In this document: positions 1-64,000 of the stretch, piece after piece
Position numbering within the stretch: the first letter of the stretch is position 1
How the letters are laid out: the number at the start of each line of letters is the position of its first letter
DNA from: Streptomyces sp. HUAS ZL42
Lineage (GTDB): Bacteria > Actinomycetota > Actinomycetes > Streptomycetales > Streptomycetaceae
Length of the DNA stretch: 64,000 nt
Reading direction: 5' to 3'
Assembly (NCBI RefSeq): GCF_040782645.1
Contig: NZ_CP160403.1
Location: 5,615,001 to 5,679,000, forward strand
Notes under the pieces: model-generated
Seen by the model: only the letters and a program-made list of their open reading frames with translations
What the model was told of the DNA's origin: nothing
Databases searched by the model: none
Position numbers and translations under genes: made by a program

Positions 1-639
1 CACCGTCACCTGGTTCGCCACGTCCTTGTCGCGACGCTTGTGCACGATCGCCAGCGGCGCACCCAGCCGGTCGCACCAGCGGTCCGCCACCCGCACCCGG
101 CCCGCATCCGGAGACACGACCGTCAGCTTGTCCCGGTCGACCTTCCGACCCACGTAGTCCGCCAGCAGCGGCAGCGCGAACAGGTGGTCCACCGGACCGT
201 CGAAGAAGCCCTGGATCTGGTCCGTGTGCAGATCCACGGTCAGAATCCGGTCGGCACCGGCCGTCTTCATCAGATCCGCGATCAGACGCGCCGAAATCGG
301 TTCACGCCCACGGTGCTTCTTGTCCTGCCGCGCGTAACCGTAGAACGGCACGATCACCGTGATCGAACGCGCCGACGCACGCTTCAACGCGTCGATCATG
401 ATCAACTGCTCCATGATCCACTTGTTGATCGGAGCCGTGTGGCTCTGGATCAGGAAACAGTCCGCACCACGCGCCGACTCCTGATAACGGACATAGATCT
501 CACCATTGGCGAAGTCGAAGGCCTTCGTCGGGACAACCCCGACACCCAACTGCTGGGCGACCTCCTCGGCAAGCTCGGGGTGTGCGCGGCCGGAGAAGAA
601 CATCAACTTCTTCTCGCCGGTCGTCTTGATCCCGGTCAC
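1..639 (-). CDS. prs: Ribose-phosphate pyrophosphokinase (PRPP synthetase), 3' end cut by window edge
   Basis: This enzyme makes PRPP from ribose 5-phosphate and ATP, feeding purine, pyrimidine, His, Trp and NAD synthesis in the cytosol. The first ~213 codons are present; the family is usually about 320 residues, so roughly a third is missing beyond base 1. Visible family signatures are an N-terminal FSGRAHPELAEEVA, ARQDKKHRGREPIS, the divalent-metal loop VDLHTDQIQGFFDGPVDHL and VVSPDAGRVRVADRW. I chose the GTG at 639 because GAGGAG lies about 8 bases upstream and the protein then starts VTGIKTTGEKKLMFF, as in other actinobacteria. It follows glmU on the same strand with a 134-bp gap, the usual glmU-prs order, so co-transcription is likely. 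Identity is very secure; only the C-terminus is unseen. Confidence 0.96.
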   Translation of the reverse strand, partial: MTGIKTTGEKKLMFFSGRAHPELAEEVAQQLGVGVVPTKAFDFANGEIYVRYQESARGADCFLIQSHTAPINKWIMEQLIMIDALKRASARSITVIVPFYGYARQDKKHRGREPISARLIADLMKTAGADRILTVDLHTDQIQGFFDGPVDHLFALPLLADYVGRKVDRDKLTVVSPDAGRVRVADRWCDRLGAPLAIVHKRRDKDVANQVTV

Positions 640-773
640 AGCACTGTCTCCTCAGAGGTGTCGCAGCTGGGTGTCGAGCAGACCTCGCCACTGGGCGTGA
701 GAGGTCGTCTCAGCTGGTGGGGTGCGGGTGTGCACCTATCACGGTACGCCGTGTCCGGCGCACCCGTTTCCGG

Positions 774-2222
774 TCAGCCTGCGCTTTCGCCCTGGCGGGA
801 GGCCGCCTCGGCCGCCTTCGCAGCCGCACTGCCCGGACGCTTACGAGCCACCCAACCCTCGATATTCCGCTGCTGACCACGGGCCACAGCCAGCGAACCG
901 GGCGGCACATCCTTCGTGATCACAGAGCCCGCCGCGGTGTACGCGCCGTCCCCGATAGTGACAGGAGCCACAAACATGTTGTCCGAACCCGTCTTGCAGT
1001 GTGAGCCGACGGTCGTGTGGTGCTTGGCTTCACCGTCATAGTTCACGAAGACACTCGCGGCACCGATGTTCGTGTACTCACCGATCGTCGCGTCACCGAC
1101 ATAGGAGAGGTGCGGGACCTTCGTCCCCTCGCCGATGGAAGCGTTCTTCGTCTCGACGTACGTACCGATCTTGGACTTGAGGCCGAGGCGGGTGCCCGGC
1201 CGGAGGTAGGCGTACGGCCCCACCGTCGCCTGCGGACCCACGAACGCCCCGTCCGAGACCGTGTTGTCCACCCGCGCCCCCGCACCCACGTGCGTGTCCT
1301 TCAGCCGGCTGTTGGGACCGACCTCCGAACCCTCGCCCAGATGCGTCGCGCCCTGCAGCTGCGTACCCGGGTACACCGTCACGTCCTGCTCGAACGTGAC
1401 CGTGACATCGACCCACGTGGTCGCCGGGTCCACGACCGTGACCCCGGAGAGCATGGCCGCCGTCAGCAGCCGGTCGTTCAGGATGCGACGGGCCTCGCTG
1501 AGCTGCACACGGTTGTTGATGCCCGCGATCTCCCGGTGGTCACCGGCCACGGAGGCCCCGACACGATGACCGGCCTCGCGCAGAATCCCGAGGACGTCCG
1601 TCAGGTACTCCTCGCCCTGACTGTTGTCCGTACGCACCTTCTTGAGGGCGTCCGCGAGAAGCTGCCCGTCGAACGCGAACACACCCGAGTTGATCTCACG
1701 GATCGCCCGCTGTTCGTCGGTGGCGTCCTTGTGCTCGACGATGGCGGTGACGGCACCCGTGGCGTCGTCGCGGACGATACGGCCGTAACCCGTGGCGTCC
1801 GGAACCTCGGCGGTCAGGACCGTCACGGCGTTGCCGTCGGTGTGGTGCGTGGCCGCGAGCTGCCTGAGCGTCTCGCCCGACAGCAGGGGAGTGTCCCCGC
1901 AGACGACGACCACGGTCCCGTCCACGCCGCCGCCGAGCTCGTCGAGAGCGATACGGACGGCGTGGCCGGTGCCGTTCTGCTCCGCCTGGACAGCGGTACG
2001 GACGCCCGGGTCGATCTCGCTGAGATGCGCGGTGACCTTCTCACGCGCGTGCCCGACCACGACGACCAGGTTCTCGGGGTCCAGCTCACGGGCTGCGGCC
2101 AGCACATGGCCCACGAGGGAACGGCCGCAGATCTCGTGCAGGACCTTGGGTGTGGCCGACTTCATACGGGTGCCCTCACCCGCTGCGAGTACGACGACGG
2201 CTGCCGGGCGGATGGCGCTCAC
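774..2222 (-). CDS. glmU: Bifunctional GlmU: glucosamine-1-phosphate N-acetyltransferase / UDP-GlcNAc pyrophosphorylase
   Basis: GlmU makes UDP-GlcNAc for peptidoglycan and teichoic acids: the C-terminal domain acetylates GlcN-1-P and the N-terminal domain joins the product to UTP. The N-terminus shows the nucleotidyltransferase loop VVLAAGEGTRMKSATPKVLH (about residues 9-28), followed by GTGHAVRIA and an EEYLTD motif. From about residue 260 to 460 there is a left-handed beta-helix made of hexapeptide repeats, including YLRPGTRLG and KNASIGEGTKVPHLSYVGD, where the acetyltransferase site lies. The open frame runs upstream to 2384, but the GTG at 2222 has GAAGGG 8 bases before it and gives 482 residues, the usual length. 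An in-frame ATG at 2261 has no clear ribosome site. Its likely operon partner is prs downstream. Confidence 0.96.
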   Translation of the reverse strand: MSAIRPAAVVVLAAGEGTRMKSATPKVLHEICGRSLVGHVLAAARELDPENLVVVVGHAREKVTAHLSEIDPGVRTAVQAEQNGTGHAVRIALDELGGGVDGTVVVVCGDTPLLSGETLRQLAATHHTDGNAVTVLTAEVPDATGYGRIVRDDATGAVTAIVEHKDATDEQRAIREINSGVFAFDGQLLADALKKVRTDNSQGEEYLTDVLGILREAGHRVGASVAGDHREIAGINNRVQLSEARRILNDRLLTAAMLSGVTVVDPATTWVDVTVTFEQDVTVYPGTQLQGATHLGEGSEVGPNSRLKDTHVGAGARVDNTVSDGAFVGPQATVGPYAYLRPGTRLGLKSKIGTYVETKNASIGEGTKVPHLSYVGDATIGEYTNIGAASVFVNYDGEAKHHTTVGSHCKTGSDNMFVAPVTIGDGAYTAAGSVITKDVPPGSLAVARGQQRNIEGWVARKRPGSAAAKAAEAASRQGESAG

Positions 2223-2300
2223 GGGGATGCCCTTCGGCTTTGGTGGGGTGGGGGTGGACATCCGCAGGATACCGGGGCGTTTCTTGGGGGACATGGGTTC

Positions 2301-2328
2301 GGGTCCTGACCGAGGTGGGTCAGGACCC
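2301..2328. terminator. Hairpin between tRNA-Gln and glmU
   Basis: A perfect 11-bp inverted repeat (GGGTCCTGACC / GGTCAGGACCC) with a 6-base loop sits just past the 3' end of tRNA-Gln and upstream of glmU, both on the minus strand. There is no T-run on either side. It may be a tRNA processing/termination structure or may limit read-through into glmU. Confidence 0.45.
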
Positions 2329-2353
2329 GAGCTGAGGTCTTGTGTGCTGTGGG

Positions 2354-2424
2354 CTCCCGGAGAAGGATTCGAACCCTCATTCAACGGACCAAAACCGTTT
2401 GTCCTGCCTTTAGACGATCCGGGA
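2354..2424 (-). tRNA. tRNA-Gln (anticodon TTG)
   Basis: The reverse strand folds as a full cloverleaf. The acceptor arm TCCCGGA (2424-2418) pairs with TCCGGGA (2361-2355). The anticodon stem AACGG/CCGTT holds loop TTTTGGT with anticodon TTG, and the T-arm contains GGTTCGAATCC. The discriminator base is G, as expected for glutamine. The 3' CCA is not encoded, which is common in Streptomyces. The gene is in the same direction as glmU and lies 11 bases after the stop of the LAGLIDADG-like gene. Confidence 0.95.
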
Positions 2425-2435
2425 TAGTTTGCAGG

Positions 2436-3308
2436 CTATGTCCGATTCGAGTGATCGGCTTCGCGTGCGGACTCCACTATGCCGTACCAAGAGCCCTCGA
2501 TGCGACGGTACAAGTCGGCACCCTTCAGGACTTTGATCACCAGGCAACCCCGGTAGGAATCGCCGACGTTCTTGCGAACCGTCTTGGGGTTGTGCTTCTT
2601 GAGCACCGTCTTGTTGAACGCTGAGAGGTCTGCGCCGACGAGGTCAGCCCAGTACTGCTCTGCACCTGCCACGTCCGCGGTCTCGTGGATCATGACGCAG
2701 TACCGCAGACGCTCGCGCTCGATTCGGAGTAGGTCGAGCCAGGCGAGGAAAACCTTGATCATGCCTGGGTCGCTGTTGACAAAGGTGACGTTCTCGCGGC
2801 GGTCGTACGGCTTGTCCTTGCCGCCCTCGGCCCAGTAGAGGCCGACGCCCACCAGGAACAGCTCGCGCGTCGAGAGCTGTCCGACCTCTTGCTTGGCGGC
2901 ATCCTTGGTGCGCTGCCGCTCCTGGTCGCGGAGCTGCAGCTTGGCCTCCCAGCCTCGCCGGGCGATCGCCGAAGCCTCCTCGGGGGTCCGCTTGCGTTCC
3001 GGCTTCGGAAGGTCCCGAACCCATAGCGACACCGAACTCCTCGAGCAGCCCAGCTCCGCCTCGATCTGGTCGTACGTCCACCCCTGTCGGCGCAACTCCC
3101 GCGCCTTCTCCCGTAGGTCGTCCTTCGCGTTGGGGCGCTTGGTCCACTCCGGCGGCGGCTCCCCTTTCACGAGTTGGTTGAGGATGTCGTTGTTGAAGAT
3201 CTTCAGCTCGTCCCGGATCTGCCGAAGGCTGTAACCCCCGCGCCGCAGCGCGACCGCCCTCTCCCGCAACCCCTCGAAGTCCGCGTACTTGCCATGGGTA
3301 TGTGCCAT
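2436..3308 (-). CDS. Double-HTH protein with LAGLIDADG-like C-terminal domain (possible homing-endonuclease relative)
   Basis: This 290-residue protein has two similar N-terminal helix-turn-helix units: LRERAVALRRGGYSLRQIR (about 14-45) and LREKARELRRQGWTYDQIE (about 65-98, ending SRSSVSLWVRDL). A charged linker follows. From about residue 148 a segment resembles one LAGLIDADG half: FLVGVGLYWAEGGK (acidic residue E161), then VTFVNSDPGMIKVFLAWL, a layout familiar from homing-endonuclease domains. The assignment to that fold is my inference. I took the ATG at 3308 because GGACGG lies 7 bases upstream; an ATG at 3314 is in frame but sits almost on that site. The stop is 11 bases before tRNA-Gln on the same strand, so the two may share a transcript. 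Codon use is less extreme in GC than in neighbouring genes, which would fit acquisition. Function is unknown. Confidence 0.85.
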   Translation of the reverse strand: MAHTHGKYADFEGLRERAVALRRGGYSLRQIRDELKIFNNDILNQLVKGEPPPEWTKRPNAKDDLREKARELRRQGWTYDQIEAELGCSRSSVSLWVRDLPKPERKRTPEEASAIARRGWEAKLQLRDQERQRTKDAAKQEVGQLSTRELFLVGVGLYWAEGGKDKPYDRRENVTFVNSDPGMIKVFLAWLDLLRIERERLRYCVMIHETADVAGAEQYWADLVGADLSAFNKTVLKKHNPKTVRKNVGDSYRGCLVIKVLKGADLYRRIEGSWYGIVESAREADHSNRT

Positions 3309-3322
3309 GCACATACCGTCCA

Positions 3323-3390
3323 GCCGGAATGGCTGGTTCCGGCCTCGAACGGACGTAGTTCAGCAGTTCGAGGGATACCGGCTGGTTTCG
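3323..3390. promoter_or_regulatory. Overlapping inverted repeats upstream of the double-HTH gene
   Basis: GCCGGAA (3323-3329) and TTCCGGC (3337-3343) form a 7-bp stem. The same bases can instead pair as CCAGCC/GGCTGG with a 5-base loop. A second copy of the right half, GGCTGGTTTCG, is at 3380-3390. The position just upstream of a DNA-binding protein gene suggests an operator for self-control; this is inference. Confidence 0.3.
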
Positions 3391-3474
3391 TCGTTCTTCG
3401 GTCACTGAGTGTGGTGTAGGCCAGTCGTTGAAACTCGCCGGAAAACCTGTGGCGGCCGCCCGTAGGCTGGATGC

Positions 3475-4785
3475 ATGACCACGACGGGGGAAGACCAGGC
3501 GACGGCCCGGGGAGGGCCGTGGTGGTGGACCAGGTGGCGCAGTGTGGTGCTGGACGCGACTCTCGCGGTCGCGTCCGCGGTGGAGTGCGCGGTCGAGGGG
3601 GTTCCGTTCGCCCGGGACGCCGGGATTCCGCTCGCCGCGGGGGTGGTGTTCGGACTGCTCGCCGGTTCCGTGTTGCTGATCCGGCGGAAATGGCCGATTG
3701 CCGTCGTGCTCGTGTCGATCGCGATCACGCCCGCCCTGATGGGTTTCCTGATGGGCATCGTGGGTCTGTACACGCTCGCCGCGTCCGAGTTGCCGCGGCG
3801 GATCATCGGTTCGCTGGCGGGGATGTCGCTGGTGGGGACGCTCATCGTGACGTTCGTGCGGGTGCGGCAGGACATGGCGCAGGGGGATCTGCGGCTGGGG
3901 GACTGGTTCATACCGTTCGCTTCGATCACGACGTCGCTCGGGTTGACGGCACCTCCTGTGCTGCTCGGGTTGTACGTGGGGGCGCGGCGCCGGTTGATGG
4001 AGAGTCTGCGGGAGCGTGCGGACAGTCTCGAGCGGGAGTTGATGCTGCTGGCGGAGCGGGCGGAGGAGCGGGCCGAGTGGGCGCGTGGTGAGGAGCGGAC
4101 GCGGATTGCGAGGGAGATGCATGACGTGGTCGCGCATCGGGTGAGCCTCATGGTCGTACATGCGGCTGCTCTTCAGGCCGTGGCGCGGAAGGATCCCGAG
4201 AAGGCTGTGCGGAATGCCGTGTTGGTGGGGGACATGGGGCGGCAGGCGTTGACGGAGTTGCGGGAGATGCTCGGGGTGCTGCGGAGTGGGGAGCAGCGGG
4301 AGCGTTCGGCGTCGCTGCCGTTGGTGGCGGTGGGGGTTGCCGCGGCGGAGGCTGCTTCTCGGCTGGTTGAGGACGAGGGTGGGGCCGAGGGGCCGTGTCT
4401 GTCGGAGTTGGAGGAGTTGGTGGGGCAGTCGGCGGCTGCGGGGATGGTGGTGGATCTGACGGTGGAGGGGGATGCGCGGTCGTATGGGCGGGAGATCGAG
4501 CAGACCGCGTATCGGGTGGTTCAGGAGGCGTTGACGAACGTGCACAAGCATGCGGCGGGGGCGAAGACGCATGTGCGGTTGGCGCATCGGGTGTCGGAGA
4601 TCGCGATGCAGGTGGAGAACGAGCCGCCGCCGGAGGTGTCGTCGGCGTCGTCGGCTCGGTTGCCGTCGGGCGGCAACGGGTTGGTGGGGATGAAGGAGCG
4701 GGTTGCGGGGTTGGGTGGGGTGTTCGTGTCGGGGCCGACGGATGCGGGGGGTTTTCGGGTGTCGGCGGTGATTCCGGCGTCGTAG
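3475..4785 (+). CDS. Orphan two-component sensor histidine kinase (NarL/DesK type)
   Basis: This is a membrane sensor kinase of the HisKA_3 family, 436 residues. The N-terminal ~160 residues hold about four to five hydrophobic helices with almost no extracytoplasmic loop, so it may sense the membrane itself. A coiled coil (about 165-205) leads to TRIAREMHDVVAHRVSLMV with the phospho-accepting His216. The HATPase region has VQEALTNVHKHA (N box) and GGNGLVGMKERV (G box). No response-regulator gene is adjacent; the next gene is on the opposite strand, so its partner lies elsewhere. The start ATG has no good ribosome site but has TAGGCT exactly six bases before it, which suggests a leaderless mRNA. 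The ligand and target are unknown. Confidence 0.9.
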   Translation: MTTTGEDQATARGGPWWWTRWRSVVLDATLAVASAVECAVEGVPFARDAGIPLAAGVVFGLLAGSVLLIRRKWPIAVVLVSIAITPALMGFLMGIVGLYTLAASELPRRIIGSLAGMSLVGTLIVTFVRVRQDMAQGDLRLGDWFIPFASITTSLGLTAPPVLLGLYVGARRRLMESLRERADSLERELMLLAERAEERAEWARGEERTRIAREMHDVVAHRVSLMVVHAAALQAVARKDPEKAVRNAVLVGDMGRQALTELREMLGVLRSGEQRERSASLPLVAVGVAAAEAASRLVEDEGGAEGPCLSELEELVGQSAAAGMVVDLTVEGDARSYGREIEQTAYRVVQEALTNVHKHAAGAKTHVRLAHRVSEIAMQVENEPPPEVSSASSARLPSGGNGLVGMKERVAGLGGVFVSGPTDAGGFRVSAVIPAS

Positions 4786-4819
4786 GCGTCGTAGGCGTCG
4801 TGGGGGCTGTTTGTGCTGG

Positions 4820-5314
4820 TCAGCCTGCGGTGAGTCGTACGGGTTCGATGCCGGAGACGAGGGCGGCGAGGGCTTGGTCGATGTCGGGGCCGAGGTACCA
4901 GTCGCCGGTGTGGTCGAGGGTGTAGGCGCGGCCTTCGGTGTCGATGGCGAGGAGGCCGTGGGTGTGGGTTTCGGCGCCGAGGGGGCAGAGGTCGGTGTCG
5001 AGGGCGCGACCGAGGTCGCTGAGGGTGCGGGCGAGGTGGAGGCCGTGGAGGGGGTCGAGGTGGAGGGTGGCGGGGGCGACTTGGCGGCCGGGTCCGCTGG
5101 GGGTGATGTGGAGGCCGCCGAATTCGGCCCAGGCTTCGACGGCGGCGGGGAAGACGGTGTGGCGGTGGCCGGCGGGTGAGATGTGGTCGCGGAGGGTGTC
5201 GGCCCAGATCTCGGCCTGTTTGATGTCCCAGCGTCCGGGTTGCCAGCCGGCTTCGCGGAGGGCGGCGTCGACGGGTACGGGGAAGCGGGTGGTGGAGGTG
5301 CGGTCGGTGTGCAT
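4820..5314 (-). CDS. SUKH-3-type immunity-like protein
   Basis: This 164-residue cytosolic protein fits the SUKH-3 family of SMI1/KNR4-like folds, typically immunity proteins against nucleic-acid-attacking toxins. Supporting segments are DAALREAGWQPGRWD, an AVEAWAEFGGLHI stretch, LGAETHTHGLLAIDTEGRAYTLDHTGDWYLG and ALAALVSGIEPVRL. The last two are the usual SUKH-3 ending, where a displayed or monitored value is followed by a short helix. The ATG at 5314 follows AGAGGG closely. It begins 40 bases after the stop of the YwqJ-like deaminase gene on the same strand, so the two form a probable toxin-then-immunity operon. The family call is from motif recognition without a search. The partner toxin could be the neighbouring deaminase or one delivered by another strain. 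Confidence 0.8.
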   Translation of the reverse strand: MHTDRTSTTRFPVPVDAALREAGWQPGRWDIKQAEIWADTLRDHISPAGHRHTVFPAAVEAWAEFGGLHITPSGPGRQVAPATLHLDPLHGLHLARTLSDLGRALDTDLCPLGAETHTHGLLAIDTEGRAYTLDHTGDWYLGPDIDQALAALVSGIEPVRLTAG

Positions 5315-5354
5315 CTGCCCTCTTGGGTGTGTGTTCCTTCGGGGTCCGGTGGGG

Positions 5355-5870
5355 TCAGTCGTCGGTCGCTGTCGGGTCGACGATGCGGACGCCGAAGTGG
5401 TCGCTGAGGGCGGTGCAGGCGCGGCAGGGTGTGGCGAAGCTGCCGTGGAGGGGGTCGCCGTCCTCGCGGATGCGGCGGGCGGTGAGTTTGGCCTGTTTGA
5501 GGGCTCTGCGGGCTTCGCCGTTGGTCATGGGTTTCCGGGCGGCGCGTCTGCTGCGGGCGGCGTCGGTGACCGCGATGTGGCGGGAGATGAGGAGTGCTTC
5601 GGCGCAGCGGCCGGTGAAGCGGTCGCGTTGGGCGCTGGTGAGGGTGTCGAGGAAGTCCTGGACGAGGGGGTGCAGGGCGGGGGGCTGGTCGCCGCGGGCG
5701 GCGGTGCCGGTGAGGGTGGCGCCGCGGACGGAGAGGGCGGCGGCGATGGTGGGGAGTATGCCGTCGCGGCGGTGACGGAGGGTGGGGATGTGGGGGGTTG
5801 TGGTGCTGCTCCAGCCGATGCGGGGGTCGCCGGATCGGCTGTTGTGCGGTCCGGTTTGTGTGGCGTTCAT
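5355..5870 (-). CDS. YwqJ-like nucleic-acid/nucleotide deaminase domain protein
   Basis: This 171-residue protein carries deaminase zinc-site motifs: RCAEALLISRHI, giving C89-A-E91 (the C/H-x-E element), and TPCRACTALSDHFGV, giving C149-x-x-C152. This pair and the helix between them (KPMTNGEARRALKQAKLTA) match YwqJ-family polymorphic-toxin deaminases. The first ~60 residues look disordered and contain no signal peptide or known secretion domain, so it may be cytosolic or exported by an unrecognised route. The open frame extends to 6185, but the ATG at 5870 has GGGAGGGG 9 bases upstream; a second ATG at 5879 is too close to it. SUKH-3 follows 40 bases later. Substrate (DNA, RNA or nucleotide) is not predictable here. 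The divergent SUKH-1 fusion starts about 320 bases upstream. Confidence 0.82.
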   Translation of the reverse strand: MNATQTGPHNSRSGDPRIGWSSTTTPHIPTLRHRRDGILPTIAAALSVRGATLTGTAARGDQPPALHPLVQDFLDTLTSAQRDRFTGRCAEALLISRHIAVTDAARSRRAARKPMTNGEARRALKQAKLTARRIREDGDPLHGSFATPCRACTALSDHFGVRIVDPTATDD

Positions 5871-6190
5871 GATCGTCATCCCCTCCCGAGCATCCCCCCG
5901 GCGGATCCAGGGTGCCAAATCGCGTGGCTGGTGCGGAAGCTGGGGCGGGGCGACACGCCCGCGTTTGGGCGGGCTGTCACGGCGTTGTGACGGCTGGTCA
6001 CGGAAGTGGAGCGCCGGTGACCGGTGTCGTCGTACCGCATAGGCTGTCGGCACCGCGATAGGTGCGGTCAACGCGCGTCGGTGACCGTTGGAGACAGTCG
6101 AATACGGGTCGTGGTGGGGCGAACCGGAAGCTGTGTGCGACCGGTTTGGTCCGCTTCGGGTCGTACAGAGTGCCGCAGGGGGCAACCGCC

Positions 6191-7216
6191 ATGACGACAG
6201 GTCGGCTCGGGCAGCAAGCCGCGCCGCCGAACGCGGCCTATGCCGGGCAGGTCGTGCATTTCCCGGATCCGGTCCGGGCCGCCCGTCACCCGAGAGGGGT
6301 ACGGATGGACGAGCACGGTTACCCCGAGTTCTCGCCGTATGCGCGTGCGGCCGCGGAGATCGCGGAGCCGCCTGAGGGTTTCGGGGTCGACGAGCTGCGG
6401 CTGACGGACTATGTGTCGGCGAACGCGGCGTTGGCGGCGAGTGGGCACGAGTTGTGGGACACGGTGCCGAATGTGGCGACGCCGCACGGCTGGACGTGGC
6501 ATCACGTGGTGGGTACGCGCCGGTTGGAGCTGGTGCCGGTCGAGGTGAAGGCGTTGCTGCGGCATCACGGTGGTGTGGCGACGGCGGCGGTGAATCACGG
6601 CAAGCGGGGTACGCGGCCGTTGCAGGAGACGCGTCCGGCGCATTTCGGTCTGCCGAAGTCGGGTGTGGCGGTGACGGAGCAGCAGGTCCAGGGGGTCGAG
6701 GAGGATCTGGGGTACCGGCTGCCGGGTCCGTACCGCTCGTTCCTGAAGGCGGCGGGTGGCTGCGCTCCCGTCGGGGCCGCGCTGGACGCGGAGTTGGGGC
6801 TGCTGGTCGACCAGCCGTTCTTCACGGTGCGGGACGAGGCGGCGGTCAACGACCTGGTGTACGTGAACAAGTGTCTGCGTGACCATCTGACCAAGGACTA
6901 CCTGGGCGTCGGCTTCGTCCAGGGTGGTCTGCTGGCCGTGAAGGTGAAGGGCGAGCGGCTCGGTTCGGTGTGGTTCTGCACGTACGACGACGCGCGGGAC
7001 GTGGATCCGGCGTGGCCGCCGGCGGAGCGTGTGGAGCGGCTTCTGCTGCCGTGCGGTGAGGACTTCGATGTCTTCCTGTCGCGGCTGGCGGGCAATCCGC
7101 CGGAGTTGGAGACGGTGGCGAACCTGATGGTGGACGGCGGGTTCGCGCGTGCGGTGCCGGTGGCTTCGGAGTCGTCGGGCTCTTCGGTGTCTTCGGCGTT
7201 CTCGGCGGGGGAGTGA
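6191..7216 (+). CDS. WHH-type HNH/EndoVII nuclease-like domain fused to SUKH-1 (SMI1/KNR4)
   Basis: This 341-residue protein appears to be a two-domain fusion. Residues about 40-135 (EHGYPEFSPYARAAAEI ... ANAAL ... GWTWHHVVGTRRLELVPVEV ... RHHGGVA) follow the layout of WHH-type HNH/endonuclease VII toxin domains: W103-H104-H105, LVP at 114-116, H125-H126-G-G. The His that normally follows LVP is Lys120 here, so cleavage may be impaired. Residues about 160-300 (VTEQQVQGVEEDLGYRLPGPYRSFLKAAGG ... SVWFCTYDD ... DVFLSRLAG) are a SUKH-1 domain, a known toxin-neutralising fold. The ATG at 6191 is preceded by AGGGGG with 8 bases between; a TAGGCT element at 6040 could be the -10 box. The downstream deaminase/SUKH-4 gene starts 9 bases after the stop. 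The C-terminal tail is Ser-rich. Confidence 0.82.
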   Translation: MTTGRLGQQAAPPNAAYAGQVVHFPDPVRAARHPRGVRMDEHGYPEFSPYARAAAEIAEPPEGFGVDELRLTDYVSANAALAASGHELWDTVPNVATPHGWTWHHVVGTRRLELVPVEVKALLRHHGGVATAAVNHGKRGTRPLQETRPAHFGLPKSGVAVTEQQVQGVEEDLGYRLPGPYRSFLKAAGGCAPVGAALDAELGLLVDQPFFTVRDEAAVNDLVYVNKCLRDHLTKDYLGVGFVQGGLLAVKVKGERLGSVWFCTYDDARDVDPAWPPAERVERLLLPCGEDFDVFLSRLAGNPPELETVANLMVDGGFARAVPVASESSGSSVSSAFSAGE

Positions 7217-7225
7217 GTTTCGGCG

Positions 7226-10123
7226 ATGGTGACGTTTGCACAGGCGCAGGAGCGCGCGGAAGAGTGGATCAACGGGGATGTTCCGGCGTACCAGCATCGT
7301 GAGGTGCGGGTACGGGAGTTCGAGCTGGGTTTCGTGGTGTGGGGAGAGGACCGTGCGGACGGGCCGCGTTCGGACGGGGGTGGGCAGCGGCTGGTGATCG
7401 CCCGGGACAGCGGGGAGGCCACGTTGTGGCCCGCGCTGCCGGTGGGTGAGGTGATCCGCCGGTACGAGGAGGAGTACGGCGGTCCGGACGGCGGGGCTGA
7501 GCCGGCGCAGGCGCCCGCGGCTCGGGTGGATCTGAACCAGACGTCGTTCTTGTTGTCTCCGCCGGAGTGGTTGCAGGAGGCGGCGGACAAGCTGGGGATT
7601 CCGGATCGGCGGTCCGGTGCCGGGGCGTCGTCGGGGGGCGGTTCGTCGCTTCCCGAGACGCAGGGTGGGGTGCCGGCGGGGGCGGGTTCCGCTGGTGCCG
7701 GTGCGGATTCGGGTGCGCCTGGCGTGCCTGCCGGGGCTACGCCCTGGGCCGGTACGGACACCAATGCGGACGCCGGTGAGGACCGTTCCGTGCCGTTGCC
7801 GGCGACGGTGTTCGCGCCTCAGTTGAGCGATGCCGACGCCGCGCTTCCGCCGGACGCCCAGACGGCGTTGATGGAGGGCGGCAGCCAGCTTCCGCCGACG
7901 GCGGTGGCGCCGGCGATGGACGCGCCGGGCGTGCCGAAGGCGCCGGGTGCGCCGGGTGGTCCGGGTGCGTCAGGGACTTCGGGGGCGCCGGGGACTTCGG
8001 GGGCGCCCGGTGTTCCGGGTGCTGCGGGTGCGCCTGTGCCGGGCGTCCCGCAGGGCAGTGCGCCTCCGCCTCCGCCCGCACCTTCGCCGGGTGCGCGGTC
8101 CTACGGCTATCCGCAGGGTCCGGGTGCTCCGGGTGCTCCGGGTGGGCCCGGTACTCCGCATCCTCCGCACGCGCCGGGTGCGCCGTCGTACGGCTATCCG
8201 CAGGGCCCGGGTGCTCCGGGTGCTCCGGGTGGGCCGGTGGTGTCGCAGGGGAGCACGCCTCCTCCCGCTCCGGGTGCACCGTCGTACGGCTATCCGCAGG
8301 CGCCGGGCGGTCCGGGTGCCGTGCCGGCCGGTGGTCCGCAGGGCACGCCTCCGCCTCCGGCCGGTCCGAACGCGCCGGGGCGGCCGCTCGCGCCGAATGC
8401 CGGGGAGATCGCCGACGCCGCGACCAGCAAGGCGGCTCCGCCGCGTCGTGGGCGGGGTGCGGGTGCGAACCCGCCGCCTCCGCCGGGTGCGCCGGGGGCT
8501 CCGGGCGCGCGCCCGGGAAGTACGCCGCCGCCTCCGCCGTCCGGTCCGGGTGCGCCCGGTACTCCGGCGGGCGGGTATGTGCCGACGCAGCTTGTGTCGG
8601 CACTGAGTCCCGACGGTCCTGGGGGCCCGTCCGGTCCGGGTGCGCCGCAGGGCCCGGGGGCTTCGGGCGCCCCGGGTGCGCCGAACGCGCCTGGCGCGCC
8701 GAATCCGCCTGGTACCCCCGCTCCGCCCGGTGCGCCGAACACGCCCGGTGGTACGCCTCCAGGCGGTGTTCACCATGCCGCCACGATGCTCGCCGACCCG
8801 AGTCGGATGGGCCCGGGCGGGGGCGCTCCGCAGCCTCCGGCCGGCCCGGGTGTGCCGAACGCGCCGGGCGGATCCAACCCGCCGGGCGCGCACGGATCTG
8901 CGGGGGGCGCGTCCGGTGCCGTGCACCATGCGGAGACCGTGCTGGCCGCGCCTTCGGTGGCCGGCCCCGGCGTACCTCCGCCGCCGCCTCCCGCCGCACC
9001 CGGATTCCCGGGCGCACCCGGTGCTCCTGGCGCGCCCGGGGTGGCTGCGGGCGCCCCGCAGCCGATGCCGCCGGGTGCCGTGCCGCCGCCGGGTCAGCCG
9101 GGGCCGGGGCTGCAGCCGCCGGCGTACGGCTATCCGCAGCAGGGTGGCCGGCCGACGGTCGGACCGGGCTATCAGGCCGTGTTGCGCTACCGCGCCCAGG
9201 ACGGTTCCGAGCAGCAGCTGATCCGGCGTTCGGCGCCGGGGACGCCGCACCCGGAGTGGCAGATCTTCCACGAGTTGCGGGCCATGAACGTGCCGCCGGA
9301 CCAGGTGCTGGAGCTGCACACCGAGCTGGAGTCGTGCGAGCTGCCGGGTGCGTACTGTGCGCGGATGATCCGGGAGCAGTGGCCGAAGGCGCGGATCACG
9401 AGCATCGCGCCGTACGGCACGGACCACGCGAGCCGGCAGCAGGGGATGCGGCAACTGCTGGCGCACCAGGGCGAGTTGCACCAGGTGGCCGACGGTCCCG
9501 CGCGTCCCGCGCCGGTGCGGGCGCCGTTGCCGCAGGTGCAGCAGGCGCCGCCGATTCCGCCGGAGGGGATCGGGCAGGAGCTGGCGGCGGCGTTCGGGCC
9601 GGGGGTGTTCCGGTTCGAGCAGGCCGCGGTGTCCCGGCAGGGTGTGCCGCCGATCGTGGCGCACACCCTGGTGGTGGCGGGGCTGCCGGCGGACATGGGT
9701 CCGTTCTTCTGGGCGCAGGCTCAGCCGGGGCGGCCGGTGCCGACGCTGGCGGAGCTGGCGCAGGAGCGCGGGGTGCAGCCGGCCTCGGACGCGGGCTCGT
9801 ACCTCGTCATGGGCAGCGACTTCGGCAAGGCGATCTGTGTGCAGTACGGGACGGCGAACATCGTCGCCGTGCCCGTGGAGGCGGGGCCGGGCGGGGCGCC
9901 CGTACCGCCGCAGTTCGTGAACACGGGTCTGCCGGAGTTCGCTCGCTGCCTGGCGCTGCTCGGGCGGATGTGGCGGCTGCGGTTCGGCCTGAACCAGGAG
10001 CAGGCGGGCCGCTGGACCGTCGATTTCCAGGCCCAGTTGGCCTCCCTCGATCCGGCGGCGCTCGGTTCGCCGGAGAGCTGGTGGTCGGTGCTGCTGGAGC
10101 AGATGTGGGACGGACTGCTGTGA
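7226..10123 (+). CDS. Imm35/YrhB-like – Pro/Gly-rich linker – deaminase – SUKH-4 fusion protein
   Basis: This 965-residue protein has four recognisable parts. Residues 1-90 (TFAQAQERAEEWI ... RLVIARDSGEATLWPALPVGEVIRRYEEEYG) resemble the Imm35/YrhB small immunity fold. Residues about 225-640 are a collagen-like Pro/Gly/Ala linker with repeated SYGYPQGPGAPGAPG units. Residues about 645-760 look like a nucleic-acid deaminase of the XOO_2897 type: H698-T-E700, then C704-ELPGAY-C711 and a following helix. Residues about 770-965 (GIGQELAAAFGPGVFRFE ... FARCLALLGRMWRLRFGLNQEQAG) match SUKH-4. It has no signal peptide or secretion domain. Combining toxin-like and immunity-like domains in one chain suggests a sensor, decoy or self-inhibited effector rather than an exported toxin; that is inference. 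A strong terminator follows. Confidence 0.82.
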   Translation: MVTFAQAQERAEEWINGDVPAYQHREVRVREFELGFVVWGEDRADGPRSDGGGQRLVIARDSGEATLWPALPVGEVIRRYEEEYGGPDGGAEPAQAPAARVDLNQTSFLLSPPEWLQEAADKLGIPDRRSGAGASSGGGSSLPETQGGVPAGAGSAGAGADSGAPGVPAGATPWAGTDTNADAGEDRSVPLPATVFAPQLSDADAALPPDAQTALMEGGSQLPPTAVAPAMDAPGVPKAPGAPGGPGASGTSGAPGTSGAPGVPGAAGAPVPGVPQGSAPPPPPAPSPGARSYGYPQGPGAPGAPGGPGTPHPPHAPGAPSYGYPQGPGAPGAPGGPVVSQGSTPPPAPGAPSYGYPQAPGGPGAVPAGGPQGTPPPPAGPNAPGRPLAPNAGEIADAATSKAAPPRRGRGAGANPPPPPGAPGAPGARPGSTPPPPPSGPGAPGTPAGGYVPTQLVSALSPDGPGGPSGPGAPQGPGASGAPGAPNAPGAPNPPGTPAPPGAPNTPGGTPPGGVHHAATMLADPSRMGPGGGAPQPPAGPGVPNAPGGSNPPGAHGSAGGASGAVHHAETVLAAPSVAGPGVPPPPPPAAPGFPGAPGAPGAPGVAAGAPQPMPPGAVPPPGQPGPGLQPPAYGYPQQGGRPTVGPGYQAVLRYRAQDGSEQQLIRRSAPGTPHPEWQIFHELRAMNVPPDQVLELHTELESCELPGAYCARMIREQWPKARITSIAPYGTDHASRQQGMRQLLAHQGELHQVADGPARPAPVRAPLPQVQQAPPIPPEGIGQELAAAFGPGVFRFEQAAVSRQGVPPIVAHTLVVAGLPADMGPFFWAQAQPGRPVPTLAELAQERGVQPASDAGSYLVMGSDFGKAICVQYGTANIVAVPVEAGPGGAPVPPQFVNTGLPEFARCLALLGRMWRLRFGLNQEQAGRWTVDFQAQLASLDPAALGSPESWWSVLLEQMWDGLL
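7920..9150 (+). repeat. Pro/Gly/Ala-rich coding repeat inside the deaminase/SUKH-4 fusion
   Basis: The stretch encodes a low-complexity chain of GAPGAPG-type triplets with four spaced YGYPQ motifs (near 8100, 8190, 8285 and 9125). DNA runs such as GGTGCTCCGGGTGCTCCGGG recur, so length variation by slippage between strains is likely. The region probably acts as a long flexible or collagen-like spacer. Confidence 0.75.
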
Positions 10124-10161
10124 CGCGGCATCGCCGCTGACGTCGTACATCGATGTCGAAA

Positions 10162-10199
10162 GGCCGGGCCCGGTTGGACCACCGGGCCCGGCCCTTTTC
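10162..10199 (+). terminator. Strong intrinsic terminator after the SUKH-4 fusion gene
   Basis: GGCCGGGCCCGGT (10162-10174) pairs perfectly with ACCGGGCCCGGCC (10181-10193) around a 6-base loop and is followed by CTTTTCT. It ends the 6191-10123 operon. Confidence 0.88.
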
Positions 10200-10326
10200 T
10201 GTGCGCGTCCTGGCCGGGCCTGTGATCTCTGCGCGGAGTGTCGCGTTATGAACATTTCCGTCCGATACATCAAGATGTGCGCCAAATCATCGATTTCGCG
10301 TGCGTTCGGCGGAGAGGGGTTCCAGG

Positions 10327-11199
10327 ATGAGCAGCGCAGCGGTCTCGCCTCATGGCTTCGTGGCCGTACGGGGGCGTGGCTACCGTCCCGAACAGGTCGA
10401 CGCTCATGCCGACGCCCTCTCCCGGGACCGGGACGCCGCCTGGGAACGCGCCGCGCGACTCACCGTGCTCGCCAGGGACATGGAGGCGGAGGCGGAACGG
10501 TGGCGGGAGGCCGTGGCGCAGCTCGCTCCGCAGACGTACGAGTCGCTGGGGGAGCGGGCGCGGCGGCTGTTCCAGCTCGCGGGGGAGGAAGCGGCGCTCG
10601 TGCGCGAAGGCGCGCGGGGCGCGGCGCAGGAGCACCTCGCGCAGGCCGAGTCGTGTGCCCTCGGCGTGCGTGGGGCGGCGCAGGAGTACGCGGACGAACT
10701 CCGCGCGGACGCCGAGGAACGCGCCCGCAGGCGGTTGCTCGCGGCGCGCGCCGAGGCCGACGACATCCGCGTCACCACCCGGCGCGAAGTGAAGGAGAGC
10801 CGCACCGAGGCGCTCGCCGCACTGCGCGAGATGCGGCAGCGCACCACCGCGATGCTCGCCGAGCAGGAGAAGGAGCACGCCGAGCGCTGGGCCGAGGCCG
10901 AACGGGAGGAGGCCGAGCGGGGGGCTGCGCTGGACGCACACCACGTGCACCTGGTGGCGCGCGCCGAGGCGGCACTGTCCGACGCGAAGCAGGCGTTCGC
11001 GGAGGCGGAGGAGTCGGCGCGGCGGTGGCAGGAGGAGGCGCGGGTGCGGGCCGCGGAGCTGCTCGCGGAGGCGCGGGTGCGGGAGGAGGCGATCGCGGGG
11101 GAGACGGAGCGGGTGCTGCGGGAGCACGGGGAGCGGTGGGACGACGTGCGGGCGCAGATGGATTGTGTGCGGGACAGTCTGAGTGCCTTGACGGAGTGA
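10327..11199 (+). CDS. DivIVA-like/FilP-like coiled-coil protein (often annotated cellulose-binding protein)
   Basis: This 290-residue protein is almost all charged helix. The N-terminus HGFVAVRGRGYRPEQVDAHADAL (about 8-30) resembles the short DivIVA membrane/polarity motif. The rest is a continuous Ala/Glu/Arg coiled coil (about 35-285) like the actinobacterial polar-growth proteins Scy and FilP, so a cytoskeletal or tip-complex role is plausible but not shown. The ATG at 10327 has GGAGAGG upstream; an earlier in-frame start at 10300 has none. The last codons (LTE then stop) lie inside the first unit of a tandem GGAGTGAC repeat that runs on for ~180 bases, so changes in repeat number could alter the C-terminus. 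It is a single gene, with a terminator ahead and a convergent symporter gene behind. Confidence 0.85.
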   Translation: MSSAAVSPHGFVAVRGRGYRPEQVDAHADALSRDRDAAWERAARLTVLARDMEAEAERWREAVAQLAPQTYESLGERARRLFQLAGEEAALVREGARGAAQEHLAQAESCALGVRGAAQEYADELRADAEERARRRLLAARAEADDIRVTTRREVKESRTEALAALREMRQRTTAMLAEQEKEHAERWAEAEREEAERGAALDAHHVHLVARAEAALSDAKQAFAEAEESARRWQEEARVRAAELLAEARVREEAIAGETERVLREHGERWDDVRAQMDCVRDSLSALTE

Positions 11200-11382
11200 C
11201 GGAGTGACGGAGTGACGGAGTGACGGGGAGTGCGGAGGGCCGGAGTGACGGAGTGACGGGGAGTGCGGAGGGCCGGAGTGACGGAGTGACGGAGTGACGG
11301 GGAGTGCGGAGGGCCGGAGTGACGGAGTGACGGGGAGTGCGGAGGGCCGGAGTGACGGAGTGACGAGGAGTGCGGAGGGCCG
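11192..11382. repeat. Compound tandem repeat (8-bp and 33-bp units) covering the stop codon of the coiled-coil gene
   Basis: Four copies of CGGAGTGA (11192-11223) lead into five ~33-bp units. Each starts CGGGGAGTGCGGAGGGC (CGAGGAG in the last) and ends CGGAGTGACGGAGTGA, beginning at 11224, 11257, 11298, 11331 and 11364. One extra 8-mer sits between units two and three. The array fills most of the gap between two convergent genes. No CRISPR-like spacers are present. Confidence 0.95.
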
Positions 11383-11431
11383 GTCTTGAGCCCGCACGTC
11401 GGCCTGTGCGGGTGGGTGGGCGCAGCTCGTA

Positions 11432-13078
11432 TCAACTCCCTTTCCGCACCGCCCCCGCCAGAATCCACCCCTCCACCGCCTCGTACTGCCGGCGCTGTTC
11501 CTCTGCCTTCTCCCGGCCGGAGGCCACGGTGCCCAGCCAGCCGAAGGCGAAGCCGAGGGGGATGGTGACCAGGCCCGTCGTCGTGAACGGGAACCAGTTG
11601 AAGTCGGCGTCGGGGAAGGCGGAGGCGGGTGAGCCGGAGACGAGGTTCGTGCCCGGCATCAGCAGCAGGACGGCGAGGGAGCCGCCGATCAGAGTGCACA
11701 GCAGGCCTGTCCGGGTGTAGCGGCGCCAGAAGAGGCTGTAGACGAGGGCGGGTGCGAGGGCGGACGCGCCGAGGCAGAAGGAGAAGGTCACCAGGGGCTG
11801 CAGGCTGCGGTGCTGGACCAGCGTGGCCAGGAAGACCGCCAGGACGCCGACGGCCAGGGCGGAGAGGCGGGCGAGGAGCATTTCGCGGCGCGGGGACATC
11901 TCCCGCACGCGGGCCGCGAACACGTCGTGGGCGAGGGAGTTGGCGCAGGCGAGGATCATTCCGGCGACCGAGGCGAGCACGGTCAGGAAGATGGCCGTGG
12001 TGACGGTCGTGAACAGGAGGGTTTCCGCCGTCGACACGTCGGGACCGAAGGCCGCGCGCGAGCCCAGCAGGTACGCCGTGTTGCCCTGCGGGTCGGCCTG
12101 CGCGATGACCGCCCGGCCGATCAGGGCGGTGGCGCCGAACCCGATCACCGTGATGACCAGCACGAACACGGCCACGCTCGACACCGCCCAGGACATCGAC
12201 CGGCGCACCTGGCGGGCGCTGGAGGCGGTGTACATGCGCATCGTGACGTGGGGGAGGCAGGCGCCGCCGAGGACGACGGTGAGTTCCGAGGTGATCATGT
12301 CGAGGCGCGGGCTCGCCCCGCCCGTGAACTGCAGGCCCGACTGCAGGAAGGCCGGTCCGACCCCGCTCTGTTCGGCCGCCGCGTCGAACAGGGCGCCCGG
12401 GTTCCAGTCGAAGCGGTTCATGATCAGTACGGCGACGACGGCGCCCGAACCGACCAGCATGACGATCTTCAGGATCTGGATCAGGGCGGTGCCCTTCATG
12501 CCGCCGATCGCCGCGTAACTGATCATCAGCGCGCCCATCCCGATGATGCAGGCCGTCTTCACCGAGTCGCCGGAGAAGCCCAGGATGAAGGCGAGCAGTT
12601 GTCCGGTGCCGGCGAGCTGTACCAGCATCATCGGCAGGAGCGCGGCCAGCGTGACCGCGCACGCGGCGATGCGCGCACCGCGCCCCGGCATACGGCGTGC
12701 GAGGGCGTCCCCCATGGTGAACCGGCCTGCGTTGCGCAGGGGTTCGGCCAGCAGGAACATCAGCAGCATCAGCGACAGCGCCGTACTGAGGGCGAGGACG
12801 ATGCCGTCGTAGCCGCACAGCGCGATCACACCGCCCGTGCCCAGCACGGTGGCCGCGGATATGTAGTCGCCGGCGATCGCCAGGCCGTTGCGCAGGGGGG
12901 ACAGGGAGCGGTAGCCGGTGTAGAACTCGTCGAGGTCGTCGCGGTCCGGGCCGGTCATCACGCACAGCAGCAGCGTGATCGTGGCGACGGCCGTGAAGGC
13001 CACCAGGGACATCGTCTGCGCGTCGCCGCTGAACTCCGTGATCGTGGCGGCCGCCCGGATCGCGCCGGGCTGCGTCAT
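11432..13078 (-). CDS. Sodium:solute symporter (cation/acetate ActP-like)
   Basis: This 548-residue inner-membrane protein has about 13 hydrophobic helices and fits the SSS family; it probably takes up acetate or another short monocarboxylate with Na+. Family-like segments are DEFYTGYRSLSPLRNGLAIAGDYISAATVLG near the N-terminus, GRFTMGDALARR, YAAIGGMKGTALIQILKI, and VLGGACLPHVTMRMYTASSARQVRRSMSWA. The ATG at 13078 overlaps the stop of the DUF485 gene by 4 bases (ATGA), a coupled pair typical of yjcH-actP. The larger open frame beginning at 13438 is read-through in another frame of that partner. The substrate is inferred from this pairing; the residues that set specificity cannot be judged by eye. 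The C-terminal tail is hydrophilic, with a RREKAEEQ-like stretch. Confidence 0.92.
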   Translation of the reverse strand: MTQPGAIRAAATITEFSGDAQTMSLVAFTAVATITLLLCVMTGPDRDDLDEFYTGYRSLSPLRNGLAIAGDYISAATVLGTGGVIALCGYDGIVLALSTALSLMLLMFLLAEPLRNAGRFTMGDALARRMPGRGARIAACAVTLAALLPMMLVQLAGTGQLLAFILGFSGDSVKTACIIGMGALMISYAAIGGMKGTALIQILKIVMLVGSGAVVAVLIMNRFDWNPGALFDAAAEQSGVGPAFLQSGLQFTGGASPRLDMITSELTVVLGGACLPHVTMRMYTASSARQVRRSMSWAVSSVAVFVLVITVIGFGATALIGRAVIAQADPQGNTAYLLGSRAAFGPDVSTAETLLFTTVTTAIFLTVLASVAGMILACANSLAHDVFAARVREMSPRREMLLARLSALAVGVLAVFLATLVQHRSLQPLVTFSFCLGASALAPALVYSLFWRRYTRTGLLCTLIGGSLAVLLLMPGTNLVSGSPASAFPDADFNWFPFTTTGLVTIPLGFAFGWLGTVASGREKAEEQRRQYEAVEGWILAGAVRKGS

Positions 13079-13527
13079 CGGACGGCCTCCCGCTTGGCGT
13101 CCACCTCGGCCTGTCTGCGGATGCGGTCGGCGAGCGGGTCGACGCGACGGCGGGCCGTGTGTTCGTACAGGGCGATCGCCAGGCAGGTGACGGGCAGTTG
13201 GAGCAGGGCGAGCAGCAGGCCGACGGGCAGTCCGTAGGTGACGCGGCTCGTCATGAACGACGGTGCGAACGCGGACAGGAGCAGGAACAGCGTGAAGTAG
13301 CCGAGCGCGGTGAGCGTGGCCACGCGCCGCTGCCAGCGGTAGGCGCTGCGCAGGATCCGCAGGTCGCTGTGGTGGCCGAGCGGTTGGCGGCGGGGCGGGC
13401 GCCGCGGCGCGGGTTCCTCCCGCCGCACGGGCTGCCACGGGTACGTCAGATGGGACGGCGACGAGACCGGCGGCACGGCGGGGCGCGGCGGCGGGTACGG
13501 ATATGACGGGGACGGGTCGTAGCTCAT
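13075..13527 (-). CDS. DUF485 (YjcH-like) membrane protein
   Basis: This 150-residue protein has a Pro/Tyr-rich cytosolic N-terminus (SYDPSPSYPYPPPRPAVP), a basic stretch (RRPPRRQPLG), and a DUF485 core with two membrane helices: RVATLTALGYFTLFLLLSAF and YGLPVGLLLALLQLPVTCLAIALYEH. Proteins of this family are encoded directly upstream of ActP-type symporters and probably help their folding or activity. The ATG at 13527 follows AAGGAG by 7 bases. The stop overlaps the symporter start. The ~270 bases upstream are shared with a divergent small gene and must contain both promoters; GTTACCCGCGTTAAC (near 13691) is an imperfect palindrome that may be an operator. Confidence 0.9.
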   Translation of the reverse strand: MSYDPSPSYPYPPPRPAVPPVSSPSHLTYPWQPVRREEPAPRRPPRRQPLGHHSDLRILRSAYRWQRRVATLTALGYFTLFLLLSAFAPSFMTSRVTYGLPVGLLLALLQLPVTCLAIALYEHTARRRVDPLADRIRRQAEVDAKREAVR

Positions 13528-13797
13528 CCCGGTGCTCCTTGCTCGGCTCGGGTCCATGGCGGTGGACCGCAGGGAGGTTGGGGGGTGCGGGCCACGCACG
13601 CTACTCGGCCGCTCGAACATGCGCGGGCGTTTCACCAAACTGAGCGGTCGGTATGCGCTTACTACGCCAAAGCCGCGCTGACCTGCGGTGTTACCCGCGT
13701 TAACCGCAAGGCGGGCCCTCCACGTCTGTGTGACACCTGTGGCTTTTGTGAGTCGTGATTCAAGATTTTCGGTTGGGTAAAGAAGTGATCGCCGGTT

Positions 13798-14010
13798 ATG
13801 ACGGAAAGGCAGCCCGGTCCACCGCCGACGGCGTACTCGGTGGAGTTCTACCTGCTGCCGGGCGGATCCGAGTTCCTGTGCGCGATGACCCGCGGTTTCG
13901 AGGAGGAGGAACTGTTCTTCCTCGCCCGGCAGGACGGCAAGCGGCTGCCCGCGGCATTCGTCGTGGAGGCCGTACGGATCGCGGAGTCGGAGCTGAGCGG
14001 CATGTCGTGA
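13798..14010 (+). CDS. Small conserved-looking protein of unknown function
   Basis: This 70-residue acidic protein (MTERQPGPPPTAYSVEFYLL ... RGFEEEELFFLARQDGKRLPAAFVVEAVRIAESELSGMS) has no signal peptide, membrane helix or motif I recognise. It has good Streptomyces third-position bias, and its stop overlaps the GTG of the next gene by GTGA; these are the main reasons to believe it is real. The ribosome site is weak. It may regulate or accompany the small membrane protein that follows. Confidence 0.6.
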   Translation: MTERQPGPPPTAYSVEFYLLPGGSEFLCAMTRGFEEEELFFLARQDGKRLPAAFVVEAVRIAESELSGMS

Positions 14011-14423
14011 CACTGCCCGCCGGCTCTGTCCCCGGGCCCCGCCGGAGCCGCGTGCTTCCGGCGGGGCCCCCGCGTGCGGCCCAACTCCTGCCGCTCTCCC
14101 TGGCGTTCACGGGCCTCGTCCTCGTGCTCGCACTGTCCGACGGTCTGACGTCCTACGGACTCGGTGAGTTGATGGCGCCCTGGCTACTGGTGTGGCTGTG
14201 CGCACTGCTCGCCCTGACGTACGACGGCAGCGCGCGGCACGGCATACGGGCGACGACCTGCGGTGTGCTGGGGTTCGTGCTCGTGGGGTCGTTCAGTCAG
14301 GCCGGTCAGGCCGGGGTGCCCCGGGAGTTCCTGGATGCCGCGGTGCGCATCCTGCTGGGGTTGCCGACGGTCGTGCTGCTGTGTCTGCCGGAGGCGTCGG
14401 CCTGGTTCAGGCGGGCGAAGTGA
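14007..14423 (+). CDS. Small integral membrane protein of unknown function
   Basis: This 138-residue protein starts at a GTG overlapping the upstream stop (GTGA), so translation is probably coupled. After a short basic, Pro-rich leader it has about four membrane helices: LLPLSLAFTGLVLVLALS, LMAPWLLVWLCALLALTYD, TTCGVLGFVLVGSF and ILLGLPTVVLLCLPEASAWF. No family is recognised. The open frame extends upstream to 13755 but overlaps the 70-residue gene completely there, so the later start is preferred. It converges on the DHA2 exporter gene with a 65-base gap. Confidence 0.65.
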   Translation: MTLPAGSVPGPRRSRVLPAGPPRAAQLLPLSLAFTGLVLVLALSDGLTSYGLGELMAPWLLVWLCALLALTYDGSARHGIRATTCGVLGFVLVGSFSQAGQAGVPREFLDAAVRILLGLPTVVLLCLPEASAWFRRAK

Positions 14424-14488
14424 CCGGCCTGACGTGGGGTTCGTGGCGGAGCCGGTGACGCGGGGTCACAACGGTGCGCACCGGTAGG

Positions 14489-15988
14489 TCAATCCTTGAT
14501 CACCGGGAAGCGGCGTGGGGCCAGGAACAGCAGGACCAGGAACGCCAGCGCCGCCGCGCCCGCCGCCCCCAGGTACACCGCGTGCACCGCGTCCGCGATC
14601 GCCCTCCGCGTCGCCTCCGGGGCCCTGCCGTCGTCCAACGTGCGCGTGACGGAATCCAGATCGCTTGCCCCGCCCAGCCGCGCGGCCAGCACCCCGTTGG
14701 CCACCGCACCGAAGACGGAGGCGCCGATCGTCTGGCCGGTCTGGCGGCAGAAGAGGACGGAGGCGGTCGTCGTGCCGCGTTCCGACCAGCCGACCGTGGA
14801 CTGGACGCCGACGATCAACGGCAACTGGAACAGGCCCAGCGCGCCGCCCAGCAGCAGCATCAGCAGGGTCGGCTGCCAGGCCTCGCCGGGATACGGCAGG
14901 AACGGGAACGCGAACAGGATCAGCGCGGCCGTGCCGATGCCCAGCATCGCCGTGTCGCGGAAGCCGATCCGGCGGTATATGTGCTGGCTGAGCGCCGCGG
15001 ACACCGGCCAGCTCAACGTCCATACGGAGAGCACGAACCCGGCGGCGACCGGGGAGAGGCCCAGCACCGACTGCGCATACGTCGGGAGGAACACGCTCGG
15101 CGCCACCATCAGCAGCCCCAGCGCACCCAGCGCCAGGTTCACCGCCGCGATCGTACGGCGGCGCCACACCCAGCCGGGGATGATCGGCTCGGCCGCCCGG
15201 CCCTCGACCACCATGACGAGTGCCACCAGCGCCGACCCGATGGCGAACAGCGCGAGCGACGGCGCGGACAGCCACGCCCACGCCACTCCGCCCTGCACGA
15301 GCGCCGTGAGGAGCACACCGCCGCACGCGAACACCGCCAGCGCGCCCGCCCAGTCGACACGCGCGCGTGCACGCGATTCCCGCTCCGGCTCGTGCAGATG
15401 ACGCACGATCAGCCACAACGCCACGGCCCCGACGGGCAGATTGACCAGGAAGATCCAGCGCCAGTCCGCGTACGCCGCGAGCACACCGCCCAGACCCGGG
15501 CCCGCGACCGCCGACACCGCCCACACCGTGGACAGCTTCGACTGGATCTTCGGACGTTCCTCCAGCGGGTAGAGATCGGCGGCGAGCGTCTGCACCGTGC
15601 CCTGCAGCGCACCGCCGCCGAGCCCCTGCACTACGCGGAACGCGATGAGCGCGCCCATGTTCCAGGCGAGCGCGCACAGCAGTGAGCCCAGCAGGAACAC
15701 CGACGCGCCTGCGACCAGCACGGGCTTGCGGCCGAAGGTGTCGGAGAGCTTGCCGTAGACGGGGAGGGTGACGGTCACGGCCAGCAGGTAGCCGGAGAAC
15801 AGCCACGAGAAGACGGAGAAGCCGCCGAGGTCGCCGACGATCTGCGGTACTGCGGTGGAGACGACCGTGGAGTCGAGGGCCGCCAGCGCCATGGAGAGCA
15901 TCAGTGCGGCGACGACGGCGCCGCGCCTGCGGGTGTCCTGGGGCCGGTCGGCCGCCGTGGTCCGTGCCTCGGTGTCCTCCTGATCCAC
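14489..15988 (-). CDS. MFS drug exporter, DHA2 (EmrB/QacA) family
   Basis: This is a proton-driven multidrug efflux protein of 499 residues with about 14 membrane helices. Family motifs are ALDSTVVSTAVPQIVGDLGG in helix 1 (motif D1), GKLSDTFGRKPVLVAG (motif A), FRVVQGLGGGALQGTV (motif B-like) and AGPGLGGVLAAYADWRWIFLVNLPVG (motif C and after). I prefer the GTG at 15988 because AAAGGA lies 6 bases before it; an ATG at 16009 is in frame but lacks a ribosome site. A MerR-type inverted repeat lies about 50 bases upstream, so drug-induced control by a MerR activator is likely, though no regulator gene is next to it. The C-terminal ~25 residues (FLVLLFLAPRRFPVIKD) are basic. The substrate is unknown. 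Confidence 0.92.
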   Translation of the reverse strand: MDQEDTEARTTAADRPQDTRRRGAVVAALMLSMALAALDSTVVSTAVPQIVGDLGGFSVFSWLFSGYLLAVTVTLPVYGKLSDTFGRKPVLVAGASVFLLGSLLCALAWNMGALIAFRVVQGLGGGALQGTVQTLAADLYPLEERPKIQSKLSTVWAVSAVAGPGLGGVLAAYADWRWIFLVNLPVGAVALWLIVRHLHEPERESRARARVDWAGALAVFACGGVLLTALVQGGVAWAWLSAPSLALFAIGSALVALVMVVEGRAAEPIIPGWVWRRRTIAAVNLALGALGLLMVAPSVFLPTYAQSVLGLSPVAAGFVLSVWTLSWPVSAALSQHIYRRIGFRDTAMLGIGTAALILFAFPFLPYPGEAWQPTLLMLLLGGALGLFQLPLIVGVQSTVGWSERGTTTASVLFCRQTGQTIGASVFGAVANGVLAARLGGASDLDSVTRTLDDGRAPEATRRAIADAVHAVYLGAAGAAALAFLVLLFLAPRRFPVIKD

Positions 15989-16418
15989 GGGATTCCTTTC
16001 CCCTTGCACCTATCTGACCCGGACAGCTTCCCACTTGACCCTGACGCCACGTGAGGGTGGAGCCTGACCGGGCCGGCGGGTGGAGCCGACCCGGAGAGCG
16101 GCTCCACCCGGCGGTGGACTGCCCCTAGGGGCACCTCCGTACTACGGCTCGGGGACGGTTCGTACCGCCGGAGGAGGAGACGGCAGGGGGGCCGTCCTTA
16201 ATCTGGCTTTACGCCGCCGGGGGCGCCCAACGCCACCGTCGGAGGGTGGGGTTAACCCCCCGGAAAGAGGGTGCCGAGCACCAGCGCGCCGGGCCCTGTC
16301 CCGCCGACAGACTGAACGGCGTAACGAGGAAGCACACGCAGCACCGCAACGCAGCACCGAGAAGTACACGCACTGCGGACCGGTGCGTCCATCCGCTGAC
16401 CGACATAGGAGACTTACC
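15989..16418. other. Non-coding gap between exporter and ABC pair
   Basis: These 430 bases hold the MerR-type site (16035-16066), the short palindrome CCCCTAGGGG near 16122, and a GC-rich segment with GGGGTTAACCCCCC near 16252 that could form a small hairpin. No tRNA or credible gene is seen; the frames that cross it are extensions of neighbouring genes. The ABC promoter is probably in the last 150 bases. Confidence 0.6.
16035..16066. promoter_or_regulatory. MerR-type operator/promoter next to the DHA2 exporter
   Basis: TTGACC (16035-16040) is followed by an imperfect palindrome, ACCCTGACGC / CACGTGAGGGT (16038-16058), and then GAGCCT. A long (~19-bp) spacer with an inverted repeat between -35 and -10 is the hallmark of MerR-controlled promoters. 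The nearest gene that could use it is the exporter (reverse orientation), as no merR-like gene is present here. Confidence 0.45.
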
Positions 16419-17261
16419 GTGACATCGGCTGTGACCATTCCCAGGCACGGGGGCACTGGAGGGCGTACGGCCGTTGCCGCGCGGGCGCGGCAGGTCGTCA
16501 AGGCGTACGGGTCCGGAGAGACCCGGGTCGTCGCCCTCGACCACGTCGACGTGGACATCGCCCGCGGCCAGTTCACCGCGATCATGGGCCCCTCGGGGTC
16601 CGGCAAGTCCACGCTGATGCACTGCCTCGCCGGGCTCGACACCGTCACGTCCGGGCAGATCTACCTGGACGAGACCGAGATCACCGGTCTGAAGGACAAG
16701 AAGCTCACGAAGCTGCGCCGGGACCGGATCGGCTTCATCTTCCAGGCCTTCAACCTGCTGCCGACCCTGAACGCGATCGAGAACATCACGCTGCCCATGG
16801 ACATCGCCGGCCGTAAGCCCGATCGCGCGTGGCTGGACCGGGTGGTGGAGACGGTCGGTCTCGCCGGGCGGCTCAAGCACCGCCCCACGCAGCTCTCGGG
16901 AGGCCAGCAGCAGCGCGTGGCCGTGGCCCGCGCCCTCGCCGCGCGCCCCGAGATCATCTTCGGTGACGAGCCGACCGGAAACCTCGACTCGCGCGCGGGT
17001 GCCGAGGTCCTCGGCTTCCTGCGCCGCTCGGTGGACGAGCTCGGCCAGACGATCGTGATGGTCACGCACGACCCGGTGGCCGCCTCGTACGCCGACCGTG
17101 TGCTGTACCTCGCCGACGGCCGGATCGTCGACGAGATGTACAAGCCGACCGCGGACACCGTCCTCGACCGCATGCTGCGTTTTTCTGGGGGCGCTGACAC
17201 CAGCGGCTCCGCCGCGCGGCCCCAGACCCCCAACTTCGACGCCCGGGGGCGCACGTCATGA
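16419..17261 (+). CDS. ABC transporter ATP-binding protein (MacB/LolD type)
   Basis: This 280-residue cytosolic ATPase powers the FtsX-like permease encoded next. It has Walker A GPSGSGKSTLM, the LolD/MacB-type hallmark FIFQAFNLLPTLNAIENITLPM (Q loop), signature LSGGQQQRVAVARALAARP, Walker B IIFGDEPTGNLD and switch MVTHDP. The GTG at 16419 follows AGGAGA by 6-7 bases; longer frames upstream have no support. The stop overlaps the permease ATG by 4 bases. The C-terminal ~45 residues after DGRIVDEMYKPTADTVLDRM are an extra Gly/Ser/Pro-rich tail. It is closely similar to the second ATPase in this window (47040-47810), including the VAARAR / SGETRVVALDHV opening. It probably exports a lipid, peptide or drug, or moves lipoproteins. 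Confidence 0.94.
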   Translation: MTSAVTIPRHGGTGGRTAVAARARQVVKAYGSGETRVVALDHVDVDIARGQFTAIMGPSGSGKSTLMHCLAGLDTVTSGQIYLDETEITGLKDKKLTKLRRDRIGFIFQAFNLLPTLNAIENITLPMDIAGRKPDRAWLDRVVETVGLAGRLKHRPTQLSGGQQQRVAVARALAARPEIIFGDEPTGNLDSRAGAEVLGFLRRSVDELGQTIVMVTHDPVAASYADRVLYLADGRIVDEMYKPTADTVLDRMLRFSGGADTSGSAARPQTPNFDARGRTS

Positions 17262-19837
17262 CCGTCATGAAGACCTCGATGCGCAACTTCTTCGCGCACA
17301 AGGGGCGCATGGCCCTCTCGGCGGTCGCGGTGCTGCTGTCGGTCGCCTTCGTGTGCGGCACGCTCGTGTTCACCGACACGATGAACACCACCTTCGACAA
17401 GCTCTTCGCGGCCACGTCCTCCGACGTGACGGTGAGCGCCAAGGGCGCCTCCGACAGCGGTGAGACGACCTCCGGCAACGGCAGGCCGCCGGTCATGCCG
17501 GCGTCCGTGCTCGGCAAGGTGCGCGAGGCGCAGGGCGTGAAGTCCGCGGAGGGGACCGTCTTCTCGACCTCCGTGACCGTCGTCGACGCCGACAAGGACA
17601 ACCTGTCGCCGTCCAGCGGCGCGCCGACCATCGTCGGCAGCTGGAACGGCAACGAGGCCCGCACCATGAAGGTCACCTCCGGTACGGCGCCGAAGGGCTC
17701 CGACCAGGTCATGGTCGACGCGGACACCGCCGACAAGCACCACCTGAAGCTCGGCGACGAGATCGGCGTGATCAGCGCGGTCGGCACGCACACCGCGAAG
17801 ATCTCCGGCATCGCGACGTTCACGGTCACCAACCCCGGTGCCGCGATCTTCTACCTGGACACGAAGACCGCCCAGGAGACGCTCGTCGGAAAGACCGGCG
17901 TCTACACGAACGTCAACGTCACGGCGGCGCCCGGCGTCACCGACGCGCAGCTGAAGAAGAACGTCGTGGCCGGACTCGGCGGCGACTACAAGGTGCAGAC
18001 GGCCAAGGAGACCGCCGACGCCAACCAGCAGGACGTCGAGGGCTTCATGAACGTCATGAAGTACGCGATGCTCGGCTTCGCCGGGATCGCCTTCCTCGTC
18101 GGCATCTTCCTGATCATCAACACGTTCTCGATGCTGGTCGCCCAGCGCACCCGTGAGATCGGCCTGATGCGGGCCATCGGCTCCAGCCGCAAGCAGGTCA
18201 ACCGGTCCGTGCTGGCGGAAGCCCTGCTGCTGGGTGTGTTCGGCTCGGTCCTCGGCGTCGGCGCGGGCGTCGGCATCGCGGTCGGCCTGATGAAGCTCAT
18301 GGGCAAGATGGGCATGCACCTGTCGACGGACGACCTGACGGTGGTCTGGACGACCCCGGTGGTCGGCCTGCTCCTGGGCGTCGTCGTCACCGTCCTGGCC
18401 GCCTACCTGCCGGCCCGCCGCGCCGGCAAGGTCTCCCCGATGGCCGCACTGCGCGACGCGGGCGCTCCCGCCGACGCGAAGGCGGGCCGGATACGGGCCC
18501 TGATCGGCACGGTCCTCACCGGAGCGGGCGGCTACGCCCTGTACTTGGCGACCGCGGCGGACAAGGCCAAGGACGGCTCGCTGTGGCTCGGCCTCGGCGT
18601 GGTGCTGTCCCTGATCGGCTTCGTCGTGATCGGCCCGCTGCTCGCGGGCGGTGTGGTCCGCGTCCTGGGCGCGGTGATCCTTCGGGTGTTCGGCCCGGTC
18701 GGCCGCATGGCCGAGCGCAACGCCCTGCGCAACCCGCGCCGTACGGGCGCCACCGGCGCCGCCCTGATGATCGGTCTCGCGCTGGTCGCCTGCCTGTCCG
18801 TCGTCGGCTCCTCCATGGTCGCCTCCGCGACGGACCAGCTCGACAAGACCGTAGGCACGGACTTCATCATCCAGTCCGACAGCGGGCAGCTGATCACGCC
18901 GGCCGCGGTGAAGGCCGTGAAGGACACACCTGGGCTCGAGCAGGTCACCGAGTACCGGATCACCGAGGCCGACTACACCACCCCCGACGGCAAGACGCTC
19001 AAGGACACCGACGTCACGGCTGCCGACCCGTCGTACGCGACCGACCTGCGCACCAAGACCGTCGCCGGGAACCTGAAGGACGCCTACCTGCCGGACTCGA
19101 TGTCCGTCCACGAGAAGTTCGCCAAGGCCCACGGCATCCACCTGGGCTCCAAGATCAAGCTCGCCTTCAAGGACGGCGCCACCGCGAACCTGACGGTCCG
19201 GGCCATCACCAGCAGTGACGTCGTCATCGACGCGGGCTCCAAGTACATCTCCATCGCCACGCTGGCGAAGTACGTACCGGCTGACAAGATGCCGCTCGAC
19301 CAGCTGGTCTTCGCCAGCGCCAAGGACGGGCAGCAGGACACCGCCTACAAGTCGCTGAAGTCCGCGCTGCACGACTACCCGCAGTACACCGTGCGCGACC
19401 AGACCGACTACAAGCAGGCCCTGAAGGACCAGATCGGCCAGCTGCTGAACATGATCTACGGCCTGCTGGCGCTGGCGATCATCGTCGCGGTCCTCGGTGT
19501 GGTGAACACCCTGGCCCTGTCGGTGGTGGAGCGGACGAGGGAGATCGGCCTGATGCGGGCGATCGGCCTGTCCCGCCGCCAGCTCCGCCGGATGATCCGC
19601 ATGGAGTCCGTGGTCATCGCCCTCTTCGGCGCCCTGCTCGGCCTCGGCCTGGGCATGGGCTGGGGCGCGACCGCCCAGCAACTGCTCGCCCTGGAGGGCC
19701 TGAACGTCCTCGAGATCCCGTGGCCGACGATCACCGCGGTCTTCATCGGCTCGGCCTTCGTGGGCCTGTTCGCGGCACTGGTCCCGGCGTTCCGCGCGGG
19801 CCGGATGAACGTCCTGAACGCGATCGCCACGGAATAG
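17258..19837 (+). CDS. ABC transporter permease, FtsX/MacB-like, duplicated permease domain
   Basis: This 859-residue membrane protein has two copies of the FtsX unit, each with an N-terminal helix, a large extracytoplasmic domain and three further helices. Copy one ends in the motif AQRTREIGLMRAIGSSRKQVNRSVLAEALLLG (about 290-320), copy two in VERTREIGLMRAIGLSRRQLRRMIRMESVVIA (about 755-785). These charged loops contact the ATPase. The first extracytoplasmic domain (about 40-265) and second (about 525-735) are rich in Asp, Thr and Lys. It is coupled to the ATPase gene by an ATGA overlap. A strong terminator follows the stop. The family includes macrolide exporters and lipoprotein-release systems; the cargo cannot be told. 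No periplasmic adaptor gene is nearby, as expected for a Gram-positive. Confidence 0.93.
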   Translation: MTVMKTSMRNFFAHKGRMALSAVAVLLSVAFVCGTLVFTDTMNTTFDKLFAATSSDVTVSAKGASDSGETTSGNGRPPVMPASVLGKVREAQGVKSAEGTVFSTSVTVVDADKDNLSPSSGAPTIVGSWNGNEARTMKVTSGTAPKGSDQVMVDADTADKHHLKLGDEIGVISAVGTHTAKISGIATFTVTNPGAAIFYLDTKTAQETLVGKTGVYTNVNVTAAPGVTDAQLKKNVVAGLGGDYKVQTAKETADANQQDVEGFMNVMKYAMLGFAGIAFLVGIFLIINTFSMLVAQRTREIGLMRAIGSSRKQVNRSVLAEALLLGVFGSVLGVGAGVGIAVGLMKLMGKMGMHLSTDDLTVVWTTPVVGLLLGVVVTVLAAYLPARRAGKVSPMAALRDAGAPADAKAGRIRALIGTVLTGAGGYALYLATAADKAKDGSLWLGLGVVLSLIGFVVIGPLLAGGVVRVLGAVILRVFGPVGRMAERNALRNPRRTGATGAALMIGLALVACLSVVGSSMVASATDQLDKTVGTDFIIQSDSGQLITPAAVKAVKDTPGLEQVTEYRITEADYTTPDGKTLKDTDVTAADPSYATDLRTKTVAGNLKDAYLPDSMSVHEKFAKAHGIHLGSKIKLAFKDGATANLTVRAITSSDVVIDAGSKYISIATLAKYVPADKMPLDQLVFASAKDGQQDTAYKSLKSALHDYPQYTVRDQTDYKQALKDQIGQLLNMIYGLLALAIIVAVLGVVNTLALSVVERTREIGLMRAIGLSRRQLRRMIRMESVVIALFGALLGLGLGMGWGATAQQLLALEGLNVLEIPWPTITAVFIGSAFVGLFAALVPAFRAGRMNVLNAIATE

Positions 19838-19856
19838 CCACCACGGACGGGGGAGA

Positions 19857-19910
19857 CCCGGCGCCGAGCAGCCACGGGGGGCTGCTCGGCGCCGGGTCGT
19901 TGTTGTCTTT
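19857..19910 (+). terminator. Intrinsic terminator after the first ABC pair
   Basis: CCCGGCGCCGAGCAGCC (19857-19873) pairs with GGCTGCTCGGCGCCGGG (19880-19896): 17 bp, 6-base loop. The T-rich stretch TCGTTGTTGTCTTT follows. It separates the ABC operon from mfd. Confidence 0.9.
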
Positions 19911-19932
19911 CAAGGCCGGCCTTTCAACGAAG

Positions 19933-20000
19933 CGAGTCGGGTGGCGGGTGGGCATAGGCCGGGGGTCCAGGGGGCGGAGCCCCCTGGTGGGCCGGCACCA
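19933..20000 (+). repeat. Copy 1 of a dispersed GC-rich element
   Basis: The stretch GAGTCGGGTGGCGGGTGGGC, then AGGCCGGGGGTCCAGGGGG and the palindrome GGGGGCGGAGCCCCC, matches the 98-bp tandem array at 42440-42925 and the inverted copy at 60718-60812. It lies in the gap between a terminator and the mfd promoter (TACGCT at 20062). Confidence 0.8.
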
Positions 20001-20137
20001 GCACCGGGCACCTGACAGCAGACGTTATCCACAGGCCCCGGCGCCGGCCCCGCCGTCGTCGTACGCTGGAGACCCCCCGGCCGGTCACCGCGTCGGGCCC
20101 TTCGTGTTGCCCGCCCCCGGACGAAAGCCGCCCCCGA

Positions 20138-23100
20138 ATGAGCCTGCACGGTCTGCTCGACGCCGTCGTCAAGGACACCGCCCTCGCCGAAGCGATCAAG
20201 GCGGCCGCAGACGGCAACCGGATGCACGTCGACCTCGTCGGCCCCGCCGCGGCCCGCCCCTTCGCGATCGCCGCGCTCGCCCGGGAGAGCGGCCGCCCCG
20301 TCCTCGCGGTGACCGCGACGGGCCGGGAGGCGGAGGACCTGGCCGCGGCCCTGCGCACCCTGCTGCCGCCGGACGGCGTCGTGGAGTACCCCTCGTGGGA
20401 GACGCTCCCGCACGAGCGCCTCAGCCCCCGCAGCGACACCGTCGGCCGCCGCCTCGCCGTCCTGCGCCGCTTGGCCCACCCCAGCCCCGACGATCCCGAG
20501 ACCGGCCCCGTCTCCGTCGTCGTGGCCCCCGTGCGCTCGGTGCTGCAGCCGCAGGTCAAGGGCCTCGGCGACCTGGAACCGGTCGCCCTGAGGACCGGGC
20601 AGACCGCCGACCTGAACGAGATCGTCGAGGCCCTTGCGGCCGCCGCGTACGCGCGCGTGGAGCTCGTCGAGAAGCGCGGCGAGTTCGCCGTGCGCGGCGG
20701 GATCCTCGACGTGTTCCCGCCGACCGAGGAACACCCTCTGCGCATCGAGTTCTGGGGCGACGACGTCGAGGAGATCCGCTACTTCAAGGTCGCCGACCAG
20801 CGTTCCCTCGAGGTCGCCGAACACGGCCTGTGGGCCCCGCCCTGCCGCGAACTGCTGCTCACCGACGACGTCCGCGCACGCGCGCGTGCCCTCGCCGAAC
20901 AGCACCCCGAACTCGGCGAACTGCTCGGCAAGATCGCCGAGGGGATCGCCGTCGAGGGCATGGAGTCCCTGGCGCCGGTCCTCGTCGACGACATGGAGCT
21001 GCTGATCGACGTACTGCCCAAGGGCGCCATGGCCGTCGTATGCGACCCGGAGCGGGTACGCACGCGTGCCGCCGATCTCGTCGCCACCAGCCAGGAGTTC
21101 CTGCAGGCGTCGTGGGCTGCCACCGCGGGCGGAGGCGAGGCGCCGATCGACGTCGGCGCGGCCTCCCTGTGGTCCATCGCGGACGTCCGCGACCGGGCAC
21201 GCGAACTGGAGATGATGTGGTGGTCGGTGTCGCCGTTCGCGGCGGATGAAGAGCTCGACGCGGACACGCTCAAGCTCGGCATGCACGCTCCCGAGACGTA
21301 CCGCGGCGACACCGCCAAGGCGCTCGCCGACACCAAGGGCTGGCTCGCCGACGGCTGGCGCACGGTGTTCGTCACCGAGGGCCACGGCCCGGCCGCCCGT
21401 ACGGTCGAGGTGCTGGGCGGCGAGGGCGTCGCGGCCCGCCTGGAGGCGGACCTCGGGGAGATCTCCCCCTCGGTCGTGCACGTGGCGTGCGGCTCCATCG
21501 ACTACGGCTTCGTCGACCCGGTGCTCAAGCTCGCCGTCCTCACGGAGACAGACCTGTCCGGCCAGAAGGCGGCCGGCAAGGACGGCGCCCGCATGCCCGC
21601 GCGCCGCCGCAAGACCATCGACCCGCTCACCCTGGAGGCGGGCGACTACATCGTCCACGAACAGCACGGCGTCGGCCGCTACATCGAGATGGTGCAGCGG
21701 ACCGTGCAGGGCGCCACCCGCGAGTACCTGGTCGTGGAGTACGCGCCCGCCAAGCGCGGCCAGCCCGGCGACCGTCTCTACATCCCCACCGACCAGCTGG
21801 AGCAGATCACCAAGTACGTCGGCGGCGAGGCCCCCACCCTGCACCGGCTGGGCGGCGCCGACTGGACGAAGACGAAGGCACGCGCGAAGAAGGCGGTCAA
21901 GGAGATCGCCGCCGACCTCATCAGGCTGTACAGCGCGCGCATGGCGGCGCCCGGGCACACGTTCGGTCCCGACACGCCCTGGCAGCGCGAGCTGGAGGAC
22001 GCCTTCCCGTACGCGGAGACCCCCGACCAGCTCACCACCATCGCCGAGGTCAAGGACGACATGGAGAAGTCGGTCCCGATGGACCGGCTGATCTGCGGCG
22101 ACGTCGGCTACGGCAAGACGGAGATCGCGGTCCGTGCCGCCTTCAAGGCCGTACAGGACGGCAAGCAGGTGGCGGTCCTCGTCCCCACGACGCTGCTGGT
22201 GCAGCAGCACTTCGGCACCTTCGGCGAGCGCTACTCGCAGTTCCCCGTGAGCGTGAAGGCGCTGTCCCGCTTCCAGACCGACACCGAGGCCAAGGCGGTC
22301 CTGGAGGGCCTGCGGGAGGGCTCGGTGGACGTCGTCATCGGCACACACCGACTGTTCTCGTCGGAGACCAAGTTCAAGGACCTGGGCCTGGTCATCGTCG
22401 ACGAGGAGCAGCGCTTCGGCGTCGAGCACAAGGAACAGCTGAAGAAGCTGCGCGCCAACGTCGACGTCCTGACCATGTCCGCCACCCCGATTCCGCGCAC
22501 CCTGGAGATGGCGGTCACCGGCATCCGCGAGATGTCGACGATCACCACCCCGCCGGAGGAGCGGCACCCGGTGCTCACCTTCGTCGGCCCGTACGAGGAG
22601 AAGCAGATCGGCGCGGCCATCCGCCGCGAACTGCTGCGCGAGGGCCAGGTCTTCTACATCCACAACCGGGTGGAGTCGATCGACCGTGCGGCCGCCCGCC
22701 TGCGCGAGATCGTGCCCGAGGCGCGCATCGCCACGGCGCACGGCCAGATGTCCGAGTCGGCGCTCGAACAGGTCGTGGTCGACTTCTGGGAGAAGAAGTT
22801 CGATGTGCTCGTGTCGACCACGATCGTCGAGTCCGGCATCGACATCTCCAACGCCAACACACTGATCGTCGAGCGCGGCGACACCTTCGGCCTGTCCCAG
22901 CTGCACCAGCTGCGCGGCCGGGTCGGCCGCGGCCGCGAGCGCGGCTACGCGTACTTCCTGTACCCGCCGGAGAAGCCCCTCACGGAGACGGCGCACGAGC
23001 GCCTCGCGACCATCGCCCAGCACACCGAGATGGGCGCCGGCATGTACGTCGCCATGAAGGACCTCGAGATCCGGGGAGCGGGCAACCTCCTGGGCGGCGA

Positions 23101-23671
23101 GCAGTCCGGCCACATCGCGGGCGTCGGCTTCGACCTGTACGTCCGCATGGTCGGCGAGGCGGTCGCGGACTACCGGCGCCAGCTGGAGACCGGCGAGATC
23201 GAGGAGGAGGCGCCGCTCGAGGTCAAGATCGAACTGCCCGTCGACGCCCACGTCCCGCACGACTACGCGCCCGGCGAGCGGCTGCGCCTGCAGGCCTACC
23301 GCGCCATCGCCTCCGCCAACACGGAGGAGGACATCAAGTCCGTCCGCGAGGAACTCGTCGACCGCTACGGCAAGTTGCCCGAGCCCGTCGAGAACCTGCT
23401 GATGGTGGCGGGCCTGCGCATGCTGGCGCGCGCGTGCGGCGTCGGCGAGGTCGTCCTGCAGGGCAACAACATCCGCTTCGCACCCGTGGAGTTGCGCGAG
23501 TCGCAGGAGCTGCGGGTCAAGCGCCTGTACCCCGGCACCGTCATCAAGCCGGCGGTCCACCAGGTCCTCGTACCGCGTCCGAAGACCGCGAAGGTGGGCG
23601 GAAAGCCGCTCGTCGGACGGGAACTGCTCGGTTGGGTGGGGGAGTTCCTGGCGTCGATTCTGGGGTCGTAG
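20138..23671 (+). CDS. mfd: Transcription-repair coupling factor Mfd
   Basis: Mfd removes RNA polymerase stalled at DNA lesions and recruits UvrA. The 1177-residue length is normal. In order: a UvrB-like N-terminal module (about 1-350, including YPSWETLPHERLSPRSDTVG), the RNA-polymerase-interacting domain (about 490-560, LEAGDYIVHEQHGVGRYIEM), a RecG-like translocase with Walker A GDVGYGKTEIAVRAAFKAV, DEEQRFGVEHKE (DEAD-box equivalent), TMSATPIPRTLEMAVTGIR, STTIVESGIDISNANTLIVERGD and QLHQLRGRVGRGRERGYAY (motifs V-VI), then the TRCF C-terminal domain (about 1010-1130). The ATG has only a weak ribosome site (GGACGAAAG), and a likely -10 box TACGCT lies at 20062. It is a stand-alone gene; the following lipoprotein gene has its own ribosome site 144 bases on. 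Confidence 0.98.
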   Translation: MSLHGLLDAVVKDTALAEAIKAAADGNRMHVDLVGPAAARPFAIAALARESGRPVLAVTATGREAEDLAAALRTLLPPDGVVEYPSWETLPHERLSPRSDTVGRRLAVLRRLAHPSPDDPETGPVSVVVAPVRSVLQPQVKGLGDLEPVALRTGQTADLNEIVEALAAAAYARVELVEKRGEFAVRGGILDVFPPTEEHPLRIEFWGDDVEEIRYFKVADQRSLEVAEHGLWAPPCRELLLTDDVRARARALAEQHPELGELLGKIAEGIAVEGMESLAPVLVDDMELLIDVLPKGAMAVVCDPERVRTRAADLVATSQEFLQASWAATAGGGEAPIDVGAASLWSIADVRDRARELEMMWWSVSPFAADEELDADTLKLGMHAPETYRGDTAKALADTKGWLADGWRTVFVTEGHGPAARTVEVLGGEGVAARLEADLGEISPSVVHVACGSIDYGFVDPVLKLAVLTETDLSGQKAAGKDGARMPARRRKTIDPLTLEAGDYIVHEQHGVGRYIEMVQRTVQGATREYLVVEYAPAKRGQPGDRLYIPTDQLEQITKYVGGEAPTLHRLGGADWTKTKARAKKAVKEIAADLIRLYSARMAAPGHTFGPDTPWQRELEDAFPYAETPDQLTTIAEVKDDMEKSVPMDRLICGDVGYGKTEIAVRAAFKAVQDGKQVAVLVPTTLLVQQHFGTFGERYSQFPVSVKALSRFQTDTEAKAVLEGLREGSVDVVIGTHRLFSSETKFKDLGLVIVDEEQRFGVEHKEQLKKLRANVDVLTMSATPIPRTLEMAVTGIREMSTITTPPEERHPVLTFVGPYEEKQIGAAIRRELLREGQVFYIHNRVESIDRAAARLREIVPEARIATAHGQMSESALEQVVVDFWEKKFDVLVSTTIVESGIDISNANTLIVERGDTFGLSQLHQLRGRVGRGRERGYAYFLYPPEKPLTETAHERLATIAQHTEMGAGMYVAMKDLEIRGAGNLLGGEQSGHIAGVGFDLYVRMVGEAVADYRRQLETGEIEEEAPLEVKIELPVDAHVPHDYAPGERLRLQAYRAIASANTEEDIKSVREELVDRYGKLPEPVENLLMVAGLRMLARACGVGEVVLQGNNIRFAPVELRESQELRVKRLYPGTVIKPAVHQVLVPRPKTAKVGGKPLVGRELLGWVGEFLASILGS

Positions 23672-23814
23672 GGTCCGGCACCGGGCCGGCTGCACCTGCT
23701 TCGCCGCCTGTTGGGTGCCCCCGTGCGCCCGGTCATCACGGTGTGTACGAAGCTGTACGAGGGAAGACGGCCCCTGCGGGGGGTGGACCGGGCGGGCAAG
23801 GGGAGGGACGCACC

Positions 23815-24606
23815 GTGAGGCACGTGTGGCACAGCGGTGGAATCCGGCACGGCGTCATGGCTTTCGTTGCGCTGCTCGGCACCGGGATCCTGCTCACCGG
23901 CTGCGAAGGCGTCGGCCTTCCCGAGGACGACGCCGGCTCCGGCTCCGCCGTCCCGACCGCGGCGGGCGGCCGCGCCGCGAGCCCGCTGGACAACCCCGAC
24001 GGCACGAAGCCGGGGCTGGCGGCGATCACCTCCGCCTCGGACGAGGCCAGGGCCCGGAAGCTGATCGAGAAGGTGGCCACGAAGGGACGCGGTCCCAAGA
24101 CGGGCTACGACCGGGACGAGTTCGGCTACGCCTGGATGGACTCGGCGCCGGGAAACATCCCCTTTGCCCGCAATGGCTGCGACTCGCGGAACGATCTCCT
24201 GAAACGCGACGGGGAGGACGTGCGCTTCCGGTCCGGCTCGGACTGTGTCGTCATCTCCATGACGCTGCACGACCCGTACACCGGCAAGACGATCGACTGG
24301 ACCAAGTCCCGCGCCACGAAGGTCCAGATCGACCATGTCATGCCGCTCTCCTACGACTGGCAGATGGGGGCCTCGCGCTGGACGAAGGCCAAACGCGAGG
24401 ACATAGCAAACGACCCGCTCAACCTGATGCCCGTGGACGGTCCGACCAACGGAGCCAAGGGCGACTCCGGCCCCGCGGCCTGGCTGCCCCCCAACAAGCA
24501 GATCCGCTGCTCCTATTCGGTGCGTTTCGCGCAGGTGTCGCTGAAGTACGACCTTCCCGTCACGCCTGCCGACAAGGCGATGATGCTGCAGCAGTGCGGC
24601 GCATGA
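23815..24606 (+). CDS. HNH-family (DUF1524/GmrSD-like) nuclease, predicted lipoprotein
   Basis: This is a predicted extracytoplasmic nuclease of 263 residues. The N-terminus has a short basic part, a hydrophobic helix (VMAFVALLGTGILLTGC) and a lipobox LTGC at about residue 25, so it is probably anchored outside the membrane. The C-terminal half carries the HNH features of the DUF1524 group: VQIDHVMPLSYDWQMGA (D-H pair), then NDPLNLMPVDGPTNGAKGD and AWLPPNKQIRCSYSVRF; H, N and N/K positions are present. The GTG at 23815 follows GGGAGGG by 7 bases. The open frame runs upstream to 21487 inside mfd, but that part is a shadow. It sits alone between mfd and a convergent lipoprotein gene. Likely roles are nucleic-acid scavenging or competition; none is demonstrated. 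Confidence 0.88.
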   Translation: MRHVWHSGGIRHGVMAFVALLGTGILLTGCEGVGLPEDDAGSGSAVPTAAGGRAASPLDNPDGTKPGLAAITSASDEARARKLIEKVATKGRGPKTGYDRDEFGYAWMDSAPGNIPFARNGCDSRNDLLKRDGEDVRFRSGSDCVVISMTLHDPYTGKTIDWTKSRATKVQIDHVMPLSYDWQMGASRWTKAKREDIANDPLNLMPVDGPTNGAKGDSGPAAWLPPNKQIRCSYSVRFAQVSLKYDLPVTPADKAMMLQQCGA

Positions 24607-24704
24607 GCCCGAGCATCAAGGTGGCGAGTCCCGCGCGTACGACCCGTGGCCGCGCGTCCGACGTGTGGGTGCGGCACGCCCTTTGAACGGCGCCTGCGGG
24701 TTCG

Positions 24705-25529
24705 TCAGCCGGACAGCGCGTCCAGGTCCACGATCTCGCCGGTGGGCTTCTGCGCCGGGACCGGCTCGTCGTAGTCGCTGAACGTGAGCGTGCCCGCGTC
24801 GTCGGCGGCGGTGCTGTCCAGCCGCAGCAGATACGGCTCGCCCTCGGTGGCGACGTACAGGGTGTAACGGTCCTTGCCCTCCCGGGCGTTCAGCACGAGC
24901 GCCGGCGTGCCGTCGACCGTGGTCGTCCGGCCCCGGGACACCGTGGCGGCCTCGGTGCTGTCGTCGGTCGCGTCGGAGCCCACGCCCTCCGGGCCCTCGA
25001 GCACCGTGTCCAGGTCGCAGAAGCTCGCGATGTCCTTCGCGTCCTCGCCCTTCGCGGACATCTTGGCCCACTTCCCCGCGAGCATGGCCACGACCGCGTC
25101 GGTGTCCGCCTTGGACTCGCCCTTGCTCTGGGCGCGCAGGAACGCCTCGTCGTACTTCATGTACACGGTGTCGCCGGTCTTGATCAGGTCGGCCTTGCCC
25201 TGGCCGCCCATGCTCATCGTGCCGGCGCACTCTCCCTGCTTGTTCAGGGCCATGTCGAGGCTGATCGTTCCGCTGCTCTCGTCGTCCGGGACCTCGCCCT
25301 TCATGCGCAGCGACGTCGCCCCCGTGGTGGCGGACATGGCCCGGTCGGCGATCTCGTCGGCGGTCAGCCCGGCGAACGGTTCCTTGGGCTTGGCGGCCTG
25401 ACTGGACTGACTCGGTCGGCCGGAGTCGCCCGGCTGGGCGTCCGCCTTGCCCTGATCGCTCTGACAGGCGGTGAGTCCCGTGGCGGCCGCGGCGGCGAGG
25501 CAGAGGGCGGCGATGGCGGTACGACGCAT
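24705..25529 (-). CDS. LppX/LprG-like predicted lipoprotein
   Basis: This is a 274-residue secreted lipoprotein. Residues 1-25 (RRTAIAALCLAAAAATGLTAC) are a lipoprotein signal peptide with lipobox LTAC. After a Ser/Gln/Lys-rich linker, the region from about residue 55 (LTADEIADRAMSATTGATSLRMKGEV) to the end has the alternating beta-strand pattern of LppX/LprAFG-like or LolA-like folds, which carry lipids between membrane and surface. Segments supporting this are TGDTVYMKYDEAFLRAQ, TPALVLNAREGKDRYTLYVATEGEPYLLRLD and a closing TLTFSDYDEPVPAQKPTGEIVDL. The ATG at 25529 follows AAGGA by 6 bases. It converges with the HNH lipoprotein gene and diverges from the methylase-like gene, sharing a ~200-base promoter region with it. 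Lipid carriage is inference from fold. Confidence 0.88.
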   Translation of the reverse strand: MRRTAIAALCLAAAAATGLTACQSDQGKADAQPGDSGRPSQSSQAAKPKEPFAGLTADEIADRAMSATTGATSLRMKGEVPDDESSGTISLDMALNKQGECAGTMSMGGQGKADLIKTGDTVYMKYDEAFLRAQSKGESKADTDAVVAMLAGKWAKMSAKGEDAKDIASFCDLDTVLEGPEGVGSDATDDSTEAATVSRGRTTTVDGTPALVLNAREGKDRYTLYVATEGEPYLLRLDSTAADDAGTLTFSDYDEPVPAQKPTGEIVDLDALSG

Positions 25530-25595
25530 GGCAGGTCCTTGGTCGAGGTGGGTGGTGAGGTGAGGTGTGTGCGCTGGGTCAATGAGAGCAGAAGC

Positions 25596-25648
25596 TGTGA
25601 ACCGAGTCAACACGATTCACAGGGAGTGCCATGTACACGATTGTGAAT
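25596..25648. promoter_or_regulatory. TGTGAA half-sites (26-bp inverted repeat plus a third site) upstream of the methylase-like gene
   Basis: TGTGAA (25596-25601) and TTCACA (25616-25621) are perfect inverted half-sites with a 14-base centre that is itself partly symmetric. A third half-site, TTGTGAAT, is at 25641-25648. The core GTGAAC recurs as an 18-bp-spaced array inside the downstream gene. It is a probable operator for the divergent pair; the protein that binds is unknown, though the HTH protein encoded here is a natural candidate. Confidence 0.5.
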
Positions 25649-25731
25649 GGGTAGATCTTGCGTGCATCGGTATGCTCGGCGCCACACCGGTGAGCTGGAC
25701 CGCCACACCGGCGACGAGGGGAGCTGGGCGG

Positions 25732-27942
25732 GTGCAGGACAACGCGACAGAAGTGACCGCCGCCGGAATCGCGCGGCTCGCCGGCGTCGGCCGGGCCGCC
25801 GTGAGCAACTGGCGACGCCGTCACGCCGACTTCCCCAAGCCGGTCGGCGGCACCGAGACCAGCCCCTCCTTCGCGCTCGCCGAAGTCGAGGCCTGGCTGC
25901 GCCGCCAGGGCAAACTCGCCGAAGTCCCGCTGCGTGAACGCGTCTGGCAGCAACTCGCCGGCCACCCCGACGGGCCGGTCACCGCCCTGACGCACGCCGG
26001 TTGTGCACTGCTGCTCATCCATGACCGCTCCACGGTCTGGCTGGACGTGAGCGCGGGCTCCGACGAGCGGCTCGCCGCGATGCTGCCGGGGGCGCTGGAG
26101 CAGGTGATCGCGCCGCGTTTCGGTGTTCACAAGCGGTCTGGTGTGAACGGGGCGAAGGGTGTGAACGCCCCACGCCCTGTGAACACCTCGCGCGCCGCGA
26201 ACACGCCTCAGGCTGTGAATTCGCCCTCCGCCGTGAACGCGCGCTCCGCCGCGAACACGACTACATCCGTGAACACGACTACATCCGTGAACAAGGCCAC
26301 CCCCGTGAACAGCACCCCGGCCGTTCACATCCCCACCGGCCCCGAACTCCTCCCCTCCGTCCCCCTCCTGCGCGGCACCGCGGAGTTGGCCGCGGAGCTC
26401 GGCGCCCGCCAGACCTTCGAGTTCCTGATCGGCCGGCATCTCGACGCCAACCCGCGCCAGTACACGCTCACCCCCGCCGAGCTCGCCCGCCTCATGGCCG
26501 ACCTCGCCGGACCCGCCCGCAGCGTCCTCGACCCGGCCTGCGGCACCGGCGCCCTGCTGCGCGCCGTCGCCTCCCGCCCCGACCAGGAGCTGTACGCCCA
26601 GGACAGCGCCCCCGACCTCGCCGCGCTCACCGCGCTGCGGCTCGCCCTGCACTCCTCGGCCGCCGTGCGCGGCGCCGCCGGTGACACCCTCCGCGCCGAC
26701 GCGTACCCGGAGCTGCGCGCCGACGCCGTCCTGTGCCATCCGCCGTTCAACGAGCGCAACTGGGGCCACGACGAACTCGCCTACGACGCCCGCTGGGAGT
26801 ACGGCTTCCCGGCGCGCACCGAGTCCGAGCTGGCCTGGGTGCAGCACGCGCTCGCGCGCCTGAAGGACGGCGGCACCGCCGTCCTGCTGATGCCGCCCGC
26901 CTCCGCCTCCCGCCGCTCGGGTCGCCGCATCCGCGCCGACCTGCTGCGCCGCGGCGCGCTGCGCGCCGTCGTCGCCCTGCCGGTCGGGGCGGCACCGCCG
27001 TACAACATCCCCCTGCATCTGTGGGTGCTGCGCCGCCCCGACCGGGCGCCCGCGCAGCCGGAGGTGCTGCTCGCCGACACGGGGCAGTTCGCCACCGAGG
27101 GGCGCGGGGGACCCGACTGGCGGGCCGTGCGGGACGCCGTGCTGGACGCCTGGCGCGCCTTCGACCGGCACGGGACCTGCGAGGAACAGCCGGGCCTGGC
27201 CCGTTGCGTGCCCGTCATCGAACTCCTCGACGACGACGTGGACCTCGCCCCGGCCCGCCACCTCCCACCCCCGGCGGCGGCCGACGGCGCCGGGGCGCTC
27301 ACGGCCGTACGCGAGCGACTCGGCGAGACCCTGCGCCTGACCGCCGACCTCACCCCGACGCCCGCCGACGCCGGGCAGCCCGCGCGCTGGCCGCTCACCA
27401 CCATCGGTGAACTCGCCCGCGGGGGCGCGCTGGTGATGCGCACGGGCGGGATCGGCGGCCACGCGCGCGTGTCCGTCCTCACCGACCACGACGTCCTCGC
27501 CGGAGCAACTCCCTCCGGGACGTTGCCCGAGAGCGATGAGGAGGCCGTGCTCACCGAGCCGGGCGACGTCGTCGTGCCGGTGCTCGGCGGTGGCGCGGTG
27601 GCGCGTGTGATCGACGCCGCGACGGAGGGCGCCGCCCTGGGGCGCAACCTCGTGCTCCTGCGCCCCGATCCCGCGGCGCTCGACCCGTGGTTCCTCGCCG
27701 GGTTCCTGCGCGGCACCGCCAACAACCGCCAGGCCAGCAGCTACGCGTCCACCGCAACCCGTCTCGATGTGCGGCGTCTGCAGCTGCCCCGGCTTCCGCT
27801 GGACGAACAACGGCGCTACGGCGCGCGTTTCCGCGCGCTCGACGAGTTCGAGCGGGCGCTCCGTCACGCCGGCCGGCTGGGGGAACAGCTCGTGCGCGGG
27901 ATGTACGACGGCCTGACGGACGGGACGGTCACGCCCGACTGA
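25732..27942 (+). CDS. HTH – N6-methylase-like (HsdM) – HsdS-like fusion with hexapeptide repeat linker; possibly catalytically altered
   Basis: This 736-residue protein starts with an HTH (TAAGIARLAGVGRAAVSNWRRRHADFPKPVG ... ALAEVEAWLRRQGK, about 6-65). A linker of twelve hexapeptides of the form VN-x4 spans residues 132-203. The HsdM-like methylase core has TFEFLIGRHLD, ARSVLDPACGTGALLRAV (SAM motif I, D267-P-A-C-G-T-G), and, where motif IV N/D-PP-F/Y is expected, AVLCHPPFNERNWG: H336 replaces Asn/Asp. The C-terminal ~180 residues (WPLTTIGELARGGALVMR ... NNRQASSYASTATRLDVRRLQLPRLPLDEQRRYGARF) look like an HsdS target-recognition half. No restriction gene is nearby. The GTG at 25732 follows GAGGGGAG. 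With an altered motif IV it may act as a DNA-binding regulator rather than a methylase; this is inference. Confidence 0.88.
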   Translation: MQDNATEVTAAGIARLAGVGRAAVSNWRRRHADFPKPVGGTETSPSFALAEVEAWLRRQGKLAEVPLRERVWQQLAGHPDGPVTALTHAGCALLLIHDRSTVWLDVSAGSDERLAAMLPGALEQVIAPRFGVHKRSGVNGAKGVNAPRPVNTSRAANTPQAVNSPSAVNARSAANTTTSVNTTTSVNKATPVNSTPAVHIPTGPELLPSVPLLRGTAELAAELGARQTFEFLIGRHLDANPRQYTLTPAELARLMADLAGPARSVLDPACGTGALLRAVASRPDQELYAQDSAPDLAALTALRLALHSSAAVRGAAGDTLRADAYPELRADAVLCHPPFNERNWGHDELAYDARWEYGFPARTESELAWVQHALARLKDGGTAVLLMPPASASRRSGRRIRADLLRRGALRAVVALPVGAAPPYNIPLHLWVLRRPDRAPAQPEVLLADTGQFATEGRGGPDWRAVRDAVLDAWRAFDRHGTCEEQPGLARCVPVIELLDDDVDLAPARHLPPPAAADGAGALTAVRERLGETLRLTADLTPTPADAGQPARWPLTTIGELARGGALVMRTGGIGGHARVSVLTDHDVLAGATPSGTLPESDEEAVLTEPGDVVVPVLGGGAVARVIDAATEGAALGRNLVLLRPDPAALDPWFLAGFLRGTANNRQASSYASTATRLDVRRLQLPRLPLDEQRRYGARFRALDEFERALRHAGRLGEQLVRGMYDGLTDGTVTPD
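26125..26340 (+). repeat. Twelve 18-bp coding repeats with GTGAAC core inside the methylase-like gene
   Basis: There are exactly twelve in-frame 18-bp units. Units 2, 3, 4, 7, 9, 10 and 11 start GTGAAC, unit 6 GTGAAT, units 5 and 8 GCGAAC. Units 1 and 12 start GTTCAC, the reverse complement. Only the first six bases of each unit are conserved; the other twelve vary widely in sequence. The core equals the half-sites in the gene's promoter region (25596-25648). Confidence 0.9.
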
Positions 27943-28119
27943 GCCGGAATCACGGCCTCCGCCCGCTCCGCCCGCGACCTGCGGCGTCGTACGAAGAGAT
28001 CGGTGCGACAACGGTTCGGTACATCGGGGGGCCAGTTGTCCGTGGAGGCCTATACGCTCGAACTCCGTCACTCTTACGTCCAGTCCGTCCCCATCGGCTT
28101 CACCGGTCCAGGAGCAGTC

Positions 28120-28764
28120 ATGTACGGCCACGGCGCGGCGCCGCCCCCTCGCAGCGCGGCAACCGTCATCTCATTGCGGGTGCTGCTCGCCGCCGCCGGC
28201 ATCCTCTCGTGCGGCATGCTCGCCTGCGTTCCGCTGTTCCGGGTCGCCGTCCTGCGCGGACGAGGGATCGACTGGGTGCTGGCGTGGGCGAGCCTGCCGC
28301 TGTCCATCGCCTGCTTCGCGGTGGTCGGCTCGCTGCCGGAGAGCGACCCCAGGACCGACGTCGCCATGTCCCTGGTCCTGCTGCTCGGGTTGTTCAGCGG
28401 CATCCACTTCCTGGTCACGGACATCCGGTACTACCAGCAGCGGCGGTTCGCGGGCTACGCGCCGCCCAACGCCACGACCGTGGGGTCCCAGGCGCCGTAC
28501 GGCTACCCCCAGCCCGCGTCGCCGTACCCGGCCGCACCCGTGCCGCAGCCTCCCGCGCACCACACGCCGATATCCCAGGCTCCTACGGCCGCCTCGTCCT
28601 CCCTGCCGCACGACGCCGCGCCGCCCGGGCCGGTACCGCCGCCCCCGCCGCAGCGTCCCGCGCCCGCCCGCATCGACCAGGTGCGTGCCGAGCTGGACGA
28701 GCTCAGTGACTACCTGCGCCAGCACGACGGAAAGCAGGACGGCGACCGCGAGGGCGGAAGGTGA
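28120..28764 (+). CDS. Membrane protein with Pro-rich tail, coupled to a Ser/Thr kinase
   Basis: This is a 214-residue protein of no recognised family. The N-terminal part has three hydrophobic helices: VISLRVLLAAAGILSCGMLACVPLF, WVLAWASLPLSIACFAVVG and VAMSLVLLLGLFSGIHFLVTD. A cytosolic tail rich in Pro, Tyr and Ala (YAPPNATTVGSQAPYGYPQPA ...) ends in a short acidic/basic helix (RIDQVRAELDELSDYLRQHDGK). The ATG at 28120 follows AGGAG by 6 bases; a longer frame back to 28003 has no ribosome site. A TACGCT -10-like box lies at 28053. The stop overlaps the kinase GTG by GTGA, so the two proteins are made together, and this one may be a membrane anchor or substrate of that kinase. That link is inferred only from coupling. 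Confidence 0.82.
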   Translation: MYGHGAAPPPRSAATVISLRVLLAAAGILSCGMLACVPLFRVAVLRGRGIDWVLAWASLPLSIACFAVVGSLPESDPRTDVAMSLVLLLGLFSGIHFLVTDIRYYQQRRFAGYAPPNATTVGSQAPYGYPQPASPYPAAPVPQPPAHHTPISQAPTAASSSLPHDAAPPGPVPPPPPQRPAPARIDQVRAELDELSDYLRQHDGKQDGDREGGR

Positions 28765-30287
28765 CCGGGGCGACAGGACGCGTCGTCGCCGACCGCTACG
28801 AACTGGCCACGCTCATCGGGCAGGGCGGCATGGGCCAGGTCTGGACGGCCTACGACCGCCGCCTCGACCGGCGCGTGGCCGTGAAACTGCTGCGCCCCGA
28901 CAAGGTCGCCGGAGCGGAGGCCGACGAGCTGCGCCGCCGCTTCATGCGCGAGTGCCGGGTGACCGCGCAGGTCGACCACCCGGGGCTGGTCACCGTGCAC
29001 GACGCGGGCAGTGAGGGCGAGGAGCTGTTCCTCGTCATGCAGTACGTCGACGGCGCCGACCTCTCCGACCACCTCGCCGAGCACGACCCGTACCCCTGGC
29101 AGTGGGCGGTGGCGGTCGCCGCGCAACTGTGCGCCGTGCTCAGCGCCGTGCACGCCGTGCCGATCGTCCACCGCGACCTCAAACCGCGCAACGTGATGGT
29201 GAAGCAGGACGGCACGGTCACCGTCCTCGACCTCGGCGTCGCCTCCGTCATGGACGCCGACACCACCCGCCTCACCCACACCGGCACACCCATCGGCTCG
29301 CCCGCCTACATGGCGCCCGAGCAGGCGATGGGCGGCGCGGTCGGCCCGTACACCGACCTGTACGCACTCGGCGTACTCCTGCACGAACTCCTCAGCGGCG
29401 ACGTGCCGTTCGCGGGCTCGACGGCGCTCGGCGTGCTGCACCGGCATCTGTACGAGCCGCCGCTGCCCGTGCGCCGTATCCGCCCGGAGGTGCCCGAGGT
29501 GCTCGAGACGCTCGTCCTGCGCCTGCTCGCCAAGGACCCGCAGCACCGGCCCGCCTCCGCACAGGAGGTGTACGAGGACCTGGCGCGGCTCCTGCCCGCG
29601 CGCGGGACGCCCACCGGGTCGCCCCTCGACCCCACGCGCCCCTTCCTGCGCCCGCACGCGCCCTGGCCGGACCGTGCCCGTACGCCCGCGCCCCAGCCCG
29701 CCCCGGTCGCGTCCGTCGCCGAGAAGCCGGACGTGGCCCGCGCCGTCGACGAGGTCAAGCGCCTCCTCGGCGAGGGCCGCATCACCCAGGCCGTCGACAT
29801 CCTCGGCGCGATCCTGCCCGCCGCCGCCGAACAGCACGGCGAACACTCCCCGGTGGTCCGCACGCTGCGCAAGCAGTACGCGGCCACACTCATGGACGAC
29901 GGCCAGTACCGGCGCGCGCTGCCCGAACTGCGCCGCCTCGCCGACGAACGCGCCGCCGAGGCGGGCCAGGCCGACCCCCAGTCCCTGCGCTTCCGCTACG
30001 ACGCCGCCCAGTGCCTGGAGCAACTCGGCGAACCGGCGGCGGCGCTCGCCGAGTACCGCGCGCTGCTGCCGTACTACGAGAACCAGTACGTCGCCGGCGA
30101 CCCCGAACTCGCCCACGACGTCCGCCGTCGCATCGGTCATCTGCTGCTGGCCCTCGGCGACCGCGCCGCCGCCCACGACACGCTCGTCCGGCTGCTGCAC
30201 GACGTGGAGCGGCTGCAGGGCCCCGGCCACCCGCTCGCCGCGGACGTCCGCAGAACCCTGCAGTGGCTGGGGCAGGTGCGCGGCTGA
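28761..30287 (+). CDS. Ser/Thr protein kinase (PknB-like) with C-terminal TPR-like region, no membrane helix
   Basis: This 508-residue Hanks-type kinase has a nucleotide loop GQGGMGQVW (about 18-26), catalytic Lys42 in RVAVKLL, IVHRDLKPRNVMV with Asp139, DLG (Asp157, in place of DFG) and YMAPEQAMGG. The kinase domain ends near residue 275. A Pro-rich linker follows. From about 325 there is a helical TPR-like region (VDEVKRLLGEGRITQAVDILGAILPAAAEQHGEHSPVVRTL ... LRFRYDAAQCLEQLGEPAAALAEYRALLPYYENQYVAGD). There is no transmembrane helix or PASTA repeat, so it is cytosolic and may depend on the coupled membrane protein for location. The GTG start overlaps the upstream stop by GTGA. Substrates are unknown. 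Confidence 0.93.
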   Translation: MTGATGRVVADRYELATLIGQGGMGQVWTAYDRRLDRRVAVKLLRPDKVAGAEADELRRRFMRECRVTAQVDHPGLVTVHDAGSEGEELFLVMQYVDGADLSDHLAEHDPYPWQWAVAVAAQLCAVLSAVHAVPIVHRDLKPRNVMVKQDGTVTVLDLGVASVMDADTTRLTHTGTPIGSPAYMAPEQAMGGAVGPYTDLYALGVLLHELLSGDVPFAGSTALGVLHRHLYEPPLPVRRIRPEVPEVLETLVLRLLAKDPQHRPASAQEVYEDLARLLPARGTPTGSPLDPTRPFLRPHAPWPDRARTPAPQPAPVASVAEKPDVARAVDEVKRLLGEGRITQAVDILGAILPAAAEQHGEHSPVVRTLRKQYAATLMDDGQYRRALPELRRLADERAAEAGQADPQSLRFRYDAAQCLEQLGEPAAALAEYRALLPYYENQYVAGDPELAHDVRRRIGHLLLALGDRAAAHDTLVRLLHDVERLQGPGHPLAADVRRTLQWLGQVRG

Positions 30288-30423
30288 TTTTGCGGTGCCC
30301 AGAGAGAAACTTGTGATCATCTGGGGACGGAGTTTCCCGAATCCGGGTGGCCGCGGGATAGCTTGCGATCAGTTTGTGCGCGCCGTGCGCGCCCGTCATC
30401 GCACACCCGGGGTGGGATCAGGC

Positions 30424-31251
30424 ATGTCAGGTCATCGGCAGTCGAAGAAGCGCAGATACCTCACCTGGGCGGTCGCCGGCGTCGCGGTCGCCGCCGGGGC
30501 GGGCATCGCCGCACAGACGTCGATGGCGGCGACCACCTGGCCCGCGCAGAAGACCTACACCGGCCGCGCCTTCGACACCTGCGCCGCCCCCTCCCTGTCC
30601 GCGATGAAGGCCTGGCACACCGGCTTCTACGGCGCCGCCGCCGTCTACATCGGCGGCAAGAACCGCGGCTGCGCCCAGCCCAACCTCACCGCGTCCTGGG
30701 TGAAGTCCGTCAGCACGGTCGGCTGGAAGCTCATCCCGATCTACGTCGGTGCCCAGCCGCCCTGCCAGACCGGATCCAGCCCCGAGAAGATCACCGCCAC
30801 CACGGCCGCCTCCCTCGGTGCGAGCGACGCCGCCGACGCGGTGGCCAAGGCCTCCGCCCTCGGGATGAAGGCCGGCAGCCCCGTCTTCCTCGACATGGAG
30901 CCGTACGACATCACGAACAAGGCGTGCAACACGGCCGTCCTGACGTACGTCCGCGCGTTCGACAAGGCGCTGCGCGCCAAGACGTACCGCAGCGGCTACT
31001 ACGGCTTCACCAGCTCCAGCGCGAAGGCGATCGCCACCGCCACCGACAAGACCGACCTTCCGGGCAACCTGTGGTACGCGCTGTGGGACAAGCAGAACAC
31101 CACGACCGCGGACTGGCCGTTCGGGTCGACCCAGTTCACGAACCACAGCCGGGGCCACCAGTACATGGTCAACAGCAAGGAGACCCGCAACGGCTACACG
31201 ATCACCGTGGACCGGGACGCGTGGGACGGCCCGGTGGCGATCACCGGCTGA
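30424..31251 (+). CDS. Secreted DUF1906 (glycoside-hydrolase-like) protein
   Basis: This 275-residue secreted protein has a Sec signal peptide (RRYLTWAVAGVAVAAGAGIAAQTSMA, cleavage near residue 36) that starts with basic residues. The mature part is a DUF1906/Rv2525c-like TIM-barrel of the GH25-like group. Segments supporting this are GRAFDTCAAPSLSAMKAW, AAAVYIGGKNRGCAQPNLTASWV, WKLIPIYVGAQPPC, AGSPVFLDMEPYD (acidic residues at the end of a strand) and YRSGYYGFTSSS. Such proteins are often sent out by Sec or Tat and act on the cell wall, but catalysis is not proven. The ATG at 30424 follows GGGATCAGG. The gene stands alone 136 bases after the kinase. Cysteines in the mature part could form disulphides. 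Confidence 0.88.
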   Translation: MSGHRQSKKRRYLTWAVAGVAVAAGAGIAAQTSMAATTWPAQKTYTGRAFDTCAAPSLSAMKAWHTGFYGAAAVYIGGKNRGCAQPNLTASWVKSVSTVGWKLIPIYVGAQPPCQTGSSPEKITATTAASLGASDAADAVAKASALGMKAGSPVFLDMEPYDITNKACNTAVLTYVRAFDKALRAKTYRSGYYGFTSSSAKAIATATDKTDLPGNLWYALWDKQNTTTADWPFGSTQFTNHSRGHQYMVNSKETRNGYTITVDRDAWDGPVAITG

Positions 31252-31407
31252 CGGCGACCGGCCGCGTGGCGTGACGGCCGGGACGCGGCGGTGCCCGAAG
31301 TCCTGGTGAATCGTTGGTCGAATGGGTTGGCCAGAGCTCGGCCACTGCCTACCATCGATCACCGCAAGACTTTGTGCACCGTCGCACAATCTCCTCGGGA
31401 GGCTTCC

Positions 31408-32055
31408 TTGCACCGCCGCCGTCGCACCGCGCTCCTGCTGTCCGCCGTGATCGTCGCCGCGGGCCCCCTTCTGACCGCCTGCGGAAGCGACGCGCATCCC
31501 GGCGCGGCGGCCGTCGTCGGCGGCGAGCGGATCACCGTCTCGCAGCTGGAGAACCGGGTGAAGGAGGTGCGCGCGGCGCAGCGGGCGGCCGTACCGGACG
31601 AGACGCAGTACTCCCAGGCCATCGCCCAGACCGGCGGCCTCGCCCGTGACACGCTGCACGGCATGGTCATCGACCTGGTGCTGCAGCGGGCCGCACAGGA
31701 CGCGGGCGTCACCGTGAGCCGCAACGAGATCCAGAAGCTGCGGGACGAGCTGGAGAAGCAGACCGGCGGTCCGCAGGCGCTGGAGGCGGCCTGGCTGCAG
31801 CAGTACGGCATCCCGCCGCAGCGTCTCGACGACAACCTCCGCCTCCAGCTGGAGGCCCAGAAACTGGCCGAGAAGAACGGCATCCAGACCAACGACCAGG
31901 CCTTCCTCGACGTCCTGTCCGAGGCGTCCGAGGAACTGAACGTCGAGCTCAATCCGCGCTACGGCTCCTGGGACGTCAAGAAGGTCGCCCGCGTCAACGC
32001 CGAGACGCCGTGGGTGCGCGACGTGACGTCGTCCGGGACGCAGCAGACGACGTGA
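31408..32055 (+). CDS. SurA-N-like lipoprotein (peptidyl-prolyl isomerase/chaperone family, N-domain only)
   Basis: This 215-residue lipoprotein has signal TALLLSAVIVAAGPLLTAC with lipobox LTAC (about residue 24). The mature region (AAVVGGERITVSQLENRVKEVRAAQ ... HGMVIDLVLQRAAQDAGVTVSRNEIQKLRDELEKQ ... GIPPQRLDDNLRLQLEAQKLAEK) is a SurA N-terminal helical domain with no parvulin PPIase domain after it, so it likely acts as an extracytoplasmic folding helper. The TTG at 31408 is chosen because GGGAGG lies 6 bases before it; the frame upstream to 31291 lacks both a ribosome site and a signal peptide. mazG follows 100 bases on, the same order I recall from S. coelicolor. Client proteins are unknown. 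Confidence 0.9.
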   Translation: MHRRRRTALLLSAVIVAAGPLLTACGSDAHPGAAAVVGGERITVSQLENRVKEVRAAQRAAVPDETQYSQAIAQTGGLARDTLHGMVIDLVLQRAAQDAGVTVSRNEIQKLRDELEKQTGGPQALEAAWLQQYGIPPQRLDDNLRLQLEAQKLAEKNGIQTNDQAFLDVLSEASEELNVELNPRYGSWDVKKVARVNAETPWVRDVTSSGTQQTT

Positions 32056-32155
32056 CGGCACGGCGGGGCCGCGTAACGGTACGGCGGGGCCGCCCGGTCG
32101 CGGCGGCCTGTGGACAACTCACGGGGCTGTCGGTGGCGTGGGTTACGTTCGGGGA

Positions 32156-33124
32156 GTGAACGCAACCAGTCCTGAAGACTCCCCGGGGCGCATCGTCCTG
32201 CTCACCACCAGCCACCGCGTCGCGCCCGGCCTGCTGTCCTGGCCCGCCTGGCAGGCGCTGCGCACCGCCGACCGCGTCCTGTGCTCGGACGGCGCGCACC
32301 CACAGCTGCCGTACCTTCGCGAGGCCGGCATATCCGTGGACGAGGCGTCCCCGACCGCGCAGGAACTGGTGGACGCGTGCGCGGGCGGACACACGGTGGT
32401 CGTCGTGGCGACGGGCGAGGGCGAGCCGGTTCTCACGGACGGCCTGGCGCGCCTCGCGGGCTCCGGACGCGTCGGCATGCCGGAGCTGGAGCTGCTCCCC
32501 GCCTCCTACGACCTGCCGGGCGCCCGCCTCCTCGACCTCGTCCAGGTCATGGACCGCATCCGCGCGGAGTGCCCGTGGTCCTCGCAGCAGACCCACAAGG
32601 GCCTGGCGAAGTACGGCATCGAGGAGGCGTACGAACTCGTCGAGGCCATCGAGGACGGCGACCGGGACGAACTGCGCGAGGAACTCGGCGACGTCCTGCT
32701 CCAGGTCGTCTTCCACGCCCGTATCGCCGAGGAGGACGCGGACGCCCCCTTCTCGATCGACGACGTGGCGGGAGGCATCGTCGCCAAGCTCATCCACCGC
32801 CACCCGCACGTCTTCGGCGACGAGACGGCGACCACCCCCGAGGAGGTCAAGGAGCACTGGCTGCGCACGAAGGCGGTCGAGAAGCGGCGGGAGTCGGTGA
32901 CGGAGGGCATCCCCCTGGGCCAGCCCGGCCTGGCCCTCGCCGCCAAGCTGGCCTCGCGCGTGCGCACGGCGGGACTGCAGGTGCCGCTTCCCCGGGGCGA
33001 GGGCGTCGGATACGAGCTGCTGGCGATGGCCGTGCGCGCGGAGGCGGAGGGCGCGGATCCGGAGGCGGCGCTGCGGGCGGCGGCGCGGGCCTACCGGGAT
33101 GCGATCCGGGTGGCTGAGGGCTGA
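32156..33124 (+). CDS. mazG: Nucleoside triphosphate pyrophosphohydrolase MazG
   Basis: MazG cleaves NTPs to NMP and PPi, cleaning the pool of non-canonical nucleotides and affecting ppGpp-linked stress. The 322-residue protein has a degenerate tetrapyrrole-methylase-like N-terminal part (about 10-110, IVLLTTSHRVAPGLLSWPAWQAL ...), as in YabN. One MazG domain follows (about 120-235): CPWSSQQTHKGLAKYGIEEAYELVEAI and ELREELGDVLLQVVFHARIA, with the EExxE...ExxD metal-binding residues. A C-terminal helical part follows; E. coli MazG has two MazG domains instead. The GTG at 32156 has no separate ribosome site, but TACGTT ends six bases before it, so a leaderless mRNA is likely. A GTG at 32138 is the only in-frame alternative. 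Confidence 0.92.
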   Translation: MNATSPEDSPGRIVLLTTSHRVAPGLLSWPAWQALRTADRVLCSDGAHPQLPYLREAGISVDEASPTAQELVDACAGGHTVVVVATGEGEPVLTDGLARLAGSGRVGMPELELLPASYDLPGARLLDLVQVMDRIRAECPWSSQQTHKGLAKYGIEEAYELVEAIEDGDRDELREELGDVLLQVVFHARIAEEDADAPFSIDDVAGGIVAKLIHRHPHVFGDETATTPEEVKEHWLRTKAVEKRRESVTEGIPLGQPGLALAAKLASRVRTAGLQVPLPRGEGVGYELLAMAVRAEAEGADPEAALRAAARAYRDAIRVAEG

Positions 33125-33174
33125 CAGCCACAAGCGCAGAAGGCCTTCGCCCAAAACCCGGATACCGTCAAGGA

Positions 33175-34446
33175 GTGACCGACCAGCCCCACCCCACCCC
33201 GGCAGCCCCAGAACTCTTCACCTGGGCCTTCGCCACCGACCCCTACCCCGCCTACGCCTGGCTCCGCGAGCACGCCCCGGTCCACAGAACCGAACTGCCC
33301 AGCGGCGTCGAGGCCTGGCTGGTCACACGCTACGCCGACGCCAAACAAGCCCTCGCCGACCCGCGCCTGTCCAAGAACCCCGCGCACCACGACGAGCCCG
33401 CCCACGCCAGGGGCAGGACCGGCATCCCCGGTGAGCGCAAGGCCGAGCTGATGACGCATCTGCTCAACATCGATCCGCCGGACCACACCAGGCTCCGACG
33501 GCTCGTCAGCAAGGCCTTCACACCCCGTCGCGTCGCCGAGTTCGCCCCGCGCGTGCAGGAGCTCACCGACCAGCTCATCGGCCGGTTCGCCGAGCGGGGA
33601 TCCGCCGACCTCATCCACGAGTTCGCCTTCCCGCTCCCCATCTACGCCATCTGCGACATGCTCGGCGTGCCCCGCGAGGACCAGGACGACTTCCGGGACT
33701 GGGCGGGGATGATGATCCGCCATCAAGGCGGCCCCCGGGGCGGTGTCGCACGGTCCGTGAAGAAGATGCGCGGGTATCTCGCCGACCTCATCCACCGCAA
33801 ACGCGAGGCCCTGCCCGCCGAACCCACGCCCGGCGAAGACCTCATCTCCGGCCTCATCCGCGCCTCCGACCACGGCGAGCACCTCACCGAGAACGAGGCC
33901 GCCGCGATGGCCTTCATCCTTCTCTTCGCCGGCTTCGAGACCACCGTCAATCTGATCGGGAACGGCACCTACGCCCTGCTCACCCACCCCGACCAGCGGG
34001 CCCGCCTCCAGGAGTCCCTCGTCCGCGGCGAACGCGCCCTGCTGGAGACCGGCGTCGAGGAACTCCTGCGTTACGACGGCCCCGTGGAGCTCGCCACATG
34101 GCGGTTCGCCACCCGGCCGCTCACCATCGGCGGACAGGACATCGCACCCGGCGACCCCGTCCTCGTCGTACTCGCCGCCGCGGACCGCGACCCCGCGCGC
34201 TTCACCGAGCCCGACACCCTCGACCTCTCCCGTCGCGACAACCAGCACCTCGGGTACGGCCACGGCATCCACTACTGTCTCGGTGCCCCGCTCGCCCGGC
34301 TCGAGGGCCAGACCGCGCTGGCCACGCTCCTCACCCGCCTCCCCGACCTCCGACTCGCCGCGGACCCGGCCGACTTGAGGTGGCGCGGCGGGCTCATCAT
34401 GCGCGGACTGCGCACCCTGCCGGTCGAGTTCAGCCCGATCCCGTAA
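33175..34446 (+). CDS. Cytochrome P450 (CYP107-like)
   Basis: This soluble bacterial P450 of 423 residues inserts oxygen into a small hydrophobic substrate using ferredoxin-derived electrons. It has I-helix FAGFETTVNLIGNG (oxygen-activation A/G-x-x-T), K-helix EELLRYDG (ExxR) and heme loop LGYGHGIHYCLGAPLARLE with ligand Cys368. The overall style (TDQPHPTPAAPELFTWAFATDPYPAYAWLREHAPVH start, NIDPPDHTRLRRLVSKAFTPRRV) is CYP107-like. From memory the syntenic S. coelicolor gene is CYP107U1, reported as affecting sporulation; I have not checked this. The GTG at 33175 has TACCGT ending six bases before it and AAGGA directly touching it, so a leaderless mRNA is probable. No ferredoxin gene is next to it, so it borrows a shared redox partner. 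The substrate is unknown. Confidence 0.95.
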   Translation: MTDQPHPTPAAPELFTWAFATDPYPAYAWLREHAPVHRTELPSGVEAWLVTRYADAKQALADPRLSKNPAHHDEPAHARGRTGIPGERKAELMTHLLNIDPPDHTRLRRLVSKAFTPRRVAEFAPRVQELTDQLIGRFAERGSADLIHEFAFPLPIYAICDMLGVPREDQDDFRDWAGMMIRHQGGPRGGVARSVKKMRGYLADLIHRKREALPAEPTPGEDLISGLIRASDHGEHLTENEAAAMAFILLFAGFETTVNLIGNGTYALLTHPDQRARLQESLVRGERALLETGVEELLRYDGPVELATWRFATRPLTIGGQDIAPGDPVLVVLAAADRDPARFTEPDTLDLSRRDNQHLGYGHGIHYCLGAPLARLEGQTALATLLTRLPDLRLAADPADLRWRGGLIMRGLRTLPVEFSPIP

Positions 34447-34517
34447 TCGGCCGGGTACTGCACGCATACGTGACATACCCTCAAGTCTGTGATCTTCACG
34501 TGATCTACGCGGCATTA

Positions 34518-34530
34518 ACTTGTGACAAGT
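34518..34530. promoter_or_regulatory. Perfect 13-bp palindrome upstream of rpfB
   Basis: ACTTGTGACAAGT is symmetrical around TGA and lies 89 bases before the rpfB start. Just upstream is GTGATCTTCACGTGATC (34489-34505), which has GTG...CAC spacing near that of Crp sites but with five instead of six central bases. It is a candidate operator only. Confidence 0.35.
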
Positions 34531-34618
34531 ATTGACCTGCCGATACGTTCACACATCAGCAAGGCGCAATGGCAGCACGCGCCTCGCCGGTCACTGTTGT
34601 CTCGAGAAAGGCCCCCGC

Positions 34619-35599
34619 ATGCTCTCCGGGAACGGTCGCCACCGCCGCCCCCGTCAGGCCCCGGCTCTCCTCGTCGCAGCCGGTGTGACCGGCTCCGCCA
34701 TCGCCATCCCGCTCCTCGGCGCCGGTGGCGCGAGCGCGGCCGACGGCACCGTGTGGGACAAGGTGGCCGAGTGCGAGACCGGAGGTTCCTGGAGCGCCGA
34801 CGTGGGCGACGGGTACTTCGGCGGCCTGCATCTGACCCAGGGCGACTGGGAGATATACGGCGGTCTCGAATACGCCTCGAGCCCCGATCGGGCCAGCCGT
34901 TCCCAGCAGATAGCCGTTGCCCAGAAGATTCTCGCCGCCGAGGGGCCGGGCGCCTGGCCCACCTGCGGACTGACCTCCGGCCTCACCAAGGAGAACGGCT
35001 CGGCCGGCCTCGACACCGGTGTGGGTGACGGTTCGTCGTCCTCCGGAGCGTCCGACTCGCCCGGGTTGTCCGACACGTCCAAGAACTCCTCCGGATCCGG
35101 TAAGTCGTCAGGCGATTCGTCCGAATCTTCCGCAGAAGCATCCCCTTCTCCCTCTTCGTCCTCTACGGCGGACAGCTCCTCCAAGTCCGATACGTCTCCC
35201 GGCTCCGATGCGGGTGACACCGGCGTTTCACGGTCGCCCGACGGCTCACCCACGGAGACCGCGGAGGCGGACGACTCGGACAAGTCGCAGCAAAACGCCG
35301 GTTCCTGGAGCCTCGTCGACACCGGTTCCGTCAACCCGGCCACCGACGACACCGCCGACACCGGCACCGGCCGCCATCGCGGCGACAGCGCCGACGAGAG
35401 CGCCACCGACGGCGCCGGCGCCTCCTCCGGCCGGCACGCCTCGTACACGGTCCGCGTCGGCGACACCCTCGCGTCCATCGCCGACTCCCTTGACCTCGAC
35501 GGCGGATGGTCCGCGCTCTACGCCGAGAACAGGCAGGCCATCGGCTCCGACCCGAACCACATCTTCGCCGGTCAGACCCTGGACGTCCCTGCCGAATAG
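34619..35599 (+). CDS. rpfB: Resuscitation-promoting factor with LysM domain (RpfB-like)
   Basis: This is a secreted lytic transglycosylase-type muralytic enzyme of 326 residues that opens spore or dormant-cell wall. It has signal peptide PALLVAAGVTGSAIAIPLLGAGGASA (cut near residue 42). The Rpf domain (about 43-115, WDKVAECETGGSWSADVGDGYFGGLHLTQGDWEIYGG) has catalytic Glu53 and a Cys pair (EC..., TCGL). A very long Ser/Asp-rich acidic linker spans about 120-275, and a C-terminal LysM wall-binding domain about 278-325 (YTVRVGDTLASIADSLDLDGGWSALYAENRQAI). The ATG at 34619 follows GAAAGG. The acidic linker is unusual in length and differs from the basic/Ser-rich linker of the next gene. There is no ydaO riboswitch in its short leader, so it is controlled apart from rpfA. 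The name follows my memory of S. coelicolor. Confidence 0.93.
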   Translation: MLSGNGRHRRPRQAPALLVAAGVTGSAIAIPLLGAGGASAADGTVWDKVAECETGGSWSADVGDGYFGGLHLTQGDWEIYGGLEYASSPDRASRSQQIAVAQKILAAEGPGAWPTCGLTSGLTKENGSAGLDTGVGDGSSSSGASDSPGLSDTSKNSSGSGKSSGDSSESSAEASPSPSSSSTADSSSKSDTSPGSDAGDTGVSRSPDGSPTETAEADDSDKSQQNAGSWSLVDTGSVNPATDDTADTGTGRHRGDSADESATDGAGASSGRHASYTVRVGDTLASIADSLDLDGGWSALYAENRQAIGSDPNHIFAGQTLDVPAE

Positions 35600-35690
35600 G
35601 GCGTAAAACGGCTGGAGTTCGCGTCATGGTTCGCGCCGAATGTCCGGTTTGGTGAAAGTGTGGGATGAGTCTCAGAAGCCCTGATCGTCT

Positions 35691-35720
35691 TTGAAATTCG
35701 GCGGATTCCGTGTCTACGGT
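35691..35720 (+). promoter_or_regulatory. Likely principal-sigma promoter of rpfA
   Basis: TTGAAA (35691-35696) and TACGGT (35715-35720) are 18 bases apart, close to the vegetative consensus in Streptomyces. Transcription would begin near 35727, giving a leader of about 260 bases that contains the complete ydaO riboswitch. Confidence 0.55.
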
Positions 35721-35798
35721 CATGACCGCTCGCCAACGCGAGCCCCGGCCGCCGCAACGCCGAATCCTGCCAGTGGCCGCCCGGGAACAGTCGTCGCG

Positions 35799-35976
35799 TC
35801 AAGCGCCGCAGGCAGGAGCGGGGGACCCAAGGTAAGTGCCGGGTCCGGCAGTTGAGGCCCTTCAGGGCGGCTCACCGCCGGAACCGGCTTGGGGTGAAGC
35901 CGCGCCTTCCCAGGGAGGCGTGGCCGGGCAACTCAACCGGCCCGAACCCGACAGCTCACCTCGCAGGCGTCGGTGA
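35799..35976 (+). promoter_or_regulatory. ydaO/yuaA riboswitch (cyclic di-AMP sensor) upstream of rpfA
   Basis: The leader carries the conserved blocks of the ydaO class in order: GGGGGACCCAAGGTAAGTGC (35820-), GGGGTGAAGCCGCGCC (35891-), GGCCGGGCAACTCAACCGG (35922-), CCGAACCCGACAGCTCACCTCGCAGGCG (ending near 35969). Known biology: c-di-AMP binding to this element shuts off rpfA in S. coelicolor, tying wall-lytic activity to osmotic and signalling state. Exact ends are approximate. The GAGGGG ribosome site of rpfA starts directly after the last block, but control by transcription termination is the usual mode. Confidence 0.93.
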
Positions 35977-36666
<690 letters not shown>

Positions 36667-36754
36667 CACGTGGCTCGCAGCTGAACCACAGCGCCCTCAC
36701 ATCCGTGCACTTCACAGTGGAGACCTCGTGAGGGTCCCCCCGTCCCCACGGGCT

Positions 36755-36806
36755 CCCCGTCCCGGTGCGTGTTCCCCCGTACGCACCGGGACGGGGCTTT
36801 TCTTTG
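36755..36806 (+). terminator. Strong intrinsic terminator after rpfA
   Basis: CCCCGTCCCGGTGCGT (36755-36770) pairs perfectly over 16 bp with ACGCACCGGGACGGGG (36781-36796) around a 10-base loop, followed by CTTTTCTTT. Confidence 0.92.
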
Positions 36807-36837
36807 CCCACTGTTCGCCCGGATTCCCACCCTCCCT

Positions 36838-36866
36838 TTGTTCCGACTAGAAACAATGTGTACCGT
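36838..36866 (+). promoter_or_regulatory. Candidate eno promoter
   Basis: TTGTTC (36838-36843) and TACCGT (36861-36866) are 17 bases apart. The imperfect palindrome TGTT...AACA (36840-36856) lies between them. This would give a leader of about 140 bases before eno. In the rest of the 348-base gap I see only the rpfA terminator. Confidence 0.35.
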
Positions 36867-36918
36867 CAGTCTGTCCACGGGACGGTCGGTCGGCTGCCGA
36901 CAGGCCCGGGGCGGCTAG

Positions 36919-38295
<1,377 letters not shown>

Positions 38296-38330
38296 CCTCC
38301 TGCGACCCGGGTAAGGCATAGCCAGTCGTA

Positions 38331-38375
38331 CGTACGTCCCCGTACTCGGTCCCGTACCGTGTGCGGGGACGTACG
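38331..38375. terminator. Hairpin between eno and divIC
   Basis: CGTACGTCCCCG (38331-38342) pairs with CGGGGACGTACG (38364-38375), 12 bp with a 21-base loop. With no T-run it is more likely an attenuator or mRNA-end stabiliser for the highly expressed eno message than a full stop. Confidence 0.5.
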
Positions 38376-38399
38376 CACGTATGAAGGGGAGGCGGGGAC

Positions 38400-38876
38400 A
38401 TGGCCGGGAAGGACCGGGACCGTTTCTCCACCGCTACCAGGATCCGGCTGCTCGGCGAGCAGACGGCGGCCCGTGTCTACCGGTCCCAGACCAAACGCCA
38501 GGCCCGCCGCTCCCGGCTGACGGGCCGGGCCGCGCTCCTCGCCCTCGTCCTGTGCTCGCTGATCGTCGCCCTCGCCTACCCGATAAGGCAGTACGTCTCC
38601 CAGCGGGCCGAGATCGCCGATCTGGAACGCCAGAAGCAGCAGGCCGAGGAGCGGGTCGAGCAGCTGCGCGACCTCAAGGCACGCTGGCAGGACGACGCCT
38701 ACGCCGAGCAGCAGATCCGGCAGCGGCTGCACTACGTCATGCCCGGCGAGACCGGCTACGTCGTGATCGACCCGGACGCGGCCAAGCAGTCGCGCACCGA
38801 CCTGGGAGCGGCCGACCGCCCCTGGTACTCCAACGTCTGGGACGGAGTCGACCGGTCCGACGCCTCCGACCAGTGA
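38400..38876 (+). CDS. divIC: Septum formation initiator, FtsB/DivIC family
   Basis: This is a bitopic cell-division protein of 158 residues. It has a basic cytosolic N-terminus (about 1-40), one membrane helix (RAALLALVLCSLIVALAYPI, about 42-61), and an extracytoplasmic coiled coil (QYVSQRAEIADLERQKQQAEERVEQLRDLKARWQDD). A family-type ending follows (YAEQQIRQRLHYVMPGETGYVVID) with a short acidic tail. It partners FtsL and FtsQ in the divisome and supports sporulation septation in Streptomyces. The ATG at 38400 follows AGGGGAGG. It leads the tight divIC-DUF501-ppx run (27-base gap, then a 4-base overlap), a common actinobacterial order after eno. Confidence 0.95.
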   Translation: MAGKDRDRFSTATRIRLLGEQTAARVYRSQTKRQARRSRLTGRAALLALVLCSLIVALAYPIRQYVSQRAEIADLERQKQQAEERVEQLRDLKARWQDDAYAEQQIRQRLHYVMPGETGYVVIDPDAAKQSRTDLGAADRPWYSNVWDGVDRSDASDQ

Positions 38877-38903
38877 ACCGATGAGAGAGACTGACCTACA
38901 GGC

Positions 38904-39428
38904 ATGGAAACGCCCCCGCCGCCCACTGGGCGCACCGAGCCCACCGACGCCGACGTCGAGGCGTTCCAGCAGCAGCTCGGGCGGCCGCCGCGCGGGCTGC
39001 GCGCGATCGCACACCGGTGCCCGTGCGGGCAGCCGGACGTCGTCGAGACAGCCCCCCGGCTGCCCGACGGCACACCCTTCCCGACGCTGTACTACCTGAC
39101 GTGCCCGCGCGCCTCGTCGGCGATCGGCACGCTGGAGGCGGAGGGCGTGATGAAGGAGATGACGGATCGGCTGCAGACCGACCCGGAGCTGGCGGCCGCG
39201 TACCGGGCTGCGCACGAGGACTACATCCGGCGGCGCGACGAGATCGAGGAGCTGACGGGCTTCCCGAGCGCGGGCGGCATGCCGGACCGGGTGAAGTGCC
39301 TGCATGTGCTGGTCGCGCATTCGCTGGCGGCGGGGCCCGGGGTGAACCCGCTCGGCGACGAGGCGATCGCGATGCTGCCGGAGTGGTGGCGCAAGGGGCC
39401 GTGCGTGGTGCAGGGGGTGGCCGAGTGA
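38904..39428 (+). CDS. DUF501 family protein
   Basis: This 174-residue cytosolic protein belongs to DUF501, a family conserved in actinobacteria between divIC and ppx, function unknown. Recognisable parts are DVEAFQQQLGRPPRGLRAIAHRCPCGQPDVVET (with a CPCG pair that could bind metal), TPFPTLYYLTCPRASSAIGTLEAEGVM, and a C-terminal GGMPDRVKCLHVLVAHSLAAGPGVNPLGDEAIAML. The conserved Cys and His residues suggest metal binding (inference). The ATG at 38904 has only a weak ribosome site. Its stop overlaps the ppx start (GTGA), so translation is coupled, and a link to polyphosphate or (p)ppGpp handling is possible. Confidence 0.92.
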   Translation: METPPPPTGRTEPTDADVEAFQQQLGRPPRGLRAIAHRCPCGQPDVVETAPRLPDGTPFPTLYYLTCPRASSAIGTLEAEGVMKEMTDRLQTDPELAAAYRAAHEDYIRRRDEIEELTGFPSAGGMPDRVKCLHVLVAHSLAAGPGVNPLGDEAIAMLPEWWRKGPCVVQGVAE

Positions 39429-40366
39429 CCCGCGTCGCCGCCATCGACTGCGGTACGAACTCGATCCGGCTCCTCGTCGCCGACTGCGACCCGGAGACCG
39501 GTGAACTCGTCGAGCTGGACCGGCGCATGACCATCGTGCGGCTCGGCCAGGGCGTCGACCGCACCGGCCGGCTCGCTCCCGAGGCACTGGAGCGGACCTT
39601 CGCCGCCTGCCGGGAGTACGCCGCGATCATCAAGGAGCACGGCGCGGAGCGGCTGCGCTTCGTGGCCACCTCGGCCTCCCGGGACGCGGAGAACCGGGAC
39701 GAGTTCGTGCGCGGGGTGCTGGACATCCTGGGTGTGGAGCCCGAGGTCATCTCCGGGGACCAGGAGGCGGAGTTCTCCTTCACCGGGGCGACCAAGGAGC
39801 TGACCGGACGCGAAGACCTCACCAAGCCGTTCCTCGTCGTGGACATCGGCGGTGGGTCGACGGAGTTCGTGGTCGGCGAGGAGCATGTGCGGGCGGCGCG
39901 CTCCGTCGACGTCGGCTGTGTGCGGATGACCGAGCGGCATCTGGTGCACGACGGGGTCGTGAGCGACCCGCCCACCGAGGAGCAGATCGCCGCGATGCGG
40001 GCCGACATCGAGGCGGCCCTCGACCTCGCCGAGGAGACGGTGCCGCTGCGTGCGGCGCACACCCTGGTCGGCCTGGCCGGCTCGGTCACCACGGTGTCCG
40101 CGATCGCGCAGCACCTGCCCGAGTACGACTCCGCCGCCATCCACCACTCCCGCGTCTCCCACGACAAGGTCCGCGAGATCACCGAGTGGCTGCTGCACTC
40201 CACGCACGCCGAGCGGGCCGCCGTCGCGTCGATGCATCCGGGGCGGGTGGACGTGATCGCCGCCGGTGCGCTGGTGCTGCTCGCGATCATGGAGCGGATC
40301 GGGGCCGAGGAGGTCGTGGTGAGCGAGCACGACATCCTGGACGGCATCGCGTGGTCGGTGGCGTAG
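39425..40366 (+). CDS. ppx: Exopolyphosphatase, Ppx/GppA family
   Basis: This 313-residue ASKHA-fold enzyme hydrolyses polyphosphate (and in some relatives the 5' phosphate of pppGpp). It has the phosphate-1 loop VAAIDCGTNSIRLLVAD, then VATSASRDAENRDEF, EVISGDQEAEFSFTGA, phosphate-2 loop LVVDIGGGSTEFVVG with catalytic Glu in the preceding block, SVDVGCVRMTERHL, and adenosine-type motif LVGLAGSVTTVSAIA. The actinobacterial short form lacks the C-terminal HD domain of E. coli Ppx, as expected at this length. The GTG start overlaps the DUF501 stop. The last ~40 residues (GRVDVIAAGALVLLAIMERIGAEEVVVSEHDILDGIAW) are typical. It ends the divIC-DUF501-ppx operon; ndh follows after a 443-base gap with its own control region. 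Confidence 0.96.
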   Translation: MTRVAAIDCGTNSIRLLVADCDPETGELVELDRRMTIVRLGQGVDRTGRLAPEALERTFAACREYAAIIKEHGAERLRFVATSASRDAENRDEFVRGVLDILGVEPEVISGDQEAEFSFTGATKELTGREDLTKPFLVVDIGGGSTEFVVGEEHVRAARSVDVGCVRMTERHLVHDGVVSDPPTEEQIAAMRADIEAALDLAEETVPLRAAHTLVGLAGSVTTVSAIAQHLPEYDSAAIHHSRVSHDKVREITEWLLHSTHAERAAVASMHPGRVDVIAAGALVLLAIMERIGAEEVVVSEHDILDGIAWSVA

Positions 40367-40809
40367 CTCTCCCTTATTACCGATCAGTAGCCTTCGACTG
40401 AGCAGGTCGGATAACGTATGAGCGCGCCGAGGGGCCCATGCGAACCCCCCGGCGACGCCCCGTCGAAAAAGTTCGTGAAGTTCTTCACAAGGAATTCGGT
40501 CCTGTCGGGGCGCGGAAGGTGCCCAGGTGGCCCTTCCGGTCCCCCATCAGGCGGTTGAACATGTTCAGAAGGGTGTAGGGAGGCGTCCCGGACCTCCCCA
40601 CGGAGAGATCGTTTCAGGGCTCTCACAGGGGTGCCGGCGACCCAGAGAGGGCAGCTCACGCGGCATTGACAACGGCTCGCCCTACACCGTGGTTCCCTTT
40701 CGCCACCATGACGTGGATCACGTGGGTCGCGGAGGATAGCACACCCCCTGCAGGAGCTTGTGAAGGGGCGCACGAGCTACCCCCCTGGGGCGGGTGGATA
40801 CTCGATGGC
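40367..40809. other. 443-base control region ahead of ndh
   Basis: The gap holds a Rex-type operator (40473-40490) and a GATACT box seven bases before the ndh ATG, suggesting a leaderless message. It also contains several short GC-rich inverted repeats (for instance around 40590). No gene or tRNA is credible here; short frames in the region lack ribosome sites and codon bias. Confidence 0.6.
40473..40490. promoter_or_regulatory. Rex operator (ROP) candidate upstream of ndh
   Basis: TCGTGAAGTTCTTCACAA agrees with the Streptomyces Rex consensus TTGTGAACGTGTTCACAA at 14 of 18 positions, including the GTGAA and TTCACAA arms. Rex releases DNA when NADH/NAD+ rises, and ndh is a known target in S. 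coelicolor. The site is ~320 bases from the start codon, so a distal promoter must also exist. Confidence 0.65.
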
Positions 40810-42195
40810 ATGAGCACCACGGAGCGTCCCAGGATCCTCGTAGTAGGCGGTGGGTACGTAGGCCTGTACGCAGCTCGGCGCATCCTCAAGAAGATGCGCT
40901 ACGGCGAGGCGACCGTCACGGTCGTCGACCCCCGGTCGTACATGACCTACCAGCCCTTCCTCCCCGAAACCGCCGCCGGCAGCATCTCCCCGCGTCACGT
41001 CGTCGTCCCCCTGCGACGCGTGCTTCCGAAGGCGGAGGTCCTCACCGGCCGGGTCACCACCATCGACCAGGACCGCAAGGTCGCCACGATCGCCCCGCTG
41101 GTCGGCGAGGCGTACGAGCTGCCCTTCGACTATCTGGTCATCGCGCTCGGCGCGGTCTCCCGCACCTTCCCGATCCCCGGCCTCGCCGAGCAGGGCATCG
41201 GCATGAAGGGCATCGAGGAGGCCATCGGCCTGCGCAACCACGTTCTCGAGCAGCTCGACAAGGCCGACTCCACGACCGACGCGGAGATCCGCCGCAAGGC
41301 GCTCACCTTCGTCTTCGTCGGCGGTGGCTTCGCGGGTGCGGAGACCATCGGTGAGGTCGAGGACATGGCCCGCGACGCGGCCAAGTACTACAACAACGTC
41401 TCCCGCGAGGACATGCGGTTCATCCTCGTCGACGCCGCCGACAAGATCCTGCCGGAGGTCGGCCCCAAGCTCGGCCAGTACGGCAAGGAGCACCTGGAGA
41501 GCCGGGGCGTGGAGATCTACCTCTCCACCTCGATGGACTCCTGCGTCGACGGCCACGTGGTCCTGAAGAACGGCCTCGAGGTCGACTCCAACACGATCGT
41601 GTGGACGGCGGGCGTCAAGCCGAACCCGGTCCTCTCCCGTTACGGCCTCCCGCTGGGCCCCCGCGGTCACGTGGACGCCCAGCCCACCCTCCAGGTCACC
41701 GGCACCGACTACATCTGGACCGCGGGCGACAACGCCCAGGTCCCGGACGTCGCCGCCCGCAAGGCCGGCATCGAGAACGCCTGGTGCCCGCCGAACGCCC
41801 AGCACGCCCTGCGCCAGGCGAGGGTCCTCGGCGACAACGTGGTCTCCGGCCTGCGGGGCTTCCCGCAGAAGGAGTACAGCCACTCCAACAAGGGCGCGGT
41901 GGCAGGCCTGGGCCTGCACAAGGGCGTGGCGATGATCGTCATGGGCAAGATGAAGATCAAGCTGCGCGGCCGCCTGGCGTGGTACATGCACCGCGGCTAC
42001 CACGGTCTCGCAATGCCGACCTGGAACCGCAAGATCCGCGTCTTCGCCGACTGGACCCTGGCGATGTTCCTCAAGCGCGAGGTCGTCGCACTGGGCGCGC
42101 TGGAGACTCCGCGCGAGGAGTTCTACGAGGCCGCCAAGCCGGTGCCCGCGGCGCCGAAGCAGGAAAAGACGGAGGAGAAGGCAAAGGCCTCCTGA
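40810..42195 (+). CDS. ndh: Type II NADH dehydrogenase (NADH:menaquinone oxidoreductase)
   Basis: This 461-residue membrane-associated flavoprotein oxidises NADH and reduces menaquinone without pumping protons. It has FAD-binding GGGYVGLYAAR (about 12-22), ATVTVVDPRSYMTYQPFLPETAAG with quinone-site residues, NADH-binding FVFVGGGFAGAETIGEVEDMA (about 160-180), and TDYIWTAGDNAQVPD (second FAD motif). A C-terminal amphipathic part (KLRGRLAWYMHRGYHGLAMPTWNRKIRVFADWTLAMFLKRE) anchors it. The last ~20 residues are Lys/Ala/Glu-rich. The ATG at 40810 lacks a ribosome site but has GATACT seven bases upstream, so leaderless translation is likely; a Rex site lies farther upstream. A terminator follows at 42218. 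Confidence 0.97.
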   Translation: MSTTERPRILVVGGGYVGLYAARRILKKMRYGEATVTVVDPRSYMTYQPFLPETAAGSISPRHVVVPLRRVLPKAEVLTGRVTTIDQDRKVATIAPLVGEAYELPFDYLVIALGAVSRTFPIPGLAEQGIGMKGIEEAIGLRNHVLEQLDKADSTTDAEIRRKALTFVFVGGGFAGAETIGEVEDMARDAAKYYNNVSREDMRFILVDAADKILPEVGPKLGQYGKEHLESRGVEIYLSTSMDSCVDGHVVLKNGLEVDSNTIVWTAGVKPNPVLSRYGLPLGPRGHVDAQPTLQVTGTDYIWTAGDNAQVPDVAARKAGIENAWCPPNAQHALRQARVLGDNVVSGLRGFPQKEYSHSNKGAVAGLGLHKGVAMIVMGKMKIKLRGRLAWYMHRGYHGLAMPTWNRKIRVFADWTLAMFLKREVVALGALETPREEFYEAAKPVPAAPKQEKTEEKAKAS

Positions 42196-42217
42196 CCTCC
42201 TGCGGCCACTGATCCAC

Positions 42218-42259
42218 CCGAAGGACCTCCCGCCATCCGTGGTGCGGGAGGTCCTTCGG
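42218..42259 (+). terminator. Intrinsic terminator after ndh
   Basis: CCGAAGGACCTCCCGC (42218-42233) pairs perfectly with GCGGGAGGTCCTTCGG (42244-42259), 16 bp with a 10-base loop. The T-run is minimal, as is common in Streptomyces. Confidence 0.8.
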
Positions 42260-42439
42260 CGTTCCGCGGCCCCGCCCACCGGGGGCTGCGCCCCCAGCCC
42301 CCCCCTCCGTCCCGAAAGGCCTCGTCCTCGAAGGCCGGACGGTCTGGATGGGACGGACCGGCGCCGAGAAGGTGCGGCACGGGGCTGCCGACGGGACGTG
42401 CTGAGGTTCCGCGGCGACACCGGTCCGGGGTTCAGGGGC

Positions 42440-42925
42440 ACAGCCCCACGAGGGGTGCAGGGGCAGGGCCCACGAGGGGTGCAGGGGCGGGGCCCCGCCG
42501 GGGGTGTGGGGCGGAGCCCCAGGGTGGGGTGGCTTTCCGTCCGACCGGCGGGTGGGCGAGGCCTGGGGGTGCGGGGGCGGGTTCCGGCCGGGGGTGTGGG
42601 GTGGAGCCTCTGGGTGGGGGGTGGTTTTCCGTCCGACTGGGTCGGGTGGCGGGTGGGCGAGACAGGGGTGCGGGGGCGGGTTCCGGCCGGGGGTGTGGGG
42701 TGGAGCCTCTGGGTGGGGGTGGTTTTCCGTCCGACTGGGTCGGGTGGCGGGTGGGCGAGACAGGGGTGCGGGGGCGGGTTCCGGCCGGGGGTGTGGGGTG
42801 GAGCCTCTGGGTGGGGGTGGTTTTCCGTCCGACTGGGTCGGGTGGCGGGTGGGCGAGGCCTGGGGTGCGGGGGCGGGTCCCGGCCGGGGGTGTGGGGCGG
42901 AGCCCCAGGGGTCGTGTACCTCTCA
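42440..42925 (+). repeat. 98-bp tandem repeat array (dispersed-element family)
   Basis: The core TTTTCCGTCCGACTGGGTCG starts at 42625, 42723 and 42821, exactly 98 bases apart, and each is followed by GGGTGGCGGGTGGGCGAG and a G-rich block ending GGGGTGGAGCC. Diverged partial copies flank it (one from 42534; shorter GGGGCGGAGCCCC pieces from 42440 and near 42900). The array occupies most of the 895-base gap between ndh and the cyclopropane synthase gene. Apart from the ndh terminator, a GGGGGCTGCGCCCCC hairpin near 42283 and the cfa ribosome site, nothing else is seen there. Related single copies are at 19933 and 60718. Confidence 0.93.
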
Positions 42926-43090
42926 CCTCGCCGGGTGGGGTGGGCGGGTGGGCAAAGGCACCCCGGGCTCTGGGGCGGAGCCGTCCGCAATGTTTGCTCG
43001 GCTGTAACGCGCGTGGGGGACTGCGGCCAAGCCCCGCAGGTGTTTACGTGGTGATGGACATTCCGGGATCCCCTGTCACGGAGGTGTGCG

Positions 43091-44389
43091 ATGACCCACG
43101 CCGCGCTGCGGCTGCAGGGCTTGCTCGAACAGGCACTGGGAGCCCCGCTCCCGGTCAGGATCCGCGCCTGGGACGGTTCCCAGGCCGGCCCACCTGACGC
43201 GCCCACCCTCGTCGTACGCAATCGCCGCGCCGTACGCCGACTGCTGTGGAAGCCCGGCGAACTGGGCCTCGCCCGAGCCTGGGTCGCCGGCGACCTGGAC
43301 ATCGACGGCGACCTCTACACCACCCTCGACCTGCTCTCCGGCCTGATCTGGGAGCGCGGGGACGACGCCCGCACCCTGGTTCAGGCCCTGCGCGACCCCG
43401 CCGTCCGCGCCGCCGTCCGCGGCCTGATCGCGCTCGCCGGCTCCCCGCTGCCGCCCGCCCCGCCCCGCGAGGAGGTCCGCAGGCCCCGCCGCCACCTGCA
43501 CACCAAGGGCAGCGACAAACGCGCCATCAGCCACCACTACGACGTCGGCAACGACTTCTACGAGATCATCCTCGGCCCGTCCATGGTGTACTCCTGCGCC
43601 TACTGGTCCGCCCCCGAACCCGCCGGCACCCTCGAGGACGCCCAGCGCGACAAGCTCGAACTCATCTGCCGCAAGCTCGACCTGAGGCCCGGTCGGCGAC
43701 TGCTCGACGTCGGCTGCGGCTGGGGCTCCATGGCCATCCACGCCGCCCGCGAGCACGGTGTGAGCGTCGTCGGCATCACCCTCTCGCAGGAGCAGGCCGC
43801 GTACGCCCGCAAGCGCGTGGCCGGCGAGGGGCTCACCGACAAGGTCGAGATCCGCGTGCAGGACTACCGGGACGTCCACGACGGTCCGTACGACGCCATC
43901 TCGTCCATCGGCATGGCGGAACACGTCGGCGCCGAGCGCTACCTCGAGTACGCCGAGCACCTCCACGACCTCCTCGTGCCCGGCGGCCGCCTCCTCAACC
44001 ACCAGATCGCCCGCCGCCCCCAGCGCGACGAAACCTCCTACCACGTCGACGAGTTCATCGACGCCTACGTCTTCCCCGACGGCGAACTCGCCCCCCTCGG
44101 CTCCACGGTCACCCAGCTGGAGCGCGCCGGGCTGGAGGTGCGCGACGTGGAGTCGATCCGCGAGCACTACGCCCTCACCCTGCGCCGCTGGGTCACCAAC
44201 CTCGAGGCCGACTGGGCACTCGCCCAGCGGCTCACCTCCCCGGGCCGCGCCCGCGTCTGGCGTCTGTACATGGCCGCCTCCGCGGTCGCCTTCGAACGCA
44301 ACCGCATCGGCGTCAACCAGGTCCTGGCCGTCAGGACACCGGAGCCCGGCGACTCCGGGGTGCCGTTGCGCTCCCGTACGTGGAACTGA
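43091..44389 (+). CDS. cfa: Cyclopropane-fatty-acyl-phospholipid synthase family methyltransferase
   Basis: This 432-residue SAM-dependent enzyme adds a methylene (or methyl) across double bonds of membrane phospholipid acyl chains. The N-terminal domain (about 1-110) includes VVRNRRAVRRLLWKPGELGLARAWVAGDLDIDGDLY, typical of Cfa membrane-docking regions. The catalytic domain has ISHHYDVGNDFYEIILGPSMVYSCAYW, SAM motif LLDVGCGWGSMAIHAAREHGVSVVGITLS, then AISSIGMAEHVG, LNHQIARR and the C-terminal EADWALAQR region. The ATG at 43091 has GGAGGT before it. It is transcribed alone, with a bidirectional terminator behind it separating it from the convergent ABC pair. Whether it makes cyclopropane or a branched product cannot be judged. 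Confidence 0.94.
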   Translation: MTHAALRLQGLLEQALGAPLPVRIRAWDGSQAGPPDAPTLVVRNRRAVRRLLWKPGELGLARAWVAGDLDIDGDLYTTLDLLSGLIWERGDDARTLVQALRDPAVRAAVRGLIALAGSPLPPAPPREEVRRPRRHLHTKGSDKRAISHHYDVGNDFYEIILGPSMVYSCAYWSAPEPAGTLEDAQRDKLELICRKLDLRPGRRLLDVGCGWGSMAIHAAREHGVSVVGITLSQEQAAYARKRVAGEGLTDKVEIRVQDYRDVHDGPYDAISSIGMAEHVGAERYLEYAEHLHDLLVPGGRLLNHQIARRPQRDETSYHVDEFIDAYVFPDGELAPLGSTVTQLERAGLEVRDVESIREHYALTLRRWVTNLEADWALAQRLTSPGRARVWRLYMAASAVAFERNRIGVNQVLAVRTPEPGDSGVPLRSRTWN

Positions 44390-44414
44390 GAGGACGACAG
44401 CCACACAGAACGAA

Positions 44415-44450
44415 GGGGCCCCCGCTCGCCCTGGGACGAGCGGGGGCCCC
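44415..44450. terminator. Bidirectional terminator between cfa and the second ABC pair
   Basis: GGGGCCCCCGCTCG (44415-44428) pairs with CGAGCGGGGGCCCC (44437-44450) with an 8-base loop. It lies between two convergent genes, 26 bases after cfa and 23 bases from the permease stop. Confidence 0.8.
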
Positions 44451-44472
44451 AACCCCCGTACCGCTGCCGCCG

Positions 44473-47001
44473 CTACTCCGACTTGATGGCCGCCAGCATG
44501 TTCAACCGCGCCGCCCGCCGCGCCGGCCACAGCGCCGCCAGGACGCCCACCGTCGCCGCCAGCAGCAGGAAGACGGCCATCCTCGCCCACGGCAGGACCA
44601 GTTCGTACGTCGGCATGCTCGTCCCCATCAGCTCACCGGCCGCCCAGCCGAAGAACACACCCAGGCCGATGCCGAGCACACCGCCGAACAGCGAGATCAC
44701 CAGGGACTCCAGCCGGACCATCCGCTTGACGGCCTTGCGGTCCAGGCCGATGGCCCGCAGCATGCCGATCTCCTGGGAGCGCTCGAAGACCGACATCGCC
44801 AGGGTGTTGATGACCCCGAGGACGGCCACGATCACCGCCATCGCCAGCAGGCCGTAGACCATGTTCAGGATCAGCGTGAACATCTGCGCGATGGAGTTGG
44901 AGAGGTCCTTCTTGTCCTGGACCTGGATGGCCGGGTTGGAGCCCAGCGCCTTCTCCAGACGGTCCTTCGTCTCGCTCGACGCGCCGCCGGACGTCTTGAC
45001 CATGACCTGCATGTCCGCCGGGTCCGTCTGGTGCGGGGCAAGGGTGGCGGTGTCGAGCATGATGCCGGTGATCAGCTCGTTGCCCTCGTAGACGCCGGCG
45101 ACCGTCAGCCGCTGCTTCCTGCCGTCCTCGTACGCCACCGTGAAGGCCGAACCCGCCTTCCAGCCGTGCGCCTTGGCGGTGTCGTGGTCCACGACGACCT
45201 GCGTACCGCCGACCTTGAAGGAGCCCTCGTCGACCTTCAGGTCGGTCAGCTCGCCGATCACGCCTCCGTTGACGCCGGTCAGGTACTCGGTCTGCCCGTC
45301 GATGCGGGAGGCCGCGTTGCGCAGCGGGCTGGTGGCGGTGACGCCGTCGACCTGCTGCAGCTTCTTCTCGACGTCCGGCGAGAGTTCGTGGCGGTTCGCC
45401 ATGGAGACCACGTAGTCGGCCCTGATCGCCGCCGTCGCCATCTTGTCGATCGACTTCTGCAGACTGCCCGCCATCACCGTCATGCCGGTGATCAGCGTCA
45501 GGCCGATCATCAGCGCGGAGGCCGTGGCGGCCGTACGCCGCGGGTTGCGGACCGAGTTCTGGCGGGCCAGCTTCCCGGAGACGCCGAACACGCGCAGCAC
45601 CGGGGCCGCGGCCGCGATCAGCGGGCGGGACAGCAGCGGGGTCAGGATGAACACGCCGATGATCAGCAGGACCGCGCCGAGGCCCATGGGGGCCTGTCCG
45701 TCCGAGCCGCTCATCGTCGTGGCCGCCAGGACGACGGCGACGCCCGCGGCACTGAACAGCGCGCCGAGTGTGTTGCGCAGGACCAGCGACTTCGTCGTCG
45801 CCTTCGCGTGCACGCTGCTCATCGCGGCGACCGGCGGGATCTTCGCGGCCCGGCGGCCGGGCAGCCACGCGGCCAGCATGGTGATGACGATGCCGACGGC
45901 GAGGGCGGCGGCGACCGTGCCGGGGGTGATCACCAGCGGTCCGTCCGGGACCGTGGCCCCCAGCGTGCCCATGAGGGAGCGCAGCCCCGCCCCGATGCCG
46001 ATGCCGGCGACCAGACCCGTCACACCGGCGACCGTGCCGACCACGAACGCCTCGATCAGCACCGACCGCGTGACCTGCCGGCGGGAGGCGCCGACCGCCC
46101 GCAGCAGCGCCAGCTCCTTGGTGCGCTGGGCGACCAGCATGGTGAACGTGTTGGCGATGATGAACGTGCCGACGAAGAGCGCGATGCCCGCGAAGACCAG
46201 CAGTCCCTGCCGGAGGCCGCTCATGCCGGAGGCGATCTGCTGCGCCTGGTCGTCGGCGAGCTGCTTGCCGGTGGTGGTCTCCGTGAGGTCCTTCGGCAGC
46301 GCCTTGTCCAGTTCGGCCTTCAGGGCGGCCTGCGTGACACCGGACTTCGCCGCCACGTCGATCTCGTAGTACGTGCCCGCCTTGCCGAACAGCTTCTGCG
46401 CGGTCGCCGTGTCGAACAGCGTGAGGCTGCCGCCGGCCGCGACATTGCCGTCGTCGGTGGTGAAGATGCCGGTGATCTTCGGGGAGAGGACGGGGCCGTC
46501 GACCGAGATCCGCACGGTGTCGCCGACCTCGTACCCGGCGCGCCTCGCGGTCTCCGAGTCGATGGCGACCTCGTCCGCGCCGTGCGGCGCCGTGCCGGAC
46601 TTCAGCGGGTACCGCGGGTCCTTGTCGCCCCAGTAGTTGCCGCCCTGCGACTGGAATCCGTCGCCGATGAGCTTGCCGTCCTTGTCGGCGATGGCGGTGA
46701 AGCCGCTGACGACGCCGATGGCGTTCGCCGCTCCAGGGACCTTCGCGCTGTCCTCGAGCAGCGCTTGCGTCAGCTCGGGGGTCTTGCCGATCGTGTCGCC
46801 CTCGTCCTCCTGGGACTTGGGCGTCACGGCGACGTCGACCTGGTCGAAGCCCTTGGCGGAGCTCGTCTGGTAGGCGTCGGAGATGGTGTTGGTGAAGACC
46901 AGGGTCCCCGACACGAACGCGACGCCGAGCATCACGGCGAGCACGGTCATGAGGAGCCGGGCCTTGTGCGCGAGTACGTTGCGCAAGGCGGTACGGAACA
47001 T
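44473..47001 (-). CDS. ABC transporter permease, FtsX/MacB-like, duplicated (second pair)
   Basis: This 842-residue membrane protein has two FtsX units. It starts MFRTALRNVLAHKARLLMTVLAVMLGVAFVSGTLVFTN (first helix). The first ATPase-contact loop is AQRTKELALLRAVGASRRQVTRSVLIEAFVVG, the second FERSQEIGMLRAIGLDRKAVKRMVRLESLVIS. The two extracytoplasmic domains are rich in Asp/Lys/Thr. Layout and sequence parallel the permease at 17258-19837, so the two ABC pairs are paralogues. It lies 38 bases after its ATPase gene on the minus strand. The ATG at 47001 has a poor ribosome site, so it may rely on coupling. A bidirectional terminator lies beyond the stop. Cargo is unknown; export of a lipid, peptide or antibiotic is typical. 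Confidence 0.93.
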   Translation of the reverse strand: MFRTALRNVLAHKARLLMTVLAVMLGVAFVSGTLVFTNTISDAYQTSSAKGFDQVDVAVTPKSQEDEGDTIGKTPELTQALLEDSAKVPGAANAIGVVSGFTAIADKDGKLIGDGFQSQGGNYWGDKDPRYPLKSGTAPHGADEVAIDSETARRAGYEVGDTVRISVDGPVLSPKITGIFTTDDGNVAAGGSLTLFDTATAQKLFGKAGTYYEIDVAAKSGVTQAALKAELDKALPKDLTETTTGKQLADDQAQQIASGMSGLRQGLLVFAGIALFVGTFIIANTFTMLVAQRTKELALLRAVGASRRQVTRSVLIEAFVVGTVAGVTGLVAGIGIGAGLRSLMGTLGATVPDGPLVITPGTVAAALAVGIVITMLAAWLPGRRAAKIPPVAAMSSVHAKATTKSLVLRNTLGALFSAAGVAVVLAATTMSGSDGQAPMGLGAVLLIIGVFILTPLLSRPLIAAAAPVLRVFGVSGKLARQNSVRNPRRTAATASALMIGLTLITGMTVMAGSLQKSIDKMATAAIRADYVVSMANRHELSPDVEKKLQQVDGVTATSPLRNAASRIDGQTEYLTGVNGGVIGELTDLKVDEGSFKVGGTQVVVDHDTAKAHGWKAGSAFTVAYEDGRKQRLTVAGVYEGNELITGIMLDTATLAPHQTDPADMQVMVKTSGGASSETKDRLEKALGSNPAIQVQDKKDLSNSIAQMFTLILNMVYGLLAMAVIVAVLGVINTLAMSVFERSQEIGMLRAIGLDRKAVKRMVRLESLVISLFGGVLGIGLGVFFGWAAGELMGTSMPTYELVLPWARMAVFLLLAATVGVLAALWPARRAARLNMLAAIKSE

Positions 47002-47039
47002 GGGTATGTCTCTGTCCAGTCGGGCGAGGTGAGGGGGCG

Positions 47040-47810
<771 letters not shown>

Positions 47811-48201
47811 GAGAAGGCGCTCCTGTGGGACGACGGTGTGTTCCGGGGACGTGTTCCATCGTCTCGGCCGTGTGCCGCCGTGTAGTCAGCCGCTGTTCCG
47901 GTTCCGGGGACAGCCTGGGGTCGGACTGTGCGCTGCCGCGTCATACCTGGGGATGACGACCGCCCTTGGGGGTGATCGTGTCGAGAACGGGTGGAGTCCC
48001 CTCGTTCGGGCGGTGAAATTCCGTCATTCCGCATACGCCTCCGGCGGCCGCACGCAAGGCTATTGGCAAGTGCGGATGGCCCGTTCCGGAGGCTGATGCT
48101 CCCTCAGACGTCAATAAAATAAGACAACATCGGTCCGCCCGGCCGCTGTTCGGGGGATGCCTCCCGATAGGCTCGGAACCTCGACGCGGAGCCCATGGCC
48201 T
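47811..48201. other. Intergenic region between the second ABC pair and bldA
   Basis: This 391-base region must hold the ABC promoter (minus) and the bldA promoter (plus). Its most striking piece is an AT-rich run, CGTCAATAAAATAAGACAAC (48107-48126), rare in such GC-rich DNA, about 75 bases before bldA; it may be part of the bldA promoter or of an antisense one. No gene is evident. Confidence 0.5.
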
Positions 48202-48284
48202 GCCCGGATGGTGGAATGCAGACACGGCGAGCTTAAACCTCGCTGCCCCTCGCGGGCGTACCGGTTCAAGTCCGGTTCCGGGCA
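48202..48284 (+). tRNA. bldA: tRNA-Leu (anticodon TAA), the developmental regulator bldA
   Basis: A class II tRNA with acceptor GCCCGGA/TCCGGGC, anticodon stem GCGAG/CTCGC and loop CTTAAAC (anticodon TAA, reading UUA), a long variable arm (TGCCCCTCGCGGGCGTA) and T-arm CCGGTTCAAGTCCGG. Discriminator A; CCA is not encoded. Established biology: this is the only tRNA that reads the very rare UUA codon in Streptomyces, and its loss blocks aerial growth and many antibiotics (bldA). It is followed after ~230 bases by the receiver/GT2 operon on the same strand and is divergent from the second ABC pair. Confidence 0.97.
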
Positions 48285-48515
48285 CATCCCGCACCTGCAA
48301 CGGCAGGGCGCGGCCACCCTGGGGGTTGCCCCGGAAGTGGCCCCGGCCTGACGACGACGCCCAGCACGGTCGTTCCGGGCCTTCTCTGCGGGGCGTCGCG
48401 TCCCTTCCCCGCTTGCCTCCCTGCCGGGCCTGGTACGGATGAGGCATATGTGGCGACGTCCAACTCTTGATCCTATCTTGTGATAGATGGTCCCGACTTC
48501 GTGGACAGGACGGTC

Positions 48516-48890
48516 ATGGACTCTCCGCGCGTACTTGTGATCGAGGACGACCCGGACGTCAGCGCCCTGCTGGAGCGGCACCTCAGCGGAATGGGATGCC
48601 GTGTGACCGTCGTGGACTCGGGGGAAGCGGGGCTCGACATCGCCTTCGCCGGACCCCCGGACATGGTGATCATCGATGTGCGGCTGCCCGGCATCGACGG
48701 GCGGGAGGTCATCAGGAGACTGCGGGCGGACGAGCGGACGAAGGGGTGCCACCTCGTCGTGTCGTCCGTGCTCGACACCCAGGACCTCGTCGGGCTCTCG
48801 ACGGACGCGCTGCTGGCCAAGCCGTTCCGGCAGTCGACGGTGGCGCGCCTCCTCGACTCCTACCGCAGTTCCGCTTCCCAGGAGGAGTGA
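48516..48890 (+). CDS. Stand-alone response-regulator receiver domain
   Basis: This 124-residue CheY-like protein with no output domain has acid pocket EDD (10-12), phospho-acceptor Asp54 in MVIIDVRLPGIDG, Ser83/84 in HLVVSSVLD and conserved Lys102 in LLAKPF. It probably relays phosphate from the CHASE3 kinase encoded at the end of this operon or docks on a partner. The ATG at 48516 follows AGGAC; a GTG at 48480 is in frame and would add 12 residues, but it sits where a TATCTT -10-like box (48473-48478) would place the transcript start. Its stop overlaps the next ATG (TGATG). It is the first of five overlapping genes after bldA. Confidence 0.88.
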   Translation: MDSPRVLVIEDDPDVSALLERHLSGMGCRVTVVDSGEAGLDIAFAGPPDMVIIDVRLPGIDGREVIRRLRADERTKGCHLVVSSVLDTQDLVGLSTDALLAKPFRQSTVARLLDSYRSSASQEE

Positions 48891-49264
48891 TGGCTCGTGT
48901 CCTGATAGCCGACGACGACGCCGACATACGGGACCTGGTCGCGTTCAAGCTGACCCAGAGCGGCCACCAGGTCACGGCCGTGGAGGACGGCATGGCCGCG
49001 CTGCGAGCCGTGCGCGAGGAGCTGCCGGACCTGGCGCTGCTCGACATACGGATGCCCGGGATGTCGGGCCTGGACGTCTGCCGGGAGCTCCGGTCGGAGC
49101 CGGAGACCGCGACACTCCCCGTGATCATGATCACCGCACGGTCCCAGGAAGGGGACGTCGAGGTCGGGTTCGCGGCGGGTGCCGACGACTACATCATCAA
49201 GCCGTTCAGCCCGCGGGAGCTGTCCAGCCGGGTCCAGGCGGTGCTGACCAGGGTCCGACGGTGA
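48890..49264 (+). CDS. Second stand-alone receiver domain (CheY-like)
   Basis: This 124-residue receiver has acidic triad DDD (8-10), phospho-acceptor Asp52 in LALLDIRMPGMSG, Thr82 in VIMITARS and Lys104 in YIIKPFSPREL. The C-terminus RVQAVLTRVRR is the usual linker of OmpR-type regulators, but no DNA-binding domain follows, so the gene may descend from one that lost its output domain. The ATG overlaps the previous stop (TGATG) and has GGAGGAG before it. It differs clearly from the first receiver (no shared hydrophobic core beyond the fold), so the two may be hit by different kinases or form a phosphorelay. Its stop overlaps the HEAT-repeat gene start (GTGA). Confidence 0.93.
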   Translation: MARVLIADDDADIRDLVAFKLTQSGHQVTAVEDGMAALRAVREELPDLALLDIRMPGMSGLDVCRELRSEPETATLPVIMITARSQEGDVEVGFAAGADDYIIKPFSPRELSSRVQAVLTRVRR

Positions 49265-50361
49265 TCACCACAGACGTCGTCACCGGGGTACTGCTGTGCC
49301 TCATGGCCGCCGTCCCGGTGCTGGGCCTGCTGATCGCGGGTCTGCGCGGCACCCGCAGGCTCAGGCAGCGCGGACGAGAGCGGATCGCGGCCCCGGTACG
49401 GCCCCTGCTGCTGGAGCTGCTCTGCGCGGAGGAGGACGAACAGGACGAGCTGCTGAGCCGGTTCGCGGCGCTCGACCGGCGGACCTGGGCCGCCCTGGAG
49501 CCGACCGTGGCGGAGATGCTCGGCAAGGTCGACGGCGCGGCCCGCACCGTGCTCGTCCGCCTCTACGGACTGCGGGGGGCCGCCGCTGACGCCGAGGCGG
49601 AACTGGACGCCCGCAGCGCGCCCCGCAGGGGCCGGGCCGCGGAGACACTCGGCCGGCTCCGCCACCGCCCCGCGGTCCCCGCGCTGTGCCGTCTGCTCGC
49701 CGACCGCGACGCCGAGGTGCGGCTGGTCGCCGCGCGGGCGCTGGGCCGCATAGGGGAGCCGTCGGCCGTACCTGCTCTGCTGGAGGCCCTTCACGGGCCG
49801 CGGAACGTGCCGCCCGCCGTGGTCACCCGGGCACTGACGTCCTTCGGGGCGCAGACGCTGCGCAGCGTCGCGGCCGGCATGGACCATCCCGAGCCGCTCG
49901 TCAGGGCCGTGGCGATCGAGGTCCTCGGGGCAAGCGGCGGGGTCCCCCAGACACCCGGGATCGTCCGCGCCCTGGCCGAGGATCCCCATCCCGAGGTACG
50001 GATCAAGGCCGCCCGCGCCCTGGGCAGGCTGGGGATGCCCGACGGCCTGCAACCCCTGCTGGCCGCCGTCGGCCCCGGCCGGCCGACGGCCCTGCGCATC
50101 GTGGCCACCGGAGCGCTCGGGACGCTGGGCGCCGTCGCCGCGACACCCCGGCTGCAGGACCTCCTCGGCGACTCCGAGCCGCGGGTGGCGGCCACCGCGG
50201 CCCGCTCGCTGCTGAGGCTCGGACCGGCCGGAGAGACGGCGCTGCGGGCGGCCGCCGAGGACCGGCCGGACCAGCCGGCCGCCGCCCAGGCCAGGTCGGC
50301 GCTCGCCGAATCGGCTGTCGCGGGCTCGATCCTCGACGTCCGGGTGGAGGTGGCGATGTGA
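49261..50361 (+). CDS. Membrane-anchored HEAT-repeat protein
   Basis: This 366-residue protein has one N-terminal membrane helix (VVTGVLLCLMAAVPVLGLLIAGL, about 6-28) with a basic stop-transfer (RGTRRLRQRGRER), placing the rest in the cytosol. A helical region follows, and from about residue 115 to 350 there are HEAT/PBS-lyase-type repeats: RAAETLGRLRHRPAVPALCRLLADRDAEVRLVAARALGRIGEPSAVPALLEAL, PEPLVRAVAIEVLGASGG, HPEVRIKAARALGRLGMPDGLQPLLAAV and so on. HEAT repeats act as protein-binding scaffolds; here it could link the receivers to the glycosyltransferase at the membrane. The GTG at 49261 overlaps the upstream stop. The idea of a scaffold is inference from context. Confidence 0.88.
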   Translation: MITTDVVTGVLLCLMAAVPVLGLLIAGLRGTRRLRQRGRERIAAPVRPLLLELLCAEEDEQDELLSRFAALDRRTWAALEPTVAEMLGKVDGAARTVLVRLYGLRGAAADAEAELDARSAPRRGRAAETLGRLRHRPAVPALCRLLADRDAEVRLVAARALGRIGEPSAVPALLEALHGPRNVPPAVVTRALTSFGAQTLRSVAAGMDHPEPLVRAVAIEVLGASGGVPQTPGIVRALAEDPHPEVRIKAARALGRLGMPDGLQPLLAAVGPGRPTALRIVATGALGTLGAVAATPRLQDLLGDSEPRVAATAARSLLRLGPAGETALRAAAEDRPDQPAAAQARSALAESAVAGSILDVRVEVAM

Positions 50362-50414
50362 ACGCGGTCCACGCCGTCGCAGCGACGGCCCGGCGCAGGA
50401 CGCCACCGTGCTGA
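50358..50414 (+). CDS. Possible 18-residue leader-like ORF between HEAT and GT2 genes
   Basis: A GTG overlaps the HEAT-gene stop (ATGTGA) and opens an 18-codon frame rich in Ala and Arg (VNAVHAVAATARRRTPPC). Its TGA overlaps the GTG of the glycosyltransferase gene by GTGCTGA. This chain of overlaps would carry ribosomes across the gap. It may be only a coupling device, and translation is unproven. Confidence 0.3.
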   Translation: MNAVHAVAATARRRTPPC

Positions 50415-51898
50415 CCGTGGCGGCCGAGGGGCCGCTGGCGTGGCTGAGCAGCGTGGCGCGCTCGGTGGTCTCCGTGTGCGACGACGTGATCATCTGGTAC
50501 TTCCTGATCATCAACACCGGCTATCTCCTGCTGATCCTCCTCGCGCTCACGGAGTTCGTCAGAAGGTCCCGACGGGCGCCATTCGCCGGGTACGACGACG
50601 CCTCCACCAGCCCCTTCACCCCGCCGGTGTCCCTGATCATGCCCGCGCACAACGAAGCGGCGGGCATCACCGAAGCCGTACGGGCGATGTTGCTCCTGCG
50701 CTATCCCGTCTTCGAGGTCGTCGTCGTGGACGACGGCTCCACGGACGGGACGCTGGAGGCACTGTGCGACGCGTTCGACCTCGTCGAGGTGGAACGCGTG
50801 GTGCCCGCCGACGTTCCGGTGCGCGGCGCGGTGACCTCGGTGCACCTGCCCAGGGGCGGGCCGGTGCCGCTGGTGGTCGCCCGCAAGGAGAACGGCGGCA
50901 AGGCCGACGCACTCAACGTCGGGATCAACCTGGCGCGCTATCCGCTGCTGTGCATGGTGGACGCCGACTCGATCCTCGACTCGGAGGCGCTGCTCGCGGT
51001 GGCCAAACCGTTCAGCGACGACCCGATGCGGGTGGTCGCCACGGGCGGTGTGGTCGGTCTGGCCAACGGCTGCACCGTCGTGGCCGGCCGTGTGGTCGAG
51101 CCTCACGTCCCCTCCGACCTGCTGGGACGTATCCAGGTGGTCGAGTACCTGCGCGCCTTCATGCTCGGCCGCACCGGCTGGTCCAAGATCGGCGGCCTGC
51201 TCGTCATCGCCGGCGCCTTCGGGCTCTTCCGCCGGGACGCGGTCGTGGCGGCGGGCGGCATGGACGCCGACTGCATCGGCGAGGACGCCGAGCTGGTGAT
51301 CCGCCTCCACCGGCATCAGCGCGAGCAGGGCCGCGACTACCGCATCGTGTTCGTCAGCGAGCCCATCTCCTGGAGTGAGGCGCCCTCGAAGATCCGGGTC
51401 CTGGCGCGCCAGCGAAGGCGGTGGCACCGCGGTCTTTCGGAGATCCTGCTCAAGCACCGCCGCATGATCGGCAACCCCCGCTACGGCCGGATCGGGCTGC
51501 TGGCGCTGCCGTTCTACGTGGTCTTCGAACTGCTGGCCCCGCTCGTGGAGCTGTCCGGTCTGGTCCTGGTGCCGCTGGGCGTCCTGCTCGGCTCGGTGGA
51601 CGTCGGCTTCCTGTGGCGCTTCCTGCTCGCCGCGTACGGCTACTCCATGGTGGTGAGCCTGGTGTCCGTCGCGGCGGAGGAGTACGCCTTCCACCGCTTC
51701 GCCCACTGGCGGGACGTCTGGGGCGCGCTCGTCGGGGCGATCGCAGAGAACCTCGGATACCGCCAGCTGACGGCCTGGTGGCGGCTGCGCGGCATGTGGG
51801 ACGCGCTGCACCGCGCACCCCAGGTGTGGGGCTCGATGACGCGCAGCGGATTCGACCCGGTCGCGGAGGCGAAGAAGGGCGGAGGTGATCGTGTATGA
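50408..51898 (+). CDS. Membrane glycosyltransferase, GT2 (BcsA/HasA/PgaC-like processive synthase)
   Basis: This 496-residue synthase probably polymerises and exports a polysaccharide. It has an N-terminal helix (VIIWYFLIINTGYLLLILLALTEFV) and a GT-A catalytic domain with VSLIMPAHNEAAGITEAV, VVVVDDGSTDGTLEAL (first Asp), LLCMVDADSIL (DxD), CIGEDAELVIRLH (general base, ED) and RVLARQRRRWHRGL (QxxRW of processive synthases). Three to four C-terminal helices follow (LLALPFYVVFELLAPLVELSGLVLVPLGVLLG ...) and could form the export channel. The GTG at 50408 has CAGGACG nearby. Its stop overlaps the kinase ATG. There is no PilZ domain, so c-di-GMP control is not seen; control may come through the HEAT/receiver proteins. 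The sugar is unknown. Confidence 0.93.
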   Translation: MLTVAAEGPLAWLSSVARSVVSVCDDVIIWYFLIINTGYLLLILLALTEFVRRSRRAPFAGYDDASTSPFTPPVSLIMPAHNEAAGITEAVRAMLLLRYPVFEVVVVDDGSTDGTLEALCDAFDLVEVERVVPADVPVRGAVTSVHLPRGGPVPLVVARKENGGKADALNVGINLARYPLLCMVDADSILDSEALLAVAKPFSDDPMRVVATGGVVGLANGCTVVAGRVVEPHVPSDLLGRIQVVEYLRAFMLGRTGWSKIGGLLVIAGAFGLFRRDAVVAAGGMDADCIGEDAELVIRLHRHQREQGRDYRIVFVSEPISWSEAPSKIRVLARQRRRWHRGLSEILLKHRRMIGNPRYGRIGLLALPFYVVFELLAPLVELSGLVLVPLGVLLGSVDVGFLWRFLLAAYGYSMVVSLVSVAAEEYAFHRFAHWRDVWGALVGAIAENLGYRQLTAWWRLRGMWDALHRAPQVWGSMTRSGFDPVAEAKKGGGDRV

Positions 51899-53997
51899 GA
51901 GCCGGTGGAGGACGGGAGGGGGACAGTGTCGGACGTCGGCTCGGCTGGGCATTCGGACTGCTGACCGGGCTCATCCTGCTGGTGGGAGCGGGCGCGCTGA
52001 CCGGTTCCCTGCTCACGCACTCGACCCACGAAAGGGCCGGCGACCGGCTGGCGCCGACCTTGGCCGACACCGTGCGGCTGCGCGACGAGAGCGTCCACAT
52101 GCAGCGTTCGATGCGCGGATACCTGATCACCGGCGACCTGAAGCAACTGGACGGGTACTTCGAGTCCCGCAGCCGTTGGCCCGCCGTTCTCGCGAGCGCC
52201 CGCGCTCATGGCGACGCGGCGGCCGACCGCAGCCTCGCGACGCAGGCCCGGGAACTCGCGGCCTACGTCCGCGTCGCCGACCAGCAGGCCCGCGTCGCCC
52301 CCAGAAGCGACGAGGCCGCCCGCCTCACCCGGCAGACCACGGTCCTGTTCGACAGGTTCGAGGTCACCAACCGCGCCCTGGAGACCAGGCTGTCCGGCCA
52401 GGTCGACCGGACGGGAGGCCGTGCCGACGCGCAGCTCGACGGCACCATCGTGGCGACCGGCGTGCTGGCCGCCCTGGCCGTGGCCGTCGCCGTCTGGACG
52501 GCGGTGCGCACCACCCGCGCCCTGACCCACCCGCTCCACAGTGCCGAACACACCCTCGGCCGGCTCGCCGCCGGGGACCACGAGGCACGGGCCGAGGAGA
52601 GAGGGCCGCAGGAGATCCGGGCGGTGGCCAGGTCGGTCAACCTGCTCGCCGACGAGGGCGACCGGCTGCGGGACGCCGAGGAGGAGCGGCGGCGGTTGTC
52701 GGACCTGGCGCGGCAGACCGGCATCCGGATCAGGGATCGCCTGGACGTCGACTACGTCCTCGACACGGCGTGCAGCGGCATCGGCGAGGCCCTCGACGCC
52801 GACTACGTCTTCGTCCTGCTCGCCGAGGAGGACGGTGCGCAGTTCCCCGTGGCCCGTGTGTGGTCCAGGGAACGGGGCCTGCTGCCCGAGGCCGAGGCGA
52901 AGGCGATCCCCTCACTTCCCGCGGACGTGGTCCGCGACCACTACCGGCGGGGAGCGGTCTGGCTGGCCACCGACCTGCCCCGGTACGTGTCCGACACCAG
53001 GCCGATGCCCGGTGCTCCCGGGTCCTTCGGGAGCACCGGCATGCCGACGGAGAACCGCGCCGCCGCGGCGGCGCTGGGTCTGGACTCCGCGGTGATCACC
53101 CCCATCGGGGTGGGGGAGGAGCCGATCGGCGCCGTGTCCCTCGCCCGCACCAGCGCCGACCACCCCTGGCGTCCGGTGGACATCGAGATCGCCGAGTCCA
53201 TGGCCAGTGGCGTCGGCAGGGCGCTGCACACCGCCCTGCTCTACGAGCAGGAGACGACGTTGGTGGAGAAGCTGCGCGCCCTGGACAAGGCCAAGAGCGA
53301 CTTCCTGTCCACCGTCTCCCACGAGCTGCGCACCCCGCTGACCAGCATCGTGGGATACATCGAGCTGCTGAAGGACGAGGACACCGGTCCGCTGTCCCCG
53401 CCCCAGCGGCGCATGCTGGACGTCGTCGACCGCAACGCCAACCGGCTGCGGGCGCTGATCGAGGATCTGCTGACCCTCTCGCGCATCGAGTCGGGGGCGT
53501 TCAGCTCCAAGCGGGAACCGATCGATCTGCGCCGCCTGGTGGCCTCGGCGGCCGACGCGATGAAGCCGACCGCCGAGGCCGCCTCGGTCACCCTGGAGAC
53601 GCACTGTCCCGAACGGCCACTGGTGCTGGAGGGGGACGGCGAACAACTGGACCGGGTGCTGATGAACCTGCTGTCCAACGCGGTGAAGTTCACCCCGCAG
53701 GGCGGAACGGTCAGCGTCCGGGCCGACCGGCAGGACGGCGAGGCGGTCCTGAGCGTGAGCGACACCGGGATCGGCATCCCCGCGAAAGAGCAGGAGAAGC
53801 TCTTCACCCGGTTCTTCCGCGCCTCGAACGCCACCGACGCGGCCATCCCGGGCACCGGTCTGGGGCTGACGATCGTCCGCACCATCGTGGCCAACCACGG
53901 GGGTGACATGTACGTGCACTCCGAGGAGGGCCAGGGCACCACCATCACCGCCCGGCTGCCGATCACCGAGACGGACGGCGCGGCGTCCCCTTCCTGA
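51895..53997 (+). CDS. Sensor histidine kinase with CHASE3-like, HAMP and GAF domains
   Basis: This 700-residue transmembrane kinase has a first helix LGWAFGLLTGLILLVGAGALTGSLL, then an extracellular helical CHASE3-like domain (about 42-180, including RDESVHMQRSMRGYLITGDLKQLDGYFE). A second helix (TGVLAALAVAVAVWTAV) leads to HAMP (about 205-255), a GAF-type domain (about 275-435), and HisKA with FLSTVSHELRTPLTSIVGYIELL (His476). HATPase motifs are LLSNAVKFTPQGG, DTGIGIP and GTGLGLTIVRTIV. The ATG at 51895 overlaps the GT2 stop (ATGA) and has GGAGGTGATC before it. It closes the operon and is the obvious phosphate donor for the two receivers. The converging GH16 gene ends 13 bases beyond. The signal is unknown. 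Confidence 0.95.
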   Translation: MRAGGGREGDSVGRRLGWAFGLLTGLILLVGAGALTGSLLTHSTHERAGDRLAPTLADTVRLRDESVHMQRSMRGYLITGDLKQLDGYFESRSRWPAVLASARAHGDAAADRSLATQARELAAYVRVADQQARVAPRSDEAARLTRQTTVLFDRFEVTNRALETRLSGQVDRTGGRADAQLDGTIVATGVLAALAVAVAVWTAVRTTRALTHPLHSAEHTLGRLAAGDHEARAEERGPQEIRAVARSVNLLADEGDRLRDAEEERRRLSDLARQTGIRIRDRLDVDYVLDTACSGIGEALDADYVFVLLAEEDGAQFPVARVWSRERGLLPEAEAKAIPSLPADVVRDHYRRGAVWLATDLPRYVSDTRPMPGAPGSFGSTGMPTENRAAAAALGLDSAVITPIGVGEEPIGAVSLARTSADHPWRPVDIEIAESMASGVGRALHTALLYEQETTLVEKLRALDKAKSDFLSTVSHELRTPLTSIVGYIELLKDEDTGPLSPPQRRMLDVVDRNANRLRALIEDLLTLSRIESGAFSSKREPIDLRRLVASAADAMKPTAEAASVTLETHCPERPLVLEGDGEQLDRVLMNLLSNAVKFTPQGGTVSVRADRQDGEAVLSVSDTGIGIPAKEQEKLFTRFFRASNATDAAIPGTGLGLTIVRTIVANHGGDMYVHSEEGQGTTITARLPITETDGAASPS

Positions 53998-54010
53998 CGG
54001 CCCGTGGGCG

Positions 54011-54922
54011 TCAGACGGTGTCCTCGAAGGTCACCTTCCGCACCCGGTAGTCGGAGACGGCGGCCTGCACCTGGGTCGGCGTCAGCACCTGGTCCTTGGC
54101 GAAGTACACGTAGTCGACCTGCTCGTCGTAGGCGCGCGACTTCCTGATGCCCCACAGGTTGATCAGCCAGTGGCTGAAGCGGATCGACATCGGCGACTCG
54201 GGCAGGTACGGCTCCGTGTGCGTCGCGAACAGCCTCCCGTCGACGTAGTACTCCACCCTCTGGGTGTCGACCGTGACGACCAGGTCGTGCCAGCCGGCGA
54301 AACTGCGGCGCTCCTGGGTGGAGATGTAGACCGTCGCGGCCGGATCCTCCTCCGAGTAGGTCTCCCAGGAGGTGGCCAGCAGAGCGCTGTCGCGGATCCC
54401 GAACCCGCCGTTGGGCACGTACTCGAAGCCGATTTCGCTGTACGCGGGGTCTGTCGACACGACCTGCGGCGAGAGGCTGAAGAACGTCTGCACCATGCGG
54501 TCGCCGTCGGGTCCGTACACCGGGACGTCGTTGAAGCGGACCCGGGCGGCGTAGGTGCCGCGGTGGAACTTGGGCCGAGTGTAGATCTCGGTCTCTTCCG
54601 TGCCGTCCGCCGTGCCGTTGGTGCCGGCGCGCATGTTCATGATCGAGTTGCCGGACTGGGTGGCGAAGGTGATGTTCTGCGGCTTCCACCGGGCGCCCCG
54701 CACACCTGGCCCGCCCGGAGCGGACCTCAGGGTCCAGCCGTGCTGGGAGAGCAGCGGATCCGTGTGGGCGGCGTAGTTGAAGTCGTCGAACAGCGCGGGG
54801 CCCTTCTGGGCGACTGCCGCGTCGGCTGTCTCCGGGAGACCTGCGAGGGCGGTGCAGATCAGTCCTGTCGCGGCAAGGGCGACCGCGGTTCTTCTCGACA
54901 AGGACTGGGCGAATCCGGCCAT
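54011..54922 (-). CDS. Secreted GH16-like glycoside hydrolase (concanavalin-like fold), altered catalytic motif
   Basis: This 303-residue exported protein has a signal peptide (RRTAVALAATGLICTALAGLPETADA, cleaved near residue 36). The mature part has the layout of GH16 beta-glucanases: ALFDDFNYAAHTDPLLSQHGWTLR, TEIYTRPKFHRGTYAARVRF, MVQTFFSLSPQ, then YSEIGFEYVP where the catalytic ExDxE is expected. Here it is E163-I-G165-F-E167: both Glu residues remain but the central Asp is Gly. Further GH16-like parts are GWHDLVVTVDTQRVEYYVDGRLFATHT and SIRFSHWLINLWG. The ATG at 54922 follows AAAGGTGG by 7 bases; an upstream ATG at 54952 is less likely. It converges on the GT2 operon with a 13-base gap, so it may trim or bind the polymer made there. 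Confidence 0.85.
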   Translation of the reverse strand: MAGFAQSLSRRTAVALAATGLICTALAGLPETADAAVAQKGPALFDDFNYAAHTDPLLSQHGWTLRSAPGGPGVRGARWKPQNITFATQSGNSIMNMRAGTNGTADGTEETEIYTRPKFHRGTYAARVRFNDVPVYGPDGDRMVQTFFSLSPQVVSTDPAYSEIGFEYVPNGGFGIRDSALLATSWETYSEEDPAATVYISTQERRSFAGWHDLVVTVDTQRVEYYVDGRLFATHTEPYLPESPMSIRFSHWLINLWGIRKSRAYDEQVDYVYFAKDQVLTPTQVQAAVSDYRVRKVTFEDTV

Positions 54923-55112
54923 GGAGTGCCACCTTTCCGAATGATCGCCCAAACTCTGTCAAGGTGCATATTCATCCTGAAAGGTGCGAGGCCGTCCGAT
55001 CACCCGAACGGCGCAGGCCGTACGGCGTGCGCGGGCGGGGTGTCGGGGGCGTTCGCGCCCCGCCCCATTGACAGCAGCCCCACCCGGCCGGAAACTCGCA
55101 TGAAAGGAACGT

Positions 55113-55128
55113 GAACAAAATTTCACCA
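55113..55128. promoter_or_regulatory. Imperfect palindrome upstream of pobA
   Basis: GTGAACAAAATTTCAC, AT-rich at its centre, lies 32 bases before the pobA start and could bind an IclR/AraC-type activator such as PobR. No such regulator gene is next to pobA in this window. Confidence 0.25.
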
Positions 55129-55159
55129 GACGAACAAGAGTGAAGTGAAGGGACGTGCG

Positions 55160-56335
55160 ATGCGCACCACCGTCGGAATCATCGGCGCCGGACCGGCCGG
55201 CCTCCTCCTCGCCCGGCTCCTCCACAACGCAGGCATCGACTCGGTCGTTCTGGAGAGCCGCGACCGCTCCTACGTCGAGCAGCGGCAGCGGGCCGGGATC
55301 CTGGAGCAGGGGACGGTGGACGTGCTGCGCGCGGCCGGCGCCGGGGAGCGCATGGACCGGGAGGGGCTGCGTCACGACGGCATCGAGCTGCGGTTCGACC
55401 GGCGCCGCCACCGCGTCGACTTCCCCGCTCTCACCGGCGGGCGGTCCGTGATGGTCTACGCCCAGACCGAGGTCTGCAAGGACCTCATCGCCCTCCAGCT
55501 CAAGGAGGGCGGGCCCCTGCTGTTCGAGGCGGAGGCGCTGGCCGTCGAGGGCGCGGACACCGAAAGCCCGCGGGTCCGTTTCCGGCACGAGGGCGGCGAG
55601 GACGTCCTGGAGTGCGACTACGTCGTCGGCTGCGACGGCTTCTGGGGCGTGGCCCGCAAGGCGATCCCCGCGGAGCTCACCCGGGTCTTCGAACGGACGT
55701 ACCCCTTCGGCTGGCTCGGCATCCTCGCCGACGTGCCGCCCTCGCACGACGAGCTCGTCTACGCCCGCCACGACCGCGGCTTCGCCCTGCTCTCCATGCG
55801 CTCCCCGTCCGTCTCCCGCCTCTACCTCCAGGTGCCCGAGGGCACGGACGCCGGGCAGTGGGGCGACGAGGAGATCTGGGACGAGCTGGAGCGGCGGTTC
55901 GAGACGACCGACGACTGGCGGCTGGAGCGCGGGCCGATCACCCAGAAGTCGGTCACCCCCATGCGCTCCTACGTCCACGAGCCCATGCGCCACGGCCGTC
56001 TGTTCCTGGCCGGCGACGCGGCGCACATCGTGCCGCCCACGGGCGCCAAGGGCCTGAACCTCGCCGTGGGGGACGTCGTCACCTTCGCGCGGGCGCTGGC
56101 GTACGAGAAGGAGACCGGCTCGGCGGAGCTGCTGGACGCCTACTCGGCGAGCTGCCTGCGCCGGATCTGGCAGGCCGAACGGTTCTCGTACGACATGACG
56201 ACCCTCCTGCACTCCGCCCCCGACGCCACCCCCTTCGAGGACCGCCTCCAGCTGGCCCGCCTGGAGCGGATCACGTCCTCCCGCGCGGCCGAGACCGACC
56301 TGGCCGAGGCTTACACCGGGTTCCCGCTCGGGTGA
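55160..56335 (+). CDS. pobA: 4-hydroxybenzoate 3-monooxygenase
   Basis: This 391-residue FAD enzyme hydroxylates 4-hydroxybenzoate to protocatechuate using NAD(P)H and O2, feeding the beta-ketoadipate pathway. It has the FAD Rossmann motif VGIIGAGPAGLLLARLL (about 4-20), QRAGILEQGTVDVL (family signature), the DG motif VVGCDGFWGVARKAIP, and the GD motif RLFLAGDAAHIVPPTGAKGLNLAVGDV. QTEVCKDLI and YPFGWLGILADVPPS are also typical PobA segments. The ATG at 55160 follows GAAGGG by 8 bases; an earlier ATG at 55145 is in frame but poorly placed. It stands alone; protocatechuate-pathway genes are not in the window. Confidence 0.95.
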   Translation: MRTTVGIIGAGPAGLLLARLLHNAGIDSVVLESRDRSYVEQRQRAGILEQGTVDVLRAAGAGERMDREGLRHDGIELRFDRRRHRVDFPALTGGRSVMVYAQTEVCKDLIALQLKEGGPLLFEAEALAVEGADTESPRVRFRHEGGEDVLECDYVVGCDGFWGVARKAIPAELTRVFERTYPFGWLGILADVPPSHDELVYARHDRGFALLSMRSPSVSRLYLQVPEGTDAGQWGDEEIWDELERRFETTDDWRLERGPITQKSVTPMRSYVHEPMRHGRLFLAGDAAHIVPPTGAKGLNLAVGDVVTFARALAYEKETGSAELLDAYSASCLRRIWQAERFSYDMTTLLHSAPDATPFEDRLQLARLERITSSRAAETDLAEAYTGFPLG

Positions 56336-56549
56336 CGACACGGACGGCGTAATGAGCTGATCTCCGACGGGTTCCGGCCATGTCGCAGGTTCGTCATGAA
56401 TGGGACCCTCCGCTACCGGGAATCACGGACCCGCGTAGCGTGTTGCGCAGCATGGCGAGGGAAAGATCCTCCGCAGGTATTAGGGTCAATCCTTTGCCTT
56501 TCCATTACTCTTGAGCCAAGGCTGCGCACGGTGGCCATGGAGGAGTGAG

Positions 56550-57443
56550 ATGAGGAGCAGAAACCCGGTCTTCTCGCGACGGGGGTTCAGCCGCGACAAC
56601 GGCTACGCGGGCTTCAACGCCGCGCCGCAGGCCGGGGGCCCCGCTGTCGGCACGCAGGGCAACCCGTATGCCCAGCCGGCCGGCAACCCCTACGCGCAGA
56701 ACCCTTACGCGCAGCAGGACCTGCAGTACGGCGCCCCCCAGGCTCCGGTCACCACCGCCGGCCGGATGACGATGGACGACGTCGTCACGCGGACCGCCTC
56801 CACCCTCGGTGTCCTGATCGTGACGGCCGCGCTCGCCTGGGCGCTGCTGCCGGTCGACGACGCCAACATCAGCCGTTCGTACGGCATCGGGATCGGCGCC
56901 GCGCTGATCGCGATGGTGCTGGCGTTCGTGCAGTCCTTCAAGCGCCGGCCCGCACCGGCTCTGATCCTGACGTACGCGGCGTTCGAGGGCGTCTTCCTCG
57001 GCGTCGTCTCCAGCGTCGTCGACAACCGCATCGCCGACGGCGCGGCCATGCAGGCCGTGCTCGGGACCATGGCTGTCTTCGCCGCGGTCCTTGTGGCGTA
57101 CAAGGCCGGCTGGATCCGCGTCAACCGCCGCTTCTACGGCTTCGTGATGGCGGCCGCCCTCGGCTTCATCCTGCTGATGACGGTGAACCTGCTGTTCGCG
57201 GTCTTCGGCGGCGGTGACGGCCTCGGCTTCCGCAGCGGCGCGCTCGGCGTCGTGTTCGGCATCATCGGCGTCATCCTCGGTGCCTGCTTCCTCGCCCTGG
57301 ACTTCAAGCAGGTCGAGGACGGCCTTGCCTACGGCGCCCCGCGCGAGGAGGCATGGCTCGCGGCCTTCGGCCTCACGCTGACGCTGGTGTGGATCTACCT
57401 CGAGTTCCTGAGGCTCATCGCGATCCTCAACAGCAACGACTAG
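56550..57443 (+). CDS. Bax inhibitor-1/YccA-like integral membrane protein
   Basis: This 297-residue membrane protein has a soluble N-terminus rich in Pro/Tyr/Gln with repeated NPYAQ units (GNPYAQPAGNPYAQNPYAQQ, about 38-57). Seven hydrophobic helices follow from about residue 85, typical of the BI-1/YccA family: TASTLGVLIVTAALAWALL, IGIGAALIAMVLAFVQSF, APALILTYAAFEGVFLGVVSSVV, VLGTMAVFAAVLVAYKAGW, GFVMAAALGFILLMTVNLLF, ALGVVFGIIGVILGACFLALDF with the conserved DFKQVEDG, and the C-terminal WLAAFGLTLTLVWIYLEFLRLIAIL. Relatives act as pH-dependent Ca2+ leak channels or protease regulators; the role in Streptomyces is unknown. The ATG at 56550 follows GGAGGAG. A terminator follows. Confidence 0.94.
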   Translation: MRSRNPVFSRRGFSRDNGYAGFNAAPQAGGPAVGTQGNPYAQPAGNPYAQNPYAQQDLQYGAPQAPVTTAGRMTMDDVVTRTASTLGVLIVTAALAWALLPVDDANISRSYGIGIGAALIAMVLAFVQSFKRRPAPALILTYAAFEGVFLGVVSSVVDNRIADGAAMQAVLGTMAVFAAVLVAYKAGWIRVNRRFYGFVMAAALGFILLMTVNLLFAVFGGGDGLGFRSGALGVVFGIIGVILGACFLALDFKQVEDGLAYGAPREEAWLAAFGLTLTLVWIYLEFLRLIAILNSND

Positions 57444-57462
57444 CGCGGGCGGTAAGCGCGTG

Positions 57463-57492
57463 GAAGGGCCCCGGGATCTCCCGGGGCCCTTC
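57463..57492. terminator. Bidirectional terminator after the BI-1-like gene
   Basis: GAAGGGCCCCGGGA (57463-57476) pairs with TCCCGGGGCCCTTC (57479-57492), 14 bp with a 2-base centre. It separates two convergent genes. Confidence 0.8.
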
Positions 57493-57512
57493 GTCGTCCA
57501 GACAGTGCGCGC

Positions 57513-57743
57513 CTAGAGCAGTTTGCGCGCGGCCCTCCTAAGGTCGTACTCGTGAATGATCGCCTTGGCGTGGCCGTACGCGAGGTCGTGCTCGTGGCGG
57601 AGCCAGCTGACCTTCTCCTCGAAGCGGAAGAGAGCGGGGCCTTCTTCGACGGTGCGCAGCCAGTCGGACACTTCACGACCGGTGCAATGGGGGATGCGGG
57701 CGAGCAGGTTGCGATGGGTCTCCTCGGAGAAGACTTGGGACAT
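57513..57743 (-). CDS. DUF4287 domain small protein
   Basis: This 76-residue cytosolic protein of the DUF4287 type, common in actinobacteria and of unknown function, reads SQVFSEETHRNLLARIPHCTGREVSDWLRTVEEGPALFRFEEKVSWLRHEHDLAYGHAKAIIHEYDLRRAARKLL. The TGREVSDWL and the HDLAYGHAKAIIHEYDLRRA helix are the family hallmarks. The ATG at 57743 follows GGAGG by 7 bases; the ATG at 57761 in frame is not needed. It converges on the BI-1-like gene and diverges from a 103-residue gene. Confidence 0.85.
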   Translation of the reverse strand: MSQVFSEETHRNLLARIPHCTGREVSDWLRTVEEGPALFRFEEKVSWLRHEHDLAYGHAKAIIHEYDLRRAARKLL

Positions 57744-57845
57744 CGGCGCCTCCGGACGCATGGGGTGTAAGCCGGTCCTTCAGCTCACGGTGCCTGAGCG
57801 TTCGCGTATTGGCAACAGCCCTGTTGCGACGCGTAGTCTCGCGGC

Positions 57846-58157
57846 GTGGTTGATACGACGCCTCTGACCCGAGCCGTGGATCACTTCGCCGACCGGTTGC
57901 GGGCCGCGCCGCAGTCGCGCTTGCAGCGGGGCGCCGCCACTGAGGCTTTGCGGCTGGCCAGGGATTTGGCACTGCGTGCCCAGCGGATCGAGGATCCTGA
58001 GAGTGAGCCGCGGGAGATGCCGGACGCGGGGATGTTCGCGGCGGCCGACCAAGTCACCGTTGCGGCACACGACTTGGCGGTTGTGCTGCGCAGTGAGGAT
58101 GAGGTGGCCGAAGCGGTGGGGTTGGTGGAGGAGGCGCAGAAGCGGGCGGGGGTCTGA
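57846..58157 (+). CDS. Small helical protein of unknown function
   Basis: This 103-residue, mostly helical protein (LTRAVDHFADRLRAAPQSRLQRGAATEALRLARDLALRAQRIEDP ... ADQVTVAAHDLAVVLRSEDEVAEAVGLVEEAQKRAG) has no motif I can name. It lacks a signal peptide and membrane segments. The GTG at 57846 has no ribosome site but has TAGTCT exactly six bases before it and TTGGCA farther up, indicating a leaderless message. Codon bias supports a real gene. It is divergent from the DUF4287 gene with ~100 bases shared, so the two may be co-regulated. Confidence 0.7.
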   Translation: MVDTTPLTRAVDHFADRLRAAPQSRLQRGAATEALRLARDLALRAQRIEDPESEPREMPDAGMFAAADQVTVAAHDLAVVLRSEDEVAEAVGLVEEAQKRAGV

Positions 58158-58254
58158 GGCTCTTTGGCGGCTGCGGGGTCGTCGTGGCTGGTCGCGCCGT
58201 TCCCCGCGCCCCTGGTTGGCTGCGGTTGCCCCGCTTGTTGCAGCTGCGCCCCTC

Positions 58255-59046
58255 CTACAGGGACGCTATGACCCTGTCGGCCAGGATGTAGACGTTCTCT
58301 TCCCCGCACGCGAACGTCAGGGTGTACGCGCCCGAGACTCCTGAGCCGCCCAGCAGGACCGGGGTTTCGCCTGCTGCCAGGGATCGGGAGAGGCGTTCCG
58401 CCGTTTCGCGGTGGCCCGGGGTCATGCAGAGGGTCGTGCCGTCGGCGAAGACGTAGACGTCGAGGGTGCCGAGGGGGCCCGGCCGGACGTCGGTCAGCTC
58501 GACGCGGGAGACGGCCAGTTCCTCGAGGGTGGCGACCGTGCGCTCGTGGTCGTTCACGGCAGGTGACTGGACCGGGACGAAGTCGGGGTGGGAGGGGTGG
58601 CGGCGGCGTGCCGCGGCCAGTTCCGGGGACTCCCCGGCGAACTCGTCGGTGTCGGCGGTCGGCTCGGTCACCGGCTCGAGGGACTCCAGACCCGTGAAAT
58701 CGGCCTGACGGGGCAGGAACAGCTCGCTGTCCGGCAAGCCCAGCAGAGACGGTGCGTCGGAGGCGTCACGGGTCTCCTGGGCGGCCCAGAACGCGCGCGC
58801 CTCTGCCAGCTCACGCTCCCGTTCCTCGGCGAGTGCCTCGGCGACCGCGGCACGTATCTCATCGGTGTCGGCTGTGCTGCGGGCCGCGGGGACGAGACCG
58901 CGCGTCGCGGCGGCCTGGTTCTCGGCCAGCTGCTTGTGCAGGGCCGCGACCTGCCGGCGCAGCAGCACGAGGGTGCGCAGGACGGCGACGCCCACGGCGC
59001 CCGTGGCGGCCGTGGTGACCAGCAAGGCGATCGGCATGGCGCTCAC
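58255..59046 (-). CDS. Membrane-anchored protein of unknown function
   Basis: This 263-residue protein has an N-terminal membrane helix (IALLVTTAATGAVGVAVLRTLVLL), then a coiled coil (RRQVAALHKQLAENQAAAT ... EIRAAVAEALAEERERELAEARAFWAAQE), an acidic variable middle (about 105-165), and a C-terminal globular part (about 170-263). That last part (ERTVATLEELAVSRVELTDVRPGPLGTLDVYVFADGTTLCMTPGHRETAERLSRSLAAGETPVLLGGSGVSGAYTLTFACGEENVYILADRVIASL) looks conserved. The GTG at 59046 follows GGGAG by 8 bases. No family is recognised. It may sit near the membrane as a small sensor. Upstream lies a gap shared with the thiolase 3' end; a 97-base gap follows its stop. Confidence 0.8.
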   Translation of the reverse strand: MSAMPIALLVTTAATGAVGVAVLRTLVLLRRQVAALHKQLAENQAAATRGLVPAARSTADTDEIRAAVAEALAEERERELAEARAFWAAQETRDASDAPSLLGLPDSELFLPRQADFTGLESLEPVTEPTADTDEFAGESPELAAARRRHPSHPDFVPVQSPAVNDHERTVATLEELAVSRVELTDVRPGPLGTLDVYVFADGTTLCMTPGHRETAERLSRSLAAGETPVLLGGSGVSGAYTLTFACGEENVYILADRVIASL

Positions 59047-59242
59047 TGACGTACTCCCGGTTTAAAGTCGACCCCCGACTTCCTACATCAGCTTGAAGGG
59101 CGGACCATCCAGCTGTCAGTCCGTAACGTCACTAAACAGACAGGGCTTTGGGTCTGGGTTCGCTGCTGAAACGGCTCTGAGCTGCGTAAATCCCTAAGGT
59201 GAGGGAGATACGTCACATCCTGGGGGAGATTGGATCACAAAT

Positions 59243-59279
59243 CGGCCCAGAGCCCAGTGGTTTCCCGGACTCTGGGCCG
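59243..59279. terminator. Intrinsic terminator beyond the thiolase gene
   Basis: CGGCCCAGAG (59243-59252) pairs with CTCTGGGCCG (59270-59279), 10 bp with a 17-base loop. On the minus strand ATTTGTG follows. It would end the thiolase transcript. The rest of the 279-base gap (59047-59325) shows no gene. Confidence 0.7.
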
Positions 59280-59325
59280 TTGGGTCACGGTGAGTGCCGT
59301 GACGGTTACCGAGGGGCTCTCGGAA

Positions 59326-60546
59326 TCAGCTCAGACGCTCGATGACCATCGCCATGCCCTGGCCGCCGCCGACGCACATCGTCTCCAGGCCGAACTGCTT
59401 GTCGTGGAACTGGAGCGAGTTGATGAGCGTGCCGGTGATCCGGGCGCCCGTCATGCCGAAGGGGTGTCCCACGGCGATGGCGCCGCCGTTGACGTTCAGC
59501 TTGTCGATGTCGATGCCGAGGTCGCGGTAGGACGGGATCACCTGGGCGGCGAAGGCCTCGTTGATCTCGACGAGGTCGATGTCGTCGATGGTGAGGCCGG
59601 CGCGGCGGAGGGCCTGGTTGCTCGCCTCGACCGGGCCGAGACCCATGATCTCGGGCGAGAGGCCGGAGACGCCGGTCGACACGATGCGGGCGAGCGGGGT
59701 GAGGCCGAGTTCGCGGGCCTTGGTGTCGGACATGATGACGACCGCGGCGGCGCCGTCGTTGAGGGGGCAGCAGTTGCCCGCGGTGACCAGGCCGTCGGGG
59801 CGGAAGACCGGCTTGAGGCCGGCGACGCCCTCCAGGGTGACGCCGGGGCGGGGGCCGTCGTCCTTGGAGACGACCGTTCCGTCGGGCAGCGTCACCGGGG
59901 TGATCTCCCGCTCCCAGAAGCCGTTCTTGATGGCTTCCTCGGCGAGGTTCTGCGAGCGGACGCCGAACTCGTCCATGTCCTGGCGCGTCACGCCCTTGAT
60001 GCGGGCCAGGTTCTCGGCGGTCTGGCCCATCGCGATGTACGGGTCGGGGACGAGGCCGTCCTCACGCGGGTCGTGCCACGTGGTCCCCTCCTGCTCGGCG
60101 ACGGCGGCGGTGCGGGCCTCCGCCTCGGCGAAGAGGGGGTTGTGCGTGTCGGGAAGGCTGTCGGAGTTCCCCTTGACGTACCGGGAGACCATCTCGACGC
60201 CGGCCGAGATGAAGACGTCGCCCTCGCCGGCCTTGATGGCGTGCAGGGCCATGCGGCTCGTCTGCAGTGAGGAGGAACAGTAGCGGGTGATCGTGCAGCC
60301 GGGGAGGTGGTCCATCCCCATCTGTACGGCGACGATCCGGCCGAGGTTGTTGCCCTGCTCGCCGCCGGGGAGGCCGCAGCCGAGCATCAGGTCCTCGATG
60401 TCCTTCGGGTCCAGCTCCGGGACCTTGGCAAGGGCGGCCTGGATGATCGTGGCGGTGAGGTCGTCCGGGCGCAGGTCTTTGAGCGAGCCCTTGAAGGCGC
60501 GGCCGATGGGGGAGCGGGCGGTCGAGACGATCACGGCTTCGGGCAT
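59326..60546 (-). CDS. Acetyl-CoA acetyltransferase (thiolase)
   Basis: This 406-residue thiolase joins two acetyl-CoA to acetoacetyl-CoA or cleaves 3-ketoacyl-CoA in fatty-acid breakdown; direction cannot be told from sequence. It starts [22 protein letters not shown] and has the nucleophilic Cys90 in [74 protein letters not shown] (catalytic His) and the C-terminal Cys in [17 protein letters not shown] chose the ATG at 60546 because GGAG is 6-9 bases upstream; the GTG at 60549 is one codon before. It stands alone, with a terminator beyond it and a repeat-containing gap in front. Confidence 0.95.
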
Positions 60547-60717
60547 CACGGCTCCATTGGCGTACGGGGATCGTTGGACGGGGGCAGCTGTCTGGGAAGT
60601 TACCCGTACGTATGGTCTCGGTCACGGGTATCGCGATGTGACCCTGACCGCAGTTTTCTAAGCGCTTGCTTGGGCCTCCGGCGGTTGAGCCGAGGGTGGT
60701 GCGGCTTGGCCGGGGTG

Positions 60718-60812
60718 ACGGTCCCTGGGGCTCCGCCCCAGACCCCGCCAGGCTCCGCCCCTGGACCCCGGCCTTCGCCCACCCACCACCCGACTCGGTT
60801 GGAATGAAGGGT
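60718..60812 (-). repeat. Copy 3 of the dispersed GC-rich element (inverted)
   Basis: Read on the minus strand it gives GAGTCGGGTGGTGGGTGGGCG, then AGGCCGGGGTCCAGGGGCGGAGCC and the palindrome TGGGGCGGAGCCCCA, matching the copies at 19933 and 42440-42925. It fills much of the 314-base gap between the thiolase start and the SGNH hydrolase stop; the rest of that gap shows nothing else. Confidence 0.78.
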
Positions 60813-60860
60813 CACCCTCGAGGGTCACCACTTCTGGAGCCCCCATGCTTCGGATGCAGC

Positions 60861-61886
60861 TCACGGTGAGCGAGTCACAGGCGTCGGCTCCGACTCCGGC
60901 ACCCTGCGACGACGCCGCCGCTTCAGCAGTGCCCACGGCCCCCGCGGCCCCGTCGGCATCGCCGCCGCGACCTCCGTGCCCGCCTCCGACGCCGCCTCCG
61001 CCGCAGCCCGCGCCACCGGCAGGAATCCCTCGCGGCGGGACACGTCCGGGCGTTCCTCCTCCGCCGGCCAGAGGCCCAGCGCCGCGCAGACCGTCGGCAG
61101 CACCGCCATCGCGGCTGTCGCATACCCCTCCGCGGAGGGGTGGTAGCTGTCGGGGCCGAACAGCTCCCGCGGATTCGCCTCGAACTCCGGGCCCAGCAGG
61201 TCGCCCAGCGACACGGTGCGGCCGCCCTGCTCGACGACACCGATCGTCTGGGCGGCCGCCAGCTGGCGGGAGGCACGTCTGGCCAGCCAGCGCAGGGGCT
61301 GCTGCACCGGTTCGATCGTGCCGAGGTCGGGACACGTGCCCACGACGACCTCCGCACCGGCCGTGCGCAGGCGTCGTACCGCCGCCGACAAGTGCCGGAC
61401 CGAGGTCGTGGGCGGCATCCGGTGTGTCACGTCGTTCGCCCCGATCATGATCACGCAGATGTCGGGTACCCGGGTGGGGTCCGAAAGGGCCAGCGCCACC
61501 TGGCGGTCCAGGTCGTCCGAGCGGGCGCCGGGGAGGGCCACATTGCGGAACTCCACCGGGCGTTCGGCCACCGCCGCGAGGCCCGACGCCAGCAGTGCGC
61601 CCGGTGTCTGGCCCGCCCGGTGCACACCCTGGCCCGCGGCCGTGGAGTCGCCGAGCAGGGTCAGCCGCAGGGGCGGTTCTCCGAGGGGGTCGTAGGCATG
61701 GCCGTACAGTCCCGCCGCGTTCGGCACGTGGGGCTGTGCGCCGTTTCCCACCCGGCGCCTGGCCAGCTGGACCTCGGCCAGCAGCAGGCCGACGGCCGCC
61801 GCCCCCGCCAGGCCGATGCCGCCACCGCCGAACGCCGCGCCGGCCGCGATGCGCCGGGCCACCCGCGCCCTGGACATGCTCGTCAT
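60861..61886 (-). CDS. SGNH/GDSL hydrolase, membrane-anchored
   Basis: This ~341-residue esterase/lipase-like enzyme has an N-terminal hydrophobic segment (RRIAAGAAFGGGGIGLAGAAAVGLLLAEVQLARR) that serves as signal anchor. SGNH blocks are RLTLLGDSTAAGQGV (nucleophile Ser in GDST), NVALPGARSDDL (Gly), CVIMIGANDVTHRM (Asn) and LFGPDSYHPSAEGYA (Asp-His). The C-terminal ~70 residues are an Ala/Glu-rich and finally Arg-rich tail (WALLKRRRRRRVPE). The start is uncertain: ATGs at 61877, 61886 and 61916 are all in frame. AGGAGG lies 12 bases before 61886 and AGGAG lies 3 bases before 61916. The gene is divergent from cbs with ~150 bases between. The substrate is unknown; acylated wall or secreted products are usual. 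Confidence 0.88.
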   Translation of the reverse strand: MTSMSRARVARRIAAGAAFGGGGIGLAGAAAVGLLLAEVQLARRRVGNGAQPHVPNAAGLYGHAYDPLGEPPLRLTLLGDSTAAGQGVHRAGQTPGALLASGLAAVAERPVEFRNVALPGARSDDLDRQVALALSDPTRVPDICVIMIGANDVTHRMPPTTSVRHLSAAVRRLRTAGAEVVVGTCPDLGTIEPVQQPLRWLARRASRQLAAAQTIGVVEQGGRTVSLGDLLGPEFEANPRELFGPDSYHPSAEGYATAAMAVLPTVCAALGLWPAEEERPDVSRREGFLPVARAAAEAASEAGTEVAAAMPTGPRGPWALLKRRRRRRVPESEPTPVTRSP

Positions 61887-62044
61887 ACCGCGCCGCCACC
61901 TCCTATAGCCGTACATCAACTCCTTGCCCCGCACGCACCGTCGCCCAATCCCAACGGGGAGTGAAGGACCGTCCACGGCCCTCAGACAGGCCATAGGCTG
62001 GCGGAACCACTAAGACCACTTCTTTGCAGCATCCGGAGACAACG

Positions 62045-63433
<1,389 letters not shown>

Positions 63434-63702
63434 CGGGAAACGTCCGGTGAACGGCCCGTGACGGCGCCGAACTTGCGGTTGCCCACCGCAGTGGTGGACT
63501 TCGCGGAAGTGGTACGAGCGTGTCACGTCCACGCAGCACACGCTTAACACGGGTCCGGCACATTAGTGGGTGTCGGCAGGGCGGGAGCGGCTCCCCGCCC
63601 GGGCCGGCAAACCGAACGGCGTCAAGGACCTCCGGAGCGGCTCCCGGACCTCCATGGACGCCACGGACGCGCAAGCCCGGCCCTGACCCGGCCCGCGTCC
63701 CT

Positions 63703-63757
63703 CGCGGGGACCGCCGTCGTCCCGCCCCCCGGCAACGGGGGTGCGGCGGTCCCCGCG
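63703..63757. terminator. Large GC hairpin in the gap after cbs
   Basis: CGCGGGGACCGCCG (63703-63716) pairs with CGGCGGTCCCCGCG (63744-63757), 14 bp, and the loop contains an inner CCCCC/GGGGG stem. It has no T-run. It may end both cbs and the convergent membrane-protein transcript. The rest of the 380-base gap (63434-63813) has no gene that I can see. Confidence 0.5.
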
Positions 63758-63813
63758 CATATTCTTTCCGGGGGACGACAGCGGACGCAGGCAGCCCGGT
63801 GGTTGCGGACCTG

Positions 63814-64000
63814 TCAGTCCTCCCACTCACCGTCCCGCGACGCCTTGCGGCGGCCGCGGAAGAGGCCCGGGTTGCTGCGGGCGGCCTGGAACGCGTTGAC
63901 GCCGACGATGCCCGCCCAGGCCACGAGCAGGCCGGGGAGGTGGGCGACTCCGCCGCCGATCGCGGACAGGGGGATCGCCAGCACGAGCGAGACGATGCCG
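63814..64000 (-). CDS. Membrane protein, 5' part beyond the window edge
   Basis: Only the last ~61 codons are present: IVSLVLAIPLSAIGGGVAHLPGLLVAWAGIVGVNAFQAARSNPGLFRGRRKASRDGEWED, then TGA (complement of 63814-63816). Two hydrophobic stretches and a basic, then acidic tail fit the C-terminus of an integral membrane protein. The family is not recognisable from this piece. It converges on cbs, as in the S. coelicolor order I remember. Confidence 0.75.
   Translation of the reverse strand, partial: GIVSLVLAIPLSAIGGGVAHLPGLLVAWAGIVGVNAFQAARSNPGLFRGRRKASRDGEWED

Follow-up and report, generated by a model that had tools for sequence, protein, structure and literature searches.

Toxin deaminases serve as weapons and have been proposed as the origin of eukaryotic editing enzymes; to our knowledge, no bacterial housekeeping use of them is documented. 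Our literature search found no domesticated SUKH deaminase, and the papers said to have founded the two fields, Zhang 2011 for SUKH and Iyer 2011 for deaminase evolution, may mention the Streptomyces proteins described here. The closest described systems are polymorphic toxins. In the part of PMC3482391 available to us, toxins of the YwqJ, XOO_2897 and WHH families are exported and are, as in our locus, paired with SUKH-type partners; SUKH-toxin fusions occur 'on occasions', and polyimmunity loci are described. On Streptomyces plasmids, YwqJ with SUKH-3 and XOO_2897 with SUKH-4 are separate adjacent genes whose toxins have WXG100_2 N-termini: the toxins of Streptomyces sp. NBC_01175 (YwqJ and SUKH-3) and NBC_01174 (XOO_2897 and SUKH-4) belong to the same families as the proteins studied here but, at 559 and 510 aa, carry a WXG100_2 export domain that ours lack. 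WHH-type HNH endonucleases and SMI1/KNR4 proteins are found as adjacent genes near VgrG or filamentous haemagglutinin genes. DddA-type and APOBEC-type deaminases, which use His-x-Glu and two Cys, belong to a different family and may be alike in fold only, at weak Foldseek E-values. The WHH nuclease of RhsP/VP1517 (PDB 8bd1), described structurally as a toxin-immunity pair (PMC7170923, accessible part) and delivered by a T6SS (PMC12724144, accessible part), has the WHH fold and motif in common with our domain, but it has the middle His where ours has Lys.

Here, we describe a streptomycete locus that unites these three families. Unlike polymorphic toxin systems, it holds three pairs together, two of them as cis fusions, with one nuclease altered at a conserved residue, and it is fixed in the core chromosome without a trafficking domain detectable by Pfam. 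We lean towards the explanation that three polymorphic-toxin/immunity pairs were captured by the host and now act intracellularly, as domesticated, SUKH-gated cytoplasmic deaminases with a disarmed nuclease partner.

Layout and chromosomal setting

The window, a stretch of 64,000 nucleotides from Streptomyces sp. HUAS ZL42, encodes between positions 4820 and 10123 four proteins with six predicted domains. As an earlier note on this DNA had read from the letters, these are SUKH-3, SUKH-1, SUKH-4, two deaminase domains and a WHH domain, and all six exceed the Pfam curated cut-offs. Two sets of loci served for comparison: 20 loci picked from WHH-SUKH-1 matches for long contigs and a spread of identity, and the best 80 of 502 confirmed stretches, all titled Streptomyces and leaning to near relatives. 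The features are as follows, with Pfam scores given against the cut-off.

4820–5314, minus strand: SUKH-3 protein of 164 aa, paired with the YwqJ deaminase (PF14433, E 3e-59, 199.8 against 23 bits)
5355–5870, minus strand: YwqJ-type deaminase of 171 aa (PF14431, E 4e-25, 89.2 against 25.9 bits)
5871–6190, no strand: divergent intergenic region with an AGGCTGT block invariant in a DNA alignment of 21 loci
6191–7216, plus strand: 341-aa fusion of a WHH nuclease-like domain with SUKH-1 (Pfam)
6548–6550, plus strand: Lys codon at the site of the WHH motif's middle His, as aligned to the WHH domains of plasmid, Rhs and g5 toxins, in which this His is conserved (g5 is our label for another genus)
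7226–10123, plus strand: protein of 965 aa with XOO_2897 deaminase and SUKH-4 (Pfam)
7226–7495, plus strand: N-terminal domain of about 90 aa of the 965-aa protein, conserved in 20/20 loci, weakly Imm35/YrhB-like
7523–9145, plus strand: disordered-looking Pro/Gly/Ala linker of about 540 aa, in which short T-x-[LF]-[AV] motifs are conserved
9161–9463, plus strand: XOO_2897-type deaminase domain (PF14440, E 2e-36, 124.4 against 27 bits)
9575–10102, plus strand: SUKH-4 domain fused to the XOO_2897 deaminase (PF14435, E 4e-46, 157.9 against 25.5 bits)
10162–10193, plus strand: intrinsic terminator-like site (13-bp stem, 6-nt loop, CTTTTC tail), 3' of the plus-strand gene pair

Two of the three toxin-immunity pairs, WHH with SUKH-1 and XOO_2897 with SUKH-4, are thus single polypeptides. 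Chance or wrong-frame reading frames were ruled out by the Pfam scores, which lie far over the cut-offs, and by the conservation of the proteins in 20/20 loci. NCBIfam added nothing useful for the locus proteins, and neither did a PDB sequence search, run with three whole proteins and, for the 965-aa one, with its XOO_2897-SUKH-4 end. The core-chromosome setting beside housekeeping genes, already claimed in the earlier note, is borne out: PrsA and GlmU lie upstream, Mfd and enolase (identified by eye in translation) downstream, and the replicon is a single contig of 9.87 Mb. In the intergenic region, TAGGCT at 6040–6045 resembles what we take to be the Streptomyces vegetative −10 hexamer. Four terminator-like sites were found in the region of the locus, against an average of 2.4 in shuffles, so the case for a terminator at 10162–10193 rests on its stem length.

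Conservation in Streptomyces and beyond

Among 151 genomes of the genus, WHH-SUKH-1 was found in 142, YwqJ in 143 and XOO-SUKH-4 in 146, counts that take in a few weak or partial matches (for example YwqJ in G012; XOO-SUKH-4 in G128, G143, G007 and G097). By hand count, all three genes are present in 66/66 genomes with at most 10 contigs, while genomes without one of the three have 60 to 1140 contigs (contig numbers are rounded). The nine genomes without a WHH-SUKH-1 match consist of 240–1020 contigs each; in seven, some or all of the XOO-SUKH-4 end is present, and in three of these seven it lies at most 400 bases from a contig start, pointing to assembly breaks. We therefore rejected patchy acquisition within the genus, since the WHH-SUKH-1 gaps are confined to fragmented genomes. 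Gene order and strands are identical in 20/20 chosen loci and in 64 of the 65 loci, among the best 80 of 502, whose length allowed order to be checked; the single failure, L155, has 202 N and an apparent misassembly at the YwqJ/SUKH-3 genes.

No exchange of toxin tips, a further difference from polymorphic toxin systems, was seen in these same loci (20/20 and 64/65, from the best 80 of 502). This bears on the idea that the proteins are exported by an unrecognised signal and attack neighbouring cells. Elsewhere, toxins of all three families do leave the cell, as plasmid relatives and the accessible part of PMC3482391 attest; however, Pfam finds no export domain (WXG, LXG and similar) in the four proteins, the plasmid deaminase relatives do carry WXG100_2, and an inhibitor fused to its toxin would be exported along with it. 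We regard export as barely credible, in agreement with the earlier note, which had argued against an exported toxin set.

The two arms differ in reach. YwqJ occurs family-wide, while the plus-strand arm is absent in two genera. In the class samples, matchless genomes that are unlisted may belong to the genus. SUKH-3 adjoins YwqJ in 20/20 loci, in one plasmid and in 3/3 loci read from genera without the second arm; this co-occurrence comes from the individual loci that were read. It also does so in genome G010, where YwqJ/SUKH-3 lies at 8.92 Mb and the plus-strand arm at 4.22 Mb of one contig. In other genera, the arms are about 5–7 kb apart in three loci read whole and about 27 kb apart in a fourth. 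The split and the wide spacing indicate that the arms are separate units, and led us to reject one fixed two-armed unit.

Constraint also separates the arms. Within the locus, it is tightest on the XOO_2897 deaminase (dN/dS 0.044), followed on the plus strand by SUKH-4 (0.103), SUKH-1 (0.119) and WHH (0.187); the housekeeping references are PrsA, the PRPP synthase, at 0.049 and GlmU at 0.125. YwqJ and SUKH-3, at 0.36–0.38, are under far weaker constraint than XOO_2897. A stable cellular role, as put forward in the earlier note, is favoured by the family- and genus-wide presence, the synteny and the strong purifying selection in the plus-strand arm. The self-recognition role proposed alongside it is not supported, because variable alleles would be expected, and constraint on the plus-strand domains resembles that on PrsA or GlmU; this argument is weaker for the less constrained YwqJ/SUKH-3 arm.

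The same data weigh on the earlier note's other suggestion, abortive infection, in which phage infection would free the deaminases and nucleic-acid editing or nucleotide drain would stop the phage. Bacterial defence does employ deaminases, and the proteins resemble intracellular toxin-type enzymes with neutralising partners. However, defence loci are usually patchy, and the patchy or mobile distribution and kinship to defence genes expected here were not seen: the core site by PrsA, GlmU and Mfd (by eye) is fixed and apparently inherited vertically, and the plus-strand arm is under housekeeping-like constraint. The four proteins had no match in PADLOC (2023), where absence from the library is not proof, and WHH-SUKH-1 had none among 50,697 phage records at E 1e-3. 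We consider this explanation distinctly unlikely.

Intact deaminase motifs and an altered WHH domain

Both deaminases keep their zinc motifs in every complete core sequence read. In YwqJ, C-[AP]-E and P-C-x-x-C, presumably the deaminase motif of this family (C-x-E plus P-C-x-x-C), are intact in 20/20 loci and in 74 of 76 further loci from the best 80 of 502 stretches, the other two being incomplete through contig-edge truncation or a gapped assembly; a plasmid relative has the same residues. In the XOO_2897 domain, the motif, which we take to be H-x-E plus two Cys, is formed by His-Pro-Glu (His codon 9248–9250) and the Cys codons 9335–9337 and 9356–9358; HPE and both Cys are found in 20/20 loci and in 70/70 further loci from the best 80 of 502, and the H-x-E and Cys residues also in plasmid relatives. 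The predicted structure shows a confident joint fold of this deaminase with SUKH-4. The linker ahead of it was analysed in the 18 of 21 sequences with N-domain and deaminase within one open frame: P, G and A make up 62% of the residues, and the 18 linkers contain 65 T-x-[LF]-[AV] motifs, against a mean of 2.8 and a maximum of 10 in 1000 shuffles. For the N-domain, hhalign gave Imm35/YrhB a probability of 32% (E 5e-4), and Pfam matched Imm35 in one N-domain homologue only, under the cut-off (E 0.14, 12.8 against 27.5 bits), with no match in the window's own N-domain even at E 10; membership of Imm35 was rejected on the weakness of this likeness.

The 341-aa protein starts at ATG 6191, a codon aligned in 21/21 sequences and preceded by the near-invariant CAGGGGGC; this conservation in the 21-locus alignment speaks against an upstream start at GTG 6062, which was rejected. 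Its WHH domain matches PF14414 (E 4e-15) and also Colicin-DNase PF12639 (E 1e-9), its SUKH-1 domain PF09346 (E 2e-10, 41.7 against 25.4 bits), and its AlphaFold model (pLDDT 73.5) matches the SMI1/KNR4 structure 3d5p (E 3e-4) and the RhsP WHH toxin 8bd1 (E 3e-3). The Tox-WHH motif comprises WHH, L, H and HxG (Table 2 of PMC3482391, accessible part). The WHH and L[VI]P residues are kept in 80/80 loci (best 80 of 502), and HHGG in the same 80/80 and in 19/20 further loci, with HHAG in one. The middle His is Lys in 80/80 loci (best 80 of 502), in 20/20 chosen loci and also in the fused g5 and G017 copies, while it is kept in RhsP, Sagittula, Paraburkholderia, G357, G296 and the g5 toxin copies. 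Because of this replacement, we class the domain, from its sequence, as WHH-derived and probably disarmed, not as a working WHH nuclease.

A probably disarmed yet conserved domain (dN/dS 0.187) invites the view that the locus encodes a non-catalytic regulator or scaffold, whose toxin folds bind nucleic acid or proteins, whose SUKH domains are interaction modules and in which catalysis is vestigial or irrelevant. The docking-like motifs of the long linker fit this view, as do sporadic paralogues of 34–37% identity (L052–L058), which like the 965-aa protein combine N-domain, deaminase fold and SUKH-4 in one chain, but with a short linker and with both Cys lost in 7/7 aligned. Unlike these paralogues, the complete core copies read have kept the zinc-binding residues in YwqJ and XOO_2897 alike, and no domain of the locus is more constrained than XOO_2897. 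A purely non-catalytic role is accordingly unlikely in our estimation. In 3/3 Streptomyces copies read, the Cys-less paralogues lie directly 3' of an ATPase-like gene (AAA match weak at best). Besides these, there are other second copies, such as one of 58% in G010.

A proposed role inside the cell

Three SUKH types at one place also raise the prospect of an immunity reservoir, a polyimmunity locus in which SUKH domains guard against competitors' toxins and the toxin domains act as decoys or are leftovers. Polyimmunity loci are on record (PMC3482391, accessible part), the YwqJ/SUKH-3 pair evolves faster, and polymorphic-toxin loci of g5 hold the same kinds of module, with WHH-SUKH-1 and YwqJ relatives downstream of a WHH toxin in three genomes and, in the one genome tested for it, a SUKH-3 relative that carries an N-domain-like region. 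However, immunity proteins under attack should diversify, while SUKH-1 and SUKH-4 are constrained like GlmU; invariant zinc motifs would be needless in decoys; and the strain's own genome has a single match for each toxin query (YwqJ, WHH-SUKH-1, XOO_2897-SUKH-4), without a second. We judge a reservoir very unlikely.

In the domestication that we favour, the host lineage would have taken over the three pairs for work within the cell. The YwqJ deaminase would be held by SUKH-3 from the same arm, and the XOO_2897 deaminase in cis by its fused SUKH-4, a unit carried on a long, flexible linker that bears docking motifs. WHH-SUKH-1, whose gene immediately precedes it in what looks like one operon and which lacks one conserved His, would most likely act as a scaffold or sensor that does not cut. 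Once the SUKH partners let go or shift position, deamination of a nucleotide, RNA or DNA could follow in normal physiology. A bolder form of this proposal is possible, if doubtful: Streptomycetaceae may possess two resident SUKH-gated deaminases, vertically inherited ex-weapons that, in growth or development, chemically edit nucleic acids or nucleotides of the cell itself. The YwqJ unit would be older and family-wide, and the unit made up of XOO_2897, its linker hub and the disarmed nuclease would be a later addition.

If true, the resident deaminases would give bacteria a core equivalent of the capture of toxin deaminases proposed for eukaryotes. The locus belongs to a large genus of industrial importance and combines intact active sites with putative inhibitors that are built in. 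The deaminase target, the cue for release and the route from weapon to core gene are questions testable in model streptomycetes, and self-inhibited deaminases would be of interest to base-editor builders. Our searches found nothing useful on A-to-I editing in S. coelicolor, nor on a link of SUKH, SMI1, YwqJ or nucleotide deaminases/polymorphic toxins to Streptomyces; for SCO3115–SCO3120, the accessible parts of the literature name only SCO3119, a histidine kinase.

Architecture and conservation of the locus

Domain searches bore out the set of deaminase, WHH and SUKH domains that an earlier note had placed at positions 4820-10123 of the window, all six named domains exceeding their Pfam cut-offs. 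They are carried by four genes in two divergent arms, set among the following features:

3475-4785: histidine kinase gene
5314 to 4820, minus strand: SUKH-3, downstream of YwqJ (Pfam, over cut-off)
5870 to 5355, minus strand: YwqJ-type deaminase (Pfam, over cut-off)
6191-7216, plus strand: WHH nuclease-like domain fused to SUKH-1 (Pfam, over cut-off)
7226-10123, plus strand: 965-aa protein with an N-terminal domain of ~90 aa (N-domain), a Pro/Gly/Ala linker, an XOO_2897-type deaminase and SUKH-4 (Pfam for the last two)
after the last plus-strand gene, that of the 965-aa protein: terminator-like site, 13-bp stem

Beyond the earlier note, two of the toxin-immunity pairs prove to be fused, the WHH-SUKH-1 gene truly starts at 6191, with 9 bases between its stop codon and the gene of the 965-aa protein, and the long protein contains extra parts. 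PrsA, GlmU and tRNA-Gln lie upstream of the locus; downstream are a DivIVA-like gene (weak Pfam match), Mfd and enolase, the latter two identified by eye. The DivIVA-like coiled-coil gene (10300-11199; Pfam E 0.025) keeps its position after the terminator-like site and evolves fast (dN/dS 0.34). Gene order makes the histidine kinase a probable orthologue of S. coelicolor SCO3119, in which case the four locus genes would roughly correspond to SCO3115-SCO3118. SCO3119 appears in a list of orphan kinases (PMC9739842) and is named as a possible AtrA target (PMC13170358); a literature search for SCO3115-SCO3118 found no paper. Elsewhere in the window, at 25567-30287, Pfam and PADLOC (MTase_I) identify a type I-like N6 DNA methylase, and PADLOC also marks a kinase-like gene (PD-T4-6/mad6-like); because serine/threonine kinases are common in Streptomyces, a defence role is uncertain.

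The survey across Streptomyces found WHH-SUKH-1 in 142, YwqJ in 143 and the XOO_2897-SUKH-4 end of the long protein in 146 of 151 genomes, counts that take in a few matches from fragmented genomes that are weak or partial. Counted by hand, all three occur in each of the 66 surveyed genomes with at most 10 contigs, and the two genomes without any of them are in 640 and 780 contigs. The XOO_2897-SUKH-4 end is present, once partially, in seven of the nine genomes without WHH-SUKH-1. Across the family, YwqJ is found in 61/61 genomes from all 16 genera, WHH-SUKH-1 in 57/61 (15 of 16 genera; three matches are distant copies in genus g5) and XOO_2897-SUKH-4 in 58/61, including four weak and partial g5 matches. 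The plus-strand arm is absent from all three genomes of genus g2, including a single-contig one, and has no close orthologue in the four g5 genomes. In class-wide samples, 36 of 295 genomes matched WHH-SUKH-1 (33 in the genus, three weakly elsewhere; the misses are partly listed and may include genus members) and 31 of 246 matched XOO_2897-SUKH-4 (26 from the genus; of the five others, four match over the full length at 36-40% identity). Close orthologues were therefore seen only in Streptomycetaceae.

The order histidine kinase, SUKH-3, YwqJ, WHH-SUKH-1, XOO_2897-SUKH-4, DivIVA-like, with the same strands, is kept in all 20 chosen loci and, out of 80 named Streptomyces loci (the best 80 of 502), in 64 of the 65 that were long enough for this comparison, the single exception being a gapped assembly. 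Three of the 20 chosen loci have no single open frame that covers both N-domain and deaminase. All three loci read from g2 and g5 have the YwqJ-SUKH-3 pair close to PrsA and GlmU but lack the other arm; in other genera the arms are ~5-7 kb apart in three loci read in one piece and ~27 kb apart in a fourth. One Streptomyces genome (G010) provides a natural test of the independence of the arms: its contig 1 has the YwqJ-SUKH-3 pair at 8.92 Mb and the plus-strand arm at 4.22 Mb, within one chromosome. The arms thus form two separately conserved units, and from its distribution we infer that the YwqJ unit is the older within the family.

Selective constraint, active sites and linker

Median Nei-Gojobori dN/dS values, comparing the window with eight near loci, were as follows:

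Plus-strand arm: XOO_2897 deaminase 0.044, SUKH-4 0.103, SUKH-1 0.119, N-domain 0.125, WHH 0.187
Minus-strand arm: YwqJ 0.362, SUKH-3 0.377
Neighbours: PrsA 0.049, GlmU 0.125, histidine kinase 0.214, DivIVA-like 0.339

Selection on the plus-strand proteins resembles that on housekeeping genes; that on the YwqJ pair does not. For the plus-strand arm, such constraint argues against arms races and against the self-recognition role proposed earlier; for the YwqJ pair, the same argument rests on presence and intact motif, not on evolutionary rate.

Both deaminases retain their motifs. YwqJ has C-[AP]-E and P-C-x-x-C in 20/20 loci, as it does in 74 of another 76, where the remaining two are interrupted by a contig end or an assembly gap; XOO_2897 has HPE and two Cys in 20/20 and 70/70 further loci, one of which reads EPC instead of ESC with the Cys kept. 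Both Cys are lost in all seven aligned paralogues of 34-37% identity elsewhere.

The WHH domain is altered. Core copies read W-H-H, L-V-P-V-E-V-K, H-H-G-G, with Lys for the middle His of the motif in 80/80 loci (best 80 of 502) and 20/20 chosen loci; the fused copies of g5 and genome G017 share this Lys. By analogy with colicin-type HNH enzymes, the middle His would presumably be a metal ligand. It is kept in the g5 toxin copies, RhsP, Sagittula, Paraburkholderia and two other actinobacterial copies; a distant copy (L063) has it too, but reads W-A-H for W-H-H. H-H-G-G became H-H-A-G in 1/20 loci. The family motif is given as WHH, L, H, HxG (PMC3482391, Table 2), and changing WHH or H1354 abolished the toxicity of RhsP/VP1517 (PMC7170923); the RhsP position matching the core Lys, His1345 as counted along the sequence, is not among the residues mutated there. 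The nuclease of the core locus is thus likely disarmed.

The linker spans 354-658 aa in 18 sequences, is 62% Pro, Gly and Ala, and keeps the short motifs ATVFAP, PTQLVS and AATMLA. T-x-[LF]-[AV] matches 65 times in the 18 linkers, versus a mean of 2.8 and a maximum of 10 in 1000 shuffles, although these sequences are related and so are not 18 independent tests. The linker seems to be a docking hub and not just a passive spacer.

Proposed role and origin of the modules

We envisage domesticated, cytoplasmic, inhibitor-gated deaminases: SUKH-3 would hold YwqJ in trans, SUKH-4 would hold XOO_2897 in cis, and the probably disarmed nuclease-SUKH-1 protein, encoded just upstream of the 965-aa protein, would serve as scaffold or sensor. 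Most likely, they deaminate nucleotides or nucleic acid in a controlled way as part of normal physiology. Rival readings, the likeliest first, are a non-catalytic scaffold, phage defence, an immunity reservoir and an exported toxin.

The domains and pairings are already known, and among the best 120 relatives listed per query many bear the NCBI names SUKH-4 family, SMI1/KNR4 family, HNH endonuclease or deaminase. Within the literature searched, what appears to be new is a fixed core locus, in a large genus, that combines the three pairs and in which both deaminase motifs are intact, one nuclease carries a substitution at a conserved position and the linker bears motifs; single proteins may have been mentioned earlier.

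On Streptomyces plasmids, YwqJ adjoins SUKH-3 and an XOO_2897 toxin adjoins SUKH-4, both toxins with a WXG100_2 N-terminus. WHH-type endonuclease genes adjoin SMI1/KNR4 genes near VgrG in Sagittula and near a haemagglutinin gene in Paraburkholderia. A second plasmid gene (Streptomyces sp. NBC_01174, locus L102, 4467-5324) encodes a SUKH-4/XOO_2897 fusion in reverse order with HPE and Cys residues intact; the cis-fusion therefore either had more than one origin or was shuffled.

In three g5 genomes (loci L060-L062), a SUKH gene, a WHH-SUKH-1 fusion and a YwqJ relative come after a polymorphic toxin with a WHH tip; the L060 toxin also has a papain-fold glutamine deamidase domain, and in L061, the one locus tested further, a SUKH-3 relative with an N-domain-like region follows as well. 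In these loci, module kinds found in the core locus occur in the context of a weapon; the core locus may plausibly derive from a cassette array of this kind.

Sporadic Streptomyces paralogues of the 965-aa protein (L054 3720-7406, L057 4032-7347, L058 6320-9939) have a Cys-less deaminase domain. Directly upstream of each is a 649-767-aa protein with a 'PHPxIGGR'-like start and, in two of the three, a weak AAA match; these pairs are possibly a conflict system of ATPase and pseudo-deaminase.
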